Source of the DNA: Bradyrhizobium diazoefficiens
GTDB taxonomy: Bacteria; Pseudomonadota; Alphaproteobacteria; Rhizobiales; Xanthobacteraceae
Assembly: GCF_016612535.1 (NCBI RefSeq)
Contig: NZ_JAENXS010000003.1
Coordinates: 372,001-436,000 of the forward strand
DNA length: 64,000 bases
Direction: 5' to 3'
A program made the translations under genes and the position numbers. This document shows, one piece after another, positions 1-64,000 of this stretch. The notes beneath the pieces are model-generated. The model was not told the origin of the DNA. It ran no database searches and worked only from the letters and a program-made list of their open reading frames with translations. Numbering within the stretch: the stretch's first letter is position 1; the number at the start of each line of letters is the position of its first letter.

Positions 1-1
1 C

Positions 2-385
2 GCTGTCAACGCGCTCGCAGCTGACGCCGTGGACAAGGTCCTGGGGGCAACGGGGGGCGGGGCGCATGGCGTGCTGGTGACGGCGGTCTCGACCGCCGCC
101 TTTGCCCAGGCGCTGAAGATGGTGCGCCGGAAGGGCACCGTCAGCCTCGTCGGCCTGCCGCCGGGCGAATTCCCGACGCCCATCTTCGATGTCGTGCTCA
201 AGCGCATCACCGTGCGCGGCTCCATCGTCGGCACCCGCAGAGATCTCGACGAGGCCATCGCGTTCGTCGCGGACGGCAAGGTCAAGGCCGAGGTGACGAA
301 GGTGCCGCTCGCGCAAATCAACGATGTCTTCGAGCGGATGAAGGCCGGCAAGATCGACGGCCGCACGGTGCTCGATTTTGGCTGA
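2..385 (+). CDS. adhP: Zinc-dependent alcohol dehydrogenase, C-terminal part (AdhP type)
   Basis: The frame is open from the window edge, so the 5' part is missing; about 127 codons remain. The segment runs from the nucleotide-binding domain (GGGAHGVLVTAVS, then MVRRKGTVSLVGLPPG) into the C-terminal catalytic lobe (VRGSIVGTRRDLDEA). This string of motifs is typical of bacterial AdhP-like enzymes, which oxidise primary alcohols or reduce aldehydes with NAD(P) in the cytoplasm. The zinc-ligand region lies upstream and cannot be checked. The gene converges on the GFA-family gene at 396. The family call is firm; the precise substrate and symbol are inference. Confidence 0.82.
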   Translation, partial: AVNALAADAVDKVLGATGGGAHGVLVTAVSTAAFAQALKMVRRKGTVSLVGLPPGEFPTPIFDVVLKRITVRGSIVGTRRDLDEAIAFVADGKVKAEVTKVPLAQINDVFERMKAGKIDGRTVLDFG

Positions 386-395
386 GGTCTCAATC

Positions 396-818
396 TCAGC
401 CCGGCGGCATCGTCGCGAACCTCGTGAGGCCGGAATCGAGATGATCCCAGTCATATCCACGCGCGGCAAAGGTGACGACTTGCGGCCTGTAGCGGGCAGG
501 CTCGTCGAGGCTCGCAGCGCGAATGGTGAAGATCTCGGGCCGTGTTGCGAAGGTCATGTAGACCGGCAGGCCGCACTCCGCGCAGAAGGCGCGCGTCTTC
601 ACATGGCCGCTGTCACCGACCATGTCCCATCGCTTGGCCTCGCCCGTCACCGTGACGCCGTCGCGCGAGAAGGTGGCGTAGGAGCCGTGGCCGGTGCCGC
701 TTTCGCGCTGGCAGTCCCGGCATTGGCAGTGGTTGGCGAACAAGGGCTCGCCGACGATCGAGTAGCGGATTGCGCCGCAGGCGCAGCCGCCGGTGTAGGG
801 CTTGGTCATCGTGGTCAC
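396..818 (-). CDS. GFA family protein (glutathione-dependent formaldehyde-activating enzyme-like / CENP-V domain)
   Basis: A 140-residue cytoplasmic protein of the normal size for a stand-alone GFA (Mss4-like) domain. It shows the zinc-binding cysteine pattern: GGCACGAIRYS at residues 10-20, NHCQCRDCQRESG near 29-41, and FCAECGLPVY near 78-87. The family is named after a glutathione-formaldehyde adduct enzyme, but most members have unknown substrates. It is the last gene of a three-gene operon with an ArsR regulator and an SRPBCC protein, starting 3 bases after the SRPBCC stop. That linkage suggests a small stress-response or detoxification unit, which is inference. Confidence 0.85.
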   Translation of the reverse strand: MTTMTKPYTGGCACGAIRYSIVGEPLFANHCQCRDCQRESGTGHGSYATFSRDGVTVTGEAKRWDMVGDSGHVKTRAFCAECGLPVYMTFATRPEIFTIRAASLDEPARYRPQVVTFAARGYDWDHLDSGLTRFATMPPG

Positions 819-821
819 TCC

Positions 822-1298
822 TTAACTCTCTTCGCGGCTGATCTCGCCGAGCTGGCGGACGACCTTCTTCCAGCCGCCGCTCATGACGGTGTAGGCACTC
901 TCGTTCCCAGGCAGCACGAAGCCCGCATGAACCAGTTGAATGCGCGTGCCGGCTTCGACCGGGGTGAGGGACCACGTCACGATAGTGTCGAGCGGGGCGC
1001 CGTAGCCGGTGTTGCGCGCATCGCCGCCCTTCCAGGCGTAGACGAGGCGCCTGAAGGCCACGACCTCCAGAATCCGGCAATGGATGACGCCGTCCCAATT
1101 GCCCCCCGGCGTGGTCTGGAACGTGAAGGCCTTGCCTTCGACCGCCTCGAAGCCGGTCGGCGGCATCAGCCAGCGCGCGATCAATTGCGCGCTCGTCAGC
1201 GTCTTCCAAATCGTTTCGGGCGCGTGAGGGAATACGTCGTCCAGAACGATGTCCCGGATGTTTTCTCGGGTCTCGGTTTTCAACTCGGCTGCACTCAC
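822..1298 (-). CDS. SRPBCC (AHSA1-like) domain protein
   Basis: A 158-residue single-domain protein of the START/Bet v1-like AHSA1 type. Near the N-terminus it has the typical VFPHAPETIWKTLTSAQLIARWLMP pattern (residues 22-46, interrupted here by description only), a central W-D-G-V-I strand, and a C-terminal helix starting GGWKKVVRQLGEI. The fold makes a hydrophobic cavity; the ligand is unknown. The start overlaps the end of the upstream arsR-like gene by 4 bases, so the two are translationally coupled. ArsR plus AHSA1 pairs are very common, and the regulator is presumed to control this gene. Confidence 0.85.
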   Translation of the reverse strand: MSAAELKTETRENIRDIVLDDVFPHAPETIWKTLTSAQLIARWLMPPTGFEAVEGKAFTFQTTPGGNWDGVIHCRILEVVAFRRLVYAWKGGDARNTGYGAPLDTIVTWSLTPVEAGTRIQLVHAGFVLPGNESAYTVMSGGWKKVVRQLGEISREES

Positions 1299-1630
1299 GG
1301 GTCGATCTCCTTCAAGAGGTCACGCAGGTTCTGGAAGCGCTCGCGCCAGAAGACACCGTAATGATCCATCCAGGTGACCAGCGGTTCGAGGCCTTGCGGC
1401 GCGGCGCGGTAATAAACGTTGCGGCCCTCAGCGCGCTCGGCGACGAGGCCCGCCTGCTTCAACGATTTCAGATGCTGCGAGATCGCACCCTGCGTCACGC
1501 CGCTGCCGCGCGTCAGCTCGGCGACGCTGATCTCGTTGCTGTCGAAGACGCGCTCGAACACGGCGCGGCGCGTCGGGTCGGCGAGGGCGCGCATCACGGC
1601 GGTGACGGGGTTTTGGGCGGTTTCGATCAT
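1295..1630 (-). CDS. ArsR/SmtB-family transcriptional regulator
   Basis: A small winged-helix repressor. The DNA-recognition region is SVAELTRGSGVTQGAISQHL followed by a wing segment ending in GRNVYYRA. No cysteine or clustered histidine metal site is visible, so this is the non-metal AHSA1-linked subgroup. The ATG at 1630 is chosen; an in-frame TTG at 1639 would add three residues but falls inside a palindromic operator. Two perfect 6-4-6 palindromes lie immediately upstream, which points to autoregulation. First gene of the ArsR-SRPBCC-GFA operon, divergent from the TetR efflux operon. Confidence 0.88.
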   Translation of the reverse strand: MIETAQNPVTAVMRALADPTRRAVFERVFDSNEISVAELTRGSGVTQGAISQHLKSLKQAGLVAERAEGRNVYYRAAPQGLEPLVTWMDHYGVFWRERFQNLRDLLKEIDP

Positions 1631-1638
1631 GTCGATCA

Positions 1639-1672
1639 ATTAGCAGAAGCTAATGCATTAGTCAACACTAAT
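1639..1672. promoter_or_regulatory. Tandem palindromic operators of the ArsR-type regulator
   Basis: Two perfect 16-bp inverted repeats of the same design stand 18 bp apart: ATTAGC-AGAA-GCTAAT at 1639-1654 and ATTAGT-CAAC-ACTAAT at 1657-1672. The half-site ATTAG(C/T) and spacing fit dimeric ArsR repressors. They sit directly at the start of the ArsR gene, so binding would block its transcription. The second site is close to the divergent TetR promoter region. Binding by this ArsR protein is inference from position and symmetry. Confidence 0.7.
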
Positions 1673-1707
1673 TTGTTCTCGTTGACAAATCTCAATTGCA
1701 ATTGACT

Positions 1708-1727
1708 ATGACTGACTAGTCAGTCAT
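1708..1727. promoter_or_regulatory. TetR operator palindrome
   Basis: A perfect 20-bp palindrome with half-site ATGACTGACT is centred 19 bp before the ATG of the TetR gene at 1737. Its TGACTGACT/AGTCAGTCA form is a common operator type for TetR-family efflux regulators. A TTGACA hexamer at 1682-1687 could be the -35 of the operon's promoter, which would place the palindrome over the -10/+1 region. The assignment to the adjacent TetR gene is inference. Confidence 0.75.
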
Positions 1728-1736
1728 CAATGAAAA

Positions 1737-2423
1737 ATGACAAAGAAACCCACCAAAGCGGCTACGGCCCAGGCGAAGAGTCGAAAGCCCGAAGCGGGCG
1801 GGGAAGCCGCTGCTCCGGCGTCGAGTCGCGCGCTCCGCGCGGCGGAGCGGCGCGATGCAATCGTCGAGGCGGCGATGGAAGAATTCATCGCGCGGGGCTT
1901 TGCCGCGACGCGGCTCGACGACATTGCGAAGCGCGCCGGGGTCGCGAAGGGCACGATCTACCTGCACTTCAAGGACAAGGAATCGATGTTCGAAGAGCTG
2001 GTGCGCACTGTAATCGTGCCTGTGGTGGCGAAGCTCAATGCGCTGCCGCCGCCAACGGGCTCGGTGCGCGATCTCATCGAGGCCTTTGCCGGCAGCTTCC
2101 TGAAGGAGGTGATCGGCACCAGGCGCGGCGATCTCGTGCGCCTGATCGTGGCGGAGGGGCCGCGCTTTCCGTCCGTCGCCGACTTTTACTACCGCGAGGT
2201 CGTCTCGCGCGGGATGGCCGGCATGCGCGCGCTGATCGAGCTCGGCGTTGCCCGCGGTGAGATCCGCGAGAAAGATCTCGCGCGCTATCCGCAGATCCTG
2301 GTCGCACCCGCGATGATCGCGGTGATCTGGCAGAGCCTGTTTACGCGGCACGCGCCGCTCGACGCGCAGGACATGCTGCGCGTCCATCTCGATTTGATTT
2401 TTGGCGAACGGAGGACGACATGA
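1737..2423 (+). CDS. TetR/AcrR-family transcriptional regulator
   Basis: A 228-residue protein with a disordered Lys/Ala/Pro-rich leader of about 30 residues, then the TetR DNA-binding domain (TRLDDIAKRAGVAKGTIYLHF near residues 58-78), and a C-terminal ligand and dimerisation domain of the type seen next to HlyD/ABC-2 exporters. Its last codons overlap the HlyD-family gene (ATGA at 2420-2423), so it is the first gene of the efflux operon and probably represses it in the absence of inducer. A 20-bp palindrome just upstream is the likely operator. The ligand is unknown. Confidence 0.9.
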   Translation: MTKKPTKAATAQAKSRKPEAGGEAAAPASSRALRAAERRDAIVEAAMEEFIARGFAATRLDDIAKRAGVAKGTIYLHFKDKESMFEELVRTVIVPVVAKLNALPPPTGSVRDLIEAFAGSFLKEVIGTRRGDLVRLIVAEGPRFPSVADFYYREVVSRGMAGMRALIELGVARGEIREKDLARYPQILVAPAMIAVIWQSLFTRHAPLDAQDMLRVHLDLIFGERRTT

Positions 2424-3208
2424 GGTCGTCGCAGATAGTTTTCAGATTTGCATTGACCGTCGTCCTTGCAACCGGGCTTGCCGGTTGCAAGGAGAAGCGC
2501 GATCCCGGCTTCCAGGGCTGGGTCGAGGCCGACATGATCTATGTCAGCCCGGATGAAGCCGGCCGGGTGACCAAGCTTGATATCCGTGAGGGAGACGTGG
2601 TGAAGGTCGGCGACGCCCTGTATTCCATCGACGACGATCTCCAGCTTGCCGATCTCAACCAGACCAAAGCGACATTGGCCAATGCGCAGCAGGTATTCGA
2701 CCGCGCGGATTCCCTGCGCAAGACCGGCTCGGGCACGCAAGCCGCACTCGATTCCGCCGTCTCGGATCTGCGGGTTGCGCAAGCGCGCGTGGTGACCTCG
2801 CAGACGCGGCTGGCGCGGCGCAAGGGTTTTGCGCCGGTCGCCGGCACCATCCAGCAGATCTATTTTCGCGAGGGCGAGATGGTCGCCGCGCAGCGGCCGG
2901 TGCTCTCGATCATGCCGCCCGGCAACATGAAGCTGCGCTTCTTCGTGCCCGAGACCGAACTGCCGAAGCTTGCGATCGGCGACGAGGTGCGGGTCGCCTG
3001 CGACAATTGCGCCGCCGATCTCACCGCAAAAATCTATTTCATCGCGACCTCGGCCGAATACACCCCGCCCGTGATCTACAGCCTCGAAGAGCGCAACAAG
3101 CTCGTCTACCTGATTCAGGCGCGGCCCTCGCGGCCAGATGCCTTGCGTGTCGGGCAGCCGATTGACGTCTATCTCAATCCGAAGACTCCTGTGGCGGACA
3201 AGCGATGA
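2420..3208 (+). CDS. HlyD-family periplasmic adaptor, predicted lipoprotein
   Basis: The 262-residue protein starts with a short signal sequence and a lipobox, LAGC, with Cys23 as the predicted lipidated residue. It then has the biotinyl-lipoyl-like barrel (GRVTKLDIREGDVVKVGDAL), a helical hairpin (about residues 75-130) and a second half-motif (FAPVAGTIQQIYFREGEMV). Such adaptors link an inner-membrane exporter to an outer-membrane channel. The layout TetR, adaptor, ATPase, permease resembles the E. coli ybhGFSR arrangement, although only one permease gene is present. It overlaps the ATPase gene by 4 bases. The exported substrate is unknown. Confidence 0.88.
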   Translation: MRSSQIVFRFALTVVLATGLAGCKEKRDPGFQGWVEADMIYVSPDEAGRVTKLDIREGDVVKVGDALYSIDDDLQLADLNQTKATLANAQQVFDRADSLRKTGSGTQAALDSAVSDLRVAQARVVTSQTRLARRKGFAPVAGTIQQIYFREGEMVAAQRPVLSIMPPGNMKLRFFVPETELPKLAIGDEVRVACDNCAADLTAKIYFIATSAEYTPPVIYSLEERNKLVYLIQARPSRPDALRVGQPIDVYLNPKTPVADKR

Positions 3209-4137
3209 ACGGCGGAAACGACATCGCGATCGACGTCAAAGGCCTGACCAAATCGTTCGGCGGACGCGAGGTCGTGCACGATCTGTCGATGCAGGTGAAG
3301 CGCGGCTCGATCTACGGCTTCCTTGGGCCGAACGGTTCGGGCAAGACCACCACCATCCGCATCCTCTGCGGCCTGCTCACGCCCGACAGCGGCGAGGGCA
3401 CCTGCCTCGGCTATGACATTTTGCGCGACGCCGACAAGATCAAGCGCCAGGTCGGCTACATGACGCAGCGCTTCAGCCTGTATCAGGACCTGTCCGTGCG
3501 CGAGAATCTCGAATTCGTCGCGCGGCTCTACGGCCTCACCGATGCGCGCGGTGCGGCGCGCGACATGATCAAGCGGCTCGGCCTCTCTGGCCGCGAGGAG
3601 CAGCTCGCCGGCGAGCTTTCCGGCGGCTGGAAGCAGCGGCTGGCGCTCGGTGCCTGCACGCTGCCCAGTCCAAAATTGCTATTGCTCGACGAGCCGACCG
3701 CCGGCGTCGATCCGAAGGCGCGGCGCGATTTCTGGAACGAGATCCACGCGCTCGCGGCCGACGGCCTCACCGTGCTGGTCTCGACCCATTACATGGACGA
3801 AGCCGAGCGCTGTCACGAGATCGCTTACATCGCCTACGGCCATCTGCTGACGCACGGCACCGTGGAGGAGGTGATCGCGGGATCTGCGCTCACGACCTAC
3901 ACCGTGACCGGCGAGGACCTCAACGACCTCACCGCGGCGCTGACCGGCAAGCCCGGCGTCGACATGGTGGCGCCGTTCGGCACCTCCTTGCACGTTTCGG
4001 GGCGCGACGTCGCCGCGCTCGAGGCCAGCATCGCGCCGTGGCGCGACAAAAGCGGTCTTCATTGGCACAAGGCGGCGCCCTCACTGGAAGACGTGTTCAT
4101 CGAGTTGATGGGCCGCTCCAAGGACAATTTCCAATGA
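3205..4137 (+). CDS. ABC-2 type exporter ATP-binding protein
   Basis: A 310-residue ATPase with Walker A GPNGSGKTT (residues 41-49), a Q-loop (MTQRFSLYQDLSV), signature LSGGW (138-142), Walker B LLLLDEPTAGVDP (158-170) and the switch His in STHYMDEAE. The C-terminal extension of about 80 residues is normal for the drug-exporter group (CcmA/NodI/YbhF-like). It is a single ATPase module, half the size of YbhF. The gene overlaps both neighbours by 4 bases, indicating tight coupling with the adaptor and permease as one efflux complex. Confidence 0.93.
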   Translation: MNGGNDIAIDVKGLTKSFGGREVVHDLSMQVKRGSIYGFLGPNGSGKTTTIRILCGLLTPDSGEGTCLGYDILRDADKIKRQVGYMTQRFSLYQDLSVRENLEFVARLYGLTDARGAARDMIKRLGLSGREEQLAGELSGGWKQRLALGACTLPSPKLLLLDEPTAGVDPKARRDFWNEIHALAADGLTVLVSTHYMDEAERCHEIAYIAYGHLLTHGTVEEVIAGSALTTYTVTGEDLNDLTAALTGKPGVDMVAPFGTSLHVSGRDVAALEASIAPWRDKSGLHWHKAAPSLEDVFIELMGRSKDNFQ

Positions 4138-5297
4138 GCGCCGCCGACGCAACGAGCCCGGCATATGAAATCCGGGAGCGCTTCGGCTTCTGGAAGCGCT
4201 CTTATGCGATGCTGATCAAGGAGTTCATCCAGCTCAGGCGCGATCGCGTCTCGTTCGCGATGATCGTGATGCTGCCGGTGATGCAGCTGTTGCTGTTCGG
4301 TTATGCCATCAACACCACGCCGCACAATCTGCCGAGCGCGGTGCTGCTCCAGGAGGATTCCGATCTCGCCCGCTCGGTCCTAAAGGCGCTGGAGAACACC
4401 GCCTATTACCGCTTCATCTACGAGGTGCACGACGTCGACGAGTTCGACAATCTCCTGAAATCCGGCAAGGTGCTGTTCGGCGTCGAGATCCCGCGCGGCT
4501 TCGAGCGCGCGGTGCGGCGCGGCGACAAGCCGGCGCTGCTGGTTGCGGCCGACGCGACCGATCCCGTCGCGGCAAGCGCCGCACTCGGCTCGCTCGGCAT
4601 GATCGTGCAGACCGCGCTCGCGCATGATCTCTATATCGGCGATCCCCCGGGGATGCCGTTCGAGATCCGTGCCCATGCGCGCTACAATCCGGCCGCGTCC
4701 TCCAGTCTCAATATCGTGCCGGGCCTGGTCGGCACCATCCTCACCATGACCATGCTGATCTTCACCGCGCTCTCGGTCACGCGCGAGGTCGAGCGCGGTA
4801 CGATGGAGGCCTTGTTGTCGATGCCGATCAAGCCGATCGAGGTGATGTTCGGCAAGATCATCCCCTACGTGCTAGTCGGTTTCATTCAGGCCTTCCTGAT
4901 CATCGGCATCGGCGTGCTGCTGTTCGGTGTGCCCGTGCTCGGCAACGTGTTCCTGCTGGCGCTCTTGTCGACGCTGTTTATCGCCACCAATCTGTCGATC
5001 GGCTACACGATTTCGACGCTGGTGCAGAACCAGCTCCAGGCCATGCAGATGTCGATGATGTTCTTCCTGCCGAGCATTCTTCTGTCCGGCTTCATGTTTC
5101 CCTTCGCGGGCATGCCGGTCTGGGCGCAATATGTCGGCGAATGCCTGCCGCTGACGCATTATCTGCGCATCGTCCGCGCCATCATGCTGAAGGGCGCCTC
5201 CATGCAGAATCTGCACTTCGACGCGCTGGCGCTGGCCGCCCTGATGCTAGTCGCCATGACCATCGCCGTGACGCGCTTCCGCCGCACGCTGGATTGA
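4134..5297 (+). CDS. ABC-2 type exporter permease
   Basis: A 387-residue inner-membrane protein of the ABC2_membrane_3 type. It has an N-terminal helix (MIVMLPVMQLLLFGYAIN), a large extracytoplasmic domain of about 140 residues, then five hydrophobic segments that include VPGLVGTILTMTMLIFTALS and the conserved TREVERGTMEALLSMPI coupling region. The ATG at 4134 overlaps the ATPase stop as ATGA, so it is preferred to upstream codons. Last gene of the TetR-HlyD-ABC operon. Single permeases of this kind work as homodimers; a second permease gene is not seen here. Confidence 0.92.
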   Translation: MSAADATSPAYEIRERFGFWKRSYAMLIKEFIQLRRDRVSFAMIVMLPVMQLLLFGYAINTTPHNLPSAVLLQEDSDLARSVLKALENTAYYRFIYEVHDVDEFDNLLKSGKVLFGVEIPRGFERAVRRGDKPALLVAADATDPVAASAALGSLGMIVQTALAHDLYIGDPPGMPFEIRAHARYNPAASSSLNIVPGLVGTILTMTMLIFTALSVTREVERGTMEALLSMPIKPIEVMFGKIIPYVLVGFIQAFLIIGIGVLLFGVPVLGNVFLLALLSTLFIATNLSIGYTISTLVQNQLQAMQMSMMFFLPSILLSGFMFPFAGMPVWAQYVGECLPLTHYLRIVRAIMLKGASMQNLHFDALALAALMLVAMTIAVTRFRRTLD

Positions 5298-5327
5298 GGC
5301 AGACTGCCCCGGAATCGAGGGGGTGGA

Positions 5328-6635
5328 ATGGTCAGCTTTGCGAACAGAAAGAACCGGCAGCATACCGCGATGTCGGAGGATTTCGAGCGCGAGCTCACGC
5401 GCGAGGTGCTGCGGACCGAGTTGTTGCGAGTCAGGGCCTTGATCGTCACGGGCGTCGTCATTGTCGTGTTCTTCACCGCAATCGAGCTGATCGATCCCCG
5501 GGTGGTCGAGAGGGTTTGGCACGGGACATCCGGCAGGGCCCAGCTCTATGCGCTCATGACCGGCTTCATCCTGTTCGAGCTCTGGGTCCATGCCCAGATC
5601 CGGCGAAATCTCAGGCTCGGCCGCGACGTGCCCGTCGTCAGGCGCTATCTCAGCGCGCTGATCGAGACATCGGTGCCGACGGTGATCCTGATCCTGCAGA
5701 TCCGCAGCATGGGGGCAAGCCAGGCCTTAAGCTATGTCACGCCGCTGGTTTATTTCATCTTCATCATTCTCTCGACCCTGCGCCTCGACTTCCGACTCTC
5801 GACCTTCACCGGCTTCGTGGCTGCGGCCGAACTCTTCGTCGTCGCGATGTATTTCGACGCCACCGGCGCCGCAGGCGATCCCGAGACCTATTTCCACGCG
5901 GTGCGCAGCACCATCATCCTGATCTGCGGCGTGCTCGCGGGCTCCGTCGGCGCGCAGTTGCGCCGGCAATTTGCTGCGAGCATCGCGGCTGCCACCGCGC
6001 GCGACCGGGTGACCAATCTGTTCGGCCAGCACGTCTCACCGCAGGTGGTGGAGCGGCTGATGGCGGAGGGGACGAGCGCTGCCGGCGACCTCCGCCGCGT
6101 CGCCGTGATGTTCGTCGATTTCCGCGGCTTCACCGCCGGTGCGCAGTCGCGCACGCCGCAGGAGGTGGTCGATCGGCTCGACGGCGCCTTCGCGGTGCTG
6201 GTCGACATTCTCGACCGCCACGGCGGCATCGTGAACAAGTTTCTCGGCGACGGCTTCCTCGCTTTGTTCGGCGCGCCGCTGGAGGCCGCCGATGCCGCGC
6301 ACCGATCGGTGGCGGCGGGCCGCGAGATGCTGACTGCGATGGACCGCATCAACGCGCAGACGAGCTGGCCGCTGCGGATCGGCATCGGCATCCATTTCGG
6401 CGAGGTGGTCGCCGGCAATATCGGCTCGCCCAGGCGGAAGGAATACACCGTGATCGGCGACACCGTGAACTTCGCCTCGCGGCTGGAGGCGCTCAACAAG
6501 GAGTTCGGCTCGCAGCTCCTGATCTCCGCCACCGTCCGCGAGTCGCTGGGCGACGACGGCGAGGATGCGGTCGCGCTCGGCGAGGTCACCGTGCGCGGCT
6601 ACGAGCAGAAGGTGGCCGTGTTTCGGCTGGGGTAA
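5328..6635 (+). CDS. Membrane-bound class III adenylate/guanylate cyclase
   Basis: A 435-residue protein with about six hydrophobic segments (roughly residues 37-208), a short signalling linker (LFGQHVSPQVVERL, 231-244) and a C-terminal class III cyclase domain. Metal ligands Asp264 (VDFRGFT) and Asp308 (KFLGDGF) are present, as is the purine-selecting Lys304 and the TVNFASRLE strand with catalytic Asn and Arg. All visible determinants fit an active adenylate cyclase. A GGGGGTGGA ribosome-binding site precedes the ATG. It lies 30 bp after the ABC permease but has no evident functional link to it. The membrane part probably senses an unidentified signal. Confidence 0.9.
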   Translation: MVSFANRKNRQHTAMSEDFERELTREVLRTELLRVRALIVTGVVIVVFFTAIELIDPRVVERVWHGTSGRAQLYALMTGFILFELWVHAQIRRNLRLGRDVPVVRRYLSALIETSVPTVILILQIRSMGASQALSYVTPLVYFIFIILSTLRLDFRLSTFTGFVAAAELFVVAMYFDATGAAGDPETYFHAVRSTIILICGVLAGSVGAQLRRQFAASIAAATARDRVTNLFGQHVSPQVVERLMAEGTSAAGDLRRVAVMFVDFRGFTAGAQSRTPQEVVDRLDGAFAVLVDILDRHGGIVNKFLGDGFLALFGAPLEAADAAHRSVAAGREMLTAMDRINAQTSWPLRIGIGIHFGEVVAGNIGSPRRKEYTVIGDTVNFASRLEALNKEFGSQLLISATVRESLGDDGEDAVALGEVTVRGYEQKVAVFRLG

Positions 6636-6779
6636 CGTGTCTTCAAATGCGAGTCGCGCGTCATTGAAGCAGGTCGCGTTTCCTTGAAGGCGCGTGATGA
6701 AATATCCTTGGTAGCTTTCGGGTCTTGCACTGTGGACGCCGGGACGTCTCGGCTTCCATTTGTGATCTGGAGAAAGCCA

Positions 6780-6983
6780 ATGACCCGATTGCCCCTTGTT
6801 GCGGCCGCCTTGATCGCGGCCGCCGTCTACCAAACCCAGACCGTGGCCGCGCGCGACAGCGCCCCGCGGCGCGCGCCAAGCCAGGCGACTGCGGACTGCG
6901 TCAGGGCTCCCGCCGAGGGCGCGTATGCCTCGGCGCCCTACACGAAGCCGCCTTGCCTGCCCAACGCAACGGCGACGTACTAA
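6780..6983 (+). CDS. Small secreted protein of unknown function
   Basis: The 67-residue product has a clear Sec signal peptide (TRLPLVAAALIAAAVYQTQTVAA, about residues 2-24) followed by a short mature part with two cysteines (near residues 40 and 59) that could form one disulfide. A GGAGAAAG ribosome-binding site is 3 bases upstream of the ATG at 6780, so this start is preferred over one nearly 100 bases upstream. A strong hairpin follows the stop. No family was recognised; such small exported proteins are common in rhizobia. Confidence 0.6.
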   Translation: MTRLPLVAAALIAAAVYQTQTVAARDSAPRRAPSQATADCVRAPAEGAYASAPYTKPPCLPNATATY

Positions 6984-7001
6984 CCCATCGCGGCGGACGA
7001 A

Positions 7002-7030
7002 ACCGGGCTGGCGACATCTGCCAGCCCGGT
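7002..7030 (+). terminator. Stem-loop, probable transcription terminator
   Basis: A perfect 11-bp stem, ACCGGGCTGGC paired with GCCAGCCCGGT, encloses a 7-base loop 18 bases after the stop of the small secreted protein gene. No clear T tract follows, so termination strength is uncertain; the hairpin might instead stabilise the mRNA end. Confidence 0.5.
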
Positions 7031-7097
7031 CTCGCGAATGTTTGCGGCAGCCCTTGCTGTCGTCGGTATTTAGTAGCGCTTGACTCCGTTTTCATCT

Positions 7098-7113
7098 AGT
7101 CATCTATATGACT
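7098..7113. promoter_or_regulatory. Palindromic operator for the GntR regulator
   Basis: The perfect inverted repeat AGTCAT-CTAT-ATGACT ends two bases before the ATG of the GntR/UTRA gene at 7116. Its position at the start codon suggests autorepression. HutC-type GntR proteins usually bind short AT-centred palindromes of this size; the match to this regulator is inference. Confidence 0.55.
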
Positions 7114-7115
7114 GT

Positions 7116-7847
7116 ATGAATTCGCCCCCGCGCGACGACCGCCTGCCACGCTACCAGCGCCTGCGCGACGACCTCGCCGCGCGGATCAACCGCAATGAAT
7201 GGCGGCCGGGCGAGCCGATCCCGCCCGAAGCAGAGTTGGCTGCGCATTACGGCGTCGCCATCGGCACCGTCCGCAAGGCGATCGACCAGCTTGTTGCGGA
7301 CGCGGTGCTGGAGCGGCAGCAGGGCCGCGGCACTTTCGTGCGCCGCGCCCGATTCAACTCGTCGCTGTTTCGCTTCTTCCGCTTCCAGTCCGAGAGCGGC
7401 GAGCGACGTGTCCCGAAGAGCCGTATCATCCGGCGCAAGAGTGTGCCCGCGACATCCGCCGTCGCATCGGCGTTGCGTATTCCGGTCGGCGAACCCGTGA
7501 TCAGCCTGTCGCGCCTGCGGCTGATCGACGACGTGCCGTTGCTCGCCGAAGAAATCTGGCTCCAGCAGTCCCGCTTCGCGGCGATCCTCGAGGTCAACAC
7601 CGGTGAGTTCGGCGATTTGCTTTATCCGCTCTACGAGGAGCGCTGCGGCGCGGTGGTGGTCTCGGCCGAGGAAATTTTGACGGTCGAGATAGCCAACGAG
7701 ATGCAGGCGCGCCTGCTCAGGCTCGAGGCCCGCGCACCACTGATCGTGATCGAGCGCCTCGCGCTCGATCTGGAGCGGCGGCCGATCGAATGGCGCCGCT
7801 CGCGCGGGCCGGCGGATCGCTTCCGCTACCACGCCGAGATCCGGTGA
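7116..7847 (+). CDS. GntR-family transcriptional regulator with UTRA domain (HutC type)
   Basis: A 243-residue regulator. The winged-helix domain at residues 10-80 includes LPRYQRLRDDLAARI, PPEAELAAHYGVAIGTVRKA and GRGTFVRR, all hallmarks of the family. A UTRA ligand-binding domain fills the C-terminal 150 residues. The ATG at 7116 is chosen; a TTG 36 bases upstream is in frame but has no visible ribosome-binding site. The gene precedes an MFS transporter and an amidohydrolase and probably controls them in response to a small metabolite. Confidence 0.9.
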   Translation: MNSPPRDDRLPRYQRLRDDLAARINRNEWRPGEPIPPEAELAAHYGVAIGTVRKAIDQLVADAVLERQQGRGTFVRRARFNSSLFRFFRFQSESGERRVPKSRIIRRKSVPATSAVASALRIPVGEPVISLSRLRLIDDVPLLAEEIWLQQSRFAAILEVNTGEFGDLLYPLYEERCGAVVVSAEEILTVEIANEMQARLLRLEARAPLIVIERLALDLERRPIEWRRSRGPADRFRYHAEIR

Positions 7848-7895
7848 CGGCGACTTTCAACGACATCAAGCAATAATCAAATTCAGGGGGAAACA

Positions 7896-9138
7896 ATGTC
7901 GAACTGGTACGGTGAAAGCTCGCCGTTGGAGCGGCGCACGTTCTGGGCAAGCTTTGGCGGCTGGGCGCTGGATGCGCTCGATGTCCAGATGTTTGGCCTC
8001 GCCATTCCCGCGCTGATCGCGGCGTTCCACATCAGCAAGGCCGATGCCGGTCTGCTCGGATCGGTCACGCTGTTCTTCGGCGCATTCGGCGGCTGGCTCG
8101 GCGGCGCGCTCGGCGACCGCTACGGCCGAGTCAAGGCGCTCCAGATCACGGTTGCGACCTTTGCGCTCGCGACCTTCGCCAGCGCGTTCGCCATGAGCTA
8201 CACCCAGCTCGTGGTGCTCAAGGCGATCCAGGGCCTCGGCTTCGGCGCCGAATGGGCCTGCGGCGCGGTGCTGATGGCCGAGATCATCCGCCCCGAGCAT
8301 CGCGGCAAGGTGCTGGGTTCAGTGCAGAGCGCATGGGCCGTCGGCTGGGGGCGCGGCCGTGCTGCTGTCGGCGCTGGTCTTCACCTATGCGCCGGCGGAC
8401 ATCGCCTGGCGCATCCTGTTTGCGATCGGATTGTTGCCGGCGCTCCTCATCCTTTTCATCCGTCGCGGGCTGAAAGAGCCGCCGCGCGCCGTTGCAAAGG
8501 ACGCAGACGCGCCGTTTCTTGCCACGCTCTCCGGCATCTTCCATCGCGACGTGCTGCGTTCGACCCTGGTCGGCGGCCTTTTCGGCATCGGCGCCCACGG
8601 CGGTTACGCGGCGCTGACGACGTTCTTGCCGACTTACTTGCGCGAAGTGCGGCATCTCTCCGTACTGGGCTCCAGCGGGTATCTCGCCGTCATCATCGTC
8701 GCCTTCTTCTGCGGCTGTATCGCGAGCGGCATCATCAGCGACCGCATCGGCCGCAGGGCCAATGTCGCCTTCTTCGCCAGCGCCTGCATCGTCACCGTGC
8801 TGGTCTATATCTTCGCACCGCTGACCGATGGCGAAATGCTGGTGCTCGGTTTTCCGCTCGGCTTCTTCTCCGCCGGCATTCCGGCCAGCATGGCGGCGCT
8901 GTTCAGCGAGCTCTATCCGGCCGGCGTGCGCGGCACCGGCGTCGGCTTCTGCTACAATTTCGGCCGCGTCGTCTCCGCGGCGTTTCCTTTCCTGGTCGGC
9001 TTTCTCGGTGACCGCATCGGGCTTGGACCGGCAATCGGCATCGACGCGGCCTTCGCCTATGCGCTGGTGCTGATCGCGGTGGTGCTGTTGCCAGAGACAC
9101 GCGGCAAGGTCTTCGAGGCCGCCGCGGCGCGCGCCTGA
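7896..9138 (+). pseudogene. MFS transporter (aromatic/organic acid type), frameshifted
   Basis: Joined across a frameshift, this encodes a full-length 12-helix major facilitator of about 414 residues. The first half reads normally through RPEHRGKVLGSVQSAWAVGW, including the GDRYGRVKALQ loop motif. At 8347-8351 five Gs stand where four would keep the frame; after them the coding signal moves to the next frame (LLSALVFTYAPADIAWRILF) and continues to the stop at 9138. Without repair the first frame runs on to a nonsense end at 9011. It is either a recent pseudogene or a sequencing error in a homopolymer. Context (GntR before, amidohydrolase after) suggests import of an organic acid. Confidence 0.8.
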
Positions 9139-9160
9139 CGCAGGATGGGGAGTAAATGCC

Positions 9161-10072
9161 ATGACGGTTCGCCAGCGCGGCCTGACGCGCCGCCAGTTCG
9201 GCGCAGGCCTTGTGTCCCTCGTGCCGGCCGCGGCCATCGCGGGCCAAGCCATGAATGAGACGGCCTTGCCGACGATCGATACCCACGCCCACGTCTTTCA
9301 TCGCGGATTGAAACTCGCGCCGGGTCGGCGCTATGCGCCCGATTACGACGCGCCGCTATCGCTCTATCTGGAGCAACTCGACCACAACGACATGAGCAAT
9401 GGTGTACTCGTGCAGCCGAGCTTTCTCGGCACCGACAACTCTTACCTCGTGGAATGCCTGAAGACGGCGGCCGGCCGCCTGCGCGGCATCGCCGTCGTCG
9501 ATCCCGCTGTGTCAGCAGACGAGCTGCGCGCGCTCGACAAAGCAGGAGTCGTCGGCATTCGCCTCAATCTCGTGGGCCAGCCCTTGCCCGATCTCGTGGC
9601 CAGCGAGTGGAAGACGTTGCTTGCGAACGTGAAGGCGATGGACTGGCAGGTCGAGATCCAGCGCAACGCGTCCGATCTTGCCGTGCTCGCACCGCAGCTG
9701 CTCGATCACGGCGTCACAATCGTGCTCGATCATTATGCGCTGCCGGACCCGAGGCTCGGTGTCACCGATCCCGGCTTTCAATCGGTGCTGAAGCTCGGGG
9801 CGATGCGAAAGGTGTGGGTCAAGATCTCGGCGCCGTATCGCAACGGTCCGGCCGGCGAGAGCTTTGCCAAGGACGCCTATCCGCTGCTGCGTAGCGCCTA
9901 CGGTCTCGATCGCCTGCTGTGGGGCAGCGACTGGCCGCACACGCAATTCGAGGCGACGCAGGCTTACGCGAGGAACCGGCAATTCCTCGACACGCTCATC
10001 GTCGACGCGCGCGAGCGCGCGCAAGTGCTGGCATCGCCGCGGCCTCTCTTCCGCTTCTGGTGCGCGTCGTGA
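9161..10072 (+). CDS. Amidohydrolase-family TIM-barrel hydrolase with Tat-type signal (PDC-hydrolase-like)
   Basis: A 303-residue protein whose N-terminus carries a twin-arginine motif, TRRQFGAG, and a hydrophobic stretch, so export by Tat is predicted. The mature part starts at IDTHAHVFHR, the first metal or substrate-binding motif of the amidohydrolase_2 family, and has a late LLWGSDWPHTQF motif with the conserved Asp. This pattern resembles 2-pyrone-4,6-dicarboxylate lactonase and related dicarboxylic lactone hydrolases. The gene lies 22 bp after the broken MFS transporter and behind a GntR regulator, consistent with a small catabolic unit. The actual substrate is not known. Confidence 0.82.
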   Translation: MTVRQRGLTRRQFGAGLVSLVPAAAIAGQAMNETALPTIDTHAHVFHRGLKLAPGRRYAPDYDAPLSLYLEQLDHNDMSNGVLVQPSFLGTDNSYLVECLKTAAGRLRGIAVVDPAVSADELRALDKAGVVGIRLNLVGQPLPDLVASEWKTLLANVKAMDWQVEIQRNASDLAVLAPQLLDHGVTIVLDHYALPDPRLGVTDPGFQSVLKLGAMRKVWVKISAPYRNGPAGESFAKDAYPLLRSAYGLDRLLWGSDWPHTQFEATQAYARNRQFLDTLIVDARERAQVLASPRPLFRFWCAS

Positions 10073-10178
10073 TTGCTCCGATTGCACCGAATTTTGGGGC
10101 ATGACGAGCGATGCCGCCGGCTTGTAGAGTGCGCGCGAAGCGGCCGGTCAGTGGCCGCCATTCGCGTGAGGACTCGCC

Positions 10179-11093
10179 ATGCAGCGCCGCTACATCACCG
10201 TCGACGTGTTCACCGACCGCGCCTTCGGCGGCAACCAGCTCGCCGTGGTGCTGGATGCCGGCGGCTTGTCGACCGCACAAATGCAGGCGATCGCGACCGA
10301 GTTCAACTATTCCGAGACGACCTTCGTGCTGCCGCCGCGCGACAAGGCCAACGACGCCGAGGTGCGTATCTTCACGCCGGTCAGGGAGCTGCCGTTCGCG
10401 GGCCATCCCAATGTCGGCACCGCCTTCGTGCTGGCTTCGATCGCGAAGGAGCCGAAGCCCCGCCTGCTGTTCGAAGAAAAGGCGGGGCTCGTGCCGGTCG
10501 ATATCGCAAGGGAGCAGCGAAGAGTGATCAGCACCGAGCTCACCGCGCCGCAGCCGCTCTCGCGCCTCGCGCAAGTCTCTGCCGCCGACGTCGCGGCCTG
10601 CATCTCATTGACCGCGGATGACATCAAGACCGATCGCCATGCGCCGCAGGTCGTCGGCGTCGGGACGCCGTTTCTGGTCGCGGAGCTGCGTTCGCGCGAT
10701 GCGCTCAAGCGGGCAAAGCCCGATGCGGACGCCTTCGGCAGGGTTCTTCCACGCGACGGCGCCTTCTCGGTGTGGTTCTATACGCGCGACGCGCCCGCGG
10801 CGGAGGCGCCGTGCGATCGGCAGGCGCGGATGTTCATGCGTGGCGCCAGCGGCCTGGTCGAAGATCCCGCCACGGGCAGCGCCACCGTTGCCGCCGCCGC
10901 GCTGTTCGCCGATCTCGATGCCTTGCGCGACGGCGAGTTGAAGCTCACGGTCGGCCAGGGTTTTGACATGGGCCGGCCCAGCATCCTCCAGACCCGCGTG
11001 CGCAAGCAGGATGGCAAGATCCTCTCCGCCCATGTCGGCGGCAGCTGCGTGCAGATGATGGAAGGGACGTTTAGGTTGGAGGGGGAGAGGTAA
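10179..11093 (+). CDS. PhzF-family isomerase/epimerase-like protein
   Basis: A 304-residue member of the PhzF fold (two diaminopimelate-epimerase-like halves). The N-terminal [20 protein letters not shown] and [12 protein letters not shown] segments are conserved, with Glu46 matching the catalytic acid of Phz[18 protein letters not shown] and the late [15 protein letters not shown] motif are also present. Members catalyse isomerisation of small metabolites; no phenazine genes are near, so phenazine synthesis is unlikely. It is the last gene on this strand before a REP-like repeat and is 106 bp from the amidohydrolase. Confidence 0.9.
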
Positions 11094-11095
11094 CC

Positions 11096-11198
11096 CGTCA
11101 TTCCGGGGCGCGCGCAGCGCGAGCCCGGAATCCGTCGCGCAGCAGAGATGGTGGAGAAATGGATTCCGGGCTCGCGACTTCGTCGCGCCCGGAATGAG
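11096..11198. repeat. REP-like inverted repeat, 'CGTCATTCCGGGG' family
   Basis: Two arms of about 37 bp (starting CGTCATTCCGGGGCGCGC and ending in CGCCCGGAATGAGG) face each other around a spacer. The same arms occur at 27149-27254, and single degenerate arms at 23537, 31659 and 32555. It lies between converging genes and can form a long hairpin, so it may also stop transcription. Confidence 0.8.
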
Positions 11199-11204
11199 GT
11201 AGAC

Positions 11205-11666
11205 CTAAACCTGCCGCCCCGCCAGATTCCTCACCGCCACCCCATCGCGCTCCTCAATGATCTCCGCGATCATCTGGCGGTGGCAGTGCGTGTGGTCGCG
11301 CTCGTAGCAGAGTAGGCAGACGGGGCCGGCCTTCTTCACCAGTGCGGAGAGCTCGTCCATCGCTTCCTTGGCCTCAGGTGCCTTCAGGTGCTTTGAGAAA
11401 ATCTTCTCCAGCAATTCGTACTGGCCGCTACGCGCCGCAAGCCGTCCCTCTTTCGGCGTGCCGAGGGCTGCGAGATGGACATAGGCGATGCCGCGTTCGT
11501 CGAGGCCTGCGGCAAGCTGCTTCTTCGAAAAGCCCGGCCGCCGCGACGACGTCACCGCGCGCACGTCGACCACGAGCTTGACGCCGGCCTGCTCAAGTTC
11601 GTCCAGCACGGCCTTGGGTGGCGTCTGCTCATAGCCGATGGTGAAGAGCTTTTTCGTCCTGGCCAT
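11205..11666 (-). CDS. DUF488 family protein
   Basis: A 153-residue cytoplasmic protein. It begins LFTIGYEQTPPKAVLDELEQAGV and has VVDVRAVTSSRRPGFSK, then the family signature VCLLCYERDHTHCHRQMIAEII close to the C-terminus, with clustered Cys and His residues that could bind metal. The biochemical role of DUF488 is not established. It is 9 bp downstream of a DUF72 gene; the two families are often neighbours in bacteria, which suggests a shared role. Confidence 0.88.
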   Translation of the reverse strand: MARTKKLFTIGYEQTPPKAVLDELEQAGVKLVVDVRAVTSSRRPGFSKKQLAAGLDERGIAYVHLAALGTPKEGRLAARSGQYELLEKIFSKHLKAPEAKEAMDELSALVKKAGPVCLLCYERDHTHCHRQMIAEIIEERDGVAVRNLAGRQV

Positions 11667-11675
11667 GAAGGATCC

Positions 11676-12512
11676 TCAGCTCACCCGCGCAATCAGTTCC
11701 ATGGCGCCATGAGGTGCGCGCACCTTGCCCTCATGGATGACGTAAGCGAACACGTCGCGCGGCTCCTTCTTTGGCTTCGCCTTGTCGACCTTCGGAAGGT
11801 CGTCGGGTTCACCGCCGTCGGCCCAGGCCTGGAAGCGTTCGGCCCAGGCGTCGAGCTGCTTCGGCGGGTAGCAAGTCTTGATCTCGTCATTGCCTTTCTG
11901 AAGCCGGGCATAGACGAAATCGCCGGCGACGTCGGCGATCGCCGGATATTTGCCGTGCTCGGCGAACACGACAGGCGTCTCGAATTCGCGGATCAGCGCG
12001 ATGAAGTCCGCCGTGCAGAAACTGTCGTGCCGGACTTCCACCACGTGGCGCAGGGCGCGGCCCTCGAGCTTGCGCGGCAGCAGCTCCAGGAACTTGCCGA
12101 AATCGGCGCCGTCGAATTTCTTGGTCGGTGCGAACTGCCACAGCATGGGGCCGAGATGATCGCCAAGTTCCAGCACGCCGGAATCATAGAAGCGCTTGAT
12201 GGAATCGCCGGCCTCGGCCAGCACGCGGCGATTGGTGGCAAAGCGCGGCCCCTTCACCGAGAACACAAAACCCTCCGGCACTTCGCCGGCCCATTTGCGA
12301 AAGCTCTCCGGCTTCTGTGAGCCGTAATAGGTGCCGTTGATCTCGATCGAGGTCAGCTTCGAGGCCGCGTAGGACAGCTCCTTCGCCTGCGTCAGCTTCT
12401 CCGGATAGAACACGCCGCGCCAGGGCTCGAAGGTCCAGCCGCCGATGCCGATGAAGATGTTGCCGGATTTTTTGGATGCGGTTTTTGCTTTGGCCACGGA
12501 GGGATCTCGCAT
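11676..12512 (-). CDS. DUF72 family protein (YecE-like TIM barrel)
   Basis: The 278-residue protein has the DUF72 features: IGIGGWTFEPWRGVFYPEKLTQAKELSYAASKLTSIEINGTYYG (residues 21-64 in outline), then a fold resembling xylose-isomerase-type barrels, RHVVEVRHDSF in the centre, and YARL near the end. Function is unknown, though distant similarity to nucleases or isomerases has been proposed. The short Lys-rich N-terminus is a normal leader for rhizobial copies. Upstream member of the DUF72-DUF488 pair. Confidence 0.88.
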   Translation of the reverse strand: MRDPSVAKAKTASKKSGNIFIGIGGWTFEPWRGVFYPEKLTQAKELSYAASKLTSIEINGTYYGSQKPESFRKWAGEVPEGFVFSVKGPRFATNRRVLAEAGDSIKRFYDSGVLELGDHLGPMLWQFAPTKKFDGADFGKFLELLPRKLEGRALRHVVEVRHDSFCTADFIALIREFETPVVFAEHGKYPAIADVAGDFVYARLQKGNDEIKTCYPPKQLDAWAERFQAWADGGEPDDLPKVDKAKPKKEPRDVFAYVIHEGKVRAPHGAMELIARVS

Positions 12513-12616
12513 CGACGGGAAGGGGAGGCCTGCATCCTATTCAAACCAGAAGTGATTGGCCAGTTGTCGCATCCCGTCTAAGCTCACGCCGAAATCTGCG
12601 CAAAAAGGAGAACAAG

Positions 12617-13003
12617 ATGCGGATGCGGATGCTGATGGTGGGAGCGGCGCTCGTGATGATGACATCTGCTGCCATGACCCTTGCAGCCATGGCGGATGAC
12701 GACGGCACGAAAGGCGCACAGAAGCTCGCCATGCAGGGCCGCGACGATTACTGGCACTGCCTGGCGCGGGAATATTCGCGCGACTCTAATCAGGGCCTGT
12801 CCGAGCAGGCGTTCGGCCGCTCGGTCGCAGGGGCCTGCCCCTCGGAGCGGCAGTATTACCGGGTGGCACTGCTCGACTATCTCACCTCGCAATATCCGAA
12901 CATCGATTCCGGCGCCCATCTCGCGACCGCGAACAGGGCGGTGGAGTCGGCGCAGAAGGACATCGTGACCGCCTTCGCCAAGCACAGGCCGCCGCAGAAG
13001 TAG
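12617..13003 (+). CDS. Small secreted protein of unknown function
   Basis: A 128-residue protein with an N-terminal signal peptide (MRMRMLMVGAALVMMTSAAM onward, cleavage expected near AMA-DDD). The mature part has two cysteines (in WHCLAREYS and AGACPSERQYY), likely one disulfide. An AAGGAG box 6 bases before the ATG at 12617 fixes this start over one 141 bases upstream. No domain was recognised. The neighbouring gene at 13089 also encodes a small envelope protein. Confidence 0.7.
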   Translation: MRMRMLMVGAALVMMTSAAMTLAAMADDDGTKGAQKLAMQGRDDYWHCLAREYSRDSNQGLSEQAFGRSVAGACPSERQYYRVALLDYLTSQYPNIDSGAHLATANRAVESAQKDIVTAFAKHRPPQK

Positions 13004-13088
13004 GGCCAACCGTTGGGTCCGGCGGCCCTTCCGGCCGTGCGTTCATCCATGGTATGACTGGGCTCATCTGGAACAGGAACGGGCTGGC

Positions 13089-13286
13089 ATGTCGTCTGAG
13101 TCGGTAGGTGGCATTTGTGGCGCGATCGTCGCGGCAATCGTGCTTGCGGTCGCCGTCGTCTTCGGGCCGATCGGACAGTACGGCAAGCCGCCTAAGCCGG
13201 CCAAGGTCGAACAGGCGCCCGCCGCCATGGCCCCCGTGGCACCGGCGCCGCGGGGCCCGGTGATCCGGGAAGTCCCGAATCAGTAA
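13089..13286 (+). CDS. Small membrane-anchored, proline-rich protein
   Basis: A 65-residue product with one N-terminal membrane helix (GAIVAAIVLAVAVVFGPIGQ, about residues 11-30) and a short Pro/Ala-rich tail. No family was recognised. The coding signal is supported mainly by the helix and tail composition; the ribosome-binding site is weak, so this is a moderate call. Confidence 0.5.
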   Translation: MSSESVGGICGAIVAAIVLAVAVVFGPIGQYGKPPKPAKVEQAPAAMAPVAPAPRGPVIREVPNQ

Positions 13287-13547
13287 TGACCTGAAAAAGA
13301 TGCTTTTCGCGCTCTTGCAAAGCGGGTTTGCCATTCCTATCTAGGCTTCAACGGCGACGTTGAGCGGAAAAACTCCGGCGCTGGGACGACCTTTGGAATT
13401 GCTTGGGCTTGCGCCGGATGTACGCGCGGTCCGCCGTTCCGGGGTCGTTGGCATTTTAGGGCCCCTTTTGGGCCGTTTCTCAGAAAAACCCCGACTTATA
13501 GGGCAAGAACTTGGCATCGCAGGACGCGGCGGATATACGCTGCCGTC

Positions 13548-14675
13548 ATGAATGTAGCGATCAGATCGGGCCCCGACGACCAGGCTCACGAAGGGCCGGA
13601 ACTGTCGGTCATCGTCCCGACCTTCAACGAACGCGATAACGTCACGGTACTGTACCGGCGGCTGGAGGCGACGCTCGCCAACGTCGCCTGGGAGGTCGTG
13701 TTCGTCGACGACAATTCGCCCGACGGCACCTCGGACGTGGTGCGGGCGCTGGCGCAGCAGGACAGCCGCGTGCGCTGCATCCGGCGCATCGGCCGCCGCG
13801 GCCTGTCGGGCGCCTGCATCGAGGGCATCCTGGCTTCGAGCGCGCCTTACGCGGCCGTGATCGATGCCGACCTCCAGCACGACGAGACGCAGCTGCCGAA
13901 AATGCTGTTGCTGCTCGCAAGCGATCAGGCCGACCTCGTCGTCGGCAGCCGCTACATCGAGGGCTACAAGAGCGAAGGCTTCAACAAGCAGCGCGCCGGC
14001 GCCAGCGCGCTGGCGACCGAGGTTGCCAAGAAGATGCTGCGGGTCGAGATCGCCGATCCCATGAGCGGCTTCTTCATGGTCCGCCGCGACCGCTTCGAGC
14101 AATTGGCGCCAAAACTCTCGGTGCACGGCTTCAAGATCCTGCTCGATCTCGTCGCCAGTGCCAATGGCGGCTTGCGCGCCGCCGAAATTCCCTACACGTT
14201 CGGCGAGCGCCAGCATGGCGAGAGCAAGCTCGATTCCATGGTCGCGCTGGATTTCCTCGGGCTGGTGCTGGCCAAGTTCACCAACGACGCTGTCTCGCTG
14301 CGCTTCGTCCTGTTCGCGATGGTCGGCGGCATCGGCCTCGTGGTGCATCTCACCACGCTGTTCATCGGGCTCGAGCTGCTCAAGGCGCCGTTCGCGGAGG
14401 CGCAGGCCGCCGGCGCCATTGTCGCCATGACCAGCAACTTCATCCTCAACAACTTCCTCACCTATCGCGATCAGCGGTTGAAGGGCTTCGCGATCCTGCG
14501 TGGCCTGATCATGTTCTACATCGTGTGCAGCGTCGGCCTGCTCGCCAATGTCGGGGTCGCCTTCTCGGTCTACGACCAGGAGCCGATCTGGTGGCTGGCC
14601 GGTGCGGCCGGTGCGCTGATGGGCGTGGTGTGGAATTACGCGATGTCCGGACTGTTCGTCTGGCGCAAGAAATAG
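13548..14675 (+). CDS. Family 2 glycosyltransferase fused to GtrA-like membrane domain (DPM1-like)
   Basis: The 375-residue protein combines a GT2 domain (residues 16-240) of the polyprenyl-phosphate sugar transferase type (VIVPTFNERDNVTVLYRRL, VDDNSPDGT, DADLQHDE) with a four-helix GtrA domain (about residues 245-370, starting RFVLFAMVGGIGLVVHLTTL). It probably transfers a sugar from a nucleotide donor to undecaprenyl phosphate and helps move it across the inner membrane. The next gene, 30 bp away, encodes a GT39 enzyme that would use such a lipid-linked donor, so the two make a functional pair for lipid A, polysaccharide or hopanoid decoration. Confidence 0.92.
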   Translation: MNVAIRSGPDDQAHEGPELSVIVPTFNERDNVTVLYRRLEATLANVAWEVVFVDDNSPDGTSDVVRALAQQDSRVRCIRRIGRRGLSGACIEGILASSAPYAAVIDADLQHDETQLPKMLLLLASDQADLVVGSRYIEGYKSEGFNKQRAGASALATEVAKKMLRVEIADPMSGFFMVRRDRFEQLAPKLSVHGFKILLDLVASANGGLRAAEIPYTFGERQHGESKLDSMVALDFLGLVLAKFTNDAVSLRFVLFAMVGGIGLVVHLTTLFIGLELLKAPFAEAQAAGAIVAMTSNFILNNFLTYRDQRLKGFAILRGLIMFYIVCSVGLLANVGVAFSVYDQEPIWWLAGAAGALMGVVWNYAMSGLFVWRKK

Positions 14676-14705
14676 TGCGCCAAGGAAACAGCCAAGGAAG
14701 CTTGT

Positions 14706-16208
14706 ATGGGCGGGGCTGACGCGCGGATCGTCCGCAATACGGCGCTGGTCATTCTTGCGCTGGTCGGCTTACGGCTGGTCGCGGCCGCCTTCACGCCGAT
14801 CACCTTCGACGAAGCCTATTACTGGATGTGGTCGAAGAGCCTGGCGGGCGGCTATTACGACCACCCGCCGATGGTTGCTTATGTGATCCGCGCCGGCACC
14901 ATGATCGCCGGCGACACGGAGCTCGGCGTCCGCCTGGTCTCGATCCTGCTCGCTCTGCCCATGAGCTACGCGATCTATCGCTCGGCCGCGATCCTGTTCG
15001 GCGGCGCGCGGGTGGCGGCGACCAGCGCCATCCTGCTCAACGTGACGATGATGGCTTCGGTCGGCACGCTGATCGTGACGCCGGATGCGCCGTTGCTCGT
15101 TGCCTCCAGCTTCGTGCTGTTCTTCCTGGCAAAAGTGCTGGAGACCGGTCGCGGTGCCTGGTGGCTTGCGGTCGGCGCCGCCGTCGGCGCGGCCCTGCTG
15201 TCGAAATACACCGCGATGTTCTTTGGTGCCGCGATCCTGATCTGGCTCGCTGCGGTGCCAAAGCTCAGGCGCTGGTTTCTCTCGCCCTGGCCCTATCTCG
15301 GCGGCCTCGTTGCCCTCGCGCTATTCTCTCCGGTGATCCTCTGGAATGCGGATCATCATTGGGTCTCGTTCGCAAAGCAGCTCGGGCGCGCCAAGATCGG
15401 GGATTTTCGCCCAGTCTTCATTGCCGAGCTGGTCCCGACCCAGATCGCGTTTGCGACCCCGCTGGTCTTCATTCTCGGTGCGATGGGGCTGCATGCACTG
15501 ACCTGGCGCAGGGCCGGCGCGCTGGCCTCGCGCGCGTTGATCGAAACGCTGTTCTGGACCATCGTCGCCTACTTCGTCTGGCACTCGCTGCATGCCCGCG
15601 TCGAGGCCAACTGGTTCGCGCCGGTCTATCCCCCCTTCGTCGTCGCCGCCGCTGCCGCTGTCACCCTCGTGCAGTGGAAGCCGCGTGCGCGACGCCTGGT
15701 CGATTTTTGCCTGCGCTGGGCCGCACCCACCGGCATCGCGATGTTTGCCGCCCTGATCCTGCAGGCCAATACGGGTTGGCTATCCGGCTATCGCCGCGAT
15801 GCGACCGTGCGCAGCGTCGGCGTCGGCTGGCGCGAGCTCGCGGCTGGCATCGAAGCCGCGCGCGTTCGCAACGGTGCGACCTGTGTGCTCACGCCAGATT
15901 ACGGCACCACGGGCTGGCTCGCCTTCTATCTGCCGCGCGGCACCTGCGTGGTGCAGCAGAACCAGCGTATCCGCTGGGTCAACATGCCCGAACCAGATCC
16001 AAAACTGCTCGCGGGCAAGCTGATCTACGTCGACGAGCTGCGCGGCGACGGCCATCCCTTCCTCAACGATCTCTTCACGCAGGTGACGCGTGTTGCCGAG
16101 CTGCCGCGCAAGCGCGGGCCGCTCGTGGTCGAAACTTACGGCGTCGATTTGCTGGAAGGCGCCAAGGGCGACGTTCTGGACCGCTCGCCGCCACCCGAAG
16201 CGCAGTAG
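14706..16208 (+). CDS. Family 39 glycosyltransferase (ArnT/PMT-like membrane protein)
   Basis: A 500-residue polytopic membrane protein with the family motif FDEAYYWMWSKSLAGGYYDH (residues 38-57), whose acidic residues are catalytic in ArnT, followed by HPP-MVAYVIRAG. About 11 hydrophobic segments precede a soluble C-terminal domain of about 130 residues. It should take a sugar from an undecaprenyl-phosphate carrier and attach it to an envelope acceptor in the periplasm. It directly follows the GT2/GtrA gene that would supply the donor. The acceptor is unknown. Confidence 0.9.
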   Translation: MGGADARIVRNTALVILALVGLRLVAAAFTPITFDEAYYWMWSKSLAGGYYDHPPMVAYVIRAGTMIAGDTELGVRLVSILLALPMSYAIYRSAAILFGGARVAATSAILLNVTMMASVGTLIVTPDAPLLVASSFVLFFLAKVLETGRGAWWLAVGAAVGAALLSKYTAMFFGAAILIWLAAVPKLRRWFLSPWPYLGGLVALALFSPVILWNADHHWVSFAKQLGRAKIGDFRPVFIAELVPTQIAFATPLVFILGAMGLHALTWRRAGALASRALIETLFWTIVAYFVWHSLHARVEANWFAPVYPPFVVAAAAAVTLVQWKPRARRLVDFCLRWAAPTGIAMFAALILQANTGWLSGYRRDATVRSVGVGWRELAAGIEAARVRNGATCVLTPDYGTTGWLAFYLPRGTCVVQQNQRIRWVNMPEPDPKLLAGKLIYVDELRGDGHPFLNDLFTQVTRVAELPRKRGPLVVETYGVDLLEGAKGDVLDRSPPPEAQ

Positions 16209-16212
16209 CGCC

Positions 16213-18099
16213 TCACTCGATCATCTCGACCTTAGCTGTATCCCGGCTCGGCCGGTTCTGGTCGCGCCAGAACCAGACGGTAACGACACCGGAGCGGCCG
16301 CGGACCTGCGTGTGCAGCGGGCCCGACAGGACGCCGTCGGGCGCACCGTGGAAGTCGGCGGCGTCCAGCAGCGTGTCGGTCAGCGCGAGCCGCGCATCGT
16401 TCTGGGCGGCGACCTCCATCAGCCGGCTCGCCAGATTGACGGTGTCGCCGTTTGCCGTGATGTGCTGGTGGCTCTCGCCGAGACGGGAGGCGACGATCGG
16501 GCCGAAATGCGCCCCGATCTTGAACCCGAGTTGACCGCCGATCGCGGGTGGCAACGACGCGATCCAGCGCTCGACGCCGCGATGCAGGTTGATCGCACAT
16601 TTCAGCGCGCGCGCCGCGTCATCCGGCATCGCACGCGGCAGGCCGAACAGGATCATGGCGCCGTCGCCGAGAAAGCTGGTGATCATGCCGCCGCAATCGA
16701 CCGCGGCCTTGTCGATCAACGCGTGGAACGCCTTCAGGATGTCCTGGAGTTCGTCAGGATCGATCCGTTGGCTCAGCGCGGTGAAATCGGAAAGATCGAT
16801 GAAGACGATGGCCGCGTCCTGCCGGACCGGCTTCGCCAGGAAATCGGGATCGCGTGCCAGCCACTCCTGCACCGCTGGCGCCTGGAATTGCGCCAGCGAC
16901 CGGCTCTTGGCGGCGAGATATTGCGTGCGGCGGCCTCCCGCCCACAACTGCACGCCGGCAAACACCGCGACTGGCGGCACCGCGGCCGCAAGCGTGGTCG
17001 CGGCATCGAGCCAGATGCCGTGCGTGAACGCAAAAAGATTGAGCCCGGCCCAGGCGATCATCAGCGCCGCCGCCGCGACGAGCCCGAGCGTGCTCCGCCG
17101 CCAGGCGAGCAGGCCCACCAGCAGCATTGGCAGCAGGATCGCGGCAAGTGCGTCGGCGATGTGAACCTTGCGGTCGCGCACGATGCTGTCGCCGGCGACG
17201 AGATGCGTGATCGCGGTCGAGACCACCTCGACGCCGGGCATCAGGGAATCGAACGGCGTCGGATAGAAGTCGCCGCCGCCGGCAACCGCGGCGCCGATCA
17301 CGACGATGCGGTTCTCGATCGCGGCACGATTGAGCGTGCCGTCGAAGATGCTTTGCGCGCTCACGGTACGGATGGTCCGGCGAGGGCCGTAATAGGTGAT
17401 CGGCAGCGCGAAATCGGTGTCGGTCGGTACCGCGCGATCGCCGAGCAGGAGATGGTCCGGCGCGATCGTCAGTGGCTTGTCCAGTGCACGCGCGGCGACC
17501 CGCAACGGGAATGACAGCTCGACCTTGTCGCGGGTCCGGAACAGCATCGGCACCGAGAGCGGCGAGCCCGACTGTCCCGTCGCGACGTTGACGATTCCGA
17601 CCTCGGCGTGGTCGGCGAAAGCCGGCAATGGCAGCAGGAAGCGCTCGGCCTGCGGCAAGACGGCGAGGGGGCCGTCGCTGCCCGGCGCCACGACCTCGCT
17701 GGCGGAGGGGAAGATCGCCGCAGCGGCAAGGACCATCGGGCCGGTGGCGAGCGTGTTCGCCAGCGTGGCATCGCCAATCGCGGCGCTGCGGTCGACCAGC
17801 AGCAGGTCGATCGCGACGATCTTCGGCTTGAACTGCACGATGGTGTCGACGACGCGGGCGAGATCAGCGCGCGGCAGCGGATAGGTTCCACCGCGCTTCA
17901 CCACGGTGTCGTCGATCGCGACGATGGTGACGAGATCGGGTGGAGCTTGCACGCCGCGGACCTGCGTTCGCCAATCCGTCAGCGTCGCCTCGAGCCTATC
18001 GAGAAAGCGCAGATGACCGTTGGCGTGGCCCGCATAGATGCCCGCGCCCCACAGCGCGGCGAGGACAAGTGCCACCAGAATTTGAACGCGTCTCTTCAT
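16213..18099 (-). CDS. CHASE2-domain class III nucleotidyl cyclase
   Basis: A 628-residue sensor: signal-anchor helix (residues 4-22), periplasmic CHASE2 domain (about 30-310), three membrane helices (315-385), and a cyclase domain (425-600). Metal-binding Asp435 (FIDLSDFT) and Asp479 (FLGDGAM) and the TVNLASRLME strand are present. The residue that selects adenine, Lys in most homologues, is Ser475 here, so substrate or activity may differ. The ATG at 18099 is chosen; an in-frame TTG 15 bases upstream is less likely. A FecR-like gene lies 77 bp upstream on the same strand, a frequent partner of CHASE2 cyclases. Confidence 0.9.
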   Translation of the reverse strand: MKRRVQILVALVLAALWGAGIYAGHANGHLRFLDRLEATLTDWRTQVRGVQAPPDLVTIVAIDDTVVKRGGTYPLPRADLARVVDTIVQFKPKIVAIDLLLVDRSAAIGDATLANTLATGPMVLAAAAIFPSASEVVAPGSDGPLAVLPQAERFLLPLPAFADHAEVGIVNVATGQSGSPLSVPMLFRTRDKVELSFPLRVAARALDKPLTIAPDHLLLGDRAVPTDTDFALPITYYGPRRTIRTVSAQSIFDGTLNRAAIENRIVVIGAAVAGGGDFYPTPFDSLMPGVEVVSTAITHLVAGDSIVRDRKVHIADALAAILLPMLLVGLLAWRRSTLGLVAAAALMIAWAGLNLFAFTHGIWLDAATTLAAAVPPVAVFAGVQLWAGGRRTQYLAAKSRSLAQFQAPAVQEWLARDPDFLAKPVRQDAAIVFIDLSDFTALSQRIDPDELQDILKAFHALIDKAAVDCGGMITSFLGDGAMILFGLPRAMPDDAARALKCAINLHRGVERWIASLPPAIGGQLGFKIGAHFGPIVASRLGESHQHITANGDTVNLASRLMEVAAQNDARLALTDTLLDAADFHGAPDGVLSGPLHTQVRGRSGVVTVWFWRDQNRPSRDTAKVEMIE

Positions 18100-18176
18100 T
18101 CCGTCGTACTGCAATCTTTTTTCGCTGTCGGGGCCTGCTTGAGCAGGTCGCGTTGACCGAGCTTATTGGCCGAGTC

Positions 18177-18704
18177 TTATTGACCCAGTCTTGCCATCAG
18201 CGCATCGACGCGTGGCTGACCCCATGTCTTGACGGTCAGTGGAACGGTCGCTTCCACGTCGACGCCTTCGCCGGCTCCCAGCACAACGCCACGTCCACGC
18301 GCCGCTCTGCGGGTCACGCCGACGCGGCCGTTGGCGACAAACACGGAGGTTTTGGCCTCGGCGACATCGACCGCCCATTTGGTGCCGCGCACGGCGGCGA
18401 TGGCTTGCGGCGTCAGCACCTTGAAGGGATTGCCGCCGGGCTTTTTGGGCACTTCGACCAGCAGCGCTTTGCTGCTCAACTCCACGGAGTCAATATGTCC
18501 GTCGCGGTTGGCGTCGTTTAGTTCAAATCGGGCGCCGCTTTCGGCAACGATCGTGATGCCGTTGTCGCAGCGCCAGGTCTGCGTCCCTGCGGCCGACGGC
18601 GACGCCGTGCAGCCCGCCTTGGCGGCGGGCTGCGCAGTCGCAGATCCGATCAACAAAATTGGCCACGCCAGGGCCCAAAGCCCTGCGCGCAAAAACCCTC
18701 TCAT
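18177..18704 (-). CDS. FecR-like secreted protein with an EF-hand-like loop
   Basis: A 175-residue exported protein: signal peptide at residues 1-24 (AWPILLIGSATAQ), then a FecR-type beta domain (VLTPQAIAAVRGTKWAVDVA and SVFVANGRVGVTRR). An insert at residues 64-75, DANRDGHIDSVE, fits the 12-residue EF-hand calcium loop at positions 1, 3, 5, 6, 8 and 12. The ATG at 18704 has a GGAGG box five bases upstream; a GTG nine codons earlier is less likely. FecR domains in such pairs sit in the periplasm, where they could present a signal to the CHASE2 domain. That link is inference. Confidence 0.8.
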   Translation of the reverse strand: MRGFLRAGLWALAWPILLIGSATAQPAAKAGCTASPSAAGTQTWRCDNGITIVAESGARFELNDANRDGHIDSVELSSKALLVEVPKKPGGNPFKVLTPQAIAAVRGTKWAVDVAEAKTSVFVANGRVGVTRRAARGRGVVLGAGEGVDVEATVPLTVKTWGQPRVDALMARLGQ

Positions 18705-19268
18705 GCCAGCCTCCATTTGCGTGCTCGGCACAGTTCAAGGCGATGTTGATACGGCACTGTATCACACGCAGAGGCTGCCGAAGAGTGCCGCTGTTGCAGC
18801 TATTTTCTCGATGCGGCCATTTCCAGTCCGGCGCGATCGACTTTCGGTCACGGCGCCGTGGCGCGCGAGCGCTCTGTGCGCGATGTGTGATGTGTATGCT
18901 GCCGCTCTGCTGACATCGGCAGTTGACCGCACCAGCCTCGCGCAATTTTTCCCCGCTATCTTCCGGACATTGATGACCACGAAAACGACTTGGTTGGTGA
19001 GTTTAGAGAGTCGACCGGAGAGGTCCGTTGACCGTGCCGAACCGGCGAAGAATTATGGTTAACAGTCGTGCCTAAGTCCGTAATTCTGCGGGCCTTTCTC
19101 GAAATGGCACAGCGTTAACGAGTTGCCCTAGATCCGCCCGAACTTAATCCGCATTTAACTAAAAGGCGCCTTAATGCCGCTCCGACCCTCTGCGAGATGC
19201 TGTTCCCGGAACGTGACCAGCGGCACTTCGAAGGGGGACTGAGTGACACCGTCCTGGACGCAAGGCGA
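18705..19268. other. Intergenic region of about 560 bp with divergent regulatory sequences
   Basis: No gene is supported here. The left part has small open frames with no ribosome-binding site or protein-like composition. The right third is AT-richer, with several GTTAAC/TTAA elements, including a full CtrA-like box at 19144-19158. It probably holds the promoters of the FecR-cyclase pair and of the Tlde1-like gene. Confidence 0.6.
19144..19158. promoter_or_regulatory. CtrA-like binding site TTAA-N7-TTAA
   Basis: TTAATCCGCATTTAA matches the full CtrA consensus in alphaproteobacteria and lies about 110 bp upstream of the ATG of the cell-wall enzyme gene at 19269. More GTTAAC half-sites lie at about 19058 and 19114. 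CtrA is the cell-cycle regulator that controls many envelope genes; regulation here is inference. Confidence 0.5.
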
Positions 19269-20444
19269 ATGAGTACGAGTATCGCTGCGCAAAGTTACGC
19301 GGCATGGAAGCCCAAGAATCCTTCTGAACATATTCATCGGAAGTCTTCCCGGAACATGACTGCCCAAAACGTGCTTGGCGCCGCCATGATCGGCTGCGTC
19401 GCGCTTGCCGGCTGGACCGTCTACAACAACATCTTCGCCGCCAGCGTCTATCCGACCGTTGGCAGCTCCGGCTACGACGAGCCCGTGATCAAGCGCGCAC
19501 CCAAGGTCGCGTTGCGCGAAGCGGGTGAGGCCATCCGGGAAACGTTCGCACTGCTGCCCGACCGGCTGCAGGTGGCTGCCCCGATATCGCGCGAGATGTT
19601 CAACGAGCGCTTTGCCGCGGCTGCGACGCAGGGCGTCGACTCGAACGCGGCGAGCGCTGCGCCCGCGACCAAGGTCGCCGAGGCCAAGGAGAGTGGCAAG
19701 GAAGCCGCGAAACCGACCGTCGTCGCCAAGGTCGCGGAAGTGCTGAAGAGCCCGGCCAAGGTCGTCGAGAAGATCGCCGACGCCGCCAAGAGCAAGCGCA
19801 CTGACGCGCCGGTGCAGCTCGCTTCGGCCGATCCGGCCCAGATCGTGCCGGCGCCCGAGGCGAAGCCGAAATCCTTTGCCGATCGCGCCAAGGCCGCGGT
19901 GATGTCGATCACCGGTCCGCGCCAGTCGATGGTGGAAAAACTCTGGGGCAAGCGCGAGCCGTCCGGCGGGCTGCTCGCCTATGCCTCGGCCGATGCCAGC
20001 GTGACCGCGAGCATTGCACCGAAGGAACAGAACCCGATGCTCGGCGGCTCGCCGCCCTATGACCGCTCGACCGCGGTCTACGACATAACCGCGAAGACCG
20101 TGTATCTGCCCGATGGCACCAGGCTCGAGGCGCATTCCGGCCTCGGCTCCAACCTCGACGATCCGCGCTCCTCGCGCGTCCGCATGCGCGGCGTGACCCC
20201 GCCGCACATTTACGAGCTGAAGCCGCGCGAAGCGCTGTTCCACGGCGTGCCGGCGCTGCGCCTGACCCCGATCGGCGGCGAGAATGCGATCTACGGCCGC
20301 GACGGCCTGCTCGCGCACACCTTCATGCTCGGGCCGAACGGCGATTCCAACGGCTGCGTGTCGTTCAAGGATTATTACGCGTTCCTCGACGCCTATCGCA
20401 ACAAGGGCATCCGCAAGCTCGCGGTGCTGGCGCGGGTCGACTGA
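19269..20444 (+). CDS. Tlde1-domain (DUF2778) protein, L,D-transpeptidase-like
   Basis: A 391-residue envelope protein: short cytoplasmic N-terminus, one membrane helix (NVLGAAMIGCVALAGWTVYN, about residues 37-56), a long Ala/Lys-rich linker (120-215), and a C-terminal catalytic domain ending in AHTFMLGPNGDSNGCVSFKDY. His350 and Cys363 match the catalytic pair of Tlde1/YkuD-type enzymes that cut or exchange L,D links in peptidoglycan. DUF2778 includes type VI effectors, but chromosomal anchored copies without immunity genes are common in rhizobia, and no type VI genes are near. The ATG at 19269 follows an AAGGCGA box. A CtrA-like box lies upstream. Confidence 0.82.
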   Translation: MSTSIAAQSYAAWKPKNPSEHIHRKSSRNMTAQNVLGAAMIGCVALAGWTVYNNIFAASVYPTVGSSGYDEPVIKRAPKVALREAGEAIRETFALLPDRLQVAAPISREMFNERFAAAATQGVDSNAASAAPATKVAEAKESGKEAAKPTVVAKVAEVLKSPAKVVEKIADAAKSKRTDAPVQLASADPAQIVPAPEAKPKSFADRAKAAVMSITGPRQSMVEKLWGKREPSGGLLAYASADASVTASIAPKEQNPMLGGSPPYDRSTAVYDITAKTVYLPDGTRLEAHSGLGSNLDDPRSSRVRMRGVTPPHIYELKPREALFHGVPALRLTPIGGENAIYGRDGLLAHTFMLGPNGDSNGCVSFKDYYAFLDAYRNKGIRKLAVLARVD

Positions 20445-20465
20445 TCCGGGAGCATGCTCGCGTAG

Positions 20466-21092
20466 TCAGGGCGTGACCGTCTTGCGCAGCGCCATCTCGA
20501 TTGCAATTGCTTCGCCCACGGCAGGCCGCGCCTGCATGCGCGCGAGATAGGCGACCAGAGATGGATGGCGGTCGATCTCGACGCGGGCATAGCGAAGCAG
20601 AAGCAGCGCCCAGGTCAGCTGCGCATCCGCGACCGTGAAGCCGTTGCCGACGAGATGGTCGCGGCCCTTCAGATGGTCGGCTGCGAACGCCACGCTCGCC
20701 TCGATCCGATCGCGCGCGGCCTTCGGCGCATCCTCCTTGTACCAGAAGGTCGGGAACAGGAATCCCTTGTGAATCTCGGTGCCGACGAAGCTCAGCCATT
20801 CCTGTAGCCGGTACCGATCCGTATCGCCAGGTGGCGGCGCAAGGCCGCTCTCCGGCCTGAGATCGGCGATGTATTGCAGCACCGCGGCGTTCTCCGTCAG
20901 CCGCTCGCCATTCTCCAGGATCAGCACCGGCACTGCGCCTTTCGGCGAGATGGCGCGAAAATCCGCATCGTCCTCGACGCGTTTCTTGGTCAAGAGATGC
21001 ACCAGATGATAGCGCGCCTCGATACCGGTTTCCATCAGCGCGATCCGGCTCGCGAGCGAGCAGGCCATCGGCGAGAAATAGAGTTGCAGCAC
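20466..21092 (-). CDS. Glutathione S-transferase family protein
   Basis: A 208-residue cytoplasmic protein with a thioredoxin-like N-terminal domain (LQLYFSPMACSLASRIALME, with the catalytic-position Ser/Cys at residues 7-12), the glutathione-binding GAVPVLILENGERLTENAAVLQYI, and an all-helical C-terminal domain with the N-capping box FTVADAQLTWAL. The fold call is firm; the subgroup resembles beta-class GSTs. Substrate is unknown. It is 12 bp after the isochorismatase gene and likely co-transcribed with it. Confidence 0.92.
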   Translation of the reverse strand: MLQLYFSPMACSLASRIALMETGIEARYHLVHLLTKKRVEDDADFRAISPKGAVPVLILENGERLTENAAVLQYIADLRPESGLAPPPGDTDRYRLQEWLSFVGTEIHKGFLFPTFWYKEDAPKAARDRIEASVAFAADHLKGRDHLVGNGFTVADAQLTWALLLLRYARVEIDRHPSLVAYLARMQARPAVGEAIAIEMALRKTVTP

Positions 21093-21104
21093 CGCAGTTC
21101 TCCG

Positions 21105-21698
21105 TTATTTCAGTGCATCACCGCGCGCGATGATCGCGAAGCGGTCGGATAGTTCGGCGAGTGCAACCTCGTGGATGGTCCGGGCGTCCAGCGTACCGCC
21201 GCGGCCGTCGGGCAGGTCGCGCGTGGCGCAGCAATCGGCGTCGATCGTCGTGCGAAAGCCGAGGTCGAGGGCGGCGCGCGCCGTGGAGGAGACGCACATA
21301 TGCGTCATGAAGCCGGCCAGCACGATGTTCTTCCTGTCGGTTGCGGCAAGGCGCGCCTGCAAATCGGTGCCGGCAAATGCGTTCGGCAGCTCCTTCTCGA
21401 TCACCAACTCGCCGGCACGGGGCGCGAGCTCGGCGACGATGGCGCCGCGCTCAGCGTCGCGGTCGAACAGGCCGCCTACCTTGCCGCGGTGGGCGATATG
21501 GATGATCACGGCTCCGCTCTCGCGCGCACGTGCCAACAGCGCGGCCGCCCGCGCGATCGCAGGTCTCGCGTCGGGCAAAGCGAGAGGGCCTGCGAGATAT
21601 TCGTTCTGGATGTCGATCAGCACCAGCGCGGCGTCGCCGAGACGCGGCGGGTTGAGATCGGCACCGGCGAGCTGCAGCAGGGTCTTTGCGGTCGTCAT
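21105..21698 (-). CDS. Isochorismatase-family cysteine hydrolase
   Basis: A 197-residue alpha/beta hydrolase of the isochorismatase/nicotinamidase group. The triad is visible: Asp in LVLIDIQNEYLAGPL, Lys in IEKELPNAFAGTDLQ, and Cys in LAGFMTHMCVSSTARAAL. Members hydrolyse amides or vinyl ethers. The ATG at 21698 is preferred over more distant upstream codons because the family begins about 18 residues before the Asp motif. It is divergent from a LysR gene, with phased LysR-type half-sites between them, so that regulator probably controls isochorismatase and the following GST gene. Confidence 0.9.
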   Translation of the reverse strand: MTTAKTLLQLAGADLNPPRLGDAALVLIDIQNEYLAGPLALPDARPAIARAAALLARARESGAVIIHIAHRGKVGGLFDRDAERGAIVAELAPRAGELVIEKELPNAFAGTDLQARLAATDRKNIVLAGFMTHMCVSSTARAALDLGFRTTIDADCCATRDLPDGRGGTLDARTIHEVALAELSDRFAIIARGDALK

Positions 21699-21750
21699 GG
21701 TCTGGAATTCTCCGGGGGAAAAGGCCCGACAAACATAGCTGCGGGAATGC

Positions 21751-21796
21751 CTGCCGATATGCAGGGATATTGCAGCGGGCGGCTGCGATATTGCAG
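21751..21796. promoter_or_regulatory. Probable LysR-type regulator binding sites
   Basis: Two CTGC-N6-GCAG dyads (21751-21764 and 21783-21796) and a repeated GATATTGCAG (21766-21775 and 21787-21796, 21 bp apart) lie between the divergent isochorismatase and LysR genes. The spacing by two or three helical turns fits a LysR tetramer covering recognition and activation sites. Confidence 0.55.
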
Positions 21797-21825
21797 GCTG
21801 CTTTCGGTCGATATAGTCTGAAGCC

Positions 21826-22659
21826 ATGAACTGGGACGATCTACGCATCATCGCTGCCGTCAGGGACGAGGGCACCTACGCCGGCGCCAGCGCGCGCCTG
21901 CGCATCGACGAGACCACGGTCGGGCGCAGGCTGTCGCGCATCGAGCGTGCGCTCGGTTTGCGTCTGTTCGAGGCCGCCGACGGCGTCCGCAAGCCGACGC
22001 GGAGTTGCGAGGCGGTGCTGGCGCATGTCGAGGCGATGGCCGCACATGCCGCGGAGATCGGTCGCGTCGGTGAGAGCCACGCCGGTCCGGTGGGACGCGT
22101 GCGCGTCGCCTCCACCAACACGGTCGCCGAGGAGGTGCTGTCGCCGCGCGCGAGCGACTTCCTGCGCGCCAATCCCGGCCTGACGCTGCAATTCCTCACC
22201 TCGAGCGAGAACGTGAAGTTCTCGCGCTGGGAGGCCGATCTCGCCATCCGCCTGCGCAAACCCGACAAGGGTGACTTCGCGATCTCGAAGCTCGGTGAGG
22301 TCAAGCTCTATTATTTCGAGCCTGTTACGACCGGGGGCGAGCCGATGCTGTGCGCCTATCCGGACGAACTCGGGACCATTCCCGAGACGCAATTCCTGCG
22401 CACCAAGCAAGCCCGCGCGCGCTGCGTCACCGACAACGTGCGCGTCATCCGTAATTTGATCCGCGCGCATCAGGCCGCCGGCGTGTTGCCGGAGTATAGT
22501 TGCGCGGATCTGCTCGGCGATCGCCGCCTGCGCGCCACACTGCTACAGAGGCGGCGCGACATCTGGCTGCTCGTGCAAAATCATCTCAAACGCGACGCCG
22601 CGACCCGCGTGACCATCGACTGGGTCCGCCACTGCTTTCGGGATCTGGCGCAGAGTTGA
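21826..22659 (+). CDS. LysR-family transcriptional regulator
   Basis: A 277-residue regulator, slightly shorter than the usual 300. The N-terminal helix-turn-helix (WDDLRIIAAVRDEGTYAGAS, then LRIDETTVGRRLSRIERALG) is typical of the family, and the C-terminal substrate-binding domain (PVGRVRVASTNTVAEEVL onward) is present but trimmed. Divergent from the isochorismatase gene across 127 bp that contain phased CTGC/GCAG dyads. It most likely controls that operon and itself; its inducer is unknown. Confidence 0.9.
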   Translation: MNWDDLRIIAAVRDEGTYAGASARLRIDETTVGRRLSRIERALGLRLFEAADGVRKPTRSCEAVLAHVEAMAAHAAEIGRVGESHAGPVGRVRVASTNTVAEEVLSPRASDFLRANPGLTLQFLTSSENVKFSRWEADLAIRLRKPDKGDFAISKLGEVKLYYFEPVTTGGEPMLCAYPDELGTIPETQFLRTKQARARCVTDNVRVIRNLIRAHQAAGVLPEYSCADLLGDRRLRATLLQRRRDIWLLVQNHLKRDAATRVTIDWVRHCFRDLAQS

Positions 22660-22722
22660 TCGCCGGCGGCCGGCTACTTTGAACGTACCCCGACAGCCGG
22701 TCGACCAAATCAGGCAAGCCTG

Positions 22723-22758
22723 GGATTGCGCACGCCCACAGGTTGCGCAATCCTGTGG
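22723..22758 (+). promoter_or_regulatory. Leader with two mutually exclusive hairpins upstream of lepB
   Basis: GGATTGCGCA (22723-22732) can pair with TGCGCAATCC (22744-22753). Alternatively CCACAGG (22736-22742) can pair with CCTGTGG (22752-22758). The two stems share bases and cannot form together. The start codon of lepB lies 28 bases downstream. This could be an RNA switch, or an operator in DNA form; no known riboswitch class was recognised. Confidence 0.4.
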
Positions 22759-22785
22759 CCATAAGAATCTCGGGCAGGGCAGACG

Positions 22786-23532
22786 ATGACCACTCTTGAG
22801 AACACCGTTCGGCCGAAGGCCAAATCCAGCGAACGGAAAGCGATCGTCATCCTGATCCTGCTCGTGCCCGTGCTGTGGTCGCCAGCCTTCCTGTTTCGCA
22901 TCTTCCTGTATCAGCCGTTCAATATCCCGTCGGGTTCGATGACTCCGACGCTGGTCGTCGGTGACTACGTCTTGGCCGCTAAATATGCCTATGGGTACGG
23001 CCGCTATTCGTTTCCCTTCGCGCCGTCATTTATCTCGGGTCGTTTCCACGCCGCCGATCCCGCCTACGGCGACGTCGTCATATTCCGGACGCCGAAGGAC
23101 ACTGCGGTCGATTATGTGAAGCGCGTGGTCGGACTGCCCGGCGATCGCATCCAGATGCGGCAGGGGCAGCTCTTGCTCAACGACAAGCCGGTGACGCGCC
23201 TCGCGCTGAAGGAGGTGGCCGCCGGCTCGGTCTGCGGCGGCGAGGTCGGCGCCAAGGTCAAGCGCTGGCGCGAGACGATGCCGAACGGCGCGAGCTACGT
23301 CACCTACGACTGCGTCGACAACGGCTATGCCGACAATACGGAAATGTACACCGTGCCATCAGGACATTTCTTCGCGATGGGCGACAACCGCGACAACTCG
23401 ACCGACAGCCGCTTCAAGTCGGCGATGGGCTTCGTCCCGCTGGACAATCTGGTCGGCAAGGTGACGCGGATCTACTGGTCGCTCGACTCCAGAGGCGAGC
23501 TGCGGCCGGAGCGGATGGGGAAGGTCTGGTAG
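22786..23532 (+). CDS. lepB: Signal peptidase I
   Basis: A 248-residue inner-membrane peptidase that removes Sec signal peptides. One N-terminal helix (AIVILILLVPVLWSPAFLF, about residues 19-37) is followed by the catalytic boxes: PSGSMTPTL with nucleophile Ser51, DYVKRVVGLPGDRI with general base Lys112, and FFAMGDNRDNSTDSR. All catalytic residues are present. The rhizobial genome probably has another lepB in the rnc-era cluster; this copy stands alone, so it may be an extra one. A leader with alternative hairpins precedes it. Confidence 0.93.
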   Translation: MTTLENTVRPKAKSSERKAIVILILLVPVLWSPAFLFRIFLYQPFNIPSGSMTPTLVVGDYVLAAKYAYGYGRYSFPFAPSFISGRFHAADPAYGDVVIFRTPKDTAVDYVKRVVGLPGDRIQMRQGQLLLNDKPVTRLALKEVAAGSVCGGEVGAKVKRWRETMPNGASYVTYDCVDNGYADNTEMYTVPSGHFFAMGDNRDNSTDSRFKSAMGFVPLDNLVGKVTRIYWSLDSRGELRPERMGKVW

Positions 23533-23536
23533 CCGG

Positions 23537-23652
23537 TCATTCCGGGGCGCGCAAAGCGCCGAGTTTGTAGCCCGGATGGAGCGCAGTGCAATCCGGGGTT
23601 CGCGCCGCGGATGCAGTGGCCCCGGATTGCGCTGTGCTCCATCCGGGCTACA
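23537..23652. repeat. Composite intergenic repeat: half REP plus 'TGTAGCCCGGATGGAGC' palindrome
   Basis: A single GTCATTCCGGGGCGCGC arm (23537-23553) of the family seen at 11096 abuts a different, near-perfect inverted repeat whose arms start TGTAGCCCGGATGGAGCGCA at 23566 and end in CCATCCGGGCTACA at 23652. It lies between converging lepB and groEL genes, so one repeat seems to have landed in another. Confidence 0.75.
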
Positions 23653-23661
23653 GGCAAACAA

Positions 23662-23687
23662 AAACCCCGGCATCGCTGCCGGGGTTT
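23662..23687 (-). terminator. Rho-independent terminator of groESL
   Basis: A perfect 10-bp stem, AAACCCCGGC with GCCGGGGTTT, has a 6-base loop. Read on the minus strand it is followed by TTTTTGTTTG, a good terminator tract, 24 bases after the groEL stop. It may also work more weakly for lepB on the other strand. Confidence 0.85.
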
Positions 23688-23710
23688 CGTAGTCTTTGAG
23701 GTCGCAGGAC

Positions 23711-25381
<1,671 letters not shown>

Positions 25382-25439
25382 TCACCCTGCGAGAGGCGCC
25401 AACAGGCGCTCCTCAGGGTGAGCGTGTGCGGCGTTGGCC

Positions 25440-25754
25440 TTAGGCAGCCTTCTTCTTGGCTGCGGGGACGTCGAGGACGCCCATGATGTCGCTTTCCTTC
25501 ATGATCAGCAAATCGACGTTGTCGATCTTGACCTCGGTGCCGGACCACTTGCCGAACAGCACGCGGTCGCCGACCTTCAGGTCGATCGGGATCAGCTTGC
25601 CGGCTTCGTCGCGGCCACCCGGGCCAACGGCGACGACTTCGCCCTGGGAGGGCTTTTCCTTAGCCGTGTCGGGAATGATGATGCCGCCAGCGGTCTTCTC
25701 TTCTGCGTCAATGCGCTTGACCACGACGCGGTCGTGAAGCGGACGGAATTTCAT
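25440..25754 (-). CDS. groS: Co-chaperonin GroES (10 kDa subunit)
   Basis: A 104-residue protein with all GroES landmarks: [19 protein letters not shown], the mobile loop [20 protein letters not shown] and the roof and core strands [18 protein letters not shown]. It caps the GroEL ring. The C-terminus is slightly extended by an Ala/Lys tail (VPAAKKKAA), as in several rhizobial copies. First gene of groESL; the leader carries a CIRCE element 45 bases upstream of the start. Confidence 0.98.
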
Positions 25755-25798
25755 GCAGTTCTCCTAAGCATTTGCACGAGTTGATGATTTTTGGGTCG

Positions 25799-25825
25799 TT
25801 AGCAGTCCGTGCCCGCGAGTGCTAG
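25799..25825 (-). promoter_or_regulatory. CIRCE element (HrcA operator) of groESL
   Basis: On the minus strand it reads CTAGCACTC-N9-GACTGCTAA, against the consensus TTAGCACTC-N9-GAGTGCTAA; two of 18 defined positions differ. It lies just downstream of the predicted transcription start of groES, the normal position for HrcA repression. Confidence 0.88.
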
Positions 25826-25838
25826 CACAGCGCAGCTG

Positions 25839-25867
25839 AAATAGGGCAGGAATTTTGCGGGGGCAAG
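25839..25867 (-). promoter_or_regulatory. RpoH (sigma-32)-like promoter of groESL
   Basis: On the minus strand CTTG (25864-25867), an 18-base spacer and CCTATTT (25839-25845) match the alphaproteobacterial heat-shock promoter pattern. The start site would fall about 7 bases later, immediately before the CIRCE element. Confidence 0.65.
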
Positions 25868-26143
25868 GGCTTCTAGCAGAAAAATCGGCACTCTGAAGGC
25901 CTGTCTGCCAGAATCTCCTTGCATCGTTAACCAGTCTTAAGAGCCTCTTGGAGGCCGTATTAGCACGGAGCCGGCTCTGCTGCTAAAGCATTGAATTTCA
26001 ACAACTTGTTAAACTTTTGGGCTTGAGATGGATTGTCAGTTTGCGTCACATTTCTCTCATGTGAGCGCATCTCCACCGGGTGGCTCGTAACAAGAGTACC
26101 GGAAGGCCACCCCTGAATATGCGCTCCTGCAAAGGAGGTTGGC

Positions 26144-26431
26144 ATGGGCTTGCGGGTTGCGGCTGTTTCCGAGGATTTCCGGAAACAGGTGCTGGGTTAC
26201 GGGCTGACGACGGCGGAGATTCTCTATCGGATGCCGGATCATCCCTCGCTGCTTCAGACTTACGTCTGGCAGAACTACGACATGTTTCCGAAATTTCCGG
26301 CCCTGACCGACTTCCTGGCGTTCTGGCAGAAGAAGCTGGACGGTCCGCTCCACTCGGTGACCGTGGCGCATTCCAAGCTGATCAAGCCGGCCGAGCTGCG
26401 CGCCGTCGACGGCGTGTTCCGGCTGCATTGA
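26144..26431 (+). CDS. usg: Usg family protein
   Basis: A 95-residue cytoplasmic protein that matches the Usg family over its full length: VSEDFRKQVLGYGLTTAEIL, YRMPDHPSLLQTYVWQNYDM, FPALTDFLAFWQKKLDGPLH. Usg was named for its place upstream of a tryptophan gene in some bacteria; its function is unknown, and no trp gene is near here. An AAAGGAGG box 6 bases before the ATG makes it well translated. It is divergent from groESL. Confidence 0.92.
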   Translation: MGLRVAAVSEDFRKQVLGYGLTTAEILYRMPDHPSLLQTYVWQNYDMFPKFPALTDFLAFWQKKLDGPLHSVTVAHSKLIKPAELRAVDGVFRLH

Positions 26432-26441
26432 GGCCGAGATG

Positions 26442-26561
26442 CGTAGGGTGGATTAGCTCTGCGGCTGCGCGAAGCGCAGTCCGCTAGCGTAATCCACCTC
26501 TTTGCTCTCCGCTCGTCGAAAGAGAAGTGGTGGATTACGCCTTCGGCTAATCCACCCTACG
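26442..26561. repeat. Intergenic inverted repeat, 'CGTAGGGTGGATTAG' family
   Basis: Arms beginning CGTAGGGTGGATTAGC and ending in GCTAATCCACCCTACG enclose a second, internal pairing (GTAATCCACCTCTTTGC with a GTGGTGGATTAC segment). The same outer arms, with G for A, occur at 40757-40872. It fills the gap between usg and the cupin gene. Confidence 0.85.
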
Positions 26562-26610
26562 ATTTCGCATTCTGTGCTAACGTCTCCCATAACAACAAGG
26601 GAGACGGCCT

Positions 26611-27141
26611 ATGGCCAAGAAGGTGAAATCGCGCAACGCGGCCCAAGCCGCTGTGAAGAAGCGGAGCGGCTCCAAGCCCGCAACGAGATCATCCGCACGT
26701 AAAGCCGTGAAGTCGAAGGCGCGCTCCGCGCCCAAGACTGCTCTAAAAAAACCCGCGCGCCCAAAACAGCGCATCGCCATCAGCCACCACCGCGAGGAAG
26801 ATTTCAAAGCCGACGGCCTGCGCGCCTACGCCAAGTACCGCGACCTCGGCATTGCCGCTGCAAGCCACGGGCTCGCGCAAGCGCACGTGATCCGCCTGCA
26901 GGGCCCCTGCAATCCTGAAGAGGTGTCAAAGCTGCACTTCCATGCCGTCGACTTCCAGATGGTCTACGTGCTCAAGGGCTGGGTGAAGACCTACATGGAT
27001 GGCGAGGGCGAGACGCTGATGCAGGAAGGCAGCGCCTGGACCCAGCCGCCGAAGATCAAGCACATGATCCTGGATTATTCGGATGACGTCGAACTGCTCG
27101 AGGTGATTTTGCCTGCGGAGTTCAAGACGGTGGAGTTGTAA
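26611..27141 (+). CDS. Cupin-domain protein with a basic Lys/Ala/Ser-rich N-terminal tail
   Basis: A 176-residue protein in two parts. Residues 1-55 are strongly basic and low in complexity (AKKVKSRNAAQAAVKKRSGS and further KAVKSKARSAPKTALKK), resembling the tails of histone H1-like bacterial proteins. Residues 60-176 are a single cupin barrel with KLHFHAVDFQMVYVLKGWVK and PPKIKHMILDYSDD, carrying candidate metal-binding histidines. The tail could bind nucleic acid or be an annotation of a true but poorly conserved leader; an AAGGGAGAC box before the ATG at 26611 supports this start. Ligand and role are unknown. Confidence 0.8.
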   Translation: MAKKVKSRNAAQAAVKKRSGSKPATRSSARKAVKSKARSAPKTALKKPARPKQRIAISHHREEDFKADGLRAYAKYRDLGIAAASHGLAQAHVIRLQGPCNPEEVSKLHFHAVDFQMVYVLKGWVKTYMDGEGETLMQEGSAWTQPPKIKHMILDYSDDVELLEVILPAEFKTVEL

Positions 27142-27148
27142 GGTTTGA

Positions 27149-27254
27149 CGTCATTCCGGGGCGCGCACAGCGCGAGCCCGGAATCTACTTTACCGCGCGT
27201 ACTATAGCCCGATGGATTCCGGGCTCGCGCCAAGAGGCGCGCCCCGGAATGACG
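27149..27254. repeat. REP-like inverted repeat, 'CGTCATTCCGGGG' family
   Basis: A second full copy of the element at 11096-11198. Left arm starts CGTCATTCCGGGGCGCGCAC; right arm ends GCGCGCCCCGGAATGACG. It lies between the converging cupin and nucleoside transporter genes. Confidence 0.85.
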
Positions 27255-27265
27255 AAGAGAGAGAC

Positions 27266-28516
27266 TTACGTCAACACCCCCACAATCGCACCCATCAGGC
27301 ACGTCGTCAGCGTGCCTGAGACGATCGATTTCAGCCCGAGCGCGTTGATCTCGTCGCGCCGCTCTGGCGCCATCACGCCAAGACCGCCGATCATGATGCC
27401 GAGGCTGGCGAAATTGGCGAAGCCGCACATCGCGTAGAGTATGATCAGGCGCGAGCGCGGATCGAGCGTGCCCGGTGGCAGCTTTGAGAAATCGACATAG
27501 GCGATCAGCTCGTTGAGCACGGTCTTGGTGCCCATCAGGCTGCCGGCGGTCACCGCCTGGTCCCAGGGCAGTCCCATCAGCCAGCACACCGGTGCCATCA
27601 CCAGCCCCAGCAGCCGTTGCAGCGAAATCGCCGCGCCGCCAATCGCGGGCAGCAGGCCCAGGATGGCGTTGACGAGATAGACCAGCGCCACCAGCACCAG
27701 CAGCATGGCGACGATGTTGATCAGCAGCTCGATCCCCGCGGTGGTGCCTTTCACGATCGCGTCCATCGTGCTGGACACTTCCATCTCGGGATCCTCAAGC
27801 GCCCCGCCGGTGCGCTTGTCGGATGTTTCGGGCACCATGATCAGGCTGACGAGGATCGCCGCCGGCGCGCCCAGCACGGAGGCGATGACGAAATGCGCGG
27901 CCGCATCGGGGATGAGGGGCGCGAGCAACGTCGCATAGAGCACCAGCACGGTGCCGGCGATGCCGGCCATGCCGCCGGTCATCACCAGAAACAATTCGCT
28001 GCGAGACATCTGCGCCAGATACGGCCGTACGAACAGCGGCGCCTCGACCATGCCGAGGAAGATGTTGGCGGCGGTCGAGAGCCCGACTGCGCCGCCGACC
28101 CCCAACGTACGCTCGAGCAGCCAGGCCATGCCGCGCACGATCGGCGGCAGCACGCGCCAATAGAACAACAGCGTCGTCAGCACGCTCATGACCAGCACGA
28201 TCGGCAGAGCCTGGAAGGCCAGGATGAAATCGGCGCCCGGCACTTTCAGGTCGAAGGGCAGGGGGCCGCCGCCGACATAGCCGAATACGAAGGAGGAGCC
28301 GGCGCGCGAGGCGGCCGAGATTGCGCCGACCGCGTCGTTGATGGCGCCGAAGGCGTGTGCGACGACGGGCACCTTCAGCAGCACGATCGCGGTGACGAAG
28401 GTCACGACGAGGCCGATCGCGGCCTGGCGCGCCGAGACCGCGCGGCGATTCTCCGCCAGCACGAAGGCGATCAGCAGCAATGCGAAAACGCCGAGTGTCG
28501 ATTGCAGCCGCAGCAT
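27266..28516 (-). CDS. Concentrative nucleoside transporter (NupC/CNT family)
   Basis: A 416-residue inner-membrane symporter with the CNT order of segments: N-terminal helices, the GGGPLPFDLKVPGADFILAF gate region, LGVGGAVGLSTAANIFLGMVEAP with the conserved substrate-binding EAP, and C-terminal TAGSLMGTKTVLNELIAYVD and YAMCGFANFASLGIMIGGL. It imports nucleosides with protons or sodium. The ATG at 28516 is chosen because the longer frame to 28603 lacks transporter-like sequence. No nucleoside catabolic gene is next to it. Confidence 0.92.
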   Translation of the reverse strand: MLRLQSTLGVFALLLIAFVLAENRRAVSARQAAIGLVVTFVTAIVLLKVPVVAHAFGAINDAVGAISAASRAGSSFVFGYVGGGPLPFDLKVPGADFILAFQALPIVLVMSVLTTLLFYWRVLPPIVRGMAWLLERTLGVGGAVGLSTAANIFLGMVEAPLFVRPYLAQMSRSELFLVMTGGMAGIAGTVLVLYATLLAPLIPDAAAHFVIASVLGAPAAILVSLIMVPETSDKRTGGALEDPEMEVSSTMDAIVKGTTAGIELLINIVAMLLVLVALVYLVNAILGLLPAIGGAAISLQRLLGLVMAPVCWLMGLPWDQAVTAGSLMGTKTVLNELIAYVDFSKLPPGTLDPRSRLIILYAMCGFANFASLGIMIGGLGVMAPERRDEINALGLKSIVSGTLTTCLMGAIVGVLT

Positions 28517-28674
28517 GATGTCCCCAAACCCGCAATGATTATGGCCGCGCGTGCGTTGCAAACGCAATGCCGGATGGCCCTGGGGGCCGCCCGCTGTTGA
28601 CAAGCACGCCCGCCTCCGCCACGCGGGACACGTCGAGATCAGGGGCGGACCATCCGAGCGTGACCGAACAGGCG

Positions 28675-29913
28675 ATGCCAGACGAGCCAGTTTCAGCCAA
28701 TCCGCCGGTCAGCGCCGGTGAGCTCCTGCGCCACCCCGCCTTCCTGTTCTTCCTGCTCTCGCGCAGCCTGTCACGCTTTTCCAGCCAGATCGCGGCGGTC
28801 GCGATCGGCTGGCAGATCTACGACCTCACCGGTTCGGCCTTCGATCTCGGCATGGTCGGGCTCGTGCAATTCGCGCCCACCGCGCTGCTCGTCTTCGTCG
28901 CCGGCCACGCCGCCGACCGGTTCGAGCGCAAGCGCGTGGTCCAGCTCTGTCAGCTCGTGGAAGCCGCGACCGCGCTCTATCTCGCCGCGATCACCTATCT
29001 CGGTGCGATCAGCGAGGTGCAGATTTTCGTGGCGACCTTCGTGCTCGGCATTGCCGGCGCCTTCGAGAGCCCGACCACCGCGGCACTGCTGCCGCTGATC
29101 GCGCCGCAAGGCTCGCTCCAGCGCGCAACGGCGGTCGCGAGCGGCGCGGGGCAGGTTGCGACCATCACCGGGCCCGCGCTCGGCGGTTTTGCCTATGCGA
29201 TCGCACCGCATCTGGCCTATGCCGTGATGCTGCTGTTCTGGATTCTCGGGATGGTCCTGACCGGCTTCATCCGGCCGCGTCCGCAGGCGGTGGCCAAGGA
29301 GGGGACTGACACGGACAATATCTTTGCCGGCGTCCGCTTCATCCGCAGCAATCCGGCGATTCTCGGCACCATCTCGCTCGATCTGTTTGCGGTGCTGTTC
29401 GGAGGCGTCACCGCGCTGTTGCCGATCTATGCCCGTGACATCCTCCAGGCCGGCCCGGTCGGGCTCGGCGTGTTGCGCGCGGGGCCGGCTGTCGGCGCGC
29501 TCGCGATGACGGCGGTGCTGGCGCGCCACGCCATCACGCGGCATGTGGGCTTGCGCATGTTCCAGGCCGTGATCGTGTTCGGTATTGCCACCGTCGTGTT
29601 CGCGCTGTCGTCCTGGATGTGGCTGTCCGTGCTGTCGCTCGCCGTTCTCGGCGCGGCCGACACGATCAGCGTCGTGATCCGCTTCTCGCTGGTGCAGCTG
29701 TCGACGCCCGACGAGATGCGCGGCCGCGTCGGCGCGGTCAATTTCCTCTTTATCAATGCGTCGAACCAGCTCGGCCAGTTCGAGAGCGGGCTGACCGCCG
29801 CTTTGTTCGGCGCGATGCCAGCCGCCGTGCTCGGCGGTGTCTGCACGGTCGCGGTGGCGCTGCTATGGATGAAGCTGTTCCCCAGCCTGAGGCAGGTGGA
29901 GAGTTTGGAATAG
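28675..29913 (+). CDS. MFS exporter (MFS_3, EntS-like)
   Basis: A 12-helix major facilitator of about 412 residues. FLLSRSLSRFSSQIAAVAIGWQIYDLTGSAFDLGMVGLVQFAPT at residues 20-62 (in outline) and AGHAADRFERKRVVQLCQL are typical of the EntS-like exporter subgroup that pumps siderophores or drugs. The start is uncertain: GTG at 28660 and ATG at 28567 are in frame. No siderophore genes are near, so the substrate is open. Divergent from the nucleoside transporter. Confidence 0.88.
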   Translation: MPDEPVSANPPVSAGELLRHPAFLFFLLSRSLSRFSSQIAAVAIGWQIYDLTGSAFDLGMVGLVQFAPTALLVFVAGHAADRFERKRVVQLCQLVEAATALYLAAITYLGAISEVQIFVATFVLGIAGAFESPTTAALLPLIAPQGSLQRATAVASGAGQVATITGPALGGFAYAIAPHLAYAVMLLFWILGMVLTGFIRPRPQAVAKEGTDTDNIFAGVRFIRSNPAILGTISLDLFAVLFGGVTALLPIYARDILQAGPVGLGVLRAGPAVGALAMTAVLARHAITRHVGLRMFQAVIVFGIATVVFALSSWMWLSVLSLAVLGAADTISVVIRFSLVQLSTPDEMRGRVGAVNFLFINASNQLGQFESGLTAALFGAMPAAVLGGVCTVAVALLWMKLFPSLRQVESLE

Positions 29914-30028
29914 GGCTGCGCTCGCAATGACGATAGTGGAGGCGGCGCGTGGGGTTACATCTCGCCACCCCGGCAGCAGACGCCTCCCGGCGCCTACTGT
30001 GCATGGGGTTGTTTTCGCGTTTTTGAGT

Positions 30029-30787
30029 TCAGCCGCGTCCCACGAACGGCATCTTGCTCGCCATCACGGTCATGGTCAGCACGTTGGCATCGAGCGGCAG
30101 GCCGGCCATGTAGGCCACGGCGTCGCCGACCGCCTTGGCGTCCATGCGCGGCTCGTGCTTCATCGTGCCGTCGGCCTGCATCACGCCGGGGCCGGCGACC
30201 ATGCGGTCGGTCATCGGGGTGGCGGCATTGCCGATGTCGACCTGGCCGACCGCGATGTCGTACATGCGGCCGTCGAGGTTGGAGGCCTTGGTCAGGCCGG
30301 TGATGGCGTGCTTGGTCGAGGTATAGGCCGCCGAGAACGGCCGCGGCGCATGCGCCGAGATCGAGCCGTTGTTGATGATGCGGCCGCCGCGCGGTGACTG
30401 GTCCTTCATGATGCGGAAGGCGTGCTGGGTGCACAGGAACGGTCCGGTGAGATTGGTGTTCACCACCGCCTGCCATTGTTCGAGACCGAGGTCCTCGAAA
30501 TTCACCGGCGGTGCGCCCATGCCGGCATTGTTGAAGAGCACGTCGAGCCGGCCATAGGTTGCCTTCACGTTGTCGAACAGCGCGGCGATCTGGTCCGGCT
30601 TGGTCATGTCGGCGGTGACGCACAGGCTCTTGCCCGCGGGACCGAGCTTTGCAGTCTCCTCGAGCATGTCGAGCCGGCGCCCGACCAGCACCACGGTGAA
30701 GCCGATGTTCATCAGCGCCAGCGACGCGGCGCGCCCGACACCGGTGCCTGCGCCCGTCACAACTGCGATCTTTTTTGCTTCGCTCAT
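30029..30787 (-). CDS. SDR-family NAD(P)-dependent oxidoreductase
   Basis: A 252-residue short-chain dehydrogenase with the cofactor motif [23 protein letters not shown], and the catalytic Ser ([11 protein letters not shown]) and Tyr-x3-Lys (AYTSTKHA). The acidic residue that would favour NAD is replaced by GRR, which favours NADP. It starts 24 bp after the Anbu gene stop on the same strand and may be read through from the Anbu cluster, though similar SDRs are common elsewhere. Substrate unknown. Confidence 0.92.
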
Positions 30788-30811
30788 CGTTTCCTGCCTT
30801 TTCTTCAGTTG

Positions 30812-31570
30812 TCAGGTTTTGGGTTCTTTTTCGTTCTTGTAGGGTGGCCGCGGAATGTTCTGATGCGCCGCGCGCAACGCCGCCGACCAGCGCGAGCGCA
30901 GATCGTGGAAATAGGGCTCGCCCGCCTCGATGCGGTGGTTGAGATCGGCATCGCAGGCGTCCGCGCGCACCACCAGCACGTCGATCGGCAGGCCGACGCC
31001 GAGGTTCGAGCGCATCGTCGAGTCCATTGAGATCAGGCCGGTCTTCAGCGCCTCATAGAGCTCGACGTCGTAGTGCATGGCGCGGTCGAGCACCGGCTTG
31101 CCGTATTTGTGCTCGCCGATCTGCAGGTACGGCGTGTCGGTCGTGCACTCGATGAAATTGCCGGCGGTGTAGACCATGAACAGGCGCATGCGCGCGCCCT
31201 TGATCTGCCCGCCGAACAGAAACGAGACGTCGAACGACACGTCCTCGGATTTCAGCGCCGGGCCCTCGGTCGCGTGCACGGCGCGGATCGCCCGGCCGAT
31301 GCGCTGGGCGGCCTGGAACATGGTCGGCGCATTCATCAGCGTCTCGACTTCGCCCGTGTCGGGGTCCTCGAGGCCTTCAGTCAGGGTGGATAGCACCGAC
31401 TGGCTGATGGCGAGGTTGCCGGCGCTGGCGATCGCCATGATGCGATCGCCGGGTTTTGAGAAGATGTGCAGCTTGCGGAAGGTCGAGACATTGTCGAGGC
31501 CGGCGTTGGTGCGGGTGTCGGCGATCATCACCAGACCGTCCCGAACCAGAATTCCACAACAATAGGTCAT
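30812..31570 (-). CDS. Anbu-type proteasome-like peptidase (bacterial proteasome homologue)
   Basis: A 252-residue Ntn-hydrolase of the Anbu group. After removal of Met1 the protein would begin with Thr, the family nucleophile, in TYCCGILVRDGLVMIADTRT, followed by AGLDNVSTFRKLHIF with the conserved Asp and Lys positions. Anbu particles form open-ended rings rather than a closed barrel, and their natural substrates are unknown. It is the last of four genes, downstream of a transglutaminase-like protein, an alpha-E protein and a permuted ATP-grasp enzyme. This set is a well-conserved neighbourhood for which peptide ligation and turnover have been predicted. Confidence 0.93.
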   Translation of the reverse strand: MTYCCGILVRDGLVMIADTRTNAGLDNVSTFRKLHIFSKPGDRIMAIASAGNLAISQSVLSTLTEGLEDPDTGEVETLMNAPTMFQAAQRIGRAIRAVHATEGPALKSEDVSFDVSFLFGGQIKGARMRLFMVYTAGNFIECTTDTPYLQIGEHKYGKPVLDRAMHYDVELYEALKTGLISMDSTMRSNLGVGLPIDVLVVRADACDADLNHRIEAGEPYFHDLRSRWSAALRAAHQNIPRPPYKNEKEPKT

Positions 31571-31681
31571 TTCCAGTCCCCGCGAGCCTTTGCGCGGAAT
31601 TACTAGCCAATTTCAGGGGCCGCTCCAACCCCAATTCCCGCGGGGCAGGGTGAGTTCGTCATTCCGGGCCAGGCAATGAAA

Positions 31682-32530
31682 CTAGCTCTGCCGCTGGGAC
31701 TGCGATTGCGACTGGCCGCCGCGGCCGGCCTGCTCGACCTTGACCGCGACCGTCAGCGTCTCCGTGCCGCCGCCATAGCGAGTGCCGCGCACGGGAGCTG
31801 CGCCGAGATAATCGAGCCCGATCGCGACGCGGACGTGGGCATCGGTGGTGCAGATGCTGTTGGCGGGATCGAAGCCGACCCAGCCGAGGCCATCGACGTA
31901 AGCTTCCGCCCAGGCATGCCCGGCATCCTGATGCACCGTGCCGTCGGAGCGCAGAAAGTGCCCCGAGACGAAGCGCGCCGGCACGCCGCCGGTGCGAGCG
32001 CAGGCGATGAAGATGTGTGCGTAATCCTGGCAGACGCCGCGCTTCAGCGTAAACGCCTCCGACGCTGACGTGCCGCTGTTGGTCGGATCTTCGTCGAAGG
32101 TCATGTGATCGCTGATCTCGGTCATCAGCGTGTGCAGGAAACCGAGCGTGTCGCTCTCGGCCTCGCTACGCAGCTGACGCGCGACCGCCGTCATCGCGGG
32201 ATTGACAGTCGTGAGATCGGTGGCGCGCAAAAACATGCCCGCCGGAAAGCGCTCGTCCGCACCACGCAGTACGCCGCCGGTGTCGTGGGTCTCGATCAGG
32301 CCTTCGGCGATGATCTTGATGTCGCCGACGGGTCCGCAGGACAAGACGTGGGTGACGTTGCCGAAGGCGTCTTCGTGGGTGTCGAGCTTGGTGTCGGTCG
32401 AGACGTCGATCTGCCACTCCGCCACATATTGACCGTCATGGCTGCACGGCGTCATGCGCAGGATCTGGATCACGCTCGTCGCCGCCGGCTCGTAGCGATA
32501 GGTCGTGGTGTGCAGGATTCGCAGGCGCAT
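31682..32530 (-). CDS. Transglutaminase-like cysteine protease family protein
   Basis: A 282-residue cytoplasmic protein. The bacterial N-terminal domain (RLRILHTTTYRYEPAATSVI) is followed by the papain-like core with Cys in LKRGVCQDYAHIFIACAR, His in DAGHAWAEAYVDGLGWVGFD and Asp in GFDPANS, a complete triad. The C-terminal GGQSQSQSQRQS tail is low complexity. The ATG at 32530 is chosen; a longer start at 32557 would lie in a repeat arm. Third gene of the ATP-grasp/alpha-E/transglutaminase/Anbu set. It could remove or transfer peptides made by the ATP-grasp enzyme. Confidence 0.92.
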   Translation of the reverse strand: MRLRILHTTTYRYEPAATSVIQILRMTPCSHDGQYVAEWQIDVSTDTKLDTHEDAFGNVTHVLSCGPVGDIKIIAEGLIETHDTGGVLRGADERFPAGMFLRATDLTTVNPAMTAVARQLRSEAESDTLGFLHTLMTEISDHMTFDEDPTNSGTSASEAFTLKRGVCQDYAHIFIACARTGGVPARFVSGHFLRSDGTVHQDAGHAWAEAYVDGLGWVGFDPANSICTTDAHVRVAIGLDYLGAAPVRGTRYGGGTETLTVAVKVEQAGRGGQSQSQSQRQS

Positions 32531-32598
32531 GGTGGACCGTTGTTCTGGTGTCGTCATTCCGGGCTCGCCCTGCGGCCCACATCGGAACGACAGCAGTA

Positions 32599-33543
32599 TC
32601 AGATCAAATACTGCTTCGCGATGATTTCGCCCAGCCTGGAATTGTCGACGATGAATTCCTGAATGAATTCATGCACGCCATGCTGGAAAATGTCATTCAT
32701 GTTGCTGTGTTCGAGCCGGTTGCGGATGCCGCGGGCGTGGCGCTGGGCCGGGCCCTGGCGGCCATAGGCGACGCCGATCTGGTCAAGGTTGCGCGTGAGA
32801 TTGTCGTAGCAGCTCGCAAGCGAGCGCGGCAGCGTGCCGTTGAGGATGAGCAGATCCGCGACCAGCCAGGGTTTCAGCGTCTCGCGATAGACCCAGTGAT
32901 AGGCCGTCAGCGCCGACACCGAGCGCAGGATCGAACTCCACTGATAGAAGTCGAGCGGGCCGCCGACATGTTCTTCCTCGGGCAGCAGCACGTGGTACTT
33001 CACATCGAGGATGCGTGCGGTGTTGTCGGCGCGCTCCAGGTGCAGGCCGAGCCGCGAGAACCAGTAGGCGTCGTTGCGCAGCATGGTCCGGTAGGCCGAG
33101 CCATCGAAGCGCAGCGAGGTCTCCTGCACGAAGCGGAGGAATTTTGCCAGGTCTTCGCGCGTCGAGGTGCCCTTGCTCCAGACTTCCTGCAATTCGATCC
33201 AGGCCGAATTGATGGTGTCCCACATCTCGCTGGTCAGCGCGGTGCGCACCGAACGCGAGTTCAGGCGCGCCGCCTCGATGCAGTTCCTGATCGAGGACGG
33301 ATTGTTCGGCGAGAATGACAGGTACTCGACGACATTGGTCTCGTTGGCTTCCTTGTATTGCTCATAGAAGCTCGCGGCGACGCCTGCGGTGAGCAGCGCC
33401 GAGTCCCATTCGTTGGTCTTGCCGATATAGGCGGCGGGAAGCGCGGTGACGCGCAGCGTCGCATCGATGGTGCGCGCGAGATATTCGGCCCGTTCGACGT
33501 AGCGGGCGAGCCAATAGAGGTTTTCGGCGGTACGCGACAGCAT
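32599..33543 (-). CDS. Alpha-E domain protein
   Basis: A 314-residue all-helical protein of the alpha-E family. It starts LSRTAENLYWLARYVERAEY and has conserved DNTARILDVKYH and LTAYHWVYRETLKPWLVADLL helices rich in Trp, Arg and Glu. No enzymatic residues are defined for this family, and it occurs almost only beside permuted ATP-grasp genes, so it is likely a partner or scaffold. Its start is 4 bp after the ATP-grasp stop, showing tight coupling. Confidence 0.93.
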   Translation of the reverse strand: MLSRTAENLYWLARYVERAEYLARTIDATLRVTALPAAYIGKTNEWDSALLTAGVAASFYEQYKEANETNVVEYLSFSPNNPSSIRNCIEAARLNSRSVRTALTSEMWDTINSAWIELQEVWSKGTSTREDLAKFLRFVQETSLRFDGSAYRTMLRNDAYWFSRLGLHLERADNTARILDVKYHVLLPEEEHVGGPLDFYQWSSILRSVSALTAYHWVYRETLKPWLVADLLILNGTLPRSLASCYDNLTRNLDQIGVAYGRQGPAQRHARGIRNRLEHSNMNDIFQHGVHEFIQEFIVDNSRLGEIIAKQYLI

Positions 33544-33547
33544 CTCT

Positions 33548-34966
33548 CTACTCGTCCAAAATCCAGGTATCTTTGGTGCCGCCGCCCTGACTCGAATTCA
33601 CCACGAGCGAGCCTTCCTTGAGCGCGACGCGGGTGAGCCCGCCCGGGACGATCGTCGTGCTCTTGCTGCCGGTGAGCACGAAGGGCCGCAGGTCCACGTG
33701 GCGCGGCGCAAGGCCAGAGGCCGTGCAGGTCGGGCAGGTCGAGAGCGCCAGCGTCGGCTGCGCGATGAAACCTTCCGGCTCGCGCTTGAGCTTCTCGCGG
33801 AAGGCTTCGATCGTTGCCTTGGTCGCGGCGGGGCCGATCAACATGCCGTAGCCGCCGGAGCCGTGGACTTCCTTGACGACGAGATCGCCGAGATGGTCGA
33901 GCACGTAGGCCAGATCTTTCGGCTCGCGGCAGCGCCAGGTCTGAACGTTCTTCAGGATCGGCTCCTCGCCGAGGTAGAATTTCACGATTTCCGGCATGTA
34001 AGAGTAGATCGCCTTGTCGTCGGCGATGCCGGTGCCGACGGCGTTGGCGAGCGTGATGTTGCCGGCGGCATAGGCCGACATCAGGCCGGGGACGCCGAGC
34101 GCGGAGTCGGGGCGGAAAGTGAGGGGATCGAGGTAATCGTCATCGACGCGGCGGTAGATCACGTCGACCCGTTTCACCCCTTCCGTCGTCCGCATGAAGA
34201 CCTCGTTGTTCTTGACGATGAGGTCGCGGCCTTCGACGAGCTCGATGCCGAGCTTGTCGGCGAGGAAGGAGTGCTCGTAATAGGCGGAGTTGTAAACGCC
34301 GGGTGTCAGGAGAGCGACGGTCGGTTCGCCCGAGGCACCGTTCGGCGCGACCGAGCGAAGAGCGGAGAGGAGCTCGTCCGGATAGCGCTCCACCGGCGCC
34401 ACCCTGTGGCGGGCGAACAGATCCGGAAACAGCCGCATCATGATCTCGCGGTTTTCCAGCATGTAGGACACGCCGGAGGGTGTGCGGGCATTGTCCTCCA
34501 ACACGATGAAGTGCTCGGCATCGACCCTGATGATATCGATGCCGGCGATGTGCACGTAGACGTCGTGCGGCACCTGCTGGCCGTTCATCTCGGGGCGGAA
34601 CACCGGATTCTGGAAGATCAGATCGTCGGGCACGATCTCGGCACGGAGGATGTCGCGGCCATGATAGATGTCGCGCAGGAACATATTGAGCGCGCGCACG
34701 CGCTGCTTCAGGCCCTTCTCCAGCAGGGTCCATTCCTTGCCGGACATGATCCGCGGGATCACGTCGAAGGGGATCAGGCGTTCGGTGGACTCGGATTCGC
34801 CATAGACAGCGAAGGTGATGCCGATCCGGCGGAACAGGAGTTCAGCCTCCTGGCGGCGATATTCGAGCGCCTCGGGAGGCGTCTCCTTGAGCCAGCGCGC
34901 CAGCTCCTGATAGGCGGGGCGAAGGTCCCCGCCGGGAATATTCATTTCGTCAAACGCGACTGCCAT
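33548..34966 (-). CDS. Circularly permuted type 2 ATP-grasp protein
   Basis: A 472-residue predicted amide ligase. Segments typical of the family are FDVIPRIMSGKEWTLLEKGL, LEDNARTPSGVSYMLENREI, LTPGVYNSAYYEHSFLADKLG, VYRRVDDDYLDPLTFRPDS (first letter approximate), VVKEVHGSGGYGMLIGP and the late DLRPFVLTG; these supply nucleotide and metal contacts in permuted order. The ATG at 34966 is preferred; the upstream open sequence does not resemble the family. First gene of the four-gene set, and the enzyme expected to make a peptide or isopeptide bond using ATP. The product is unknown. Confidence 0.92.
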   Translation of the reverse strand: MAVAFDEMNIPGGDLRPAYQELARWLKETPPEALEYRRQEAELLFRRIGITFAVYGESESTERLIPFDVIPRIMSGKEWTLLEKGLKQRVRALNMFLRDIYHGRDILRAEIVPDDLIFQNPVFRPEMNGQQVPHDVYVHIAGIDIIRVDAEHFIVLEDNARTPSGVSYMLENREIMMRLFPDLFARHRVAPVERYPDELLSALRSVAPNGASGEPTVALLTPGVYNSAYYEHSFLADKLGIELVEGRDLIVKNNEVFMRTTEGVKRVDVIYRRVDDDYLDPLTFRPDSALGVPGLMSAYAAGNITLANAVGTGIADDKAIYSYMPEIVKFYLGEEPILKNVQTWRCREPKDLAYVLDHLGDLVVKEVHGSGGYGMLIGPAATKATIEAFREKLKREPEGFIAQPTLALSTCPTCTASGLAPRHVDLRPFVLTGSKSTTIVPGGLTRVALKEGSLVVNSSQGGGTKDTWILDE

Positions 34967-35243
34967 AGATCCCGACTTGTCTCCGCAAGGCGTTGCGCCA
35001 TTTGACAGGTCGCGAGGCCTTGGTGAAGACCGCAACGTCCTGGCCATGCGGCAAGAGTGCATGACTTTCATGTGGTAGCAAGGGGCGGGCCAGCGCGATA
35101 AGCATGGAGAAAGGGCATTTGCCTGATATGGCCGGCAACGTGCCTGAAAAAATGGCTGAGGACTGCTTATTTCGGCAGCAAAACCGCGTGACTTCAACGC
35201 GTTACCTCGGCAAAGTCGGCTGAAGAGGTGAGGGACTTCAGGC

Positions 35244-35981
35244 ATGAGCGAGATCGTCACGGCGGGCATTCTGGTCATCGGGGATGAAATCCTGTCCGGC
35301 CGGACCAAGGACAAGAATATTGGCTTCATCGCCGAATACCTGACCAATATCGGCATCGACCTGAAGGAAGTCCGGGTCGTCTCCGACGACGAGGACGACA
35401 TCATCGCCGCTCTGAATGCACTGCGGCAACGCTACACCTATGTCTTCACCACCGGCGGAATCGGGCCGACCCACGACGACATCACCGCCGACAGCATCGC
35501 CAAGGCTTTTGGCGTCGGCATCGACCACCATCCCGAAGTGGTCGCGCGTTTCCGCGAGCGCTGGAGCGAGCAGGACCTCAACGAGGCCCGGCTGCGTATG
35601 GCCCGCATCCCCGAGGGCGCCGAGCTGATCCAGAGCGCCACCATCCTCGCGCCCGGCTTCAAGATCGGCAATGTCATCGTCATGGCGGGCGTGCCCTCGA
35701 TCATGCAGGCGATGATGGACATCGTCTCGCCCAAGCTGAAATCCGGCGTGCGCATGCTGTCCGAATCGGTCCGCGCCAACGCGCGGGAAGGCGATATCGG
35801 CGGCCCGCTGCGAGCGATCGCGGCCGAGCACCCCGACACCATTATCGGCAGCTATCCCTTCATGGACGAGGACTCGAAGCCGAACACCAATCTGGTGGTG
35901 CGTTCGCGCGATGCTGACAAGCTGGCGGCAGCGATGGCGGCAGTGAAGGACATGCTAGGGACCCTGGGCGCGAAGGGCTGA
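35244..35981 (+). CDS. CinA-like / molybdopterin-binding domain protein
   Basis: The 245-residue protein is a MoCF_biosynth-type domain of the CinA N-terminal kind: AGILVIGDEILSGRTKDKN at the start and FTTGGIGPTHDDITADSIAK at residues 68-87. There is no C-terminal deamidase (PncC) domain, so it is the short form. In longer relatives this domain has ADP-ribose pyrophosphatase activity; this copy could do the same, but that is inference. A GAGGTGAGGG box precedes the ATG. It is divergent from the ATP-grasp operon. Confidence 0.9.
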   Translation: MSEIVTAGILVIGDEILSGRTKDKNIGFIAEYLTNIGIDLKEVRVVSDDEDDIIAALNALRQRYTYVFTTGGIGPTHDDITADSIAKAFGVGIDHHPEVVARFRERWSEQDLNEARLRMARIPEGAELIQSATILAPGFKIGNVIVMAGVPSIMQAMMDIVSPKLKSGVRMLSESVRANAREGDIGGPLRAIAAEHPDTIIGSYPFMDEDSKPNTNLVVRSRDADKLAAAMAAVKDMLGTLGAKG

Positions 35982-35986
35982 GAGCC

Positions 35987-36322
35987 GTGACCAAGCGAGA
36001 TCTCGCGCTAGCGGTCGCGCTCGGGGTCCCTTTTGTTTGCTTGATGATCGCCGGCGCAATTCTTCAATGGCAACGATGGCAAATCTACCGCCGCATTGGA
36101 AACTATTCGATTGGACTGACGACGTTCTTTTGGCAACTCGACTGGCCAGGCGTCAATTTTCCGGGACCAAACATCCTCGAGGCTCAGATTGCCGTGCAGC
36201 CGACCGATCTTCAGGCGTACATTCAGGTGGTCCGCCATCGCGTGCGACAGATGTTTCGGGCAACATTGCTCTACTTAGGCTTTTTCGTATCGGTGCTTTT
36301 CTTGGATCGATATGTGAGTTGA
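35987..36322 (+). CDS. Small membrane protein of unknown function
   Basis: A 111-residue product with two hydrophobic helices (LALAVALGVPFVCLMIAGAI near residues 6-25 and ATLLYLGFFVSVLFL near 92-106) and a soluble stretch between them that should face the periplasm or cytoplasm as a loop. GTG start 5 bp after the CinA-like stop; GC content is lower than in its neighbours. No family was recognised. Confidence 0.6.
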   Translation: MTKRDLALAVALGVPFVCLMIAGAILQWQRWQIYRRIGNYSIGLTTFFWQLDWPGVNFPGPNILEAQIAVQPTDLQAYIQVVRHRVRQMFRATLLYLGFFVSVLFLDRYVS

Positions 36323-36357
36323 TGATCCCAAGCGGATTGGAGAGATAGGAGACGACA

Positions 36358-36885
36358 ATGGCTGGTGAAGCACCAGAACTGAGCGCGGAGGAGCGGGCGG
36401 GAAGGCCCTTTCCGGTCTCGTGGGACCAATTCCACCGGGATTGCCGGGCGCTGACCTGGCGGCTCAATGAGGTCGGCCCGTTCCATGCCGTCATCGCCAT
36501 CACCCGCGGCGGCCTGGTGCCGGCCGCGATCGTGGCGCGCGAGCTGGGGGTGCGCGTGATCGATACGGTCTGCATCGCCAGCTACGATCACGACAAGCAG
36601 GGCGAGCTCCAAATCCTCAAGGGAATTTCAGAACAGGCGATGAAGCTCGGCGGCGGCACCGGCAAGGGGCTCCTGATCGTCGACGATCTCGTCGACACCG
36701 GCAAGACCGGCAAGCTGGTCCGCGAGATGCTGCCGGATGCGCATTTCGCCACCGTCTACGCCAAGCCGAAGGGGCGGCCGCTGGTCGATACCTTCATCAC
36801 AGAGGTGTCGCAGGATACGTGGATATTCTTCCCGTGGGATACCGCGCTCTCCTACCACCCGCCGCTCCGCGACGGGGCGGCGTAG
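36358..36885 (+). CDS. gpt: Xanthine phosphoribosyltransferase
   Basis: A 175-residue purine-salvage enzyme that joins xanthine (and less well guanine) to PRPP. It matches Gpt by length and motifs: [39 protein letters not shown], and the PRPP-binding [19 protein letters not shown] at residues 103-121, with the C-terminal WIFFPWDTA. The 15-residue N-terminal extension over E. coli Gpt is usual in rhizobia. A GGAGACGACA box precedes the ATG. Confidence 0.93.
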
Positions 36886-36888
36886 CTT

Positions 36889-37027
36889 TCTTACCTCGCC
36901 CCGCTTGCGGGGAGAGGTCGCGCCGAAGCGCCGGCGAGGGGGAGCTTCCGCGAGCCCGTCTCTCACCATATTTGTAAAGGCAGCCCCTCACCCCGATCCT
37001 CTGCCCGCAACAACGAGGAGAGGGAGA
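36889..37027. repeat. Degenerate intergenic repeat (rhizobial 'CCTCACCCCGATCCTCTCCC' type)
   Basis: A GC-rich segment with internal complementarity between TTACCTCGCCCCGCTTGCGGGGAG-type bases on the left and CCTCACCCCGATCCTCTGCC, AGGAGAGGGAGAA on the right. Phrases such as CGCTTGCGGGGAGAGGTCG are typical of dispersed rhizobial repeats. Pairing is partial, so it looks decayed. Confidence 0.5.
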
Positions 37028-37041
37028 ACAAGAATTGCGAT

Positions 37042-37659
37042 ATGCCGCTGCAAAATCGCGTCACCCCCACCGGCGAGATCATCGCCACGCCTTACCGGGG
37101 CCTGTTCACCGGCAATCGCGGCATCATCCACGATCCCGCGACCAAGACGCTGCTCAAGAAGCGCTGGTCGACCCCGGCCTGGCTGACCTGCACTTGCGAA
37201 TTCCGCGGCCGCCGCCGCGAGGTGATGGCGCAGCGAAGCTGGACCGAGCTGTTCTTCCTGGACGAAGCCACGGCGCTCGCCGCCGGCCATCGCCCCTGCT
37301 TCTACTGCCGGCGCGACGACGCCAACCGTTTTCGCGCGGCGTGGGAAAAGGGCAATCGTGTACACGATGTCCGCATGCACGACATCGACACGGTGCTGCA
37401 CCATGAACGGCTCGACAACGGCAGGAAGCGGCTGCACGAGCTGTTGATGCCACTCGATCAGCTTCCCGAGGGCGCGATGGTGCAGCAGGACGAGGAGAGT
37501 TTTCTGGTGACGCAAGGCGAGGCTCTACTGTGGTCGCCGGCAGGTTACGTCCGCGCCGAGCGCGAATTCGATCATGCGATGCTGCTGACGCCGCCGTCGA
37601 CGCTACGCACGCTGAACGCCGGTTATAAAATCGTGTTGCATCCGACGGCTGCGAGCTAG
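37042..37659 (+). CDS. Conserved hypothetical protein with a four-cysteine, Ada-like motif
   Basis: A 205-residue protein of unrecognised family. Two paired cysteines, Cys50/Cys52 (WLTCTCEF) and Cys86/Cys89 (AGHRPCFYCRRDDANRF), could hold one zinc. The second motif resembles the zinc-binding module of the Ada DNA-repair protein (GFRPCKRC). The C-terminal half has no clear hallmark. DNA binding or alkyl transfer is possible but not shown. It is 156 bp after gpt with a decayed repeat in between, so probably its own transcript. Confidence 0.7.
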   Translation: MPLQNRVTPTGEIIATPYRGLFTGNRGIIHDPATKTLLKKRWSTPAWLTCTCEFRGRRREVMAQRSWTELFFLDEATALAAGHRPCFYCRRDDANRFRAAWEKGNRVHDVRMHDIDTVLHHERLDNGRKRLHELLMPLDQLPEGAMVQQDEESFLVTQGEALLWSPAGYVRAEREFDHAMLLTPPSTLRTLNAGYKIVLHPTAAS

Positions 37660-37889
37660 TGCAGCGGTCGCCCTTGTTCGTCGACGGTCATCCGCGCGTC
37701 GCGCAGCGCCCATTCGCGGATGACCTGGCGGCAGCGGATCAGCTCGGCTTCGCTTGCCGTGCCTGCATCCTTCGATGCCCGTTCGACCATCGCTTTGCAG
37801 TGGAGCAGCACGGAGCGGTCCTCCGCGTGTGCCGGCAACGCGAGCGCTGCAAGCGCGGCGATAACGAGTGCGAGACGGATCACCGCCAT
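37656..37889 (-). CDS. Small secreted protein of unknown function
   Basis: A 77-residue product with a signal peptide (AVIRLALVIAALAALALPAHA, residues 2-22) and a mature domain with two cysteines (LHCKAMVERA and LIRCRQVIREW) likely joined by a disulfide. The start codon overlaps the stop of the MetE-like gene (TGATG), so it is translationally coupled to it. It converges with the Cys4 protein gene and their ends overlap by 4 bases. Confidence 0.7.
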   Translation of the reverse strand: MAVIRLALVIAALAALALPAHAEDRSVLLHCKAMVERASKDAGTASEAELIRCRQVIREWALRDARMTVDEQGRPLH

Positions 37890-38911
37890 CACCCCAGCTT
37901 CTCGCGTGCAAGCGCCGCGCCTGCACCGAGTGCCATCAGCTTGGCCTCGGCGATCTCGCGCCGCATCGGCGCCATGCCGCAATTGGTGGTCGCGACGATG
38001 TTGCTCTTGGGTACGAATTTCGACACCGCGTCGATCACCTTGACGACGTCCTCGGCGGTCTCGACCGTGTCGCTGGCGACGTCGATCACGCCGGCCTGCA
38101 CGACCTTGGTCTTGAGCAGGGCTAGTAGATCGAGCGGGACCTTCGAATTGCGGCACTCGATCGCGACCTGCTGGATCGGGCTGGCATCGATCGCCGGAAA
38201 GATCTGCTCGTACTGCCGCCATTGCGTGCCGAGGGTCTCCTTCCAGTCTGTATTGGCCTTGATGCCGTAGCCGTAGCAGATGTGGACGGCGGTGGCGCAG
38301 GTGAGCCCTTGCGCGGCACGTTCCAGCGCCTTGATGCCCCAATCGTTGACCTCGTCCATGTAGACGTTGAAGGCGGGCTCGTCGAACTGCACGAGATCGA
38401 CGCCGTCGGCCTGCAGCGCCTTGGCCTCCTCGTTCAAGAGCTCGGCGAAGGCGAACGCCATCTTGACGCGGTCGCCATAGTAGCGGTCCGCAATCGTGTC
38501 GATGATGGTCATCGGGCCGGGCAGGGTGAATTTCAACTTCTTCTTCGTGTGCGTGCGCGCCACGCGTGCCTCGTCGGCATGGACGCGTCCCTTCAGCCGG
38601 AGCGGCGCGACCACCTGCGGCACCATCGCCTTGTAGCGATCCTTGCGGATGCCCATCTCGACCTTGTGGGCGAAGTCGATGCCGTCGATCTTCTCCAGGA
38701 AACCGTGCACGAAATGCTGCCGGGCCTGCTCGCCCTCGGTAACGATGTCGATGCCGGCGTCCTCCTGGACTTTTATGGCAAGCATGGTCGCGTCGCGCTT
38801 GGCGCGGACGAGCTCGTCACCTTGCGATTTCCAGGGCGCCCAGAGCATGTTGGGCTCGGCGAGCCATTCCGGCTTGGGCAGGGATCCGGCGATCGTGGTT
38901 GGAAACAGCAT
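37889..38911 (-). CDS. Cobalamin-independent methionine synthase-like protein (MetE C-terminal domain)
   Basis: A 340-residue single-domain member of the MetE/UROD superfamily, beginning FPTTIAGSLPKPEWLAEP. All four zinc ligands can be placed: His and Cys in AVHICYGYG, Glu in VAIECRNSKV, and Cys in ATTNCGMAPM. Core enzymes of this kind transfer methyl groups to homocysteine or other thiols, without the MetE N-terminal half that binds folate, so the donor may be different. ATG at 38911 follows a GGGAGGG box and is preferred to an upstream ATG at 38953. The small secreted protein gene follows. Confidence 0.88.
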   Translation of the reverse strand: MLFPTTIAGSLPKPEWLAEPNMLWAPWKSQGDELVRAKRDATMLAIKVQEDAGIDIVTEGEQARQHFVHGFLEKIDGIDFAHKVEMGIRKDRYKAMVPQVVAPLRLKGRVHADEARVARTHTKKKLKFTLPGPMTIIDTIADRYYGDRVKMAFAFAELLNEEAKALQADGVDLVQFDEPAFNVYMDEVNDWGIKALERAAQGLTCATAVHICYGYGIKANTDWKETLGTQWRQYEQIFPAIDASPIQQVAIECRNSKVPLDLLALLKTKVVQAGVIDVASDTVETAEDVVKVIDAVSKFVPKSNIVATTNCGMAPMRREIAEAKLMALGAGAALAREKLG

Positions 38912-39010
38912 GGGTCCCTCCCGGCGGGTTGTGATTGCGCCTCTGTCTGCCATGTCTTAACGTCTAGGTACAGAACAACAAAAGTCGTGCCGTGCGCCGA
39001 GCAGGCGCCA

Positions 39011-39130
39011 CGTCATCATTGCGAAGAGCACTTGTGACGAAGCAATCCAGACTGTCTCCGCGGTGGCACTCTGGATTGCTTCCGCCTTCGCCGGGGCTTC
39101 GGCGGACAAGTCGCTTCGCTCGCAATGACG
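39011..39130. repeat. Intergenic inverted repeat, 'CGTCATCATTGCGAAG' family
   Basis: Left arm CGTCATCATTGCGAAGAGCA... with an inner ACGAAGCAATCCAGA faces TCTGGATTGCTTCC and a right end CGCTTCGCTCGCAATGACG. This CATTGCGAGC type is a third palindromic family in the window. It occupies the divergent gap upstream of the isomerase gene. Confidence 0.75.
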
Positions 39131-39167
39131 AGGAGACAGCGGCACGGAGGCACAAAAAGGAAACGCC

Positions 39168-39776
39168 ATGATCGAATTCTTCTTCGACTGTTCCAGTCCC
39201 TGGACCTATCTCGCCTTCCACAACATCCAGCCGCTGGCCAAGGAGCTGGGCGCCGAGATCAGTTGGCGGCCGATCCTGGTCGGCGGCATCTTCAACACGG
39301 TCAATCCGAGCGTCTATGCGCAACGCGAGACGCCGGTGCCGCTGAAGGCGCGTTACATGAAGAAGGATCTTCAGGACTGGGCGCGCTCGGCGGACCTCGC
39401 GATCAAGATGCCGCCGACGATGTTTCCGGTGAACAGCGTCAAGGTCATGCGCGGCTGCATTTGGCTGGGTAAGGAGATGGTGCCGTTCGCAACCGCCGTG
39501 TTCGAGGCCTATTGGGGCGAGGACAAGGATATCTCTCAGGATGCTGTGCTCGCCGAGATCTGCAAGAAGGTCGGCGTCGACGAGCAGAAATTCTTCGCAG
39601 GCATCTCGGATCAGGCGATCAAGGACAAGCTCAAGGCTAATACGGAAGAGGTCGTCGCCCGCGGCGGCTTCGGTTCGCCGACGATCTTTCTTGACAAGAC
39701 CGACATGTATTTCGGCAATGATCGCCTGCCGCTGATCCGCGAGGCACTGATGCGCAGCAAGGCGAGCGCAGCCTGA
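39168..39776 (+). CDS. 2-hydroxychromene-2-carboxylate isomerase (DSBA/kappa-GST-like)
   Basis: A 202-residue DSBA-like protein. The N-terminus FFFDCSSPWTYLAFHNIQPL is the family hallmark, with a Ser at the catalytic position in place of the CxxC of thiol oxidases; VFEAYWGEDKDIS and GFGSPTIFLDKTDMYFGNDR complete the fold. Such enzymes isomerise naphthalene-pathway intermediates with glutathione, but most chromosomal homologues have other unknown substrates. The stop overlaps the start of the quinone reductase gene by one base (TGATGG). Confidence 0.88.
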   Translation: MIEFFFDCSSPWTYLAFHNIQPLAKELGAEISWRPILVGGIFNTVNPSVYAQRETPVPLKARYMKKDLQDWARSADLAIKMPPTMFPVNSVKVMRGCIWLGKEMVPFATAVFEAYWGEDKDISQDAVLAEICKKVGVDEQKFFAGISDQAIKDKLKANTEEVVARGGFGSPTIFLDKTDMYFGNDRLPLIREALMRSKASAA

Positions 39777-40753
39777 TGGTGCGGGCTGTCGTCTGTCGCG
39801 CACTCGGCGCGCCCGAGACGTTGCGGCTGGAGGAGTTTCCGTCGCGCGCCCTGAAGCCGGGCGAAGTTCGCGTCGCGATCCGCGCCGCCGGGCTGAATTT
39901 CCCTGACGTGCTGATGGCGGCCGGCGAATATCAGCTCAAGCCCGAGCTGCCGTTCACGCCTGGCATGGAAGCCGCCGGCCACGTGACCGAGGTCGGCGTG
40001 GAGGCAAGAGGTGTCGCCGTCGGCGACAAGGTCATCGTCAAGATGCGCCACGGCGCCTTCACCGACGAAGCCGTGGTGACGCCGTCGCAGCTCACGCCGA
40101 TGCCGTCGACGTTCGACTATGCGGAAGCTGCGACCTATCTCGCCGGTCACGGCACCGCCTATCACGCGCTGATCGACCGCGGCAGGGTCGAGCCGGGCGA
40201 GGTGCTCCTGGTGCACGGCGCCGGCGGCGGCGTGGGATTAGCTGCCGTCGAGATCGGCAAGATGCTGGGCGCGACCGTGATCGCGACGGCCTCCAGCGAC
40301 GAAAAGCTTGCGATTGCGAAATCGCGCGGCGCCGATCATCTCGTGCGCTACGATCGCGAGCCGTTCCGCGATGCCGTCAAGCGCATCACCGATGGCCGCG
40401 GCGCGGATGTCGTGTTCGATCCCGTCGGTGGCGAGGTGTTCGAGAACTCGATGCGCTGCATCGCCTGGGGCGCAAGGCTGCTGGTGATCGGCTTCACAGG
40501 CGGCATCGGCTTGGCAAAAACCAATCTGCTGCTGATCAAGGGCGCCAGCGTGCTCGGCGTGCGCGCCGGAGAGGCCGTGCGGAAAAATCCCGTGCTCGGC
40601 GAGGTGCGCCTGAAGGCGCTGCTGGCTTGGGCGGAGGAGGGCAAGCTGCGCCCGAAGGTCTCGCACCGACTGCCGCTGGAGGATTTTGCGAAGGCGATGC
40701 GGCTGTTGCTCGACCGCAAGGCGATCGGGCGGGTGGCGCTGATGATGGAGTGA
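39776..40753 (+). CDS. NADPH:quinone oxidoreductase-family protein (zinc-free MDR)
   Basis: A 325-residue medium-chain reductase of the quinone reductase type, without zinc-binding cysteines. It shows FPDVLMAAGEYQLKPELPFTPGMEAAG, the cofactor site LLVHGAGGGVGLAAVEIGKM (residues 143-162), and DVVFDPVGGEVFE. It should use NADPH to reduce a quinone or enone. Coupled by overlapping stop and start to the isomerase gene, suggesting one pathway, possibly of aromatic or unsaturated compounds. Confidence 0.93.
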   Translation: MVRAVVCRALGAPETLRLEEFPSRALKPGEVRVAIRAAGLNFPDVLMAAGEYQLKPELPFTPGMEAAGHVTEVGVEARGVAVGDKVIVKMRHGAFTDEAVVTPSQLTPMPSTFDYAEAATYLAGHGTAYHALIDRGRVEPGEVLLVHGAGGGVGLAAVEIGKMLGATVIATASSDEKLAIAKSRGADHLVRYDREPFRDAVKRITDGRGADVVFDPVGGEVFENSMRCIAWGARLLVIGFTGGIGLAKTNLLLIKGASVLGVRAGEAVRKNPVLGEVRLKALLAWAEEGKLRPKVSHRLPLEDFAKAMRLLLDRKAIGRVALMME

Positions 40754-40756
40754 GAA

Positions 40757-40872
40757 CGTAGGGTGGGTTAGCCGAAGGCGTAACCCACCACTTCTGTCGC
40801 TGCGGATACGAAAGAGGTGGGTTACGCCCAGCGACTGCGCTTCGCGCAGCCACAAGGCTAACCCACCCTACG
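40757..40872. repeat. Intergenic inverted repeat, 'CGTAGGGTGGGTTAG' family
   Basis: A sibling of the repeat at 26442-26561. The left arm starts CGTAGGGTGGGTTAGCCGAA and the right ends GGCTAACCCACCCTACG, with an inner GTAACCCACC/GGTGGGTTAC pairing. It lies between converging genes and may end both transcripts. Confidence 0.85.
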
Positions 40873-40875
40873 AAG

Positions 40876-41766
40876 CTACTTATACTCCCGCTCGCTCCAC
40901 CACGGAAAATAATCCGGCATATCGCTCGACACCTTGTTCTTGAATTGCGCCGGGCGCTTCTCCAGGAACGACACCACGCCTTCCTTGACATCGTCGGAGC
41001 GGCCGCGGGCGTAGATGCCGCGGCTGTCGACCTTGTGGGCTTCCATCGGATCGTCGGCGCCCATCATGCGCCACATCATCTGGCGGATCAGCGCCACCGA
41101 GACCGGCGCGGTCTTTGCCGCAAATTCCTTGGCGAGGGCACGCGCGGTCGGCAGAAGATCATCGGGAGCGACGACCTTGCTGACGAGACGGCCGGCGAGC
41201 GCCTCCTGCGCCGGGAAGACGCGGCCCGAATAGCACCATTCCAGCGCCTGCGAGATGCCGACGATGCGGGGCAGGAACCAGCTCGAGGCCGCCTCGGGCA
41301 CGATGCCGCGCTGGGAGAATACGAAGCCGAAGCGTGCGGCGTCGGATGCGATGCGGATGTCCATCGCAAGCTGCATGGTGACGCCGATGCCGACGGCGGG
41401 ACCGTTCACCGCGGCGATGACGGGCTTCAGGCACTTGAAGATGCGCAAGGTCACCTGGCCGCCGCCATCGCGCACCTGCGGGTCGCTGTAATCGACCTTG
41501 CCGTCGGCAAACCGTTTGACCGGTCCGCGCCGCGCGTCGCGATCGAACGTATCCGCACCGGAGGAGAGGTCAGCGCCCGCGCAAAAGCCGCGGCCGGCGC
41601 CGGTGACGACGATGGCGCGGACATTATCGTCCTTGTCGGCGGCGTCGAACGCCTCGATCAGCTCGGCCTGCATCTGCGCGTTGAAGGCGTTGAGCTTGTC
41701 GGGCCGGTTCAGCGTGATGGTGAGGATCTGCTCGGCGACCTCGTATTTGATCGTCTCATACGCCAT
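40876..41766 (-). CDS. Enoyl-CoA hydratase/isomerase family protein (crotonase)
   Basis: A 296-residue crotonase. The oxyanion-hole segments are VVTGAGRGFCAGADLSSG (residues 54-71) and AAVNGPAVGIGVTMQLAMDI, and RGIVPEAASSWFLPRIVG carries the catalytic Glu. The 25-residue loop after ADL and the C-terminal extension ending PDYFPWWSEREYK are longer than in short crotonases and typical of a rhizobial subfamily. It acts on acyl-CoA thioesters in the cytoplasm. It is 158 bp downstream of the amidase gene and may be in the same regulon. Confidence 0.92.
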   Translation of the reverse strand: MAYETIKYEVAEQILTITLNRPDKLNAFNAQMQAELIEAFDAADKDDNVRAIVVTGAGRGFCAGADLSSGADTFDRDARRGPVKRFADGKVDYSDPQVRDGGGQVTLRIFKCLKPVIAAVNGPAVGIGVTMQLAMDIRIASDAARFGFVFSQRGIVPEAASSWFLPRIVGISQALEWCYSGRVFPAQEALAGRLVSKVVAPDDLLPTARALAKEFAAKTAPVSVALIRQMMWRMMGADDPMEAHKVDSRGIYARGRSDDVKEGVVSFLEKRPAQFKNKVSSDMPDYFPWWSEREYK

Positions 41767-41924
41767 GGTGTTCCCTTCCTTCTTGAACGCAGTCTTGAGA
41801 AGACGTCATGCATGCGCGCCACGGTCCGTCTTGCGCGGACTGGGCATGCCCTTGTCCTTGAGTATCCAAACGACAATGGCCGCGGCAAGCCCGGTCATGT
41901 CGCAGTCTGGCAGGATTGATGACG

Positions 41925-43346
41925 TCAGTGCTTCGGCGGCTTGGGCCAGGGCTTCTGCGGGCCACGCAGGCCTTCGAACGCCTTGGCCATGCCGAGCACG
42001 CCGATATCGTCGAAGCGGCGGCCGACGATCTGCACGCCGATGGGAAAGCCCTTGGCGTCGAAGCCGCCGTTGATGGAGACGGCGGGATTCTCCGACATAT
42101 TCCACGGCACGGTGTAGCAGATGTGCTCAAACGGTCTCATCGGATCGTTGGTGGGCGAGGCCCAGTCCGCCGGATAGTTTGCGTTTGGCGCAGTCGGCGA
42201 GACGACATAGTCGAGCTCGCAGAACAGCTCCGACGCCGCCGCGCGGATCGCCATGGTCTGGTTGAAGCCGCGGATGACGTCGATACCCGACAGCTTGGCG
42301 CCAGCTTCGCCCCATTTGAAGATATAGGGCAACACCTTTTCCTGTTCGGCCGGCGTCAGCTTCGACAGATCGTCCCACATCCGGGCGCGCCAGAAATTGT
42401 CGAGACCATCGAGCATCTCGCGCGTGAGGATGCCGTCGATTTCGGTGACGACACTACCTGCGGATTCGAACGCCTTGGCGGCTTGCACCGCGACGTCACG
42501 GACCGGCTTTTCCGCCGGCAGGCCGACGCCGGCGTCGAGCATCAGGCCGATCCGCAGTTTGCGCGGAGATTTCTCCAGGCCTTTCCAGTTGAGGGGCTCG
42601 GCGGGCAGGCTCGTGCCGTCGCGCCGGTCGGGCTTTGCGATCACGCTCATCATCAGCGCGCAATCATCGACCGTGCGGGTCATGGGGCCGGCGACGCGGC
42701 CGACATAGGCGGGATCGATCGGCACGCGGCCGAAGCTCGGCTTCAGGCCGACGAGGCCGCACCAGCCTGCCGGCAGGCGCACCGAGCCGCCGATGTCGGT
42801 GCCGAGATGCAGCGGACCATAACCGGCCGCCGCAGCCGCACCTGCGCCCGCGCTCGAGCCGCCGGGATTCTTGGAAAGGTCCCAGGGATTGCGCGCGAGC
42901 GCATGGAAGCTGGAAAGCCCTGAGGACAGCATGCCGTAATCGGGCATGGTGGTCTTGGCGAAGATGATGGCGCCTGCTTCACGCAGGCGCGCGGCTGGCG
43001 GGGCGTCCTTCTCGGCGGGCACGAGCTTGACGCTCGCAGCCCCCAGCGGCACCGGCACGCCCTTGGTCGCGATGTTGTCCTTCACCGTCACAGGCACGCC
43101 GTCGAGCGGGCCGGACGGCTCGCCCCCGGACCAGCGCGCTGTCGAGGCCTTTGCCGCCTCGCGTGCGCTGTCGGGGTCGAACGCATAGAGCGCCTTGAGA
43201 TGCGGCTCCCACGCAGCGACATGCGCGAGCAAATCCTCCAGCACCTCGCTCGGCGAGAACTGTCTGGCGCGATAGCCCGCGATCAGATCGACCGCGGAGA
43301 GATCGTGCAGCGAGGTGACCGCCTCTTCGACGCTCTTTTTCTGCAT
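41925..43346 (-). CDS. Amidase (amidase-signature family)
   Basis: A 473-residue amidase with the Ser-cisSer-Lys triad: Lys89 (VTVKDNIATKG), Ser164 (NPGGSSAGAGAAAA) and nucleophile Ser188 (GTDIGGSVRLPA). Length and order fit GatA-like amidases that hydrolyse amides of small acids. It starts two bases after the M20 hydrolase stop, with M81, M20 and a Dpp transporter upstream, so it is part of a set that imports and hydrolyses amide or peptide compounds. The substrate is not known. Confidence 0.93.
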   Translation of the reverse strand: MQKKSVEEAVTSLHDLSAVDLIAGYRARQFSPSEVLEDLLAHVAAWEPHLKALYAFDPDSAREAAKASTARWSGGEPSGPLDGVPVTVKDNIATKGVPVPLGAASVKLVPAEKDAPPAARLREAGAIIFAKTTMPDYGMLSSGLSSFHALARNPWDLSKNPGGSSAGAGAAAAAGYGPLHLGTDIGGSVRLPAGWCGLVGLKPSFGRVPIDPAYVGRVAGPMTRTVDDCALMMSVIAKPDRRDGTSLPAEPLNWKGLEKSPRKLRIGLMLDAGVGLPAEKPVRDVAVQAAKAFESAGSVVTEIDGILTREMLDGLDNFWRARMWDDLSKLTPAEQEKVLPYIFKWGEAGAKLSGIDVIRGFNQTMAIRAAASELFCELDYVVSPTAPNANYPADWASPTNDPMRPFEHICYTVPWNMSENPAVSINGGFDAKGFPIGVQIVGRRFDDIGVLGMAKAFEGLRGPQKPWPKPPKH

Positions 43347-43348
43347 TG

Positions 43349-44512
43349 CTAACCCACCGGCATGCGGGTTTCGATGATCCGCGCGAACATGCTGGCGCCG
43401 ATCGGCAGGATCTTGTCGTCGAGCACAAAGCCGGGATTGTGCACGGGCACCGAGCCGTCATGGCCGATCCAGAAATAGGCGCCCGGAATTGTTTCCAGCA
43501 TGTCGGCGAAATCCTCGCTGCCCATCTTCGGCTGGGTGCGGGTGATCACGTTGGCCGGGTCGACGATGGTGTGTGCGACGTCCTCGACCACCTTGGACTG
43601 CTCGACCTGGTTGACCAGCACGTTGAAGGTGTCGCGGATGTCGACGTCGATCTCGCAACTGTAGGCGCTCGCGATGCCGGCGCAGATCGTGCGGATGCGT
43701 TGGCTGATCAGGGCACGGACTTCCTTCGAGAAGGTGCGGATGGTGCCGCAAAGATGCGCTTCGCCGGGAATGACGTTGTAGGCGGAACCGGCGTGAATCT
43801 GCGTGATCGAGACCACCGCAGCCTGGAGCGGCTCGACGTTGCGACTGACGACCGTCTGGATCGCCTGCGCCAGCGTGGTCGCGATGATCACCGCGTCCTT
43901 GGAGCGTTCGGGCATCGCGCCATGGGCGCCATAGCCGGTGATGCGGAGGTCGAAGAAATCGGCGCTGGCCATGGCCGGGCCCGGCAGGATCGCGATCTCG
44001 CCGTGGTTGAGGTCGGGTGCGTTGTGCAGGCCGTAGAGCTCGTCGCAGGGGAATTTCTCGAACAGCCCGTCCTTGATCATCGCACGCGCGCCGCCGAGGC
44101 CTTCCTCGGCCGGCTGGAAGATCAGGTGCACGGTGCCGTCGAAATTTTTGGTCTCGGCGAGATAGCGCGCGGTGCCGAGCAGCATGGTGGTGTGGCCATC
44201 ATGGCCGCAGCCATGGAAGCGGCCAGGGATTTTCGAACTCCATTTCAGATTGGTGTTCTCCTCCATCGGCAGCGCGTCCATGTCGGCACGCAGGCCGATG
44301 CGCTTGCCGCTCGAGCCCTTGCCCTTGATGACGCCGATCACGCCGGTGCCGCCGAGGCCGCGATGCACCTCGATGCCCCAGCCCTTCAGCTTGTCGGCGA
44401 CGATGCCGGAGGTGCGGACCTCCTCGAAGCCGATCTCGGGATGGGCGTGGATATCGCGGCGGATGGCGGTGAGTTCGTCGGCGTAGCCGTCGATGCGTTC
44501 GATGGTGGGCAT
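43349..44512 (-). CDS. M20-family amidohydrolase (hippurate hydrolase-like)
   Basis: A 387-residue M20D metallohydrolase with the conserved HAHPEIGFEE, GLRADMDALP, MHGCGHDGHTTMLLG-like (here FHGCGHDGHTTM), FQPAEEGLGG and a C-terminal MGSEDFADM segment, giving the two-metal ligand set of hippurate and N-acyl amino acid amidohydrolases. It releases an amino acid from an N-acyl or indole conjugate. Lies two bases before amidase and 13 bases after the M81 gene, in one operon. Confidence 0.93.
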   Translation of the reverse strand: MPTIERIDGYADELTAIRRDIHAHPEIGFEEVRTSGIVADKLKGWGIEVHRGLGGTGVIGVIKGKGSSGKRIGLRADMDALPMEENTNLKWSSKIPGRFHGCGHDGHTTMLLGTARYLAETKNFDGTVHLIFQPAEEGLGGARAMIKDGLFEKFPCDELYGLHNAPDLNHGEIAILPGPAMASADFFDLRITGYGAHGAMPERSKDAVIIATTLAQAIQTVVSRNVEPLQAAVVSITQIHAGSAYNVIPGEAHLCGTIRTFSKEVRALISQRIRTICAGIASAYSCEIDVDIRDTFNVLVNQVEQSKVVEDVAHTIVDPANVITRTQPKMGSEDFADMLETIPGAYFWIGHDGSVPVHNPGFVLDDKILPIGASMFARIIETRMPVG

Positions 44513-44525
44513 GTGTCCTGTCCGG

Positions 44526-46031
44526 TTAGCGTGAAGGGGGCGTGAAAACGGGACCGTTCGGCTTGATGCGGATTCCCGGACGCAGGCGCGTCCAAGGCAG
44601 TGACGCGGTGTCGGCCGGCATCGCGCCGGGCGCGGCGCAGATCATCAGCTTTTCGGCAATGGGCTCGAAATCGGCGCGGAAATGCACCGAGCTCTTGTTG
44701 ACCAGAATCTTTTCTGCCGTCGGCTCGATGCCGACATAGCGATACATCGCCTGGTCGGCGAGCTGGGCCTTGTGCGAGGAGACGACGATTCGGACGTCGC
44801 CGATGCGCAAGGCCGCGGAGGGGCCCATCTCCATCTCGCGGCCGCCATAATAGGGGCCGGGCGCGATGAAGCGGCCGTCGGAGAGCTTTTCGACGATGAA
44901 GGTCTCGGTGCAGGGCTCGTCGCCGGGAATGCCGGACTTGCCACCGAGCGAGAGCGTGACGGTGGCGCCAACGCCGGCCGCATGCGCGGCCCTGGCCGAC
45001 TCGGGATCGTAGATCGCGCCGGTCGCGGCACTGGCCTTGTTGCGCACCAGCGCGCGCAGCATGCCCGTGGTGTCGGAATCGCCGCCGGCGCCGGGATTGT
45101 CCTGGGTGTCGGCGATGATGATCGGCTTGCTCGCGTTCTTCGAGAGTTCCATGGCGTGGCGCACGCCGTCATCGGGCGACCAAATCTTGCCGTCGAAATC
45201 GTCCTCGTGACTTTCGATCAATTTCACGATCGCATCCGCGGCGCGGTCGGCATCGGCTTGCGTCTTGCCGTAGGCGAACACGCTCGGCCCGCAATCGTAA
45301 AAATCGGCGGCAGGGAAGCCCGGCGCGAATGAGAGGGTCGGAACCGCATCGCTTTCCAGCGCAGCGAGATTTTCGTAGATGCCCTTGGTGGGGTAGTCGT
45401 TGGTGCATTGCCAGCTGATCGCGATCAGGAACGGCAATTGGCGGAACGACTTCGCGAAGCGCTGCTTCGTCTTCAGAAGCAGGGCGAGGTGGCGCGCGGA
45501 GGCGCGGCCGGTGTCGGCCATGTCGACATGCGGATAGGTGCGGTAAGCGATCAGCGCGTCCGCATGTTCGATCATCTCGGGCGTGACGTTGGCGTGCAGG
45601 TCGAGGCTCGCGACCAGCGGCACGTCCTTGCCGATGACGCGGCGCACGCGCGCCAAAATCTCGCCTTCGCCGTCATCGAGATGCTCGGTGACCATCGCGC
45701 CATGCAGGTCAAGATAGACCGCGTCAATGGGGCCTGCGGCCGCGATGCCGTCGACCATCACCTTCACGATGCGCTCGAAGGCGTCCTTGGTGACATGCGC
45801 CGAAGGGCTCGCGCCGCAGGCGATCGTCGGAACGAGTTCCCAGCCGTTCGCTTCAGCGCTGTCGGCGAAACCAGCGAGGCCGACATTGATGCGCCGCATC
45901 ACCTTCAATACATCGGCGCCTTGCGTCATCGCCGGCCAGCCGCCGCCGTGCTGGAAGTCCGCAAAGGTCGCCTTCGTCGGAGCGAAGGTGTTGGTCTCGT
46001 GCAGGAAGCCGCCGACGGCGATGCGTGTCAT
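44526..46031 (-). CDS. M81-family metallopeptidase (MlrC/microcystinase C-like)
   Basis: A 501-residue protein of the MlrC family. RIAVGGFLHETNTFAPTKATF at the start, YLDLHGAMVTEHLDDGEGEIL, and LDLHANVTPEMIEHADALIAYRTYPHVD carry the His and Asp residues that bind zinc. MlrC itself breaks the linear fragments of microcystin, but most soil homologues lack a known substrate. ATG at 46031 fits the family start. First gene of the M81-M20-amidase operon; the Dpp-type transporter lies 300 bp upstream on the same strand. Confidence 0.92.
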   Translation of the reverse strand: MTRIAVGGFLHETNTFAPTKATFADFQHGGGWPAMTQGADVLKVMRRINVGLAGFADSAEANGWELVPTIACGASPSAHVTKDAFERIVKVMVDGIAAAGPIDAVYLDLHGAMVTEHLDDGEGEILARVRRVIGKDVPLVASLDLHANVTPEMIEHADALIAYRTYPHVDMADTGRASARHLALLLKTKQRFAKSFRQLPFLIAISWQCTNDYPTKGIYENLAALESDAVPTLSFAPGFPAADFYDCGPSVFAYGKTQADADRAADAIVKLIESHEDDFDGKIWSPDDGVRHAMELSKNASKPIIIADTQDNPGAGGDSDTTGMLRALVRNKASAATGAIYDPESARAAHAAGVGATVTLSLGGKSGIPGDEPCTETFIVEKLSDGRFIAPGPYYGGREMEMGPSAALRIGDVRIVVSSHKAQLADQAMYRYVGIEPTAEKILVNKSSVHFRADFEPIAEKLMICAAPGAMPADTASLPWTRLRPGIRIKPNGPVFTPPSR

Positions 46032-46331
46032 CAATTCAAGTCCAGGCAATCAAAGGTGCGGGACGTTAGCCTTGGGTCGGCGGCGAGAGCAAGGTGGGAA
46101 GCACTCGCGCCATGCATAGGGTCAGATCGTTTTGGGAATGCTGCGGATGCGCTTTGTGTTGTGAACGGCTCCGCCAAACACACTCTCGGTGTCGTCCCGG
46201 CGAAGGCCGGGACCCATACCCCCAGGGAGAAGTTTGGCGAAGACTAGAAGTTCGGAACTAGCGCCACGCGCGATCGAGAAATTCCGCGGTATGGGTCCCG
46301 GCCTTCGCCGGGACGACACTGGAGAGTGTTG
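46032..46331. other. 300-bp gap with an inverted repeat between the transporter and M81 genes
   Basis: No gene is supported. The region holds the perfect long inverted repeat at 46189-46319 and flanking sequence with no evident promoter. The repeat probably separates the transporter transcript from the hydrolase transcript. Confidence 0.6.
46189..46319. repeat. Intergenic inverted repeat, 'GTGTCGTCCCGGCGAAGG' family
   Basis: Two 32-bp arms match without mismatch: the left begins GTGTCGTCCCGGCGAAGG (46189-46220) and the right ends CCTTCGCCGGGACGACAC (46288-46319). A 67-bp spacer lies between. This is a widespread rhizobial palindrome type. Confidence 0.85.
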
Positions 46332-47996
46332 CTACAGAGTGGCCGCCACGCTTTCCGACACCGGCCGGAAGTTCGCAAAGTCCCAGCCACGGCCCGGCGC
46401 CGCCTCGAGCAAGGCCCTGGTGTAGGCCTCCTGCGGATGCGTTAGCACCTCGGCGGCCGGGCCCTGTTCGACGACGCGGCCGTGCTGCATCACCACGACC
46501 TCGTCGCAGATCTGGGCTGCGACACGCAGATCGTGGGTGATGAACAGGATGGCGATGCCGAGCCGCTTCTGGATCTCGTCGAGCAGGTCCAGCACCTGCG
46601 CCTGCACGGAGACGTCGAGCGCCGAGACCGCTTCGTCCGCGACCAGCACGTCCGGATCGAGCGCGAGCGCGCGGGCAATCGCAATGCGCTGGCGCTGGCC
46701 GCCGGAGAACTGATGCGGATAGCGCGACACCGCGTCGGCCGGCAGGCCGACGAGCTCGAGCAGCTCGCGTGCGCGCTTCATCGCATCCGCATGCACGACG
46801 CCGTAATTGATCGGGCCTTCCGCGATGCTCTCGCCGACGGTGACGCGCGGGTTGAGCGAGCGGTAGGGATCCTGGAACACGATCTGGATCTTCTGCCGGT
46901 GCGGTTGCAGCAGGCGCCGCGAAATGTCGGAGATTTCGCGGCCGGCGAGGCGGACGCCGCCGGAGGTCGGATCGATCAGGCGGACGATGCAGCGTGCCAC
47001 CGTCGACTTCCCCGAACCACTTTCACCGACGATGCCGAGGGTGCGGCCCTTGCGCAGCGTCAGCGTGACCTTGTCGGCGGCAACGACCTCACGGCCTTTG
47101 CCGAAGAACGCACGCTCCTTGTAGACCTTGCTGAGGTCGTTGGCTTCCAGCACCACCGGTTCCTTGCTGTCCTCGCGTGGAGCGCGCGGCACCAGGCTCG
47201 GCACCGCAGAGAGCAGGTTGCGGGTGTACTCCATGGTCGGATTGCGCAGGATCGAATCCAGCGTGCCGGTTTCGACCAGCCGGCCCTGTCGCATCACGGC
47301 GACGCGATCGGCGATCTCGGCAACCACGCCCATGTCATGGGTGATGAACAGGACAGCCGTGCCGTGATCGCGCTGGAGGTCGCGGATCAGAGTTAGAATC
47401 TGCTTCTGCGTGGTGACGTCGAGCGCAGTGGTCGGCTCGTCGGCAATGAGAAGCTTCGGCTCAAGCACAAGTGCCATCGCGATCATGATGCGCTGGCGTT
47501 GGCCGCCGGAGAGGCGGTGCGGATAGGAAGCGAAGATGCGCTCGACCTGGGGCAGGCGGACCTGCTCCATCATGTCGAGGATGCGCTTCTTGCGCGCCCT
47601 GGCGTCGAGGTTGGTGTGGGCCCGCAGGACTTCGTCGATCTGGCGGCCGACGTGGACCACCGGATTGAGCGCGGTCATCGGCTCCTGGAAGATCATCGCC
47701 ATCTGCGTCGCGCGCAACTGGCGCAGGCGGCGATCGGTGGCGGTGAGGATCTCCTCGCCGACGAGTTTGACGCTGCCACCGGTCGGAACCAGCGTGCCCT
47801 TCGGCAGCAGGCCCATGGTGGTGAGCGAGGTCACCGACTTGCCCGAGCCGCTTTCGCCCACGAGGCACAGCGTCTCGCCCTGGTGGACTTGGATCGAGAT
47901 GCCGTCGAGGATCTTCGGCCCGCCCGGCTTCCTGCCGACGGAGACGACGAGGCTGTTGATGTCGAGAACTGGGTTGGACATCGCTTGATTGGCCAT
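46332..47996 (-). CDS. Dpp-type ABC transporter ATP-binding protein with two fused ATPase domains (DppD-DppF)
   Basis: The 554-residue protein has two complete ATPase domains in one chain. Domain 1 has Walker A CLVGESGSGKSVTS, signature LSGGQRQRIMIAMAL and LLIADEPTTALD. Domain 2 has GIVGESGSGKSTVAR, FSGGQRQRIAIARAL and VLVADEAVSALD. It powers uptake of peptides or similar oligomers. Start overlaps the DppC stop by one base. Fused DppDF is a normal variant of the separate E. coli genes. The three transporter genes are on the same strand as the hydrolases. Confidence 0.94.
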   Translation of the reverse strand: MANQAMSNPVLDINSLVVSVGRKPGGPKILDGISIQVHQGETLCLVGESGSGKSVTSLTTMGLLPKGTLVPTGGSVKLVGEEILTATDRRLRQLRATQMAMIFQEPMTALNPVVHVGRQIDEVLRAHTNLDARARKKRILDMMEQVRLPQVERIFASYPHRLSGGQRQRIMIAMALVLEPKLLIADEPTTALDVTTQKQILTLIRDLQRDHGTAVLFITHDMGVVAEIADRVAVMRQGRLVETGTLDSILRNPTMEYTRNLLSAVPSLVPRAPREDSKEPVVLEANDLSKVYKERAFFGKGREVVAADKVTLTLRKGRTLGIVGESGSGKSTVARCIVRLIDPTSGGVRLAGREISDISRRLLQPHRQKIQIVFQDPYRSLNPRVTVGESIAEGPINYGVVHADAMKRARELLELVGLPADAVSRYPHQFSGGQRQRIAIARALALDPDVLVADEAVSALDVSVQAQVLDLLDEIQKRLGIAILFITHDLRVAAQICDEVVVMQHGRVVEQGPAAEVLTHPQEAYTRALLEAAPGRGWDFANFRPVSESVAATL

Positions 47997-48883
47997 TACT
48001 TGCCCTCCCGCTGCTTCATGCGGGGATCGAGTGCGTCACGGGCGGCGTCGCCGATCAGGTTGATGCTGAGAATGGCGATCGAGAGCAGCAGGCCCGGCCA
48101 GAAGATCAGCGTCGGCTTGAGCTGAAAATACTGGCGGCCCTCGGCCATGATGTTGCCCCAGGTCGGCGTTTCCGGGGAGATGCCGGCGCCGAGGAAGGAC
48201 AGGATCGCCTCGGTGAGGATCGCCGACGCGCAGACATAGGTGCCCTGGACGATCAGCGGTGCGATCGTGTTCGGCATCAAATGCCGCCACATGATCTTCG
48301 GCAGCGAGGAGCCGACCGAGATCGCGGCTTCCACATAGGGCTCTTCGCGCGCCGACAGCACGACAGAGCGCACCAGGCGAGCGACGCGCGGGATTTCGGG
48401 GATGGTGATCGCGATCAGCACGGTCCAGATGCTCGCGCCGGACAGCGACACCACGGCGATCGCCAGCAGAATGCTCGGCATCGCCATCAGTCCGTCCATG
48501 ATGCGCATCATCACGGCATCGACCAGCTTGAAGAAGCCGGAGACGAGGCCGATTGCGAGGCCAATGACGATCGACAGGATCGCCGAGCCGATGCCGATCA
48601 GAAGCGAGATACGACCGCCATAGATGACGCGCGACAGCAGGTCGCGGCCATAGGCGTCAGTGCCGAGCAGGAATTGCGCCGAGGAGGGCTTAAGCCGCAG
48701 CGAGGGCGCGAGCTGGATCGGATCATGCGGCGCGATCAGCGGCGCAAGGATCGAGATCAGCACGATCAATGCGAGCAACACCGTTGCCGTGGCGATGATC
48801 GGTGTCGAGGTGAGGAATCCGAAGCGCGGCCGCAACGGCGACGTGATCGGAATGGACGACTGGGGAAGGGTATCGACCGACAT
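47996..48883 (-). CDS. Dpp-type ABC transporter permease (DppC-like)
   Basis: A 295-residue inner-membrane permease with six helices. The N-terminal helix (PIIATATVLLALIVLISILAP) is followed by the OppC-type PHDPI.. loop, the LLGTDAYGRDLLSRVIYGGRI block, and the EAA coupling motif around EEPYVEAAISVGSSLPKIMWRHLMPNTIAPL (outlined). ATG at 48883 is chosen over an upstream start because the preceding 14 codons lack similarity. Overlaps the fused ATPase gene and follows DppB by 19 bp. Confidence 0.93.
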   Translation of the reverse strand: MSVDTLPQSSIPITSPLRPRFGFLTSTPIIATATVLLALIVLISILAPLIAPHDPIQLAPSLRLKPSSAQFLLGTDAYGRDLLSRVIYGGRISLLIGIGSAILSIVIGLAIGLVSGFFKLVDAVMMRIMDGLMAMPSILLAIAVVSLSGASIWTVLIAITIPEIPRVARLVRSVVLSAREEPYVEAAISVGSSLPKIMWRHLMPNTIAPLIVQGTYVCASAILTEAILSFLGAGISPETPTWGNIMAEGRQYFQLKPTLIFWPGLLLSIAILSINLIGDAARDALDPRMKQREGK

Positions 48884-48902
48884 TTTTGTTGTTATCCTTG
48901 CC

Positions 48903-49844
48903 TCAGTATCTGATCCTGGGATCAAGAAGTGTGTAGGCGACGTCGATCAGAAGATTGACGACGACGTAGATCAGCGACGTCAGCAGGATCATCGCCTGGA
49001 TCACCGGATAGTCGCGCGCCAGCACCGCGTCCACCGTGAGGCGGCCGATGCCGGGGATGTTGAACACGCTCTCGGTGACGACGACGCCGGAGATCAAAAG
49101 CGCGAAGCCGGTGCCGATCACGGTGATCACTGGCACGGCGGCGTTGCGCAGCGCGTGCCGCATCATGACCGCGACCTCGTTGATGCCCTTCGCGCGGGCG
49201 GTGCGGACATAATCCTCGCCAAGCACGTCGAGCATCGCCGCGCGCGTCATGCGCGCGATCAGGGCGATGTAGATGAAGGAGAGCGCACAGGTTGGCAGGA
49301 TGATGCGTTCGAAGAACGGCCCGAAGCCGCTCGAGATGCTCTTGAAGCCCTGCACCGGCACCCAGCGCAAGTCGATCGCAAACACCTGGATCAGGACATA
49401 GCCGATCACGAACACCGGCACCGAGAATCCGAGCACGGACAGGCCCATCACGAAGCGGTCGATCCACGTGCCGTGCTTCCAGGCCGCGATCACGCCGAGC
49501 GGCACCGCAACGACGACGGCGAGGATGATGGTCGACAGCGCGATCGAGATCGACGGCTCAACACGCTGGCCGATCATCTTCACGACCGGCAGATTGGAGA
49601 TCAGCGACGTTCCGAGATCGCCGTGCAGCAGCTTGTTCACCCAGGTGATGAACTGCACGATCAGCGGCTCGTTGAGACCGAGTGAGGTGCGGATACGTTC
49701 GAGCCGCTCGGGTGTGGCGTTGTCGCCGGCGAGAATTGCAGCCGGATCGCCCGGCGTCAGCCGCAGCAGCAGGAACACGAACAGCGCGACGACGCCCATC
49801 ACGGGCACCGCGGCCAGAATTCGACGTAAGAGATATCCGAGCAC
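48903..49844 (-). CDS. Dpp-type ABC transporter permease (DppB-like)
   Basis: A 313-residue permease, beginning LGYLLRRILAAVPVMGVVAL with the family LRLTPGDPAAILAGDNATPE segment and the EAA motif VRTARAKGINEVAVMMRHAL. Six helices, ending DVAYTLLDPRIRY as in DppB/GsiC. Pairs with the DppC-like permease to form the channel. First gene of the transporter operon; an intergenic repeat separates it from the M20 peptidase gene upstream on the same strand. Confidence 0.94.
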   Translation of the reverse strand: MLGYLLRRILAAVPVMGVVALFVFLLLRLTPGDPAAILAGDNATPERLERIRTSLGLNEPLIVQFITWVNKLLHGDLGTSLISNLPVVKMIGQRVEPSISIALSTIILAVVVAVPLGVIAAWKHGTWIDRFVMGLSVLGFSVPVFVIGYVLIQVFAIDLRWVPVQGFKSISSGFGPFFERIILPTCALSFIYIALIARMTRAAMLDVLGEDYVRTARAKGINEVAVMMRHALRNAAVPVITVIGTGFALLISGVVVTESVFNIPGIGRLTVDAVLARDYPVIQAMILLTSLIYVVVNLLIDVAYTLLDPRIRY

Positions 49845-49987
49845 GTTGGATCCGTCAGATTAGAGTCAAATCGGCGAGATGCCGTTGGCACCTTGCCATC
49901 AGCCTAACATTTCAGCAATTCCTGTGCCATCGGGGGCGTCATACCACACATGGCGCCATGTCCGGCTTTCGATGGCGGCTTCCTCGC

Positions 49988-50077
49988 AGGGCGGGCAAAG
50001 CGAAGCGTACCCACCCTTTGCGACCATGCTTCCGCTGGAATGGTGGGCACGGCGCGCGAAAAAGCGCTCCTTTGCCG
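49988..50077. repeat. Intergenic inverted repeat, 'GGGCAAAGCGAAGCGTACCCACC' family
   Basis: Left arm GGGCGGGCAAAGCGAAGCG followed by TACCCACC faces GGTGGGCACGGCGCGCG and a right end CGCTCCTTTGCC; pairing is imperfect. The phrase GGTGGGCACG...TTTGCCC is a known type in this group. It lies between the DppB and M20 genes. Confidence 0.6.
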
Positions 50078-50093
50078 ATGCTGGGCTGCAGTA

Positions 50094-51224
50094 TCACTCC
50101 AGCGTCGCCAACAGGCCCGCCATCAGCCGGCCGCGTTCGACCAGACTTTCGATCTCGATATACTCCTCCAGCGTGTGGCCGTTGCCGCCGCGCACGCCGA
50201 GGCCGTCGAGCGTCGGGATGCCCATCGCGCCGGTGAAGTTGCCGTCGGAGCCGCCGCCGGAGCTCGCATGCGGCAGCTTTGCGCCGAGCTGTTCGGCGAT
50301 GCCGCGCGCCTTTTCATAGAGCGCCATCGTGCCCGCATCCGGCTCCCACACCGGCCGCGTGACGCCGCGCGTGACCTTGAAACCCACGTCATTGGCGGTG
50401 CCCGACAGCGCCAGCATCCGCTCGACGCCGCGGTCGAGATCGGCCTGGCGCTTGGCCATGGACAGCGCTTCGCCAGTGGCGGTCGTTGCAACGCAATTGA
50501 CCCATTGGCCGCCATGCACGACGCCGACCGAAAAGGTGCAATCCTCCGTCGTCATGGCGTCGATGGCCAGAATCTGCCGCGCCATCTCGCGGATCGCCGA
50601 CCGTCCCGCCGACAATGTCGCGCCGGCGTGGCTCGGGCGCCCGGTCGCTTCAAGATTGAAACGCGCGATGGCGTAACGTCCGGTGGTGACGCCGTTGTCG
50701 GCGCGGCCGGGCTCGGGCACCAGCACGTATTTGTTGCGCGCGGCTTCCGCCTCGATGATGTCGCGCGTCGAGGGCGTGCCGACTTCCTCGTCCGGTGTGA
50801 ACAGGATGGTGATCGGCAGCGGCGTGGTGAAGGAGGCGCGCGCCAGCTGCCGGATCGCTTCCAGCGAGAGATAGTTGCCGCCCTTCATGTCATAGATGCC
50901 GGGGCCGTAACATCTGTTGCCTTCGCGGCGCCATTTCAGCTTCTCGATGGTGCCGACCGGGTGGACGGTATCCATGTGCCCGGCGATCAGGATACCGGGC
51001 TCGCCCTGCTTCGGATGCGGGAAGCGCGCCCGGATGACGCCGCCAAAGCCCTGCCGGCCGGCGATGCGCTCGATGGTCGCACCCATGATCGCCATATCCC
51101 GCGCCGCGATATCAAGCATGCGGTTGACCGCATTCGCGTCCCAGGTCGGGCTTTCGCATTCCACCCAGTTGCGCAGGCCTTCGAGCATGGCCTCGGAATC
51201 GAAGGGAAGATTGGCTGGATTCAT
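50094..51224 (-). CDS. M20-family peptidase (ArgE/DapE/carboxypeptidase G2-like)
   Basis: A 376-residue metallopeptidase with metal ligands in ILIAGHMDTVHPVGT, GPGIYDMKGGNYLSL, FTPDEEVGTPSTRDIIE and the C-terminal ASSGGGSDGNFTGAMGIPTLDGLG, and a dimerisation domain between. It resembles glutamate carboxypeptidase rather than the hippurate hydrolase found downstream, so two different M20 types lie in this cluster. ATG at 51224 is preferred to a TTG 15 bases upstream. It is divergent from the binding-protein gene. Confidence 0.92.
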   Translation of the reverse strand: MNPANLPFDSEAMLEGLRNWVECESPTWDANAVNRMLDIAARDMAIMGATIERIAGRQGFGGVIRARFPHPKQGEPGILIAGHMDTVHPVGTIEKLKWRREGNRCYGPGIYDMKGGNYLSLEAIRQLARASFTTPLPITILFTPDEEVGTPSTRDIIEAEAARNKYVLVPEPGRADNGVTTGRYAIARFNLEATGRPSHAGATLSAGRSAIREMARQILAIDAMTTEDCTFSVGVVHGGQWVNCVATTATGEALSMAKRQADLDRGVERMLALSGTANDVGFKVTRGVTRPVWEPDAGTMALYEKARGIAEQLGAKLPHASSGGGSDGNFTGAMGIPTLDGLGVRGGNGHTLEEYIEIESLVERGRLMAGLLATLE

Positions 51225-51492
51225 CTTAATGTCTCTCAAGCTTCGAAAGATGGAATGCGCATTGCATCAGCGCGGGCAGGACAAGCGATGAGAGTTGTAG
51301 AGCCAAACCGATCTTTGTGGAGCCCGTGCGTGCGATGCCATGGGCTGCACCGAAACCGGATTGACGCGCTCAACACTGTCTGCAAGTCTCGAAAAGATAA
51401 AGGCATGCATGAGGTTAGTTCGCCTAAAGAACGAACCGAATGCTTAACCAATAACCTGCCTTTGAACAGTTTCACGTCAGGAGAAACTTTCT

Positions 51493-53103
51493 ATGTTCCA
51501 GTTGATGCGCCGGGGGCGTCGCGCGTTCGCCTCCAAACTTGCGCTGTCGGTCGTCGCGCTTTCGACCGCGCTGGCCTCGCCAGTGCTCGCTGCCGGCAAG
51601 ACCATCACCGCGGTGATGCATTCGGATCTGCGTATCATCGATCCGATCTTCACCACCGCCTACATCACGCGCGATCATGGTTATATGATCTATGACACGC
51701 TGATCGCGACGGATGCGAACTTCAAGATCCAGCCGCAGATGGCGGACTGGAAGATCTCCGACGACAAGCTCACCTACACCTTTACGCTGCGCGACGGCCT
51801 GAAATGGCATGACGGTGCGCCGGTGACGGCGGAAGACTGCGTCGCCTCGCTGAAGCGATGGGCTGCGGTTGACGGCATGGGCCAGCAGTTGATGCAGTTC
51901 ACCGCAAGCATCGAAGCGACCGATCCCAAGACCATCACGCTGAAGCTCAAGGAGCCCTACAGCCTGGTATTGGAATCGATCGGCAAGCCGTCCTCGCGCG
52001 TCGCCTTCATGATGCCGAAGCGCCTCGCCGAGACGCCGCCGGACAAGCCGATTCCCGAGCAGATCGGTTCCGGCCCCTTCAAGTTCGTGCAGGGCGAATT
52101 CCAGCCCGGCGTGAAGGCGGTCTATGTCAAGAACACCGACTATGTGCCGCGCAAGGAGCCGGCGAGCTGGACCGCAGGCGGCAAGGTCGTGAAGGTCGAC
52201 CGCGTCGAATGGGTGACCATGCCGGACTCGCAGACCGCGGTGAACGCCCTTCAGTCGGGTGACATCGATTTCCTGGAGAACCCGTCGTTCGATCTCGTGC
52301 CGGTCCTTGAGGGGAATCCGGACCTCAAGGTCGAAGTGCTGAACAAGTTCGGCTTCCAGACGCTCGGACGCATGAACTTCCTCTATCCGCCCTTTGACAA
52401 CGTCAAGATTCGGCGCGCGGCATTGCTGGCGATGAAGCAGAAGGATGTTCTCGACGCGCTGATCGGCAATCCGAAGTACTACAAGATCTGCGGCGCCTTC
52501 TTCATCTGCGACACGCCGTTCGCAACCGACGTCGGCTCGGAATCGCTGGTCAAGGGCAACGGCATGGCGGAAGCCAAGAAGCTGCTCGCGGAATCCGGTT
52601 ATGATGGTACGCCCGTCGTGATCATGGCGCCGGGTGACGTGACGACGCTGAAGGCCCAGCCTGTCGTCGCTGCGCAGGCGCTCCGTGAAGCAGGCTTCAA
52701 GGTCGACCTCCAGGCCACCGACTGGCAGACCGTCGTGAGCCGTCGCGCCAGCCAGAAGCCTCCCAAGGAAGGTGGCTGGAACATGTTCTTCACCAACTGG
52801 GTCAGCGCCGACGTATCCAACCCGATCTCCAACCTCTCGATCGGCGGCCAGGGCAAGAAGGGCGGCTGGTTCGGCTGGGCGGAGGACGCCAAGATCGAGA
52901 AGCTCAAGGACGACTTCGTCCGCGCCCCCTCGCTCGACGATCAGAAGAAGATCGCGACCGAGATCCAGAAGGAAGCCTATGATCAGGTGATCTACATCCC
53001 GCTCGGCCAGTATCAAGCGCCGAGCGCCTGGCGGAAGTCGCTCAACGGCGTGCTCGACGGCCCGGCGACCCCGGTGTTCTGGAACATCGACAAGTCGGAG
53101 TAG
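51493..53103 (+). CDS. ABC transporter substrate-binding protein, family 5 (DppA-like)
   Basis: A 536-residue periplasmic protein with a Sec signal peptide (about residues 1-34, ending SPVLAAG). The mature protein has family 5 hallmarks: ITAVMHSDLRIIDPIFTTAY, YTFTLRDGLKWHDGAPVTAEDCVASLKRW (outlined), and VPRKEPASWTAGG. AGGAGAAAC precedes the ATG. It is transcribed away from dppBCDF but is the only binding protein nearby, so it most likely serves this importer. A strong terminator follows. Confidence 0.94.
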   Translation: MFQLMRRGRRAFASKLALSVVALSTALASPVLAAGKTITAVMHSDLRIIDPIFTTAYITRDHGYMIYDTLIATDANFKIQPQMADWKISDDKLTYTFTLRDGLKWHDGAPVTAEDCVASLKRWAAVDGMGQQLMQFTASIEATDPKTITLKLKEPYSLVLESIGKPSSRVAFMMPKRLAETPPDKPIPEQIGSGPFKFVQGEFQPGVKAVYVKNTDYVPRKEPASWTAGGKVVKVDRVEWVTMPDSQTAVNALQSGDIDFLENPSFDLVPVLEGNPDLKVEVLNKFGFQTLGRMNFLYPPFDNVKIRRAALLAMKQKDVLDALIGNPKYYKICGAFFICDTPFATDVGSESLVKGNGMAEAKKLLAESGYDGTPVVIMAPGDVTTLKAQPVVAAQALREAGFKVDLQATDWQTVVSRRASQKPPKEGGWNMFFTNWVSADVSNPISNLSIGGQGKKGGWFGWAEDAKIEKLKDDFVRAPSLDDQKKIATEIQKEAYDQVIYIPLGQYQAPSAWRKSLNGVLDGPATPVFWNIDKSE

Positions 53104-53143
53104 GGCAAGGGGCGCATCCCGCGCCTTGGTCCCGATCATCACG

Positions 53144-53178
53144 CGGCGCCGCTGTCATCAGTGGCGCCGTTGTCTTTT
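53144..53178 (+). terminator. Rho-independent terminator after the binding-protein gene
   Basis: A stem of seven strong pairs, CGGCGCC with GGCGCCG, extended by three weaker ones around a 6-base loop, is followed by TTGTCTTTT. It lies 40 bases after the stop at 53103. Confidence 0.8.
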
Positions 53179-53262
53179 CGCCGTCACTGTTTCGGTGAGA
53201 GCCGGGGAGCCTTTAACCCTTCCAAAATCCAATCATTGCTATTTGTTTCCGATCTGAAATAG

Positions 53263-54945
53263 ATGGTTCGTCTTCGAACATCACTTTCCTCTCCTCGATT
53301 TGAATCCCTCGATTTGATTCCCTTGCCGATCGATTTTGCGCTTCAGGCGATGGCCGAACGTTCCGATCGCGCGCCGGCGCGCTGGCGGCGGCCGTTGCTG
53401 CGCTGGCTCGACGGCGTGGAGGCGGGCTGGGGCGTACCGCTTCTCATTGCGTGCTTCGTTGCGATCTGGACGCTCTATCTCGTCATCGCCTATGCCGGAG
53501 GCGGCCTGCATCCGGATACGTTCGAGGCCTGGACGCTGGGACGGAATTTCGCCTGGGGTTATCACAAGCATCCGCCGCTGATGGGTTGGGTCGCCGCTAG
53601 CTGGACCTTCGTCTTCCCGCTCAGCGACTGGTCGCTGCAGTTGATGGCGATGGTGAATGCGGGGCTCGCGCTTTTCTTCGTCGATCTGGTCGCGCGGCAA
53701 TTCGTGACCGGGCACAAGCGCATCCTGGTGCTGCTGCTCCTGATGCTGACGCCGGCCTATCAATTTCACGCCCAGCGCTTCAACGCCAACGCCGTACTGC
53801 TCGCAACCTGGCCACTCGCCACGTGGTGTTTCCTGCGCGCATTCGAGACCCGCAGCGTGTTCTGGGCGGTCGCAGTTGGATGCACCACGGCCCTCGCCAT
53901 GGTTGGAAAATATTATTCGATCTTCCTGGTCGCGAGCTTTGCGCTTGCCGCGCTGGCGCATCCGGCGCGGCGCGCCTATTTCACCTCCGCTTCGCCGTGG
54001 ATATCGGCCGTCACCGGGTTTGCCGTGCTGTCGCCGCACATCTACTGGCTCGTCACCACGGGCGCATCGACCTTCACCTACGCGCTGAGCCACGCCAACG
54101 GCGATGCCGTGAGCTCGCTCAGTGACGCGAAGAATTTCGCGCTGGGCCTCATCGCGGCCATCAGCGTTGCGGCCGTCACCTGGGTGTTCATTGCGGGCCG
54201 GCGCCTCAAACAGTTTCCGGCCGACTTCGCCGCGATGAGCCCGGGCCTTCGGCTTCTCTTCCATGTCGCCATCGGCACGATCGCGCTGCCGGTCCTGACA
54301 TCGCTCGCGATGGGAACGGACCTGCCGTCGCTATGGGCCTTGCAGGGGTTGTTCCTGTTCGTCGTGCTCGTCGTCTGCGGCGCCCGCTATCCGGTCGAAC
54401 GCTTCTACACCGTCAACGCCACGGTCGTCGTCGCCGGCGTTGCGCTGGTCGCCGTGCTGGTCGCAGCACCAATCCACGCCATCTACCGCAACATCCACGG
54501 CTATGAAGAGGGACGGAATTTCTACGCGCAAGCCGCGGGCGAGCTCACCCGGCAATGGCGCGAGCTGACCGGCGAGCCGCTCGGCGCCGTCAGTGGCGAC
54601 GATTCGCTCGCTTTCGCCACGGCCTTCTACAGCCCGGATCATCCGCATTATGCGCGGCCGTTCGAGCACCAATATGATTGGGGGCGGCCGCGCAACACAA
54701 CGCTCGACCGCGGGTGGGCCGCACTCTGTTTCCGAGGACAGGACTATTGCGGCCGATGGATGCAGTTGGTGTCTGCGCAGGCCGGAACCTTTGTCAGGCG
54801 GGAATTCACCGTGCAGGCTTCGCTCTGGGGGCGGCCCGGCCTGACGCGGGACATTGTCGTGCTGATGGTGCCGCCACGTGCGGACCGCGCGCCGCCCGAG
54901 AGCGCCGCGCAGGATTTCAGCGCCAGCAAGCGTAGTCCGGAATAG
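53263..54945 (+). CDS. Family 39 glycosyltransferase (PMT/ArnT-like membrane protein)
   Basis: A 560-residue polytopic protein with the motif LHPDTFEAWTLGRNFAWGYHKHPP around residues 85-108 (outlined), which places the acidic residues and HPP as in the GT39 protein at 14706. About ten helices precede a C-terminal soluble domain. It likely moves a sugar from a lipid carrier to an envelope acceptor. The start is uncertain; an ATG at 53350 would remove 29 residues that lie before the first helix. No donor-forming GT2 gene is next to it. Confidence 0.87.
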   Translation: MVRLRTSLSSPRFESLDLIPLPIDFALQAMAERSDRAPARWRRPLLRWLDGVEAGWGVPLLIACFVAIWTLYLVIAYAGGGLHPDTFEAWTLGRNFAWGYHKHPPLMGWVAASWTFVFPLSDWSLQLMAMVNAGLALFFVDLVARQFVTGHKRILVLLLLMLTPAYQFHAQRFNANAVLLATWPLATWCFLRAFETRSVFWAVAVGCTTALAMVGKYYSIFLVASFALAALAHPARRAYFTSASPWISAVTGFAVLSPHIYWLVTTGASTFTYALSHANGDAVSSLSDAKNFALGLIAAISVAAVTWVFIAGRRLKQFPADFAAMSPGLRLLFHVAIGTIALPVLTSLAMGTDLPSLWALQGLFLFVVLVVCGARYPVERFYTVNATVVVAGVALVAVLVAAPIHAIYRNIHGYEEGRNFYAQAAGELTRQWRELTGEPLGAVSGDDSLAFATAFYSPDHPHYARPFEHQYDWGRPRNTTLDRGWAALCFRGQDYCGRWMQLVSAQAGTFVRREFTVQASLWGRPGLTRDIVVLMVPPRADRAPPESAAQDFSASKRSPE

Positions 54946-55148
54946 CGTTCGTCTTTCAGCAGTGGCTGTCGCGCACGCGTTCAAGTCCTTCGAACGCGAA
55001 CGGCGGGGTGAATGCGGCCTGCTTGGCGCTCGGCTGCGAACGCTCCGTCGGTTGCTGATCCGACTCGTGACGATCTTCGCTGCGTTCCGGTTCCATTGAG
55101 CGCCTTTCGAATTGCTGCAATACAACATCGAGGCCGCCGGTCAGTTCC

Positions 55149-56408
55149 TCACGCGATGGGGTGATGATGCGGCTTGAACAGCCGTCCCTTCTCCACCACC
55201 AGCACGATCGCCAAAGCTGAGAGCGTCGACAGGAAGAACCCGATCGAGAACGGCAGCAGCGTGCCGTCAAAGCTCTGCCCGATAGCCATGCCGACAACGA
55301 TGCCGATCAGGGTCGTGATCGAGCCATAGAGGGAGGAGGCCGTGCCGGCGATGTGGCCCTGCGGCTCCATCGCGAGCGCGGTGAAGTTCGCGACCATCAT
55401 GCCGAACGAGAACATCATCAGGGCGGAAAGCACCATGAACAGGGCAAGCGGCAGCGCGCCGAGACTTTCCGTCAGCAGCATCACGCCGGCGACCACGGTG
55501 TAGAGCGTCAAGGCGCCGTGCGAGATCACGCGCATGCCGAGGGTGCCGACAAATCTGGCGTTGAGGAAGCCGGCGATGGCGGTGCCGGCTGCGATCGCAG
55601 CGAAGGCGAGCGGGAAGTAATGGCCGAGGTGATAGATGCCGGTGAAGACCTGCTGCGCGGAGAACACGTAAGCGAACAGCGCGCCCATGACGCTGCCGGC
55701 GGCGACCGCGTAGCCGATGGTCTGGCGGTTGGTCACGGTCTGGCGGAAGGCTGACAGCAAATCGGCGGGGGCAAGCGACCTGCGCTCCGACTGAGGCAGC
55801 GTCTCTGGCAACCGCCAGACGCTCCACGCCAGTGCGAGCAGGCCGTAGAGCATCAGCACGACGAAGATGCCGCGCCATTGTGAGACGAGCAGCACCGCCT
55901 GTCCGAACGACGGCGCAATCACGGGCACGGCGATGAACACCATCATCGCCAGCGACATCACGCTCGCCATGCGGCGGCCGACATAACAGTCGCGCACGAT
56001 CGAGGTCGCGATCACGCGCGTCGCCGACGTGCCGAGCCCCTGGAGCGCACGTGCGAGCAGCAGGGTCTCGAACGAGGGGGCTGCGACCGCGAGCACGCTC
56101 GCCACCGCGTAGACCGCCATGCCGCCGAGCAGCACCGGGCGGCGGCCGAAGCGGTCGGACAAGGGGCCCATGATGAACTGGCCCGCGCCGAAACCGATCA
56201 GGAAGGTCGACAGCACGAGCTGGAGATGGTTGGCGACGGGGATGTTGAAGGCTGCCCCGATATTGGGCAGCGCCGGCAGCATCATGTCCATCGCAAGCGG
56301 ATTCAGCGCCATGATGGACGCGATCACGACAACGAATTCGGGAAAACCCATCGGACGGTGTCCCGAGGACACCCAATCGTCGGCATTGACGTCGGACAAG
56401 CAGCTCAC
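55149..56408 (-). CDS. MFS transporter, Bcr/CflA-type multidrug exporter
   Basis: A 419-residue 12-helix major facilitator. FVVVIASIMALNPLAMDMMLPALPNIGAAF fits Bcr/CflA helix 1 (outlined), GPLSDRFGRRPVLLGGMAV is the loop 2-3 motif, and LLLARALQGLGTSATRVIATSIVRD is motif C-like. It exports drugs or sulfur metabolites in model members. GTG at 56408 is tentative; an ATG 19 codons later (MGFPEF) is an alternative. Divergent from none; the tRNA gene lies upstream on the same strand. Confidence 0.9.
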   Translation of the reverse strand: MSCLSDVNADDWVSSGHRPMGFPEFVVVIASIMALNPLAMDMMLPALPNIGAAFNIPVANHLQLVLSTFLIGFGAGQFIMGPLSDRFGRRPVLLGGMAVYAVASVLAVAAPSFETLLLARALQGLGTSATRVIATSIVRDCYVGRRMASVMSLAMMVFIAVPVIAPSFGQAVLLVSQWRGIFVVLMLYGLLALAWSVWRLPETLPQSERRSLAPADLLSAFRQTVTNRQTIGYAVAAGSVMGALFAYVFSAQQVFTGIYHLGHYFPLAFAAIAAGTAIAGFLNARFVGTLGMRVISHGALTLYTVVAGVMLLTESLGALPLALFMVLSALMMFSFGMMVANFTALAMEPQGHIAGTASSLYGSITTLIGIVVGMAIGQSFDGTLLPFSIGFFLSTLSALAIVLVVEKGRLFKPHHHPIA

Positions 56409-56582
56409 CTCTGATTTCAGAGGCCGTTATCTAACGTCGATGTTGCATCGCACAACCCATGTTTCGGGATGGCTGTCAGGCGGGGCGAATGTCGATCGGA
56501 GGCAGCTTCGTCCAGATCGCGGCGGTGCTGGTCGGCTTCTGAATCATGCTGTGGGCGCAGCCAGCGTCGTCGGATCGTGTGG

Positions 56583-56668
56583 TGCGGGCAGCCGGGGTCG
56601 AACCGGCACAGCGCTTGCGCACCGAGGGATTTTAAGTCCCTTGCGTCTACCAATTCCGCCATGCCCGC
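56583..56668 (-). tRNA. tRNA-Leu (anticodon UAA)
   Basis: On the minus strand it folds as a class II tRNA of 86 bases: acceptor stem GCGGGCA with TGCCCGC, a D-arm with GGTAGACGC, an anticodon arm AGGGA-CTTAAAA-TCCCT (anticodon TAA), a long variable arm CGGTGCGCAAGCGCTG, and a T-arm GGTTCGACCC. The CCA end is encoded at 56580-56582. It reads UUA and UUG leucine codons, which are rare in this high-GC genome. Confidence 0.97.
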
Positions 56669-56840
56669 TTGATCCAACGAGATCAAACACTTAAGTCCCG
56701 TCCAGCCGTCTGGAATTGGTGCGTATGGGTCGGACAGGGGGTTCTTCCTTAAGCGAGCCAGCGGCACAAGGCAAAGCCTCAATCCGGACATCTGGCCCTG
56801 CTTTAGGCATTCTCAATCCACGGGGACTATTTTTCGACCC

Positions 56841-57251
56841 ATGCTTGCTTCGCTTTCCTCTTCCCTCCGCCTTGGTGGCGCGGTTGCCGCGCTGTTCGCG
56901 GCCGGTTTCGCACTGTCCGGCTGCGCCGGCATGAGCGAGACGATCGCTCCGGCCTTTGCTGATCCTGCCAAATACGAATTGTACGATTGCAAGCAGCTCG
57001 AGGGCGAGCGCAAGGCGCTCGCTACCCGCACCGCGGATTTGCAGAGGCTGATGGACAAGGCGGAGACCGGGACCGGCGGTGCCGTCGTGTCCGAGCTCGC
57101 CTATCGCAACGATTACGTCGCGGTCCGTGGCTCGGCGCAATTGGCCGACGACGCCTGGCGCCGCAACAAGTGCCGGGAAACGCCGCCCGATGCGGTGCCG
57201 TCGACCGCTGCTCCGCAGCGACCGAATATCAAGCCCGCTCCGAAACGCTAA
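56841..57251 (+). CDS. Small lipoprotein of unknown function
   Basis: A 136-residue envelope protein with a lipobox LSGC at residues 25-28 (AGFALSGCAGMSE), so a lipid anchor on Cys28 is predicted. The mature part has a helical region YDCKQLEGERKALATRTADLQRL and a second Cys in RRNKCRETPP, likely paired with that in YDCK. A Pro-rich tail ends the protein. No family was recognised. It converges with the FAD monooxygenase gene. Confidence 0.75.
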   Translation: MLASLSSSLRLGGAVAALFAAGFALSGCAGMSETIAPAFADPAKYELYDCKQLEGERKALATRTADLQRLMDKAETGTGGAVVSELAYRNDYVAVRGSAQLADDAWRRNKCRETPPDAVPSTAAPQRPNIKPAPKR

Positions 57252-57271
57252 GAGGCCGCGGCGGCGGCCTC
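57252..57271. terminator. GC-rich hairpin between converging genes
   Basis: GAGGCCGC and GCGGCCTC form a perfect 8-bp stem with a GGCG loop between the lipoprotein stop at 57251 and the monooxygenase stop at 57276. There is no T tract, so a terminating role is tentative. Confidence 0.4.
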
Positions 57272-57275
57272 CGTG

Positions 57276-58478
57276 TCAGGGACGCCAGCCGTAGATCCAG
57301 TCCTGCCGCGCCAGCATGCGGTCCGGCCCGAGCGTACGGATCGCGACATCTCGCGCGAGTGCGAATGGGCCGCCCAGATGATAGATGCGGCCCTGCTGCC
57401 GCGCCGTACGCTGCACCCGCCTGACACGGGCCTGGCGCGCCCGGCCATATTGCTCCAGCGCGGCCGCGACGCTGCCTGCGTCCTCGGCGGTCTCGAGGCT
57501 CAGATGCCGGGCCAGCACCGCCGCATCCTCGATCGCCATGCCGGCACCTTGGGCTGCGAACGGCAGCATCGCGTGCACGGCGTCGCCGAGCAGCGCGACC
57601 GGGCCCTTGCTCCAGGGGCAGCCATCGGCCACGCCGAACAGCGCCCATTTGCGCCAGCTGTCCACGGTTGCCAGCATCATGCGCGCCGTCGGCGGCCAGC
57701 GCGGCGCGGCGAAGGCGTCCATCACCTCGAAGGGATCGCCGGGCGTGCTCCAGCCCGGCCTGTTCCAGGTGCCCGGCAGCACCGCCACGACGTTGAGCTG
57801 GCGGCCGCCCGCGATCGGGTACGCGACCAGATGGGCATTCGGGCCCATCCAGAGCTGCACCCGTCGTGCGGTGTAGTCCTTCGGCAGTTGCGTGGCATCC
57901 AGCGTGCCGCGCCAGGCGATCAAGCCCGAGAAGCGCGGCTGCACCTCGGGAAACAGATGCTGGCGGACCGTCGACCAGATGCCATCGGCGCCGATCAGCA
58001 CGCTGGCGAGATCGCTGCGGCGGATCGTGCCGCTGCGATGGACCACCGTCAGCCCCCTGGCGTGGGGCGCGACATCCTCGAATGTCGCACCGAGCTTCAA
58101 ATCGATATCAGGATGGTCGGCGACCGCGCCGGCGAGCGCGGATTGCAGGTCGGCGCGATGCACCACCCAATAGGGGGCACCGGCGCGCGCTGAGGCCGCC
58201 TCGCCGAGCGGCATGCGCAACAATTCGCCGCCGGCGCGCGCGCTCATGATCGAGACCGCCTCGGGGACGACCGCGCGCAACTTCAGCCGCTCCGTCAGAC
58301 CGAGCTCGACCAGCACACGGCTGGCATTGGGGGAGAGTTGCAGGCCGGCACCGACGTCCTCGAGCCGCTCGGCCTTTTCCAGCACGACGATGCGAAACCC
58401 GCGGGCGGCGAGCGCAAGCGCGGCCGTCAGTCCTCCGATTCCGGCGCCGGCAATGACGATCGTTCGGGGGAGAGCCAC
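57276..58478 (-). CDS. FAD-dependent monooxygenase (salicylate hydroxylase-like, PHBH fold)
   Basis: A 400-residue flavoprotein with the FAD motif VIAGAGIGGLTAALALAARG at residues 8-27, the DG motif in VLIGADGIWSTVR, and the GD motif ALLGDAVHAMLPFAAQGAGM. It hydroxylates an aromatic ring using NAD(P)H and oxygen; subgroup members act on salicylate and related acids. It starts 19 bp after the zinc-finger protein gene on the same strand and may be coupled to it. Confidence 0.92.
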   Translation of the reverse strand: MALPRTIVIAGAGIGGLTAALALAARGFRIVVLEKAERLEDVGAGLQLSPNASRVLVELGLTERLKLRAVVPEAVSIMSARAGGELLRMPLGEAASARAGAPYWVVHRADLQSALAGAVADHPDIDLKLGATFEDVAPHARGLTVVHRSGTIRRSDLASVLIGADGIWSTVRQHLFPEVQPRFSGLIAWRGTLDATQLPKDYTARRVQLWMGPNAHLVAYPIAGGRQLNVVAVLPGTWNRPGWSTPGDPFEVMDAFAAPRWPPTARMMLATVDSWRKWALFGVADGCPWSKGPVALLGDAVHAMLPFAAQGAGMAIEDAAVLARHLSLETAEDAGSVAAALEQYGRARQARVRRVQRTARQQGRIYHLGGPFALARDVAIRTLGPDRMLARQDWIYGWRP

Positions 58479-58497
58479 GCCTGACCGATGGAAGCGG

Positions 58498-58743
58498 TCA
58501 GGCCACCTTGTCCTTCAAGACGCATTCCGGCGGACGGGCTTCGCCCGCCTTCAGGTCGGCGGCGAAGCGGTACAGTGTCGAGCAGTACGGGCAGATGATC
58601 TCGTTGTCGTTGCCGAGGTCCAGGAACACGTGCGGATGATCGAACGGAGGATTGGCGCCGACGCACATGAACTCTTGCGAGCCGATCTCGATGACGGGGA
58701 CACCGGCATCGTTATGGAAGTGCGGGACGACATGGTCGGACAT
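58498..58743 (-). CDS. Zinc-finger domain protein (zf-CHCC, NDUFS6-like)
   Basis: An 81-residue protein of the zf-CHCC family: conserved IGSQEFMCVGANPPFDHPHV and EIICPYCSTLYRF, in which Cys27, one of the His residues near 37-39, Cys52 and Cys55 form the zinc site. It is the bacterial relative of a complex I accessory subunit; here it stands next to a monooxygenase and away from nuo genes. Role in bacteria is unclear. Confidence 0.9.
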   Translation of the reverse strand: MSDHVVPHFHNDAGVPVIEIGSQEFMCVGANPPFDHPHVFLDLGNDNEIICPYCSTLYRFAADLKAGEARPPECVLKDKVA

Positions 58744-59059
58744 TGTAGTTCATCCTGGAGTGGCAATGGCGGCAGACGCAATCAAATGGGTGCGGCATCC
58801 CGAAACGCCGCGGACCATACTGTCGGGTGCAGATGATTGCTAGTCTAGCGGAACCGAAAGGTTCGCAATGCCCCATGCTCATTTGCTCATGCAAATTCGA
58901 CACAATCTTGCGGCCTGAGAGAAGCCCTTCTTTCGTCGGGGACGTTGTGTCGCAATTTTGGCATACTATGTCTGTGGGCGCGTGCAATTGCGGCAAACGA
59001 CGAAGCATCTGCGCTAATCATCCTGTGGAAATGACGCTGCAAATGTCCAGGCATTCAGC
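58744..59059. other. 316-bp intergenic region with an imperfect inverted repeat
   Basis: No gene is supported. It is AT-richer than its neighbours and contains CGACACAA (58898-58905) opposite TTGTGTCG (58945-58952), each flanked by an AAATT tract. It should hold the promoters of the divergent zinc-finger and 378-residue membrane protein genes. Confidence 0.5.
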
Positions 59060-60196
59060 ATGAAGTGGCTGCGAATCAGCTCGGCGTTGACCGGGATCGC
59101 TGCATGCAGCCTTGTGCTCGCGCAGGTAGCGCCGCATGCCCGCGAGGCGGGCGCTGTTCTCGCCGCCCAGGACGATCCGGTGGCCCTGTCCGAGCTCAAG
59201 CTCGATGCGGCGCTCGCGCGTAACGACCGACTGGTTCAGGACAATATCGAGGCCGCGCTCGCCGCCGGCGACGCCGATCTCGCCGACAGTTTTGTCGCGC
59301 TCGCGCGTGACCGCAACATCGCGCTGCCCGACGATCTCTTGAGCCGGGTCAGCGATGCCGTCAAAACCGAAAACTCCACTTCGCATTTCGCCAAGCGGTT
59401 CGCGACCGGTCTCGTCACCGGCAACGCTGACGATTTCGCGAGCCTGTCCGGGACGGTGGCCGGCGATCTCTTCGTGATCGGCGATATCAGGGATGTCGTG
59501 CGCGAGGGCAAGCATCTCGCCATGGGCGAGGACACAGACCGCCTGATCCTCGGTCTCGCGACCGCGGGCCTCGCGGTGACGGCCGTGACCTATGTGTCGG
59601 CCGGCGGTGCGGCGCCGGTGCGGGCCGGGCTGACGCTGGTGAAGGACGCCCGCAAGGTCGGGCGGCTCGGCGAGGGTCTCGCCGCATGGGCCGGCCGGTC
59701 GGCGCGCGACGTGGTGGACACGCCGATGCTGCAGAACGCGGTGGCCTCCGGCTCGGTGCTGCGGCCGGGCGAGACCGTGAACGCGATCAAGGCCGCATTC
59801 CATGTCGAGAAGGCCGGCGCGCTGGTCCGGCTTGGCAAGGATGTTACGCGCGTCGCCGAGAAGACCGGCACGCGCGGCGCGATGGATACTTTGCGCATCG
59901 CCGAGGGCCCGAAGGACGTCGCGCGCGCGGCACGCCTTGCGGAAGCGCAGGGAAGCAAGACGCGCGCGATCATGAAGCTGTTCGGCCGCGGCGCGCTGCT
60001 GCTTCTGGGCGGCGCGTTCGATCTCGCGCTGTGGCTGTTCGGTGCGGCGCTGACCCTGTTCGGGCTGCTGTCCTCGATCAAGGCGACCACCGAGCGCCTC
60101 ACCCAAGCCTGGTGCGATCGCAGACGCGCGCGGCGGCTGCGCCGGGCGCAGGCTGCGGCCGAAGCCGCTCTGGCAAACGCGGCCGCCACGGCCTAA
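59060..60196 (+). CDS. Conserved membrane protein of unknown function
   Basis: A 378-residue protein with a signal-like N-terminus (LRISSALTGIAACSLVLAQV), an acidic helical segment (residues 40-110), two hydrophobic regions at about 165-190 and 303-340 (LLLLGGAFDLALWLFGAALT), and a basic tail (WCDRRRARRLRRAQ). Composition and codon use are normal for the genome, so it is a real gene, but no family was recognised. It is 32 bp upstream of an alpha/beta hydrolase gene and may be co-transcribed with it. Confidence 0.75.
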   Translation: MKWLRISSALTGIAACSLVLAQVAPHAREAGAVLAAQDDPVALSELKLDAALARNDRLVQDNIEAALAAGDADLADSFVALARDRNIALPDDLLSRVSDAVKTENSTSHFAKRFATGLVTGNADDFASLSGTVAGDLFVIGDIRDVVREGKHLAMGEDTDRLILGLATAGLAVTAVTYVSAGGAAPVRAGLTLVKDARKVGRLGEGLAAWAGRSARDVVDTPMLQNAVASGSVLRPGETVNAIKAAFHVEKAGALVRLGKDVTRVAEKTGTRGAMDTLRIAEGPKDVARAARLAEAQGSKTRAIMKLFGRGALLLLGGAFDLALWLFGAALTLFGLLSSIKATTERLTQAWCDRRRARRLRRAQAAAEAALANAAATA

Positions 60197-60228
60197 TATC
60201 GACCCATCCCCACAACATCGCGGAACTG

Positions 60229-60987
60229 ATGATGCCGAGCTTCCACAACGGCGCCGTTGAAATTGCCTATCTCGACGAAGGCGAGGGCGATCCGATCATC
60301 CTGGTGCACGGCTTTGCCTCCAGCAAGAACGTGAACTGGGTCTATCCGACCTGGGTTTCGGAGCTGCGCAAGAACGGCCGCCGCGTCGTTGCGCTGGACA
60401 ATCGCGGCCATGGCGACAGCGCAAAGCTCTACGAGCCCGCGCAATACTCGATCCCGACCATGGCCGGCGACGTGCTCGCGTTGATGGATCATCTCGCCAT
60501 CCCACAGGCCGATATCATGGGCTATTCCATGGGCGGGCGGATGACGGCGTGGCTCGGCCTCAACGAGCCGCAACGCCTGCGCTCTGCGATCCTCGGCGGC
60601 ATCGGCATCGGTGGCCTGATCGAGGGCACCGGCCCCGGTGAGAACGTCGCGAAAGCGCTGGAAGCGCCCTCGCTCGACGACGTCACCGATCCCGTCGGCC
60701 GCACCTTTCGGGCGTTCGCCGACCAGACCCGCTCCGACCACAAGGCGCTTGCCGCCTGCCTGCGCGGCACGCGCGACCTCATGGCGAAGGACGAGGCCGC
60801 GCGGATCGGCGTGCCCGTGCTGATTGCGGTCGGTAGCACCGACGACGTTGCGGGCTCGGCCAGCGCGCTCGGCGCGATCATTCCGGGCTCTGAAGTACTG
60901 GACATTCCGAACCGCGACCACATGCGTGCGGTCGGCGACAAGATCTACAAGACAGGCGTGCTCGACTTCCTGTCACGCCGCGCGTGA
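60229..60987 (+). CDS. Alpha/beta-hydrolase fold protein
   Basis: A 252-residue hydrolase: oxyanion motif ILVHGFASSKNVNW, nucleophile elbow IMGYSMGGRMTAWLG with Ser at residue 99, and late Asp/His in GSTDDVAGSA and IPNRDHMRAVGD. Two ATG codons in tandem begin at 60229. The length and lid are like those of 3-oxoadipate enol-lactonase and related esterases. Substrate unknown. Confidence 0.9.
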   Translation: MMPSFHNGAVEIAYLDEGEGDPIILVHGFASSKNVNWVYPTWVSELRKNGRRVVALDNRGHGDSAKLYEPAQYSIPTMAGDVLALMDHLAIPQADIMGYSMGGRMTAWLGLNEPQRLRSAILGGIGIGGLIEGTGPGENVAKALEAPSLDDVTDPVGRTFRAFADQTRSDHKALAACLRGTRDLMAKDEAARIGVPVLIAVGSTDDVAGSASALGAIIPGSEVLDIPNRDHMRAVGDKIYKTGVLDFLSRRA

Positions 60988-61193
60988 AAGCGGTGCTGTC
61001 CGGGCGATGAGGTTGCTGCCCAGCTATCCTAAAGTATCTTATCACATGGGGCTATACACTCTTTAATCCTCCACTCCTCCATGCGCAGACAACTGCAGTC
61101 CGCTAAGGGCGCAGATGAGACGTCAGCGTAAAGCGGGAGGGAATGTCGGCAATGGGCGAGAAGCGGATGTGCTGGCTCTGCGATGCTACTGAC

Positions 61194-61679
61194 TTAGTTT
61201 AGTTTCTCATCGGACCGAGAAGGTCCCCAAGCATATGCCTCTTCGGGGCTGCCAAACGCTCGTATGATCGGTTCGGAGAAACCAAGCACCTCGTAGCAGT
61301 AGTCGCTTCCGACAAAGGAGAAGTGCCGCGGCTTCCGACCAACCGGATCGATCGCAGCGTAGGCTTTCAGCAATGCCGAGTTCTTAGCTTCTTTAATGTA
61401 GACTCCGCCGTCATAGCGGCCAGTTGTTTTGTCCCCGTGACCGGCGACCGAATAGATCATTTCTTCGATGCCCGAATAGATCTCGCAGGACATTTCGATG
61501 CCGTAAGCGCGAAGGCCGGGGTTCGGTGCCACTACGATGAGATAGAGAACGCCACGCCAAAGACCTTGATCGAAAACAAAAGGTGGGCGTTCGATGCGAT
61601 CGATTATCGAAGGGTAGGGCCGCCATTTGATAGTGGGATCAGGAAACAAGAGGAGCCCTTTCGCTTTGGAAGTTTGCAC
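61194..61679 (-). CDS. Hypothetical protein in a lower-GC block
   Basis: A 161-residue protein with no recognised family. It has a beta-rich composition with many aromatic residues (KWRPYPSIIDRIERPPFVF, GYCYEVLGF-like stretches) and no signal peptide or membrane helix. The GC content, near 55% by eye, is clearly below that of the rest of the window, and it lies between two similar flanking sequences, so it may be acquired. The absence of a strong ribosome-binding site keeps confidence moderate. Confidence 0.55.
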   Translation of the reverse strand: MQTSKAKGLLLFPDPTIKWRPYPSIIDRIERPPFVFDQGLWRGVLYLIVVAPNPGLRAYGIEMSCEIYSGIEEMIYSVAGHGDKTTGRYDGGVYIKEAKNSALLKAYAAIDPVGRKPRHFSFVGSDYCYEVLGFSEPIIRAFGSPEEAYAWGPSRSDEKLN

Positions 61680-61872
61680 CGTAGTTTACGTTCGATGTCA
61701 GTTAAATTGTTTGCAGAGATGGTACACTGCCCGTCCAAAGATCTGATGCGGTGTCCCATTCCGGTCAATCACGTCCGTTCGGCTTGGTCAGGCCGTGCCC
61801 GGTCTCCCCCTCATTGCCGACAACAAGGTACCGGGTCGAGATTGTCCCGATGGGCCAATAGCTCCGTTGCTG

Positions 61873-62628
61873 CTAGCGGCCTGCATCTGCGCGCATGATC
61901 GCAGTCGCCTCATCTTCAGTCAGTCTTGTTTGTATGAGCTGGTCGATCGACCACTGCTTTTTTTCAAGGAAGTATGTCACCAGCAGCCGGAAGCGCGGAT
62001 AGCTGCCGTATCGGATCATCATCGGAATATCGACAGATCGATCACCGAGCGAGTCGCGCAACTGTTCAAACGACTCTCGGTTCTCAATGCCCACATAGTC
62101 TGCAAGTCCCTCGAAGACCCATTGCGGCATGCGATAGTTTGCAAGTCGACCAGCATGCTCCGTTTCAATGATATGAGTGAGTTCGTGAGCGCATAACCAG
62201 GCAGCCGTGCGCGGTGGTGTTCCCACATATTCCCAATGCACGACCCGGCCCGTATCAAAATTGATGCGGCTTAGGAAAGCAGGCCCTCCAAAGAGGGAGT
62301 ACGTAATGCCCCAGGCTTCGGGCTGCGGCCAGAAGAACAGGTGGTGGCGCCAGTTCGAGTTGGTGATGTAAACGTGGTACCGGCTTGAATGAGCCTTGAG
62401 CGGCGACCGCTCCAGGAGCTCCTCGCAATCGCGCAAGAAACGTGCTCCACCGGCGGCAGGTATGGGCTGATCCGAGGAGACGACAATTTTTCCGGCACCG
62501 ACTGAGTAGGCAAAGAGGGGATCCGGCCACATCAGAAGCGCACTAAACAAAAGTGCTCCGATGACCAGGGCTCCGCCAGCGCACAGCAGCGCTCGTTTGA
62601 CGATACGAAGCACGGAAACTTCCCACAT
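61873..62628 (-). CDS. Membrane-anchored putative zinc metallopeptidase (HExxH)
   Basis: A 251-residue protein with one N-terminal membrane helix (residues 13-34) and a periplasmic domain. AHELTHIIETEHAG at residues 147-160 gives an HExxH zinc motif (His148, Glu149, His152), and WVFEGLADYVG places a third ligand, Glu173, 20 residues later, the gluzincin arrangement seen in M1/M61-like peptidases. No larger family was recognised. It belongs to the lower-GC block, without obvious partners. A role in envelope protein processing is possible. Confidence 0.7.
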   Translation of the reverse strand: MWEVSVLRIVKRALLCAGGALVIGALLFSALLMWPDPLFAYSVGAGKIVVSSDQPIPAAGGARFLRDCEELLERSPLKAHSSRYHVYITNSNWRHHLFFWPQPEAWGITYSLFGGPAFLSRINFDTGRVVHWEYVGTPPRTAAWLCAHELTHIIETEHAGRLANYRMPQWVFEGLADYVGIENRESFEQLRDSLGDRSVDIPMMIRYGSYPRFRLLVTYFLEKKQWSIDQLIQTRLTEDEATAIMRADAGR

Positions 62629-62863
62629 CCAGGGGGTGTCGACACGCTCTCATCAACCGCAGAGCGGAGAGCGCGTCACTATGACCTCATTCCGATTGTT
62701 TTCAACCCTGCGCCAACGACGGCTCTGGGTCACAAGCTGCCCTTGGCAGACAGTTTCACCTTAGTCGGTTCATCTAACGGAAGCAGGCGTTGCTGCCCCT
62801 CCGAGCGAAGGCCAGCAACGGCCACAAACCGACATGGCCTGCTGATCAGCAAAGAGTCGGTCG

Positions 62864-63520
62864 CTACGTCCGGGGCGGAACTGCTTTATTAGCCAATCTC
62901 ACTGCATCGTCGTCGGCCTTTTTCACAAGTTCAGGCCATCGCGCTACTGAAATGCGACGAGCAAAATAAAGCGCAGCTGGGGCCGCCAAAAGGAACGCGA
63001 ATAGCGCAGAACCACGCTCACTGATTCCTCGCGACATCATCTCAAAGGCGATGACTAGAAGCGTTGGCACAAAGATGCAGAGAGCAATCAGCAGGGTTCG
63101 TTCGCGGACCTGCATCTGCTCGGCGGACCAACTTCCTTTTATCGGGAGCGCATCGATCCACCAGAAGCCACGAATCCAGAATTCGTTGGTTGGCAGATGC
63201 ACACGTCCGCCCAGCCGCTCCGCAGCCGCATCGTCGCCTCTCATCACCTCCCGCGGGAACAATGTGCTGGCGAGGCTGCGCAATCCGGGCAGGTTAAGTG
63301 GCCACGCAGCGATCAGCCATACAATCAGGCTGCGCTTGGAGCCAAGCTGCAGATAATCGTTCAAGAAGAGCCAAGCTGGAAGGCCGGTTACCATCGCAGC
63401 AAACGCCCAAGTCAGAAGGAAACGATGTACGGTGCGTCGTTCGATCGCGGACCATCGACCAGCTTGATCGACGCGGAGCCACCACCATCTTGTCCAGCCC
63501 TGTTGGCTGCTTTCGCTCAC
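62864..63520 (-). CDS. Hypothetical membrane protein
   Basis: A 218-residue protein with about four hydrophobic segments (FLLTWAFAAMVTGLPAWLFL, SLIVWLIAAWPLNLPGL, TLLIALCIFVPTLLVIAF and FAFLLAAPAALYFA) and a Trp-rich N-terminus. No family was recognised. Together with 61194 and 61873 it makes up the lower-GC orphan block. Confidence 0.6.
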   Translation of the reverse strand: MSESSQQGWTRWWWLRVDQAGRWSAIERRTVHRFLLTWAFAAMVTGLPAWLFLNDYLQLGSKRSLIVWLIAAWPLNLPGLRSLASTLFPREVMRGDDAAAERLGGRVHLPTNEFWIRGFWWIDALPIKGSWSAEQMQVRERTLLIALCIFVPTLLVIAFEMMSRGISERGSALFAFLLAAPAALYFARRISVARWPELVKKADDDAVRLANKAVPPRT

Positions 63521-63787
63521 CTTCTCACCCCTTGCGCAGAGGCCCCGAATTTGGTTGCATATCGTCCCTCCGTCAACCTTTCGGATGCCAGATGCTCAAT
63601 TTTCAATGAAGTCTGAAGTCCGCTAGGGTCACAAGCAGACGTGCAAGCGGGCCGCTTGAGGGTGCCTGGAGTCCCCCGCCAAGGCTGTTAGCGGACTCTA
63701 GCTCTTTTTCGACGCGGATAGGCTGTTATCGCCAAGTCGCGCTCGCTGCTCGGGCGAAACCAAGTGCGATGACGCATCATCCCAATC

Positions 63788-64000
63788 TCATCGCGCTTTG
63801 CTGGTGTCGCCGAACGCGCGGAACAGCGCCATCAGCACCACGAAGGTCGCGACCCACACCATCCGGGCGCCGTAACGGTCGTGCGGGCCGGAGATGACGG
63901 CGCAGATGAAGGCATTGCCGAGCAGCGCCAGTGTCACGGTCGCCGCCAGCAAGGTCAGATCGTCGAGCCGCCGGTTTGCGAGCGAATGCGCGAGCAACGC
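63788..64000 (-). CDS. Membrane protein, C-terminal fragment at the window edge
   Basis: The last 70 codons of a gene that starts beyond the window. Two hydrophobic helices (DDLTLLAATVTLALLGNAFICAVISG and MVWVATFVVLMALF, outlined) around a GPHDRYGARMVW loop. This ending is like those of large polytopic proteins that rhizobia carry in many copies; the fragment is too short for a family call. Confidence 0.6.
   Translation of the reverse strand, partial: ALLAHSLANRRLDDLTLLAATVTLALLGNAFICAVISGPHDRYGARMVWVATFVVLMALFRAFGDTSKAR

Follow-up and report, generated by a model that had tools for sequence, protein, structure and literature searches.

The known Anbu operon in Bradyrhizobium, with a conserved sigma54-type element ahead of the ATP-grasp gene and a separate leader ahead of Anbu

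The window, i.e., the whole stretch of 64,000 nucleotides from the soil bacterium Bradyrhizobium diazoefficiens that was analysed, contains the following genes, all in the same direction:

33548-34966, minus strand: ATP-grasp gene (472 aa), a circularly permuted ATP-grasp and putative amide ligase, with profile and structure matches
32599-33543, minus strand: alpha-E gene (314 aa), PF04168
31682-32557, minus strand: transglutaminase-like gene (291 aa), a cysteine peptidase/transferase, PF01841 and PF08379, Cys176/His214/Asp230
30812-31570, minus strand: Anbu gene (252 aa), a proteasome-type Ntn hydrolase, PF00227 and solved Anbu chains, Thr2
30029-30787, minus strand: SDR oxidoreductase gene, PF00106 (157.9 bits), co-directional with Anbu and outside the conserved set

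The first four reading frames are intact and lie on one strand; they had been correctly read in the earlier note, and its coordinates, family assignments and gene order agree with the profile and structure-sequence matches. In the order ATP-grasp, alpha-E, transglutaminase, Anbu, the intergenic gaps measure 4, 41 and 111 bp, the first of them as claimed for the distance from the ATP-grasp stop to the alpha-E gene, and the SDR gene begins 24 bp past the end of Anbu. The set had been called complete, which holds for these four genes, all of them being present. With four families in canonical order on one strand, the locus is a copy of the already described Anbu operon and not an undescribed system, for which it had been named the best candidate: the operon, its functional prediction, structures, phosphate release by the ATP-grasp protein and induction by nitrogen limitation are found in PMC6376114, PMC5666114, PMC8050072 and PMC7801951.

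Concerning the ATP-grasp protein, two profiles are matched over their full length, i.e., PF14403 at positions 1-374 of 374 (557.8 bits, E 1.4e-167) and PF04174 at positions 1-332 of 332 (540.9 bits, E 1.2e-162). The only solved relative found, 3n6x (PDB title 'putative glutathionylspermidine synthase'), matches residues 4-471 with E 2.8e-206 when the start is placed at 34966, the reading frame itself staying open upstream to 35404. The alpha-E protein matches PF04168 over positions 1-294 of 294, the full length (308.4 bits, E 8.4e-92), and its predicted structure is all-helical (pLDDT 83, pTM 0.86); against the PDB, the best sequence match has E 0.42 and the best Foldseek match E 0.87. The transglutaminase-like protein matches PF01841 (83 bits, E 2.2e-23) and PF08379 (64.6 bits, E 1.4e-17). 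Its Cys triad and the Thr after Met1 of Anbu, both pointed out earlier, are seen in the window and conserved across loci: outside Bradyrhizobium, Cys176 is kept in 90 of 91 loci and His214 and Asp230 in 91 of 91 each, and in Anbu Thr2 is kept in 114 of 115 loci and Asp18 and Lys33 in 115 of 115 each. Anbu matches PF00227 with E 6.6e-6 and aligns along nearly the whole length of five solved Anbu chains (5loy, 5nyj, 5nyf, 5nyw, 5lox; all E <=1.4e-61), the best matches being 5loy (E 6.6e-82) and 5nyj (E 1.9e-74). Characteristic of Anbu proteins are an open dodecameric ring and an additional helix at the C-terminus. Mature Anbu proteins possess Thr1, Asp17 and Lys32/33 according to PMC6376114; with the initiator Met counted, the window protein has these as Thr2, Asp18 and Lys33.

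Anbu is present in 101 of the 299 Pseudomonadota genomes sampled. An ATP-grasp relative occurs in 100 of these 101 genomes versus 56 of the 198 without Anbu (Fisher 3e-37, with related genomes counted, which are not independent); the sole exception, G094, has none by profile search either. The canonical gene order is found in 59 of 95 Anbu loci outside Bradyrhizobium, spanning 20 families, and in 15 of the 95 no ATP-grasp gene lies inside about 9 kb. For a survey of neighbours, ORFs of at least 90 aa within about 9 kb of 118 Anbu loci (the 95 outside Bradyrhizobium, 20 further ones of the window's own family and 3 of Bradyrhizobium) were grouped by BLASTP. Only the four set genes recur widely, their clusters reaching 21-34 families each and the next widest 7 families, and no fifth widespread gene of at least 90 aa was found near Anbu in the 118 loci. 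These cluster counts are lower bounds, since the crude ORF caller missed several ATP-grasp, alpha-E and transglutaminase copies visible to tblastn. The two clusters of 7 families were rejected as components; one consists of antisense ORFs, and the other resembles ABC-type ATPases.

The SDR enzyme had been suggested as a possible fifth component. Besides the short distance to Anbu in the window, the order Anbu-SDR in 81 of 81 Bradyrhizobium-level loci speaks for this, as does an association of presence in the own family, where 92 of 119 genomes possess Anbu and SDR, 9 Anbu only, 11 SDR only and 7 neither (Fisher 0.003). Outside the family, however, only distant SDRs were found (25-31% identity), in 7 of 93 loci within about 9 kb and directly downstream of Anbu in none, and 19 of the 25 members of the SDR cluster in the neighbour survey come from the own family. 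Even there, among 102 Anbu loci, the SDR gene is co-directional within less than 1 kb in only 43, 1-15 kb away in 32, elsewhere or on another contig in 18 and missing in 9; these distances omit the second half of the G300 Anbu gene, which is split over two contigs and with which 'elsewhere' would change from 18 to 17 and '1-15 kb' from 32 to 33. Furthermore, of 20 loci of the own family, picked mostly for a wide Anbu-SDR gap, 15 have a GGDEF-EAL-like gene separating the two. Since its cluster is confined to own-family loci, the GGDEF-EAL-like gene was itself rejected as a component. Within the family, the SDR gene accompanies the set as a neighbour; that it encodes a fifth enzyme of the system is highly improbable.

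A single operon from 34966 to 30029, as supposed earlier, is doubtful and not a safe model, because Anbu possesses a largely conserved leader of its own and because the gap between the transglutaminase and Anbu genes exceeds 1 kb in 28 of 74 Bradyrhizobium-level loci (7 of 81 loci, having no transglutaminase match, are left out of this count), 19 of the 28 containing an antisense gene call. The leader in the window contains the following candidate:

31600-31628, minus strand: candidate separate Anbu promoter (TTGGAG, 17 nt, TAGTAA), with largely conserved blocks in Anbu leaders

The blocks were drawn from the 81 Bradyrhizobium-level loci and are missing from some: a TTGGCTA-like block is found in 22 of 28 long-gap, 24 of 24 middle-gap and 19 of 22 short-gap loci, and a GGTTGG block in 21 of 28, 17 of 24 and 16 of 22, respectively. 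A generic sigma70 scan of the region returned 1 promoter versus 1.1 expected and did not report the candidate Anbu promoter; a terminator scan returned 5 versus 3.6 expected. Within one mismatch, no sigma54 site exists before Anbu in 79 Bradyrhizobium-level Anbu leaders.

Ahead of the ATP-grasp gene, two further elements are situated:

35077-35092, minus strand: sigma54-type -24/-12 element TGGCCCGCCCCTTGCT in the leader of the ATP-grasp gene, between 126 and 111 nt ahead of its ATG
35164-35180, minus strand: TGC-N11-GCA palindrome, a candidate enhancer site whose spacing is NtrC-like; it starts 88 nt upstream of the -24/-12 element

The core of the -24/-12 element shows no variation in any of the 66 readable Bradyrhizobium-level leaders, which is unmatched by other positions among the 263 of the leader. 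As in sigma54 promoters, GG and GC stand at -24 and -12 with the consensus spacing and are kept among relatives; at one position of the -24 box, the window has C where we take the consensus to have A. Outside the 66 are 15 of 80 Bradyrhizobium-level loci without a readable ATP-grasp leader. Among these is L050, the exception in a first alignment of 68 sequences (67 Bradyrhizobium-level ones including the window, and L114), 67 of which contained the site; it was dropped as not being a leader, its ATP-grasp gene being truncated where the stretch ends and matching from residue 225. The pattern TGGCNCGN4TTGCW has 28 matches in the 8 Mb genome, one of them the window site, and the reversed control has 9. 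Outside the genus, the site is found in 17 of 79 leaders (7 perfect) versus 12 of 874 control leaders (1 perfect; Fisher 1.8e-12), the antisense strand of the same 79 giving 0 and shuffles a mean of 0.4 (maximum 2); the other 62 of the 79, including 6 of 6 of family f3, have no site within one mismatch. The palindrome keeps its ends in 66 of 66 leaders with a variable interior. It matches the full NtrC consensus weakly, and with one leader per genus (20 genera) a score of at least 10/12 against this consensus is reached only in L152, L148 and L177. A sigma54 gene is present in the own genome. This genome also has a second ATP-grasp/alpha-E/transglutaminase cluster, which exhibits no such site within 500 nt at up to two mismatches. 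What is new here concerns regulation, namely the conserved sigma54-type element and the NtrC-like palindrome ahead of the ATP-grasp gene. Among the literature matches listed for nitrogen control (in one case 20 of 746), no paper on this operon in Bradyrhizobium was found; as subscription papers are mostly uncovered, this does not prove absence.

The reading to which we assign a probability of about one half is that of a known Anbu operon copy with an amide-ligase/peptidase arm induced by nitrogen limitation and with Anbu as a hydrolase expressed on its own. The ATP-grasp protein with its alpha-E partner would activate a carboxyl group by means of ATP and subsequently form an amide or peptide bond. 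Judging from their residues, the transglutaminase-like enzyme might cut or transfer that bond by Cys-His-Asp chemistry, and Anbu might remove or recycle the product by N-terminal Thr chemistry. Nitrogen limitation would raise the ligase, alpha-E and transglutaminase genes via the sigma54-type promoter, and Anbu would have an additional promoter of its own with steadier expression. This scheme draws on the conserved DNA and on reporters in Pseudomonas putida, where a fragment from upstream of the ATP-grasp gene was induced 3.7-fold on nitrogen limitation and one from upstream of Anbu was constitutive (PMC8050072). Both suggest that the first three genes answer to nitrogen shortage and that Anbu has its own switch; overall, an inducible make-and-trim arm would stand next to a standing hydrolase and serve nitrogen economy, with the SDR as a neighbour. 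For the trigger, which the earlier note had rightly grouped with product and target as not established, there is now a candidate, nitrogen limitation.

The ligase-plus-peptidase logic proposed in the earlier note is upheld. That the operon serves peptide synthesis or tagging has already been predicted in print (PMC6376114, PMC5666114). In the case of protein tagging, a proposal reported by the same two papers, ATP-grasp and alpha-E would attach a peptide tag, the transglutaminase-like enzyme would crosslink or mature it, and Anbu would remove the tag or degrade the proteins that carry it, on the model of pupylation or ubiquitylation. The proteasome fold of Anbu and its nearly constant association with an ATP-grasp relative agree with this, but the neighbour survey leaves no tag gene of at least 90 aa near the set, since no further gene recurs widely there. 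Moreover, in Yersinia bercovieri, neither a stable complex among the four proteins nor peptidase activity of Anbu was detected, as far as the available text of PMC6376114 goes, which counts against the preferred reading as well; we consider tagging unlikely.

Equally unlikely seems a small-molecule pathway, in which a free amide resembling glutathionylspermidine would be made by the ATP-grasp protein and hydrolysed by the transglutaminase-like enzyme and by Anbu, as a nitrogen-linked metabolite cycle without a protein target. The title of 3n6x points in this direction, although it is an annotation and not an assay, as do the upregulation in P. putida alongside genes for urea and nitrate (PMC7801951, PMC8050072) and the finding that, in marine metagenomes, these domains are associated with domains of urea metabolism (PMC3597751). 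An ATP-grasp homologue frees phosphate from ATP, be it by amide formation or by mere hydrolysis; according to PMC6376114, this release is not raised by glutamate or glutamine, which argues against such a pathway, and a metabolite hydrolase would not usually form a dodecameric ring as Anbu does (PMC5666114). Separate action, i.e., one function of ATP-grasp, alpha-E and transglutaminase and another of Anbu (with or without the SDR), linked by history, would account for the 15 of 95 Anbu loci without a nearby ATP-grasp gene, for the 56 genomes with ATP-grasp and without Anbu, and for the long, often antisense-bearing gaps described above. Yet 100 of the 101 Anbu genomes, counting also those with a stand-alone Anbu, hold an ATP-grasp relative, and the gene order is conserved across 20 families; hence, this explanation is quite improbable.

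A bolder version of the preferred nitrogen-induced arm with a separately expressed Anbu is a peptide-conjugation cycle switched by nitrogen starvation, in which a sigma54/NtrC-type promoter would drive the making arm (ATP-grasp, alpha-E and transglutaminase) and a constitutive promoter would keep the remover Anbu ready. We regard this version as speculative and rather unlikely. If true, Bradyrhizobium and Pseudomonas would share one two-promoter plan, conjugates would occur only under nitrogen shortage and be cleared once nitrogen returns, and the set would give rhizobia, whether free-living or in root nodules, a modification pathway that is conditional and serves their nitrogen economy. As the genome sample shows, the Anbu set occurs widely. 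Its product is not stated in the literature searched, which also yielded no biochemical work on the Bradyrhizobium proteins; purified, co-expressed or endogenous proteins gave no product in the assays described in the available passages of PMC6376114 and PMC5666114. As the conserved sigma54-type element and the separate Anbu leader name a condition (ammonium shortage) and a split (three genes versus one), the question becomes testable, and a rhizobial genus offers a tractable setting for looking at the product.

The gene set of the locus is the same as in the Anbu operon of Yersinia bercovieri (PMC6376114), and the solved Anbu proteins (5nyj, 5nyf, 5nyw, 5lox, 5loy) have the same Thr/Asp/Lys residues as the window Anbu. 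The same set is also found in P. putida, which belongs to another class of the same phylum, as PP_2685-PP_2688: PP_2685 is the proteasome beta subunit and PP_2688 the ATP-grasp protein (PMC8050072), PP_2686 is the transglutaminase (PMC7801951), and PP_2687 is, by its order, probably alpha-E. On nitrogen limitation, PP_2686-PP_2688 were induced 12.6, 11.0 and 14.7-fold in the wild type, whereas Anbu (PP_2685) reached only 1.12-fold, and in an rpoN mutant the three genes were still induced 14.2, 16.0 and 19.6-fold (PMC7801951). Anbu mRNA rose on nitrate (log2 4.44; PMC8050072), such that Anbu is not simply constant. The induction kept in the rpoN mutant argues against sigma54 dependence in P. 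putida. The family COG3484 is one that we take to be Anbu. In favour of the preferred reading, a proteasome-type protease assigned to COG3484 is reported among the sigma54-regulated genes of alpha-, beta- and gammaproteobacteria (PMC12316311).

The second cluster of the own genome (L113) has the ATP-grasp, alpha-E and transglutaminase families in common with the window; there are, however, some differences: ATP-grasp and alpha-E form a single fusion protein (841 aa), an extra transglutaminase-type protein of 1108 aa is present, and the stretch contains no Anbu and no sigma54 site that was found. Glutathionylspermidine synthetase/amidase likewise combines an ATP-grasp ligase with a cysteine amidase, but in one fused protein and with neither Anbu nor alpha-E. 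Similar to L113 in gene content, likewise without Anbu but with its genes unfused, is I35_5080-83 of Burkholderia cenocepacia, a cluster reported to be NtrC-dependent (PMC5491218).

The four-gene set on the minus strand (ATP-grasp 33548-34966, alpha-E 32599-33543, transglutaminase-like 31682-32557, Anbu 30812-31570) is an intact, ordinary member of an already described system: PMC6376114 and PMC5666114, both citing Iyer et al., describe the same operon, such that its earlier ranking as the likeliest place in the window for a new, undescribed system was too strong. The families of the four proteins are left in little doubt by profile matches and by sequence matches to solved structures. NCBIfam yields nothing at E 0.001 for the ATP-grasp, alpha-E and transglutaminase-like proteins, and for Anbu (presumably the COG3484 protein) a weak match to an archaeal proteasome beta model (27 bits vs. 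a cut-off of 224). Counted on local alignments in loci outside Bradyrhizobium, a measure of conservation and not of activity, Thr2, Asp18 and Lys33 of Anbu are kept in 114/115, 115/115 and 115/115, the transglutaminase Cys, His and Asp in 90/91, 91/91 and 91/91, and Arg and Glu residues of alpha-E (e.g., Arg24, Arg100, Glu170) in 95/95; invariant positions are far more numerous in the ATP-grasp protein than in any of the other three. We infer its ligase chemistry, as well as the direction of the two hydrolases (the transglutaminase-like protein and Anbu). The window's genome is close to Bradyrhizobium: the best 80 loci kept for its Anbu are 92-100% identical, 77 of these 80 being titled Bradyrhizobium (B. 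cytisi first). The locus L025 (JAUEPE010000008.1) is titled 'Frankia sp. RB7', yet its Anbu shares 98% identity with that of Bradyrhizobium; the label or assembly of L025 is probably wrong.

Among 299 Pseudomonadota genomes (cut-offs E <=1e-10 for Anbu, E <=1e-30 for the ATP-grasp relative), Anbu is found in 101 and an ATP-grasp relative in 156. The latter is present in 100/101 Anbu genomes vs. 56/198 genomes without Anbu (Fisher 3e-37, a value too small because related genomes are not independent), and a profile search of the sole exception, genome G094, likewise finds none. The dependence is plainly one-sided: Anbu accompanies the other genes, which often occur without it. Concerning gene order, surveyed in 95 Anbu loci outside Bradyrhizobium from 94 genomes, 59 loci spread over 20 families exhibit the canonical order, three contain ATP-grasp and alpha-E but lack a transglutaminase immediately before Anbu, 18 are rearranged but retain an ATP-grasp at a distance of up to about 9 kb, and the other 15 have none in that range. 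When the ORFs around Anbu loci were clustered, only these four genes were widespread (34, 30, 28 and 21 families), no further cluster occurring in more than 7 families.

In the f33-family loci L132, L133, L135, L137 and L139, a MutS-like gene stands before Anbu and no ATP-grasp lies within about 9 kb; this gene, named by eye, is common to seven f33 loci, whose genomes hold an ATP-grasp relative elsewhere. In L182, L184, L186, L188, L189, L191, L203, L205 and L207, Anbu is surrounded on both strands by an elaborate cluster of alpha-E plus two each of ATP-grasp relatives and transglutaminase-like genes.

The genome of the window possesses a second cluster:

L113:7730-14484 (a locus on G000:C2), minus strand: second cluster, with a 1108-aa transglutaminase-type protein, a fusion protein and a small transglutaminase-like protein

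Its fusion (841 aa) joins ATP-grasp and alpha-E, an arrangement also found in all of the 120 relatives listed for the fusion protein; the small transglutaminase-like protein has 292 aa. The protein P0020, a single 541-aa relative for which an assembly error is possible, carries alpha-E and transglutaminase domains on one chain, and the two fusions hint at functional pairing. No sigma54-type site with up to 2 mismatches is found in the 500 nt before the second cluster.

The leader of the window's ATP-grasp gene contains the following element, one base off the sigma54 consensus TGGCAC-N5-TTGC:

35092-35077, minus strand: sigma54-type -24/-12 element, TGGCCCGCCCCTTGCT

Its core is invariant in 66/66 readable Bradyrhizobium-level leaders, all 66 different, while part of its spacer varies and mean conservation over the remaining leader is 78%; among 263 positions of the same shape, the element itself is the only one to reach that conservation. 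A TGC-N11-GCA palindrome, corresponding to the outer frame of NtrC sites, begins 88 nt upstream of the element, with ends kept in 66/66 and a variable middle; it fits the full NtrC consensus poorly. The genome has a sigma54 gene and 28 matches to TGGCNCGN4TTGCW, vs. 9 for the reversed control pattern. Outside Bradyrhizobium, the site (up to 1 mismatch, 200 nt) occurs in 17/79 operon leaders, 7 of them perfect, or in 12/51 counted by genus, as against 12/874 leaders of neighbouring genes, 1 perfect (Fisher 1.8e-12), 0/79 on the antisense strand and an average of 0.4 in base shuffles. Of 14 additional loci from the window's family, 11 contain it within 250 nt. The site is real and recurrent; it is not universal, since 62/79 leaders, including all six of family f3, lack it within one mismatch in 200 nt. 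From these elements, the ATP-grasp, alpha-E and transglutaminase-like genes would be under nitrogen control in this organism. The divergent neighbour (35244-35981, plus strand), a CinA/MoCF-type gene (PF00994), starts about 150 bp from the element, and the intergenic region may therefore serve both genes.

That all four genes form one operon is doubtful. The gap between transglutaminase and Anbu in 74 Bradyrhizobium-level loci is up to 300 bp in 22, 301-1000 bp in 24 and more than 1000 bp in 28. In 35/74 (e.g., L024, L044) it contains a gene, absent from the window, which we take from its CxxC-type motif to be AhpD/carboxymuconolactone-decarboxylase-like, and a crude caller places an antisense gene inside 19/28 large inserts. 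Despite this variable gap, the 60 bp before Anbu are largely conserved (81 leaders): a TTGGCTA-like block is found in 22/28 long-gap, 24/24 middle-gap and 19/22 short-gap loci, and GGTTGG in 21/28, 17/24 and 16/22, respectively. The window's Anbu leader also has TTGGAG and TAGTAA 17 nt apart, to which a generic promoter scan gives no score; no sigma54 site is found in this region. Since the leader is conserved despite the inserts, a promoter of Anbu's own would be the simplest reading.

The SDR gene (30029-30787, minus strand), suggested as a possible fifth component, is instead a neighbour of the set, tied to Anbu in its own family only. Among 119 family genomes (cut-offs E <=1e-30 for Anbu, E <=1e-70 for SDR), 101 have Anbu and 103 SDR: 92 both, 9 Anbu only, 11 SDR only and 7 neither. 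Of 102 family Anbu loci, 43 have SDR co-directional and no more than 1 kb downstream and 32 have it 1-15 kb away; in another 18 it is placed elsewhere or on a different contig, and 9 lack it. A GGDEF-EAL-like gene (about 760 aa, named by eye) separates the two in 15/20 fetched family loci (L209-L223), these 20 being mostly from the 1-15 kb group. Outside the family, some SDR gene occurs within about 9 kb in 7/93 loci, at 25-31% identity and never adjoining Anbu downstream. In Bradyrhizobium, with a median spacing of 24 bp (range -4 to 546, 82 loci; 24 bp in the window), SDR may share a transcript with Anbu.

What is new from the window is the concrete, conserved regulatory layout of the set, which tells when and how to look for its product. 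PMC12316311 places the COG3484 proteasome-type protease within the sigma54 regulon in alpha-, beta- and gammaproteobacteria, PMC5491218 describes a DUF404/407-DUF403-transglutaminase cluster that is less expressed in a Burkholderia cenocepacia ntrC mutant, and PMC3597751 reports that in marine metagenomes these domains are associated with domains of urea metabolism. As counter-evidence, PMC7801951 reports that PP_2686-PP_2688 are induced in an rpoN mutant too, and that Anbu is little changed in wild-type P. putida. For the same species, PMC8050072 gives an increase on nitrate vs. ammonium of log2 4.44 for PP_2685 (Anbu) and log2 3.99 for PP_2688 (ATP-grasp); the fragment upstream of PP_2688 responded 3.7-fold when nitrogen was limiting, and the PP_2685 fragment was constitutive. 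This split between an inducible PP_2688 and a constitutive PP_2685 reporter is the same as that suggested by the Bradyrhizobium DNA.
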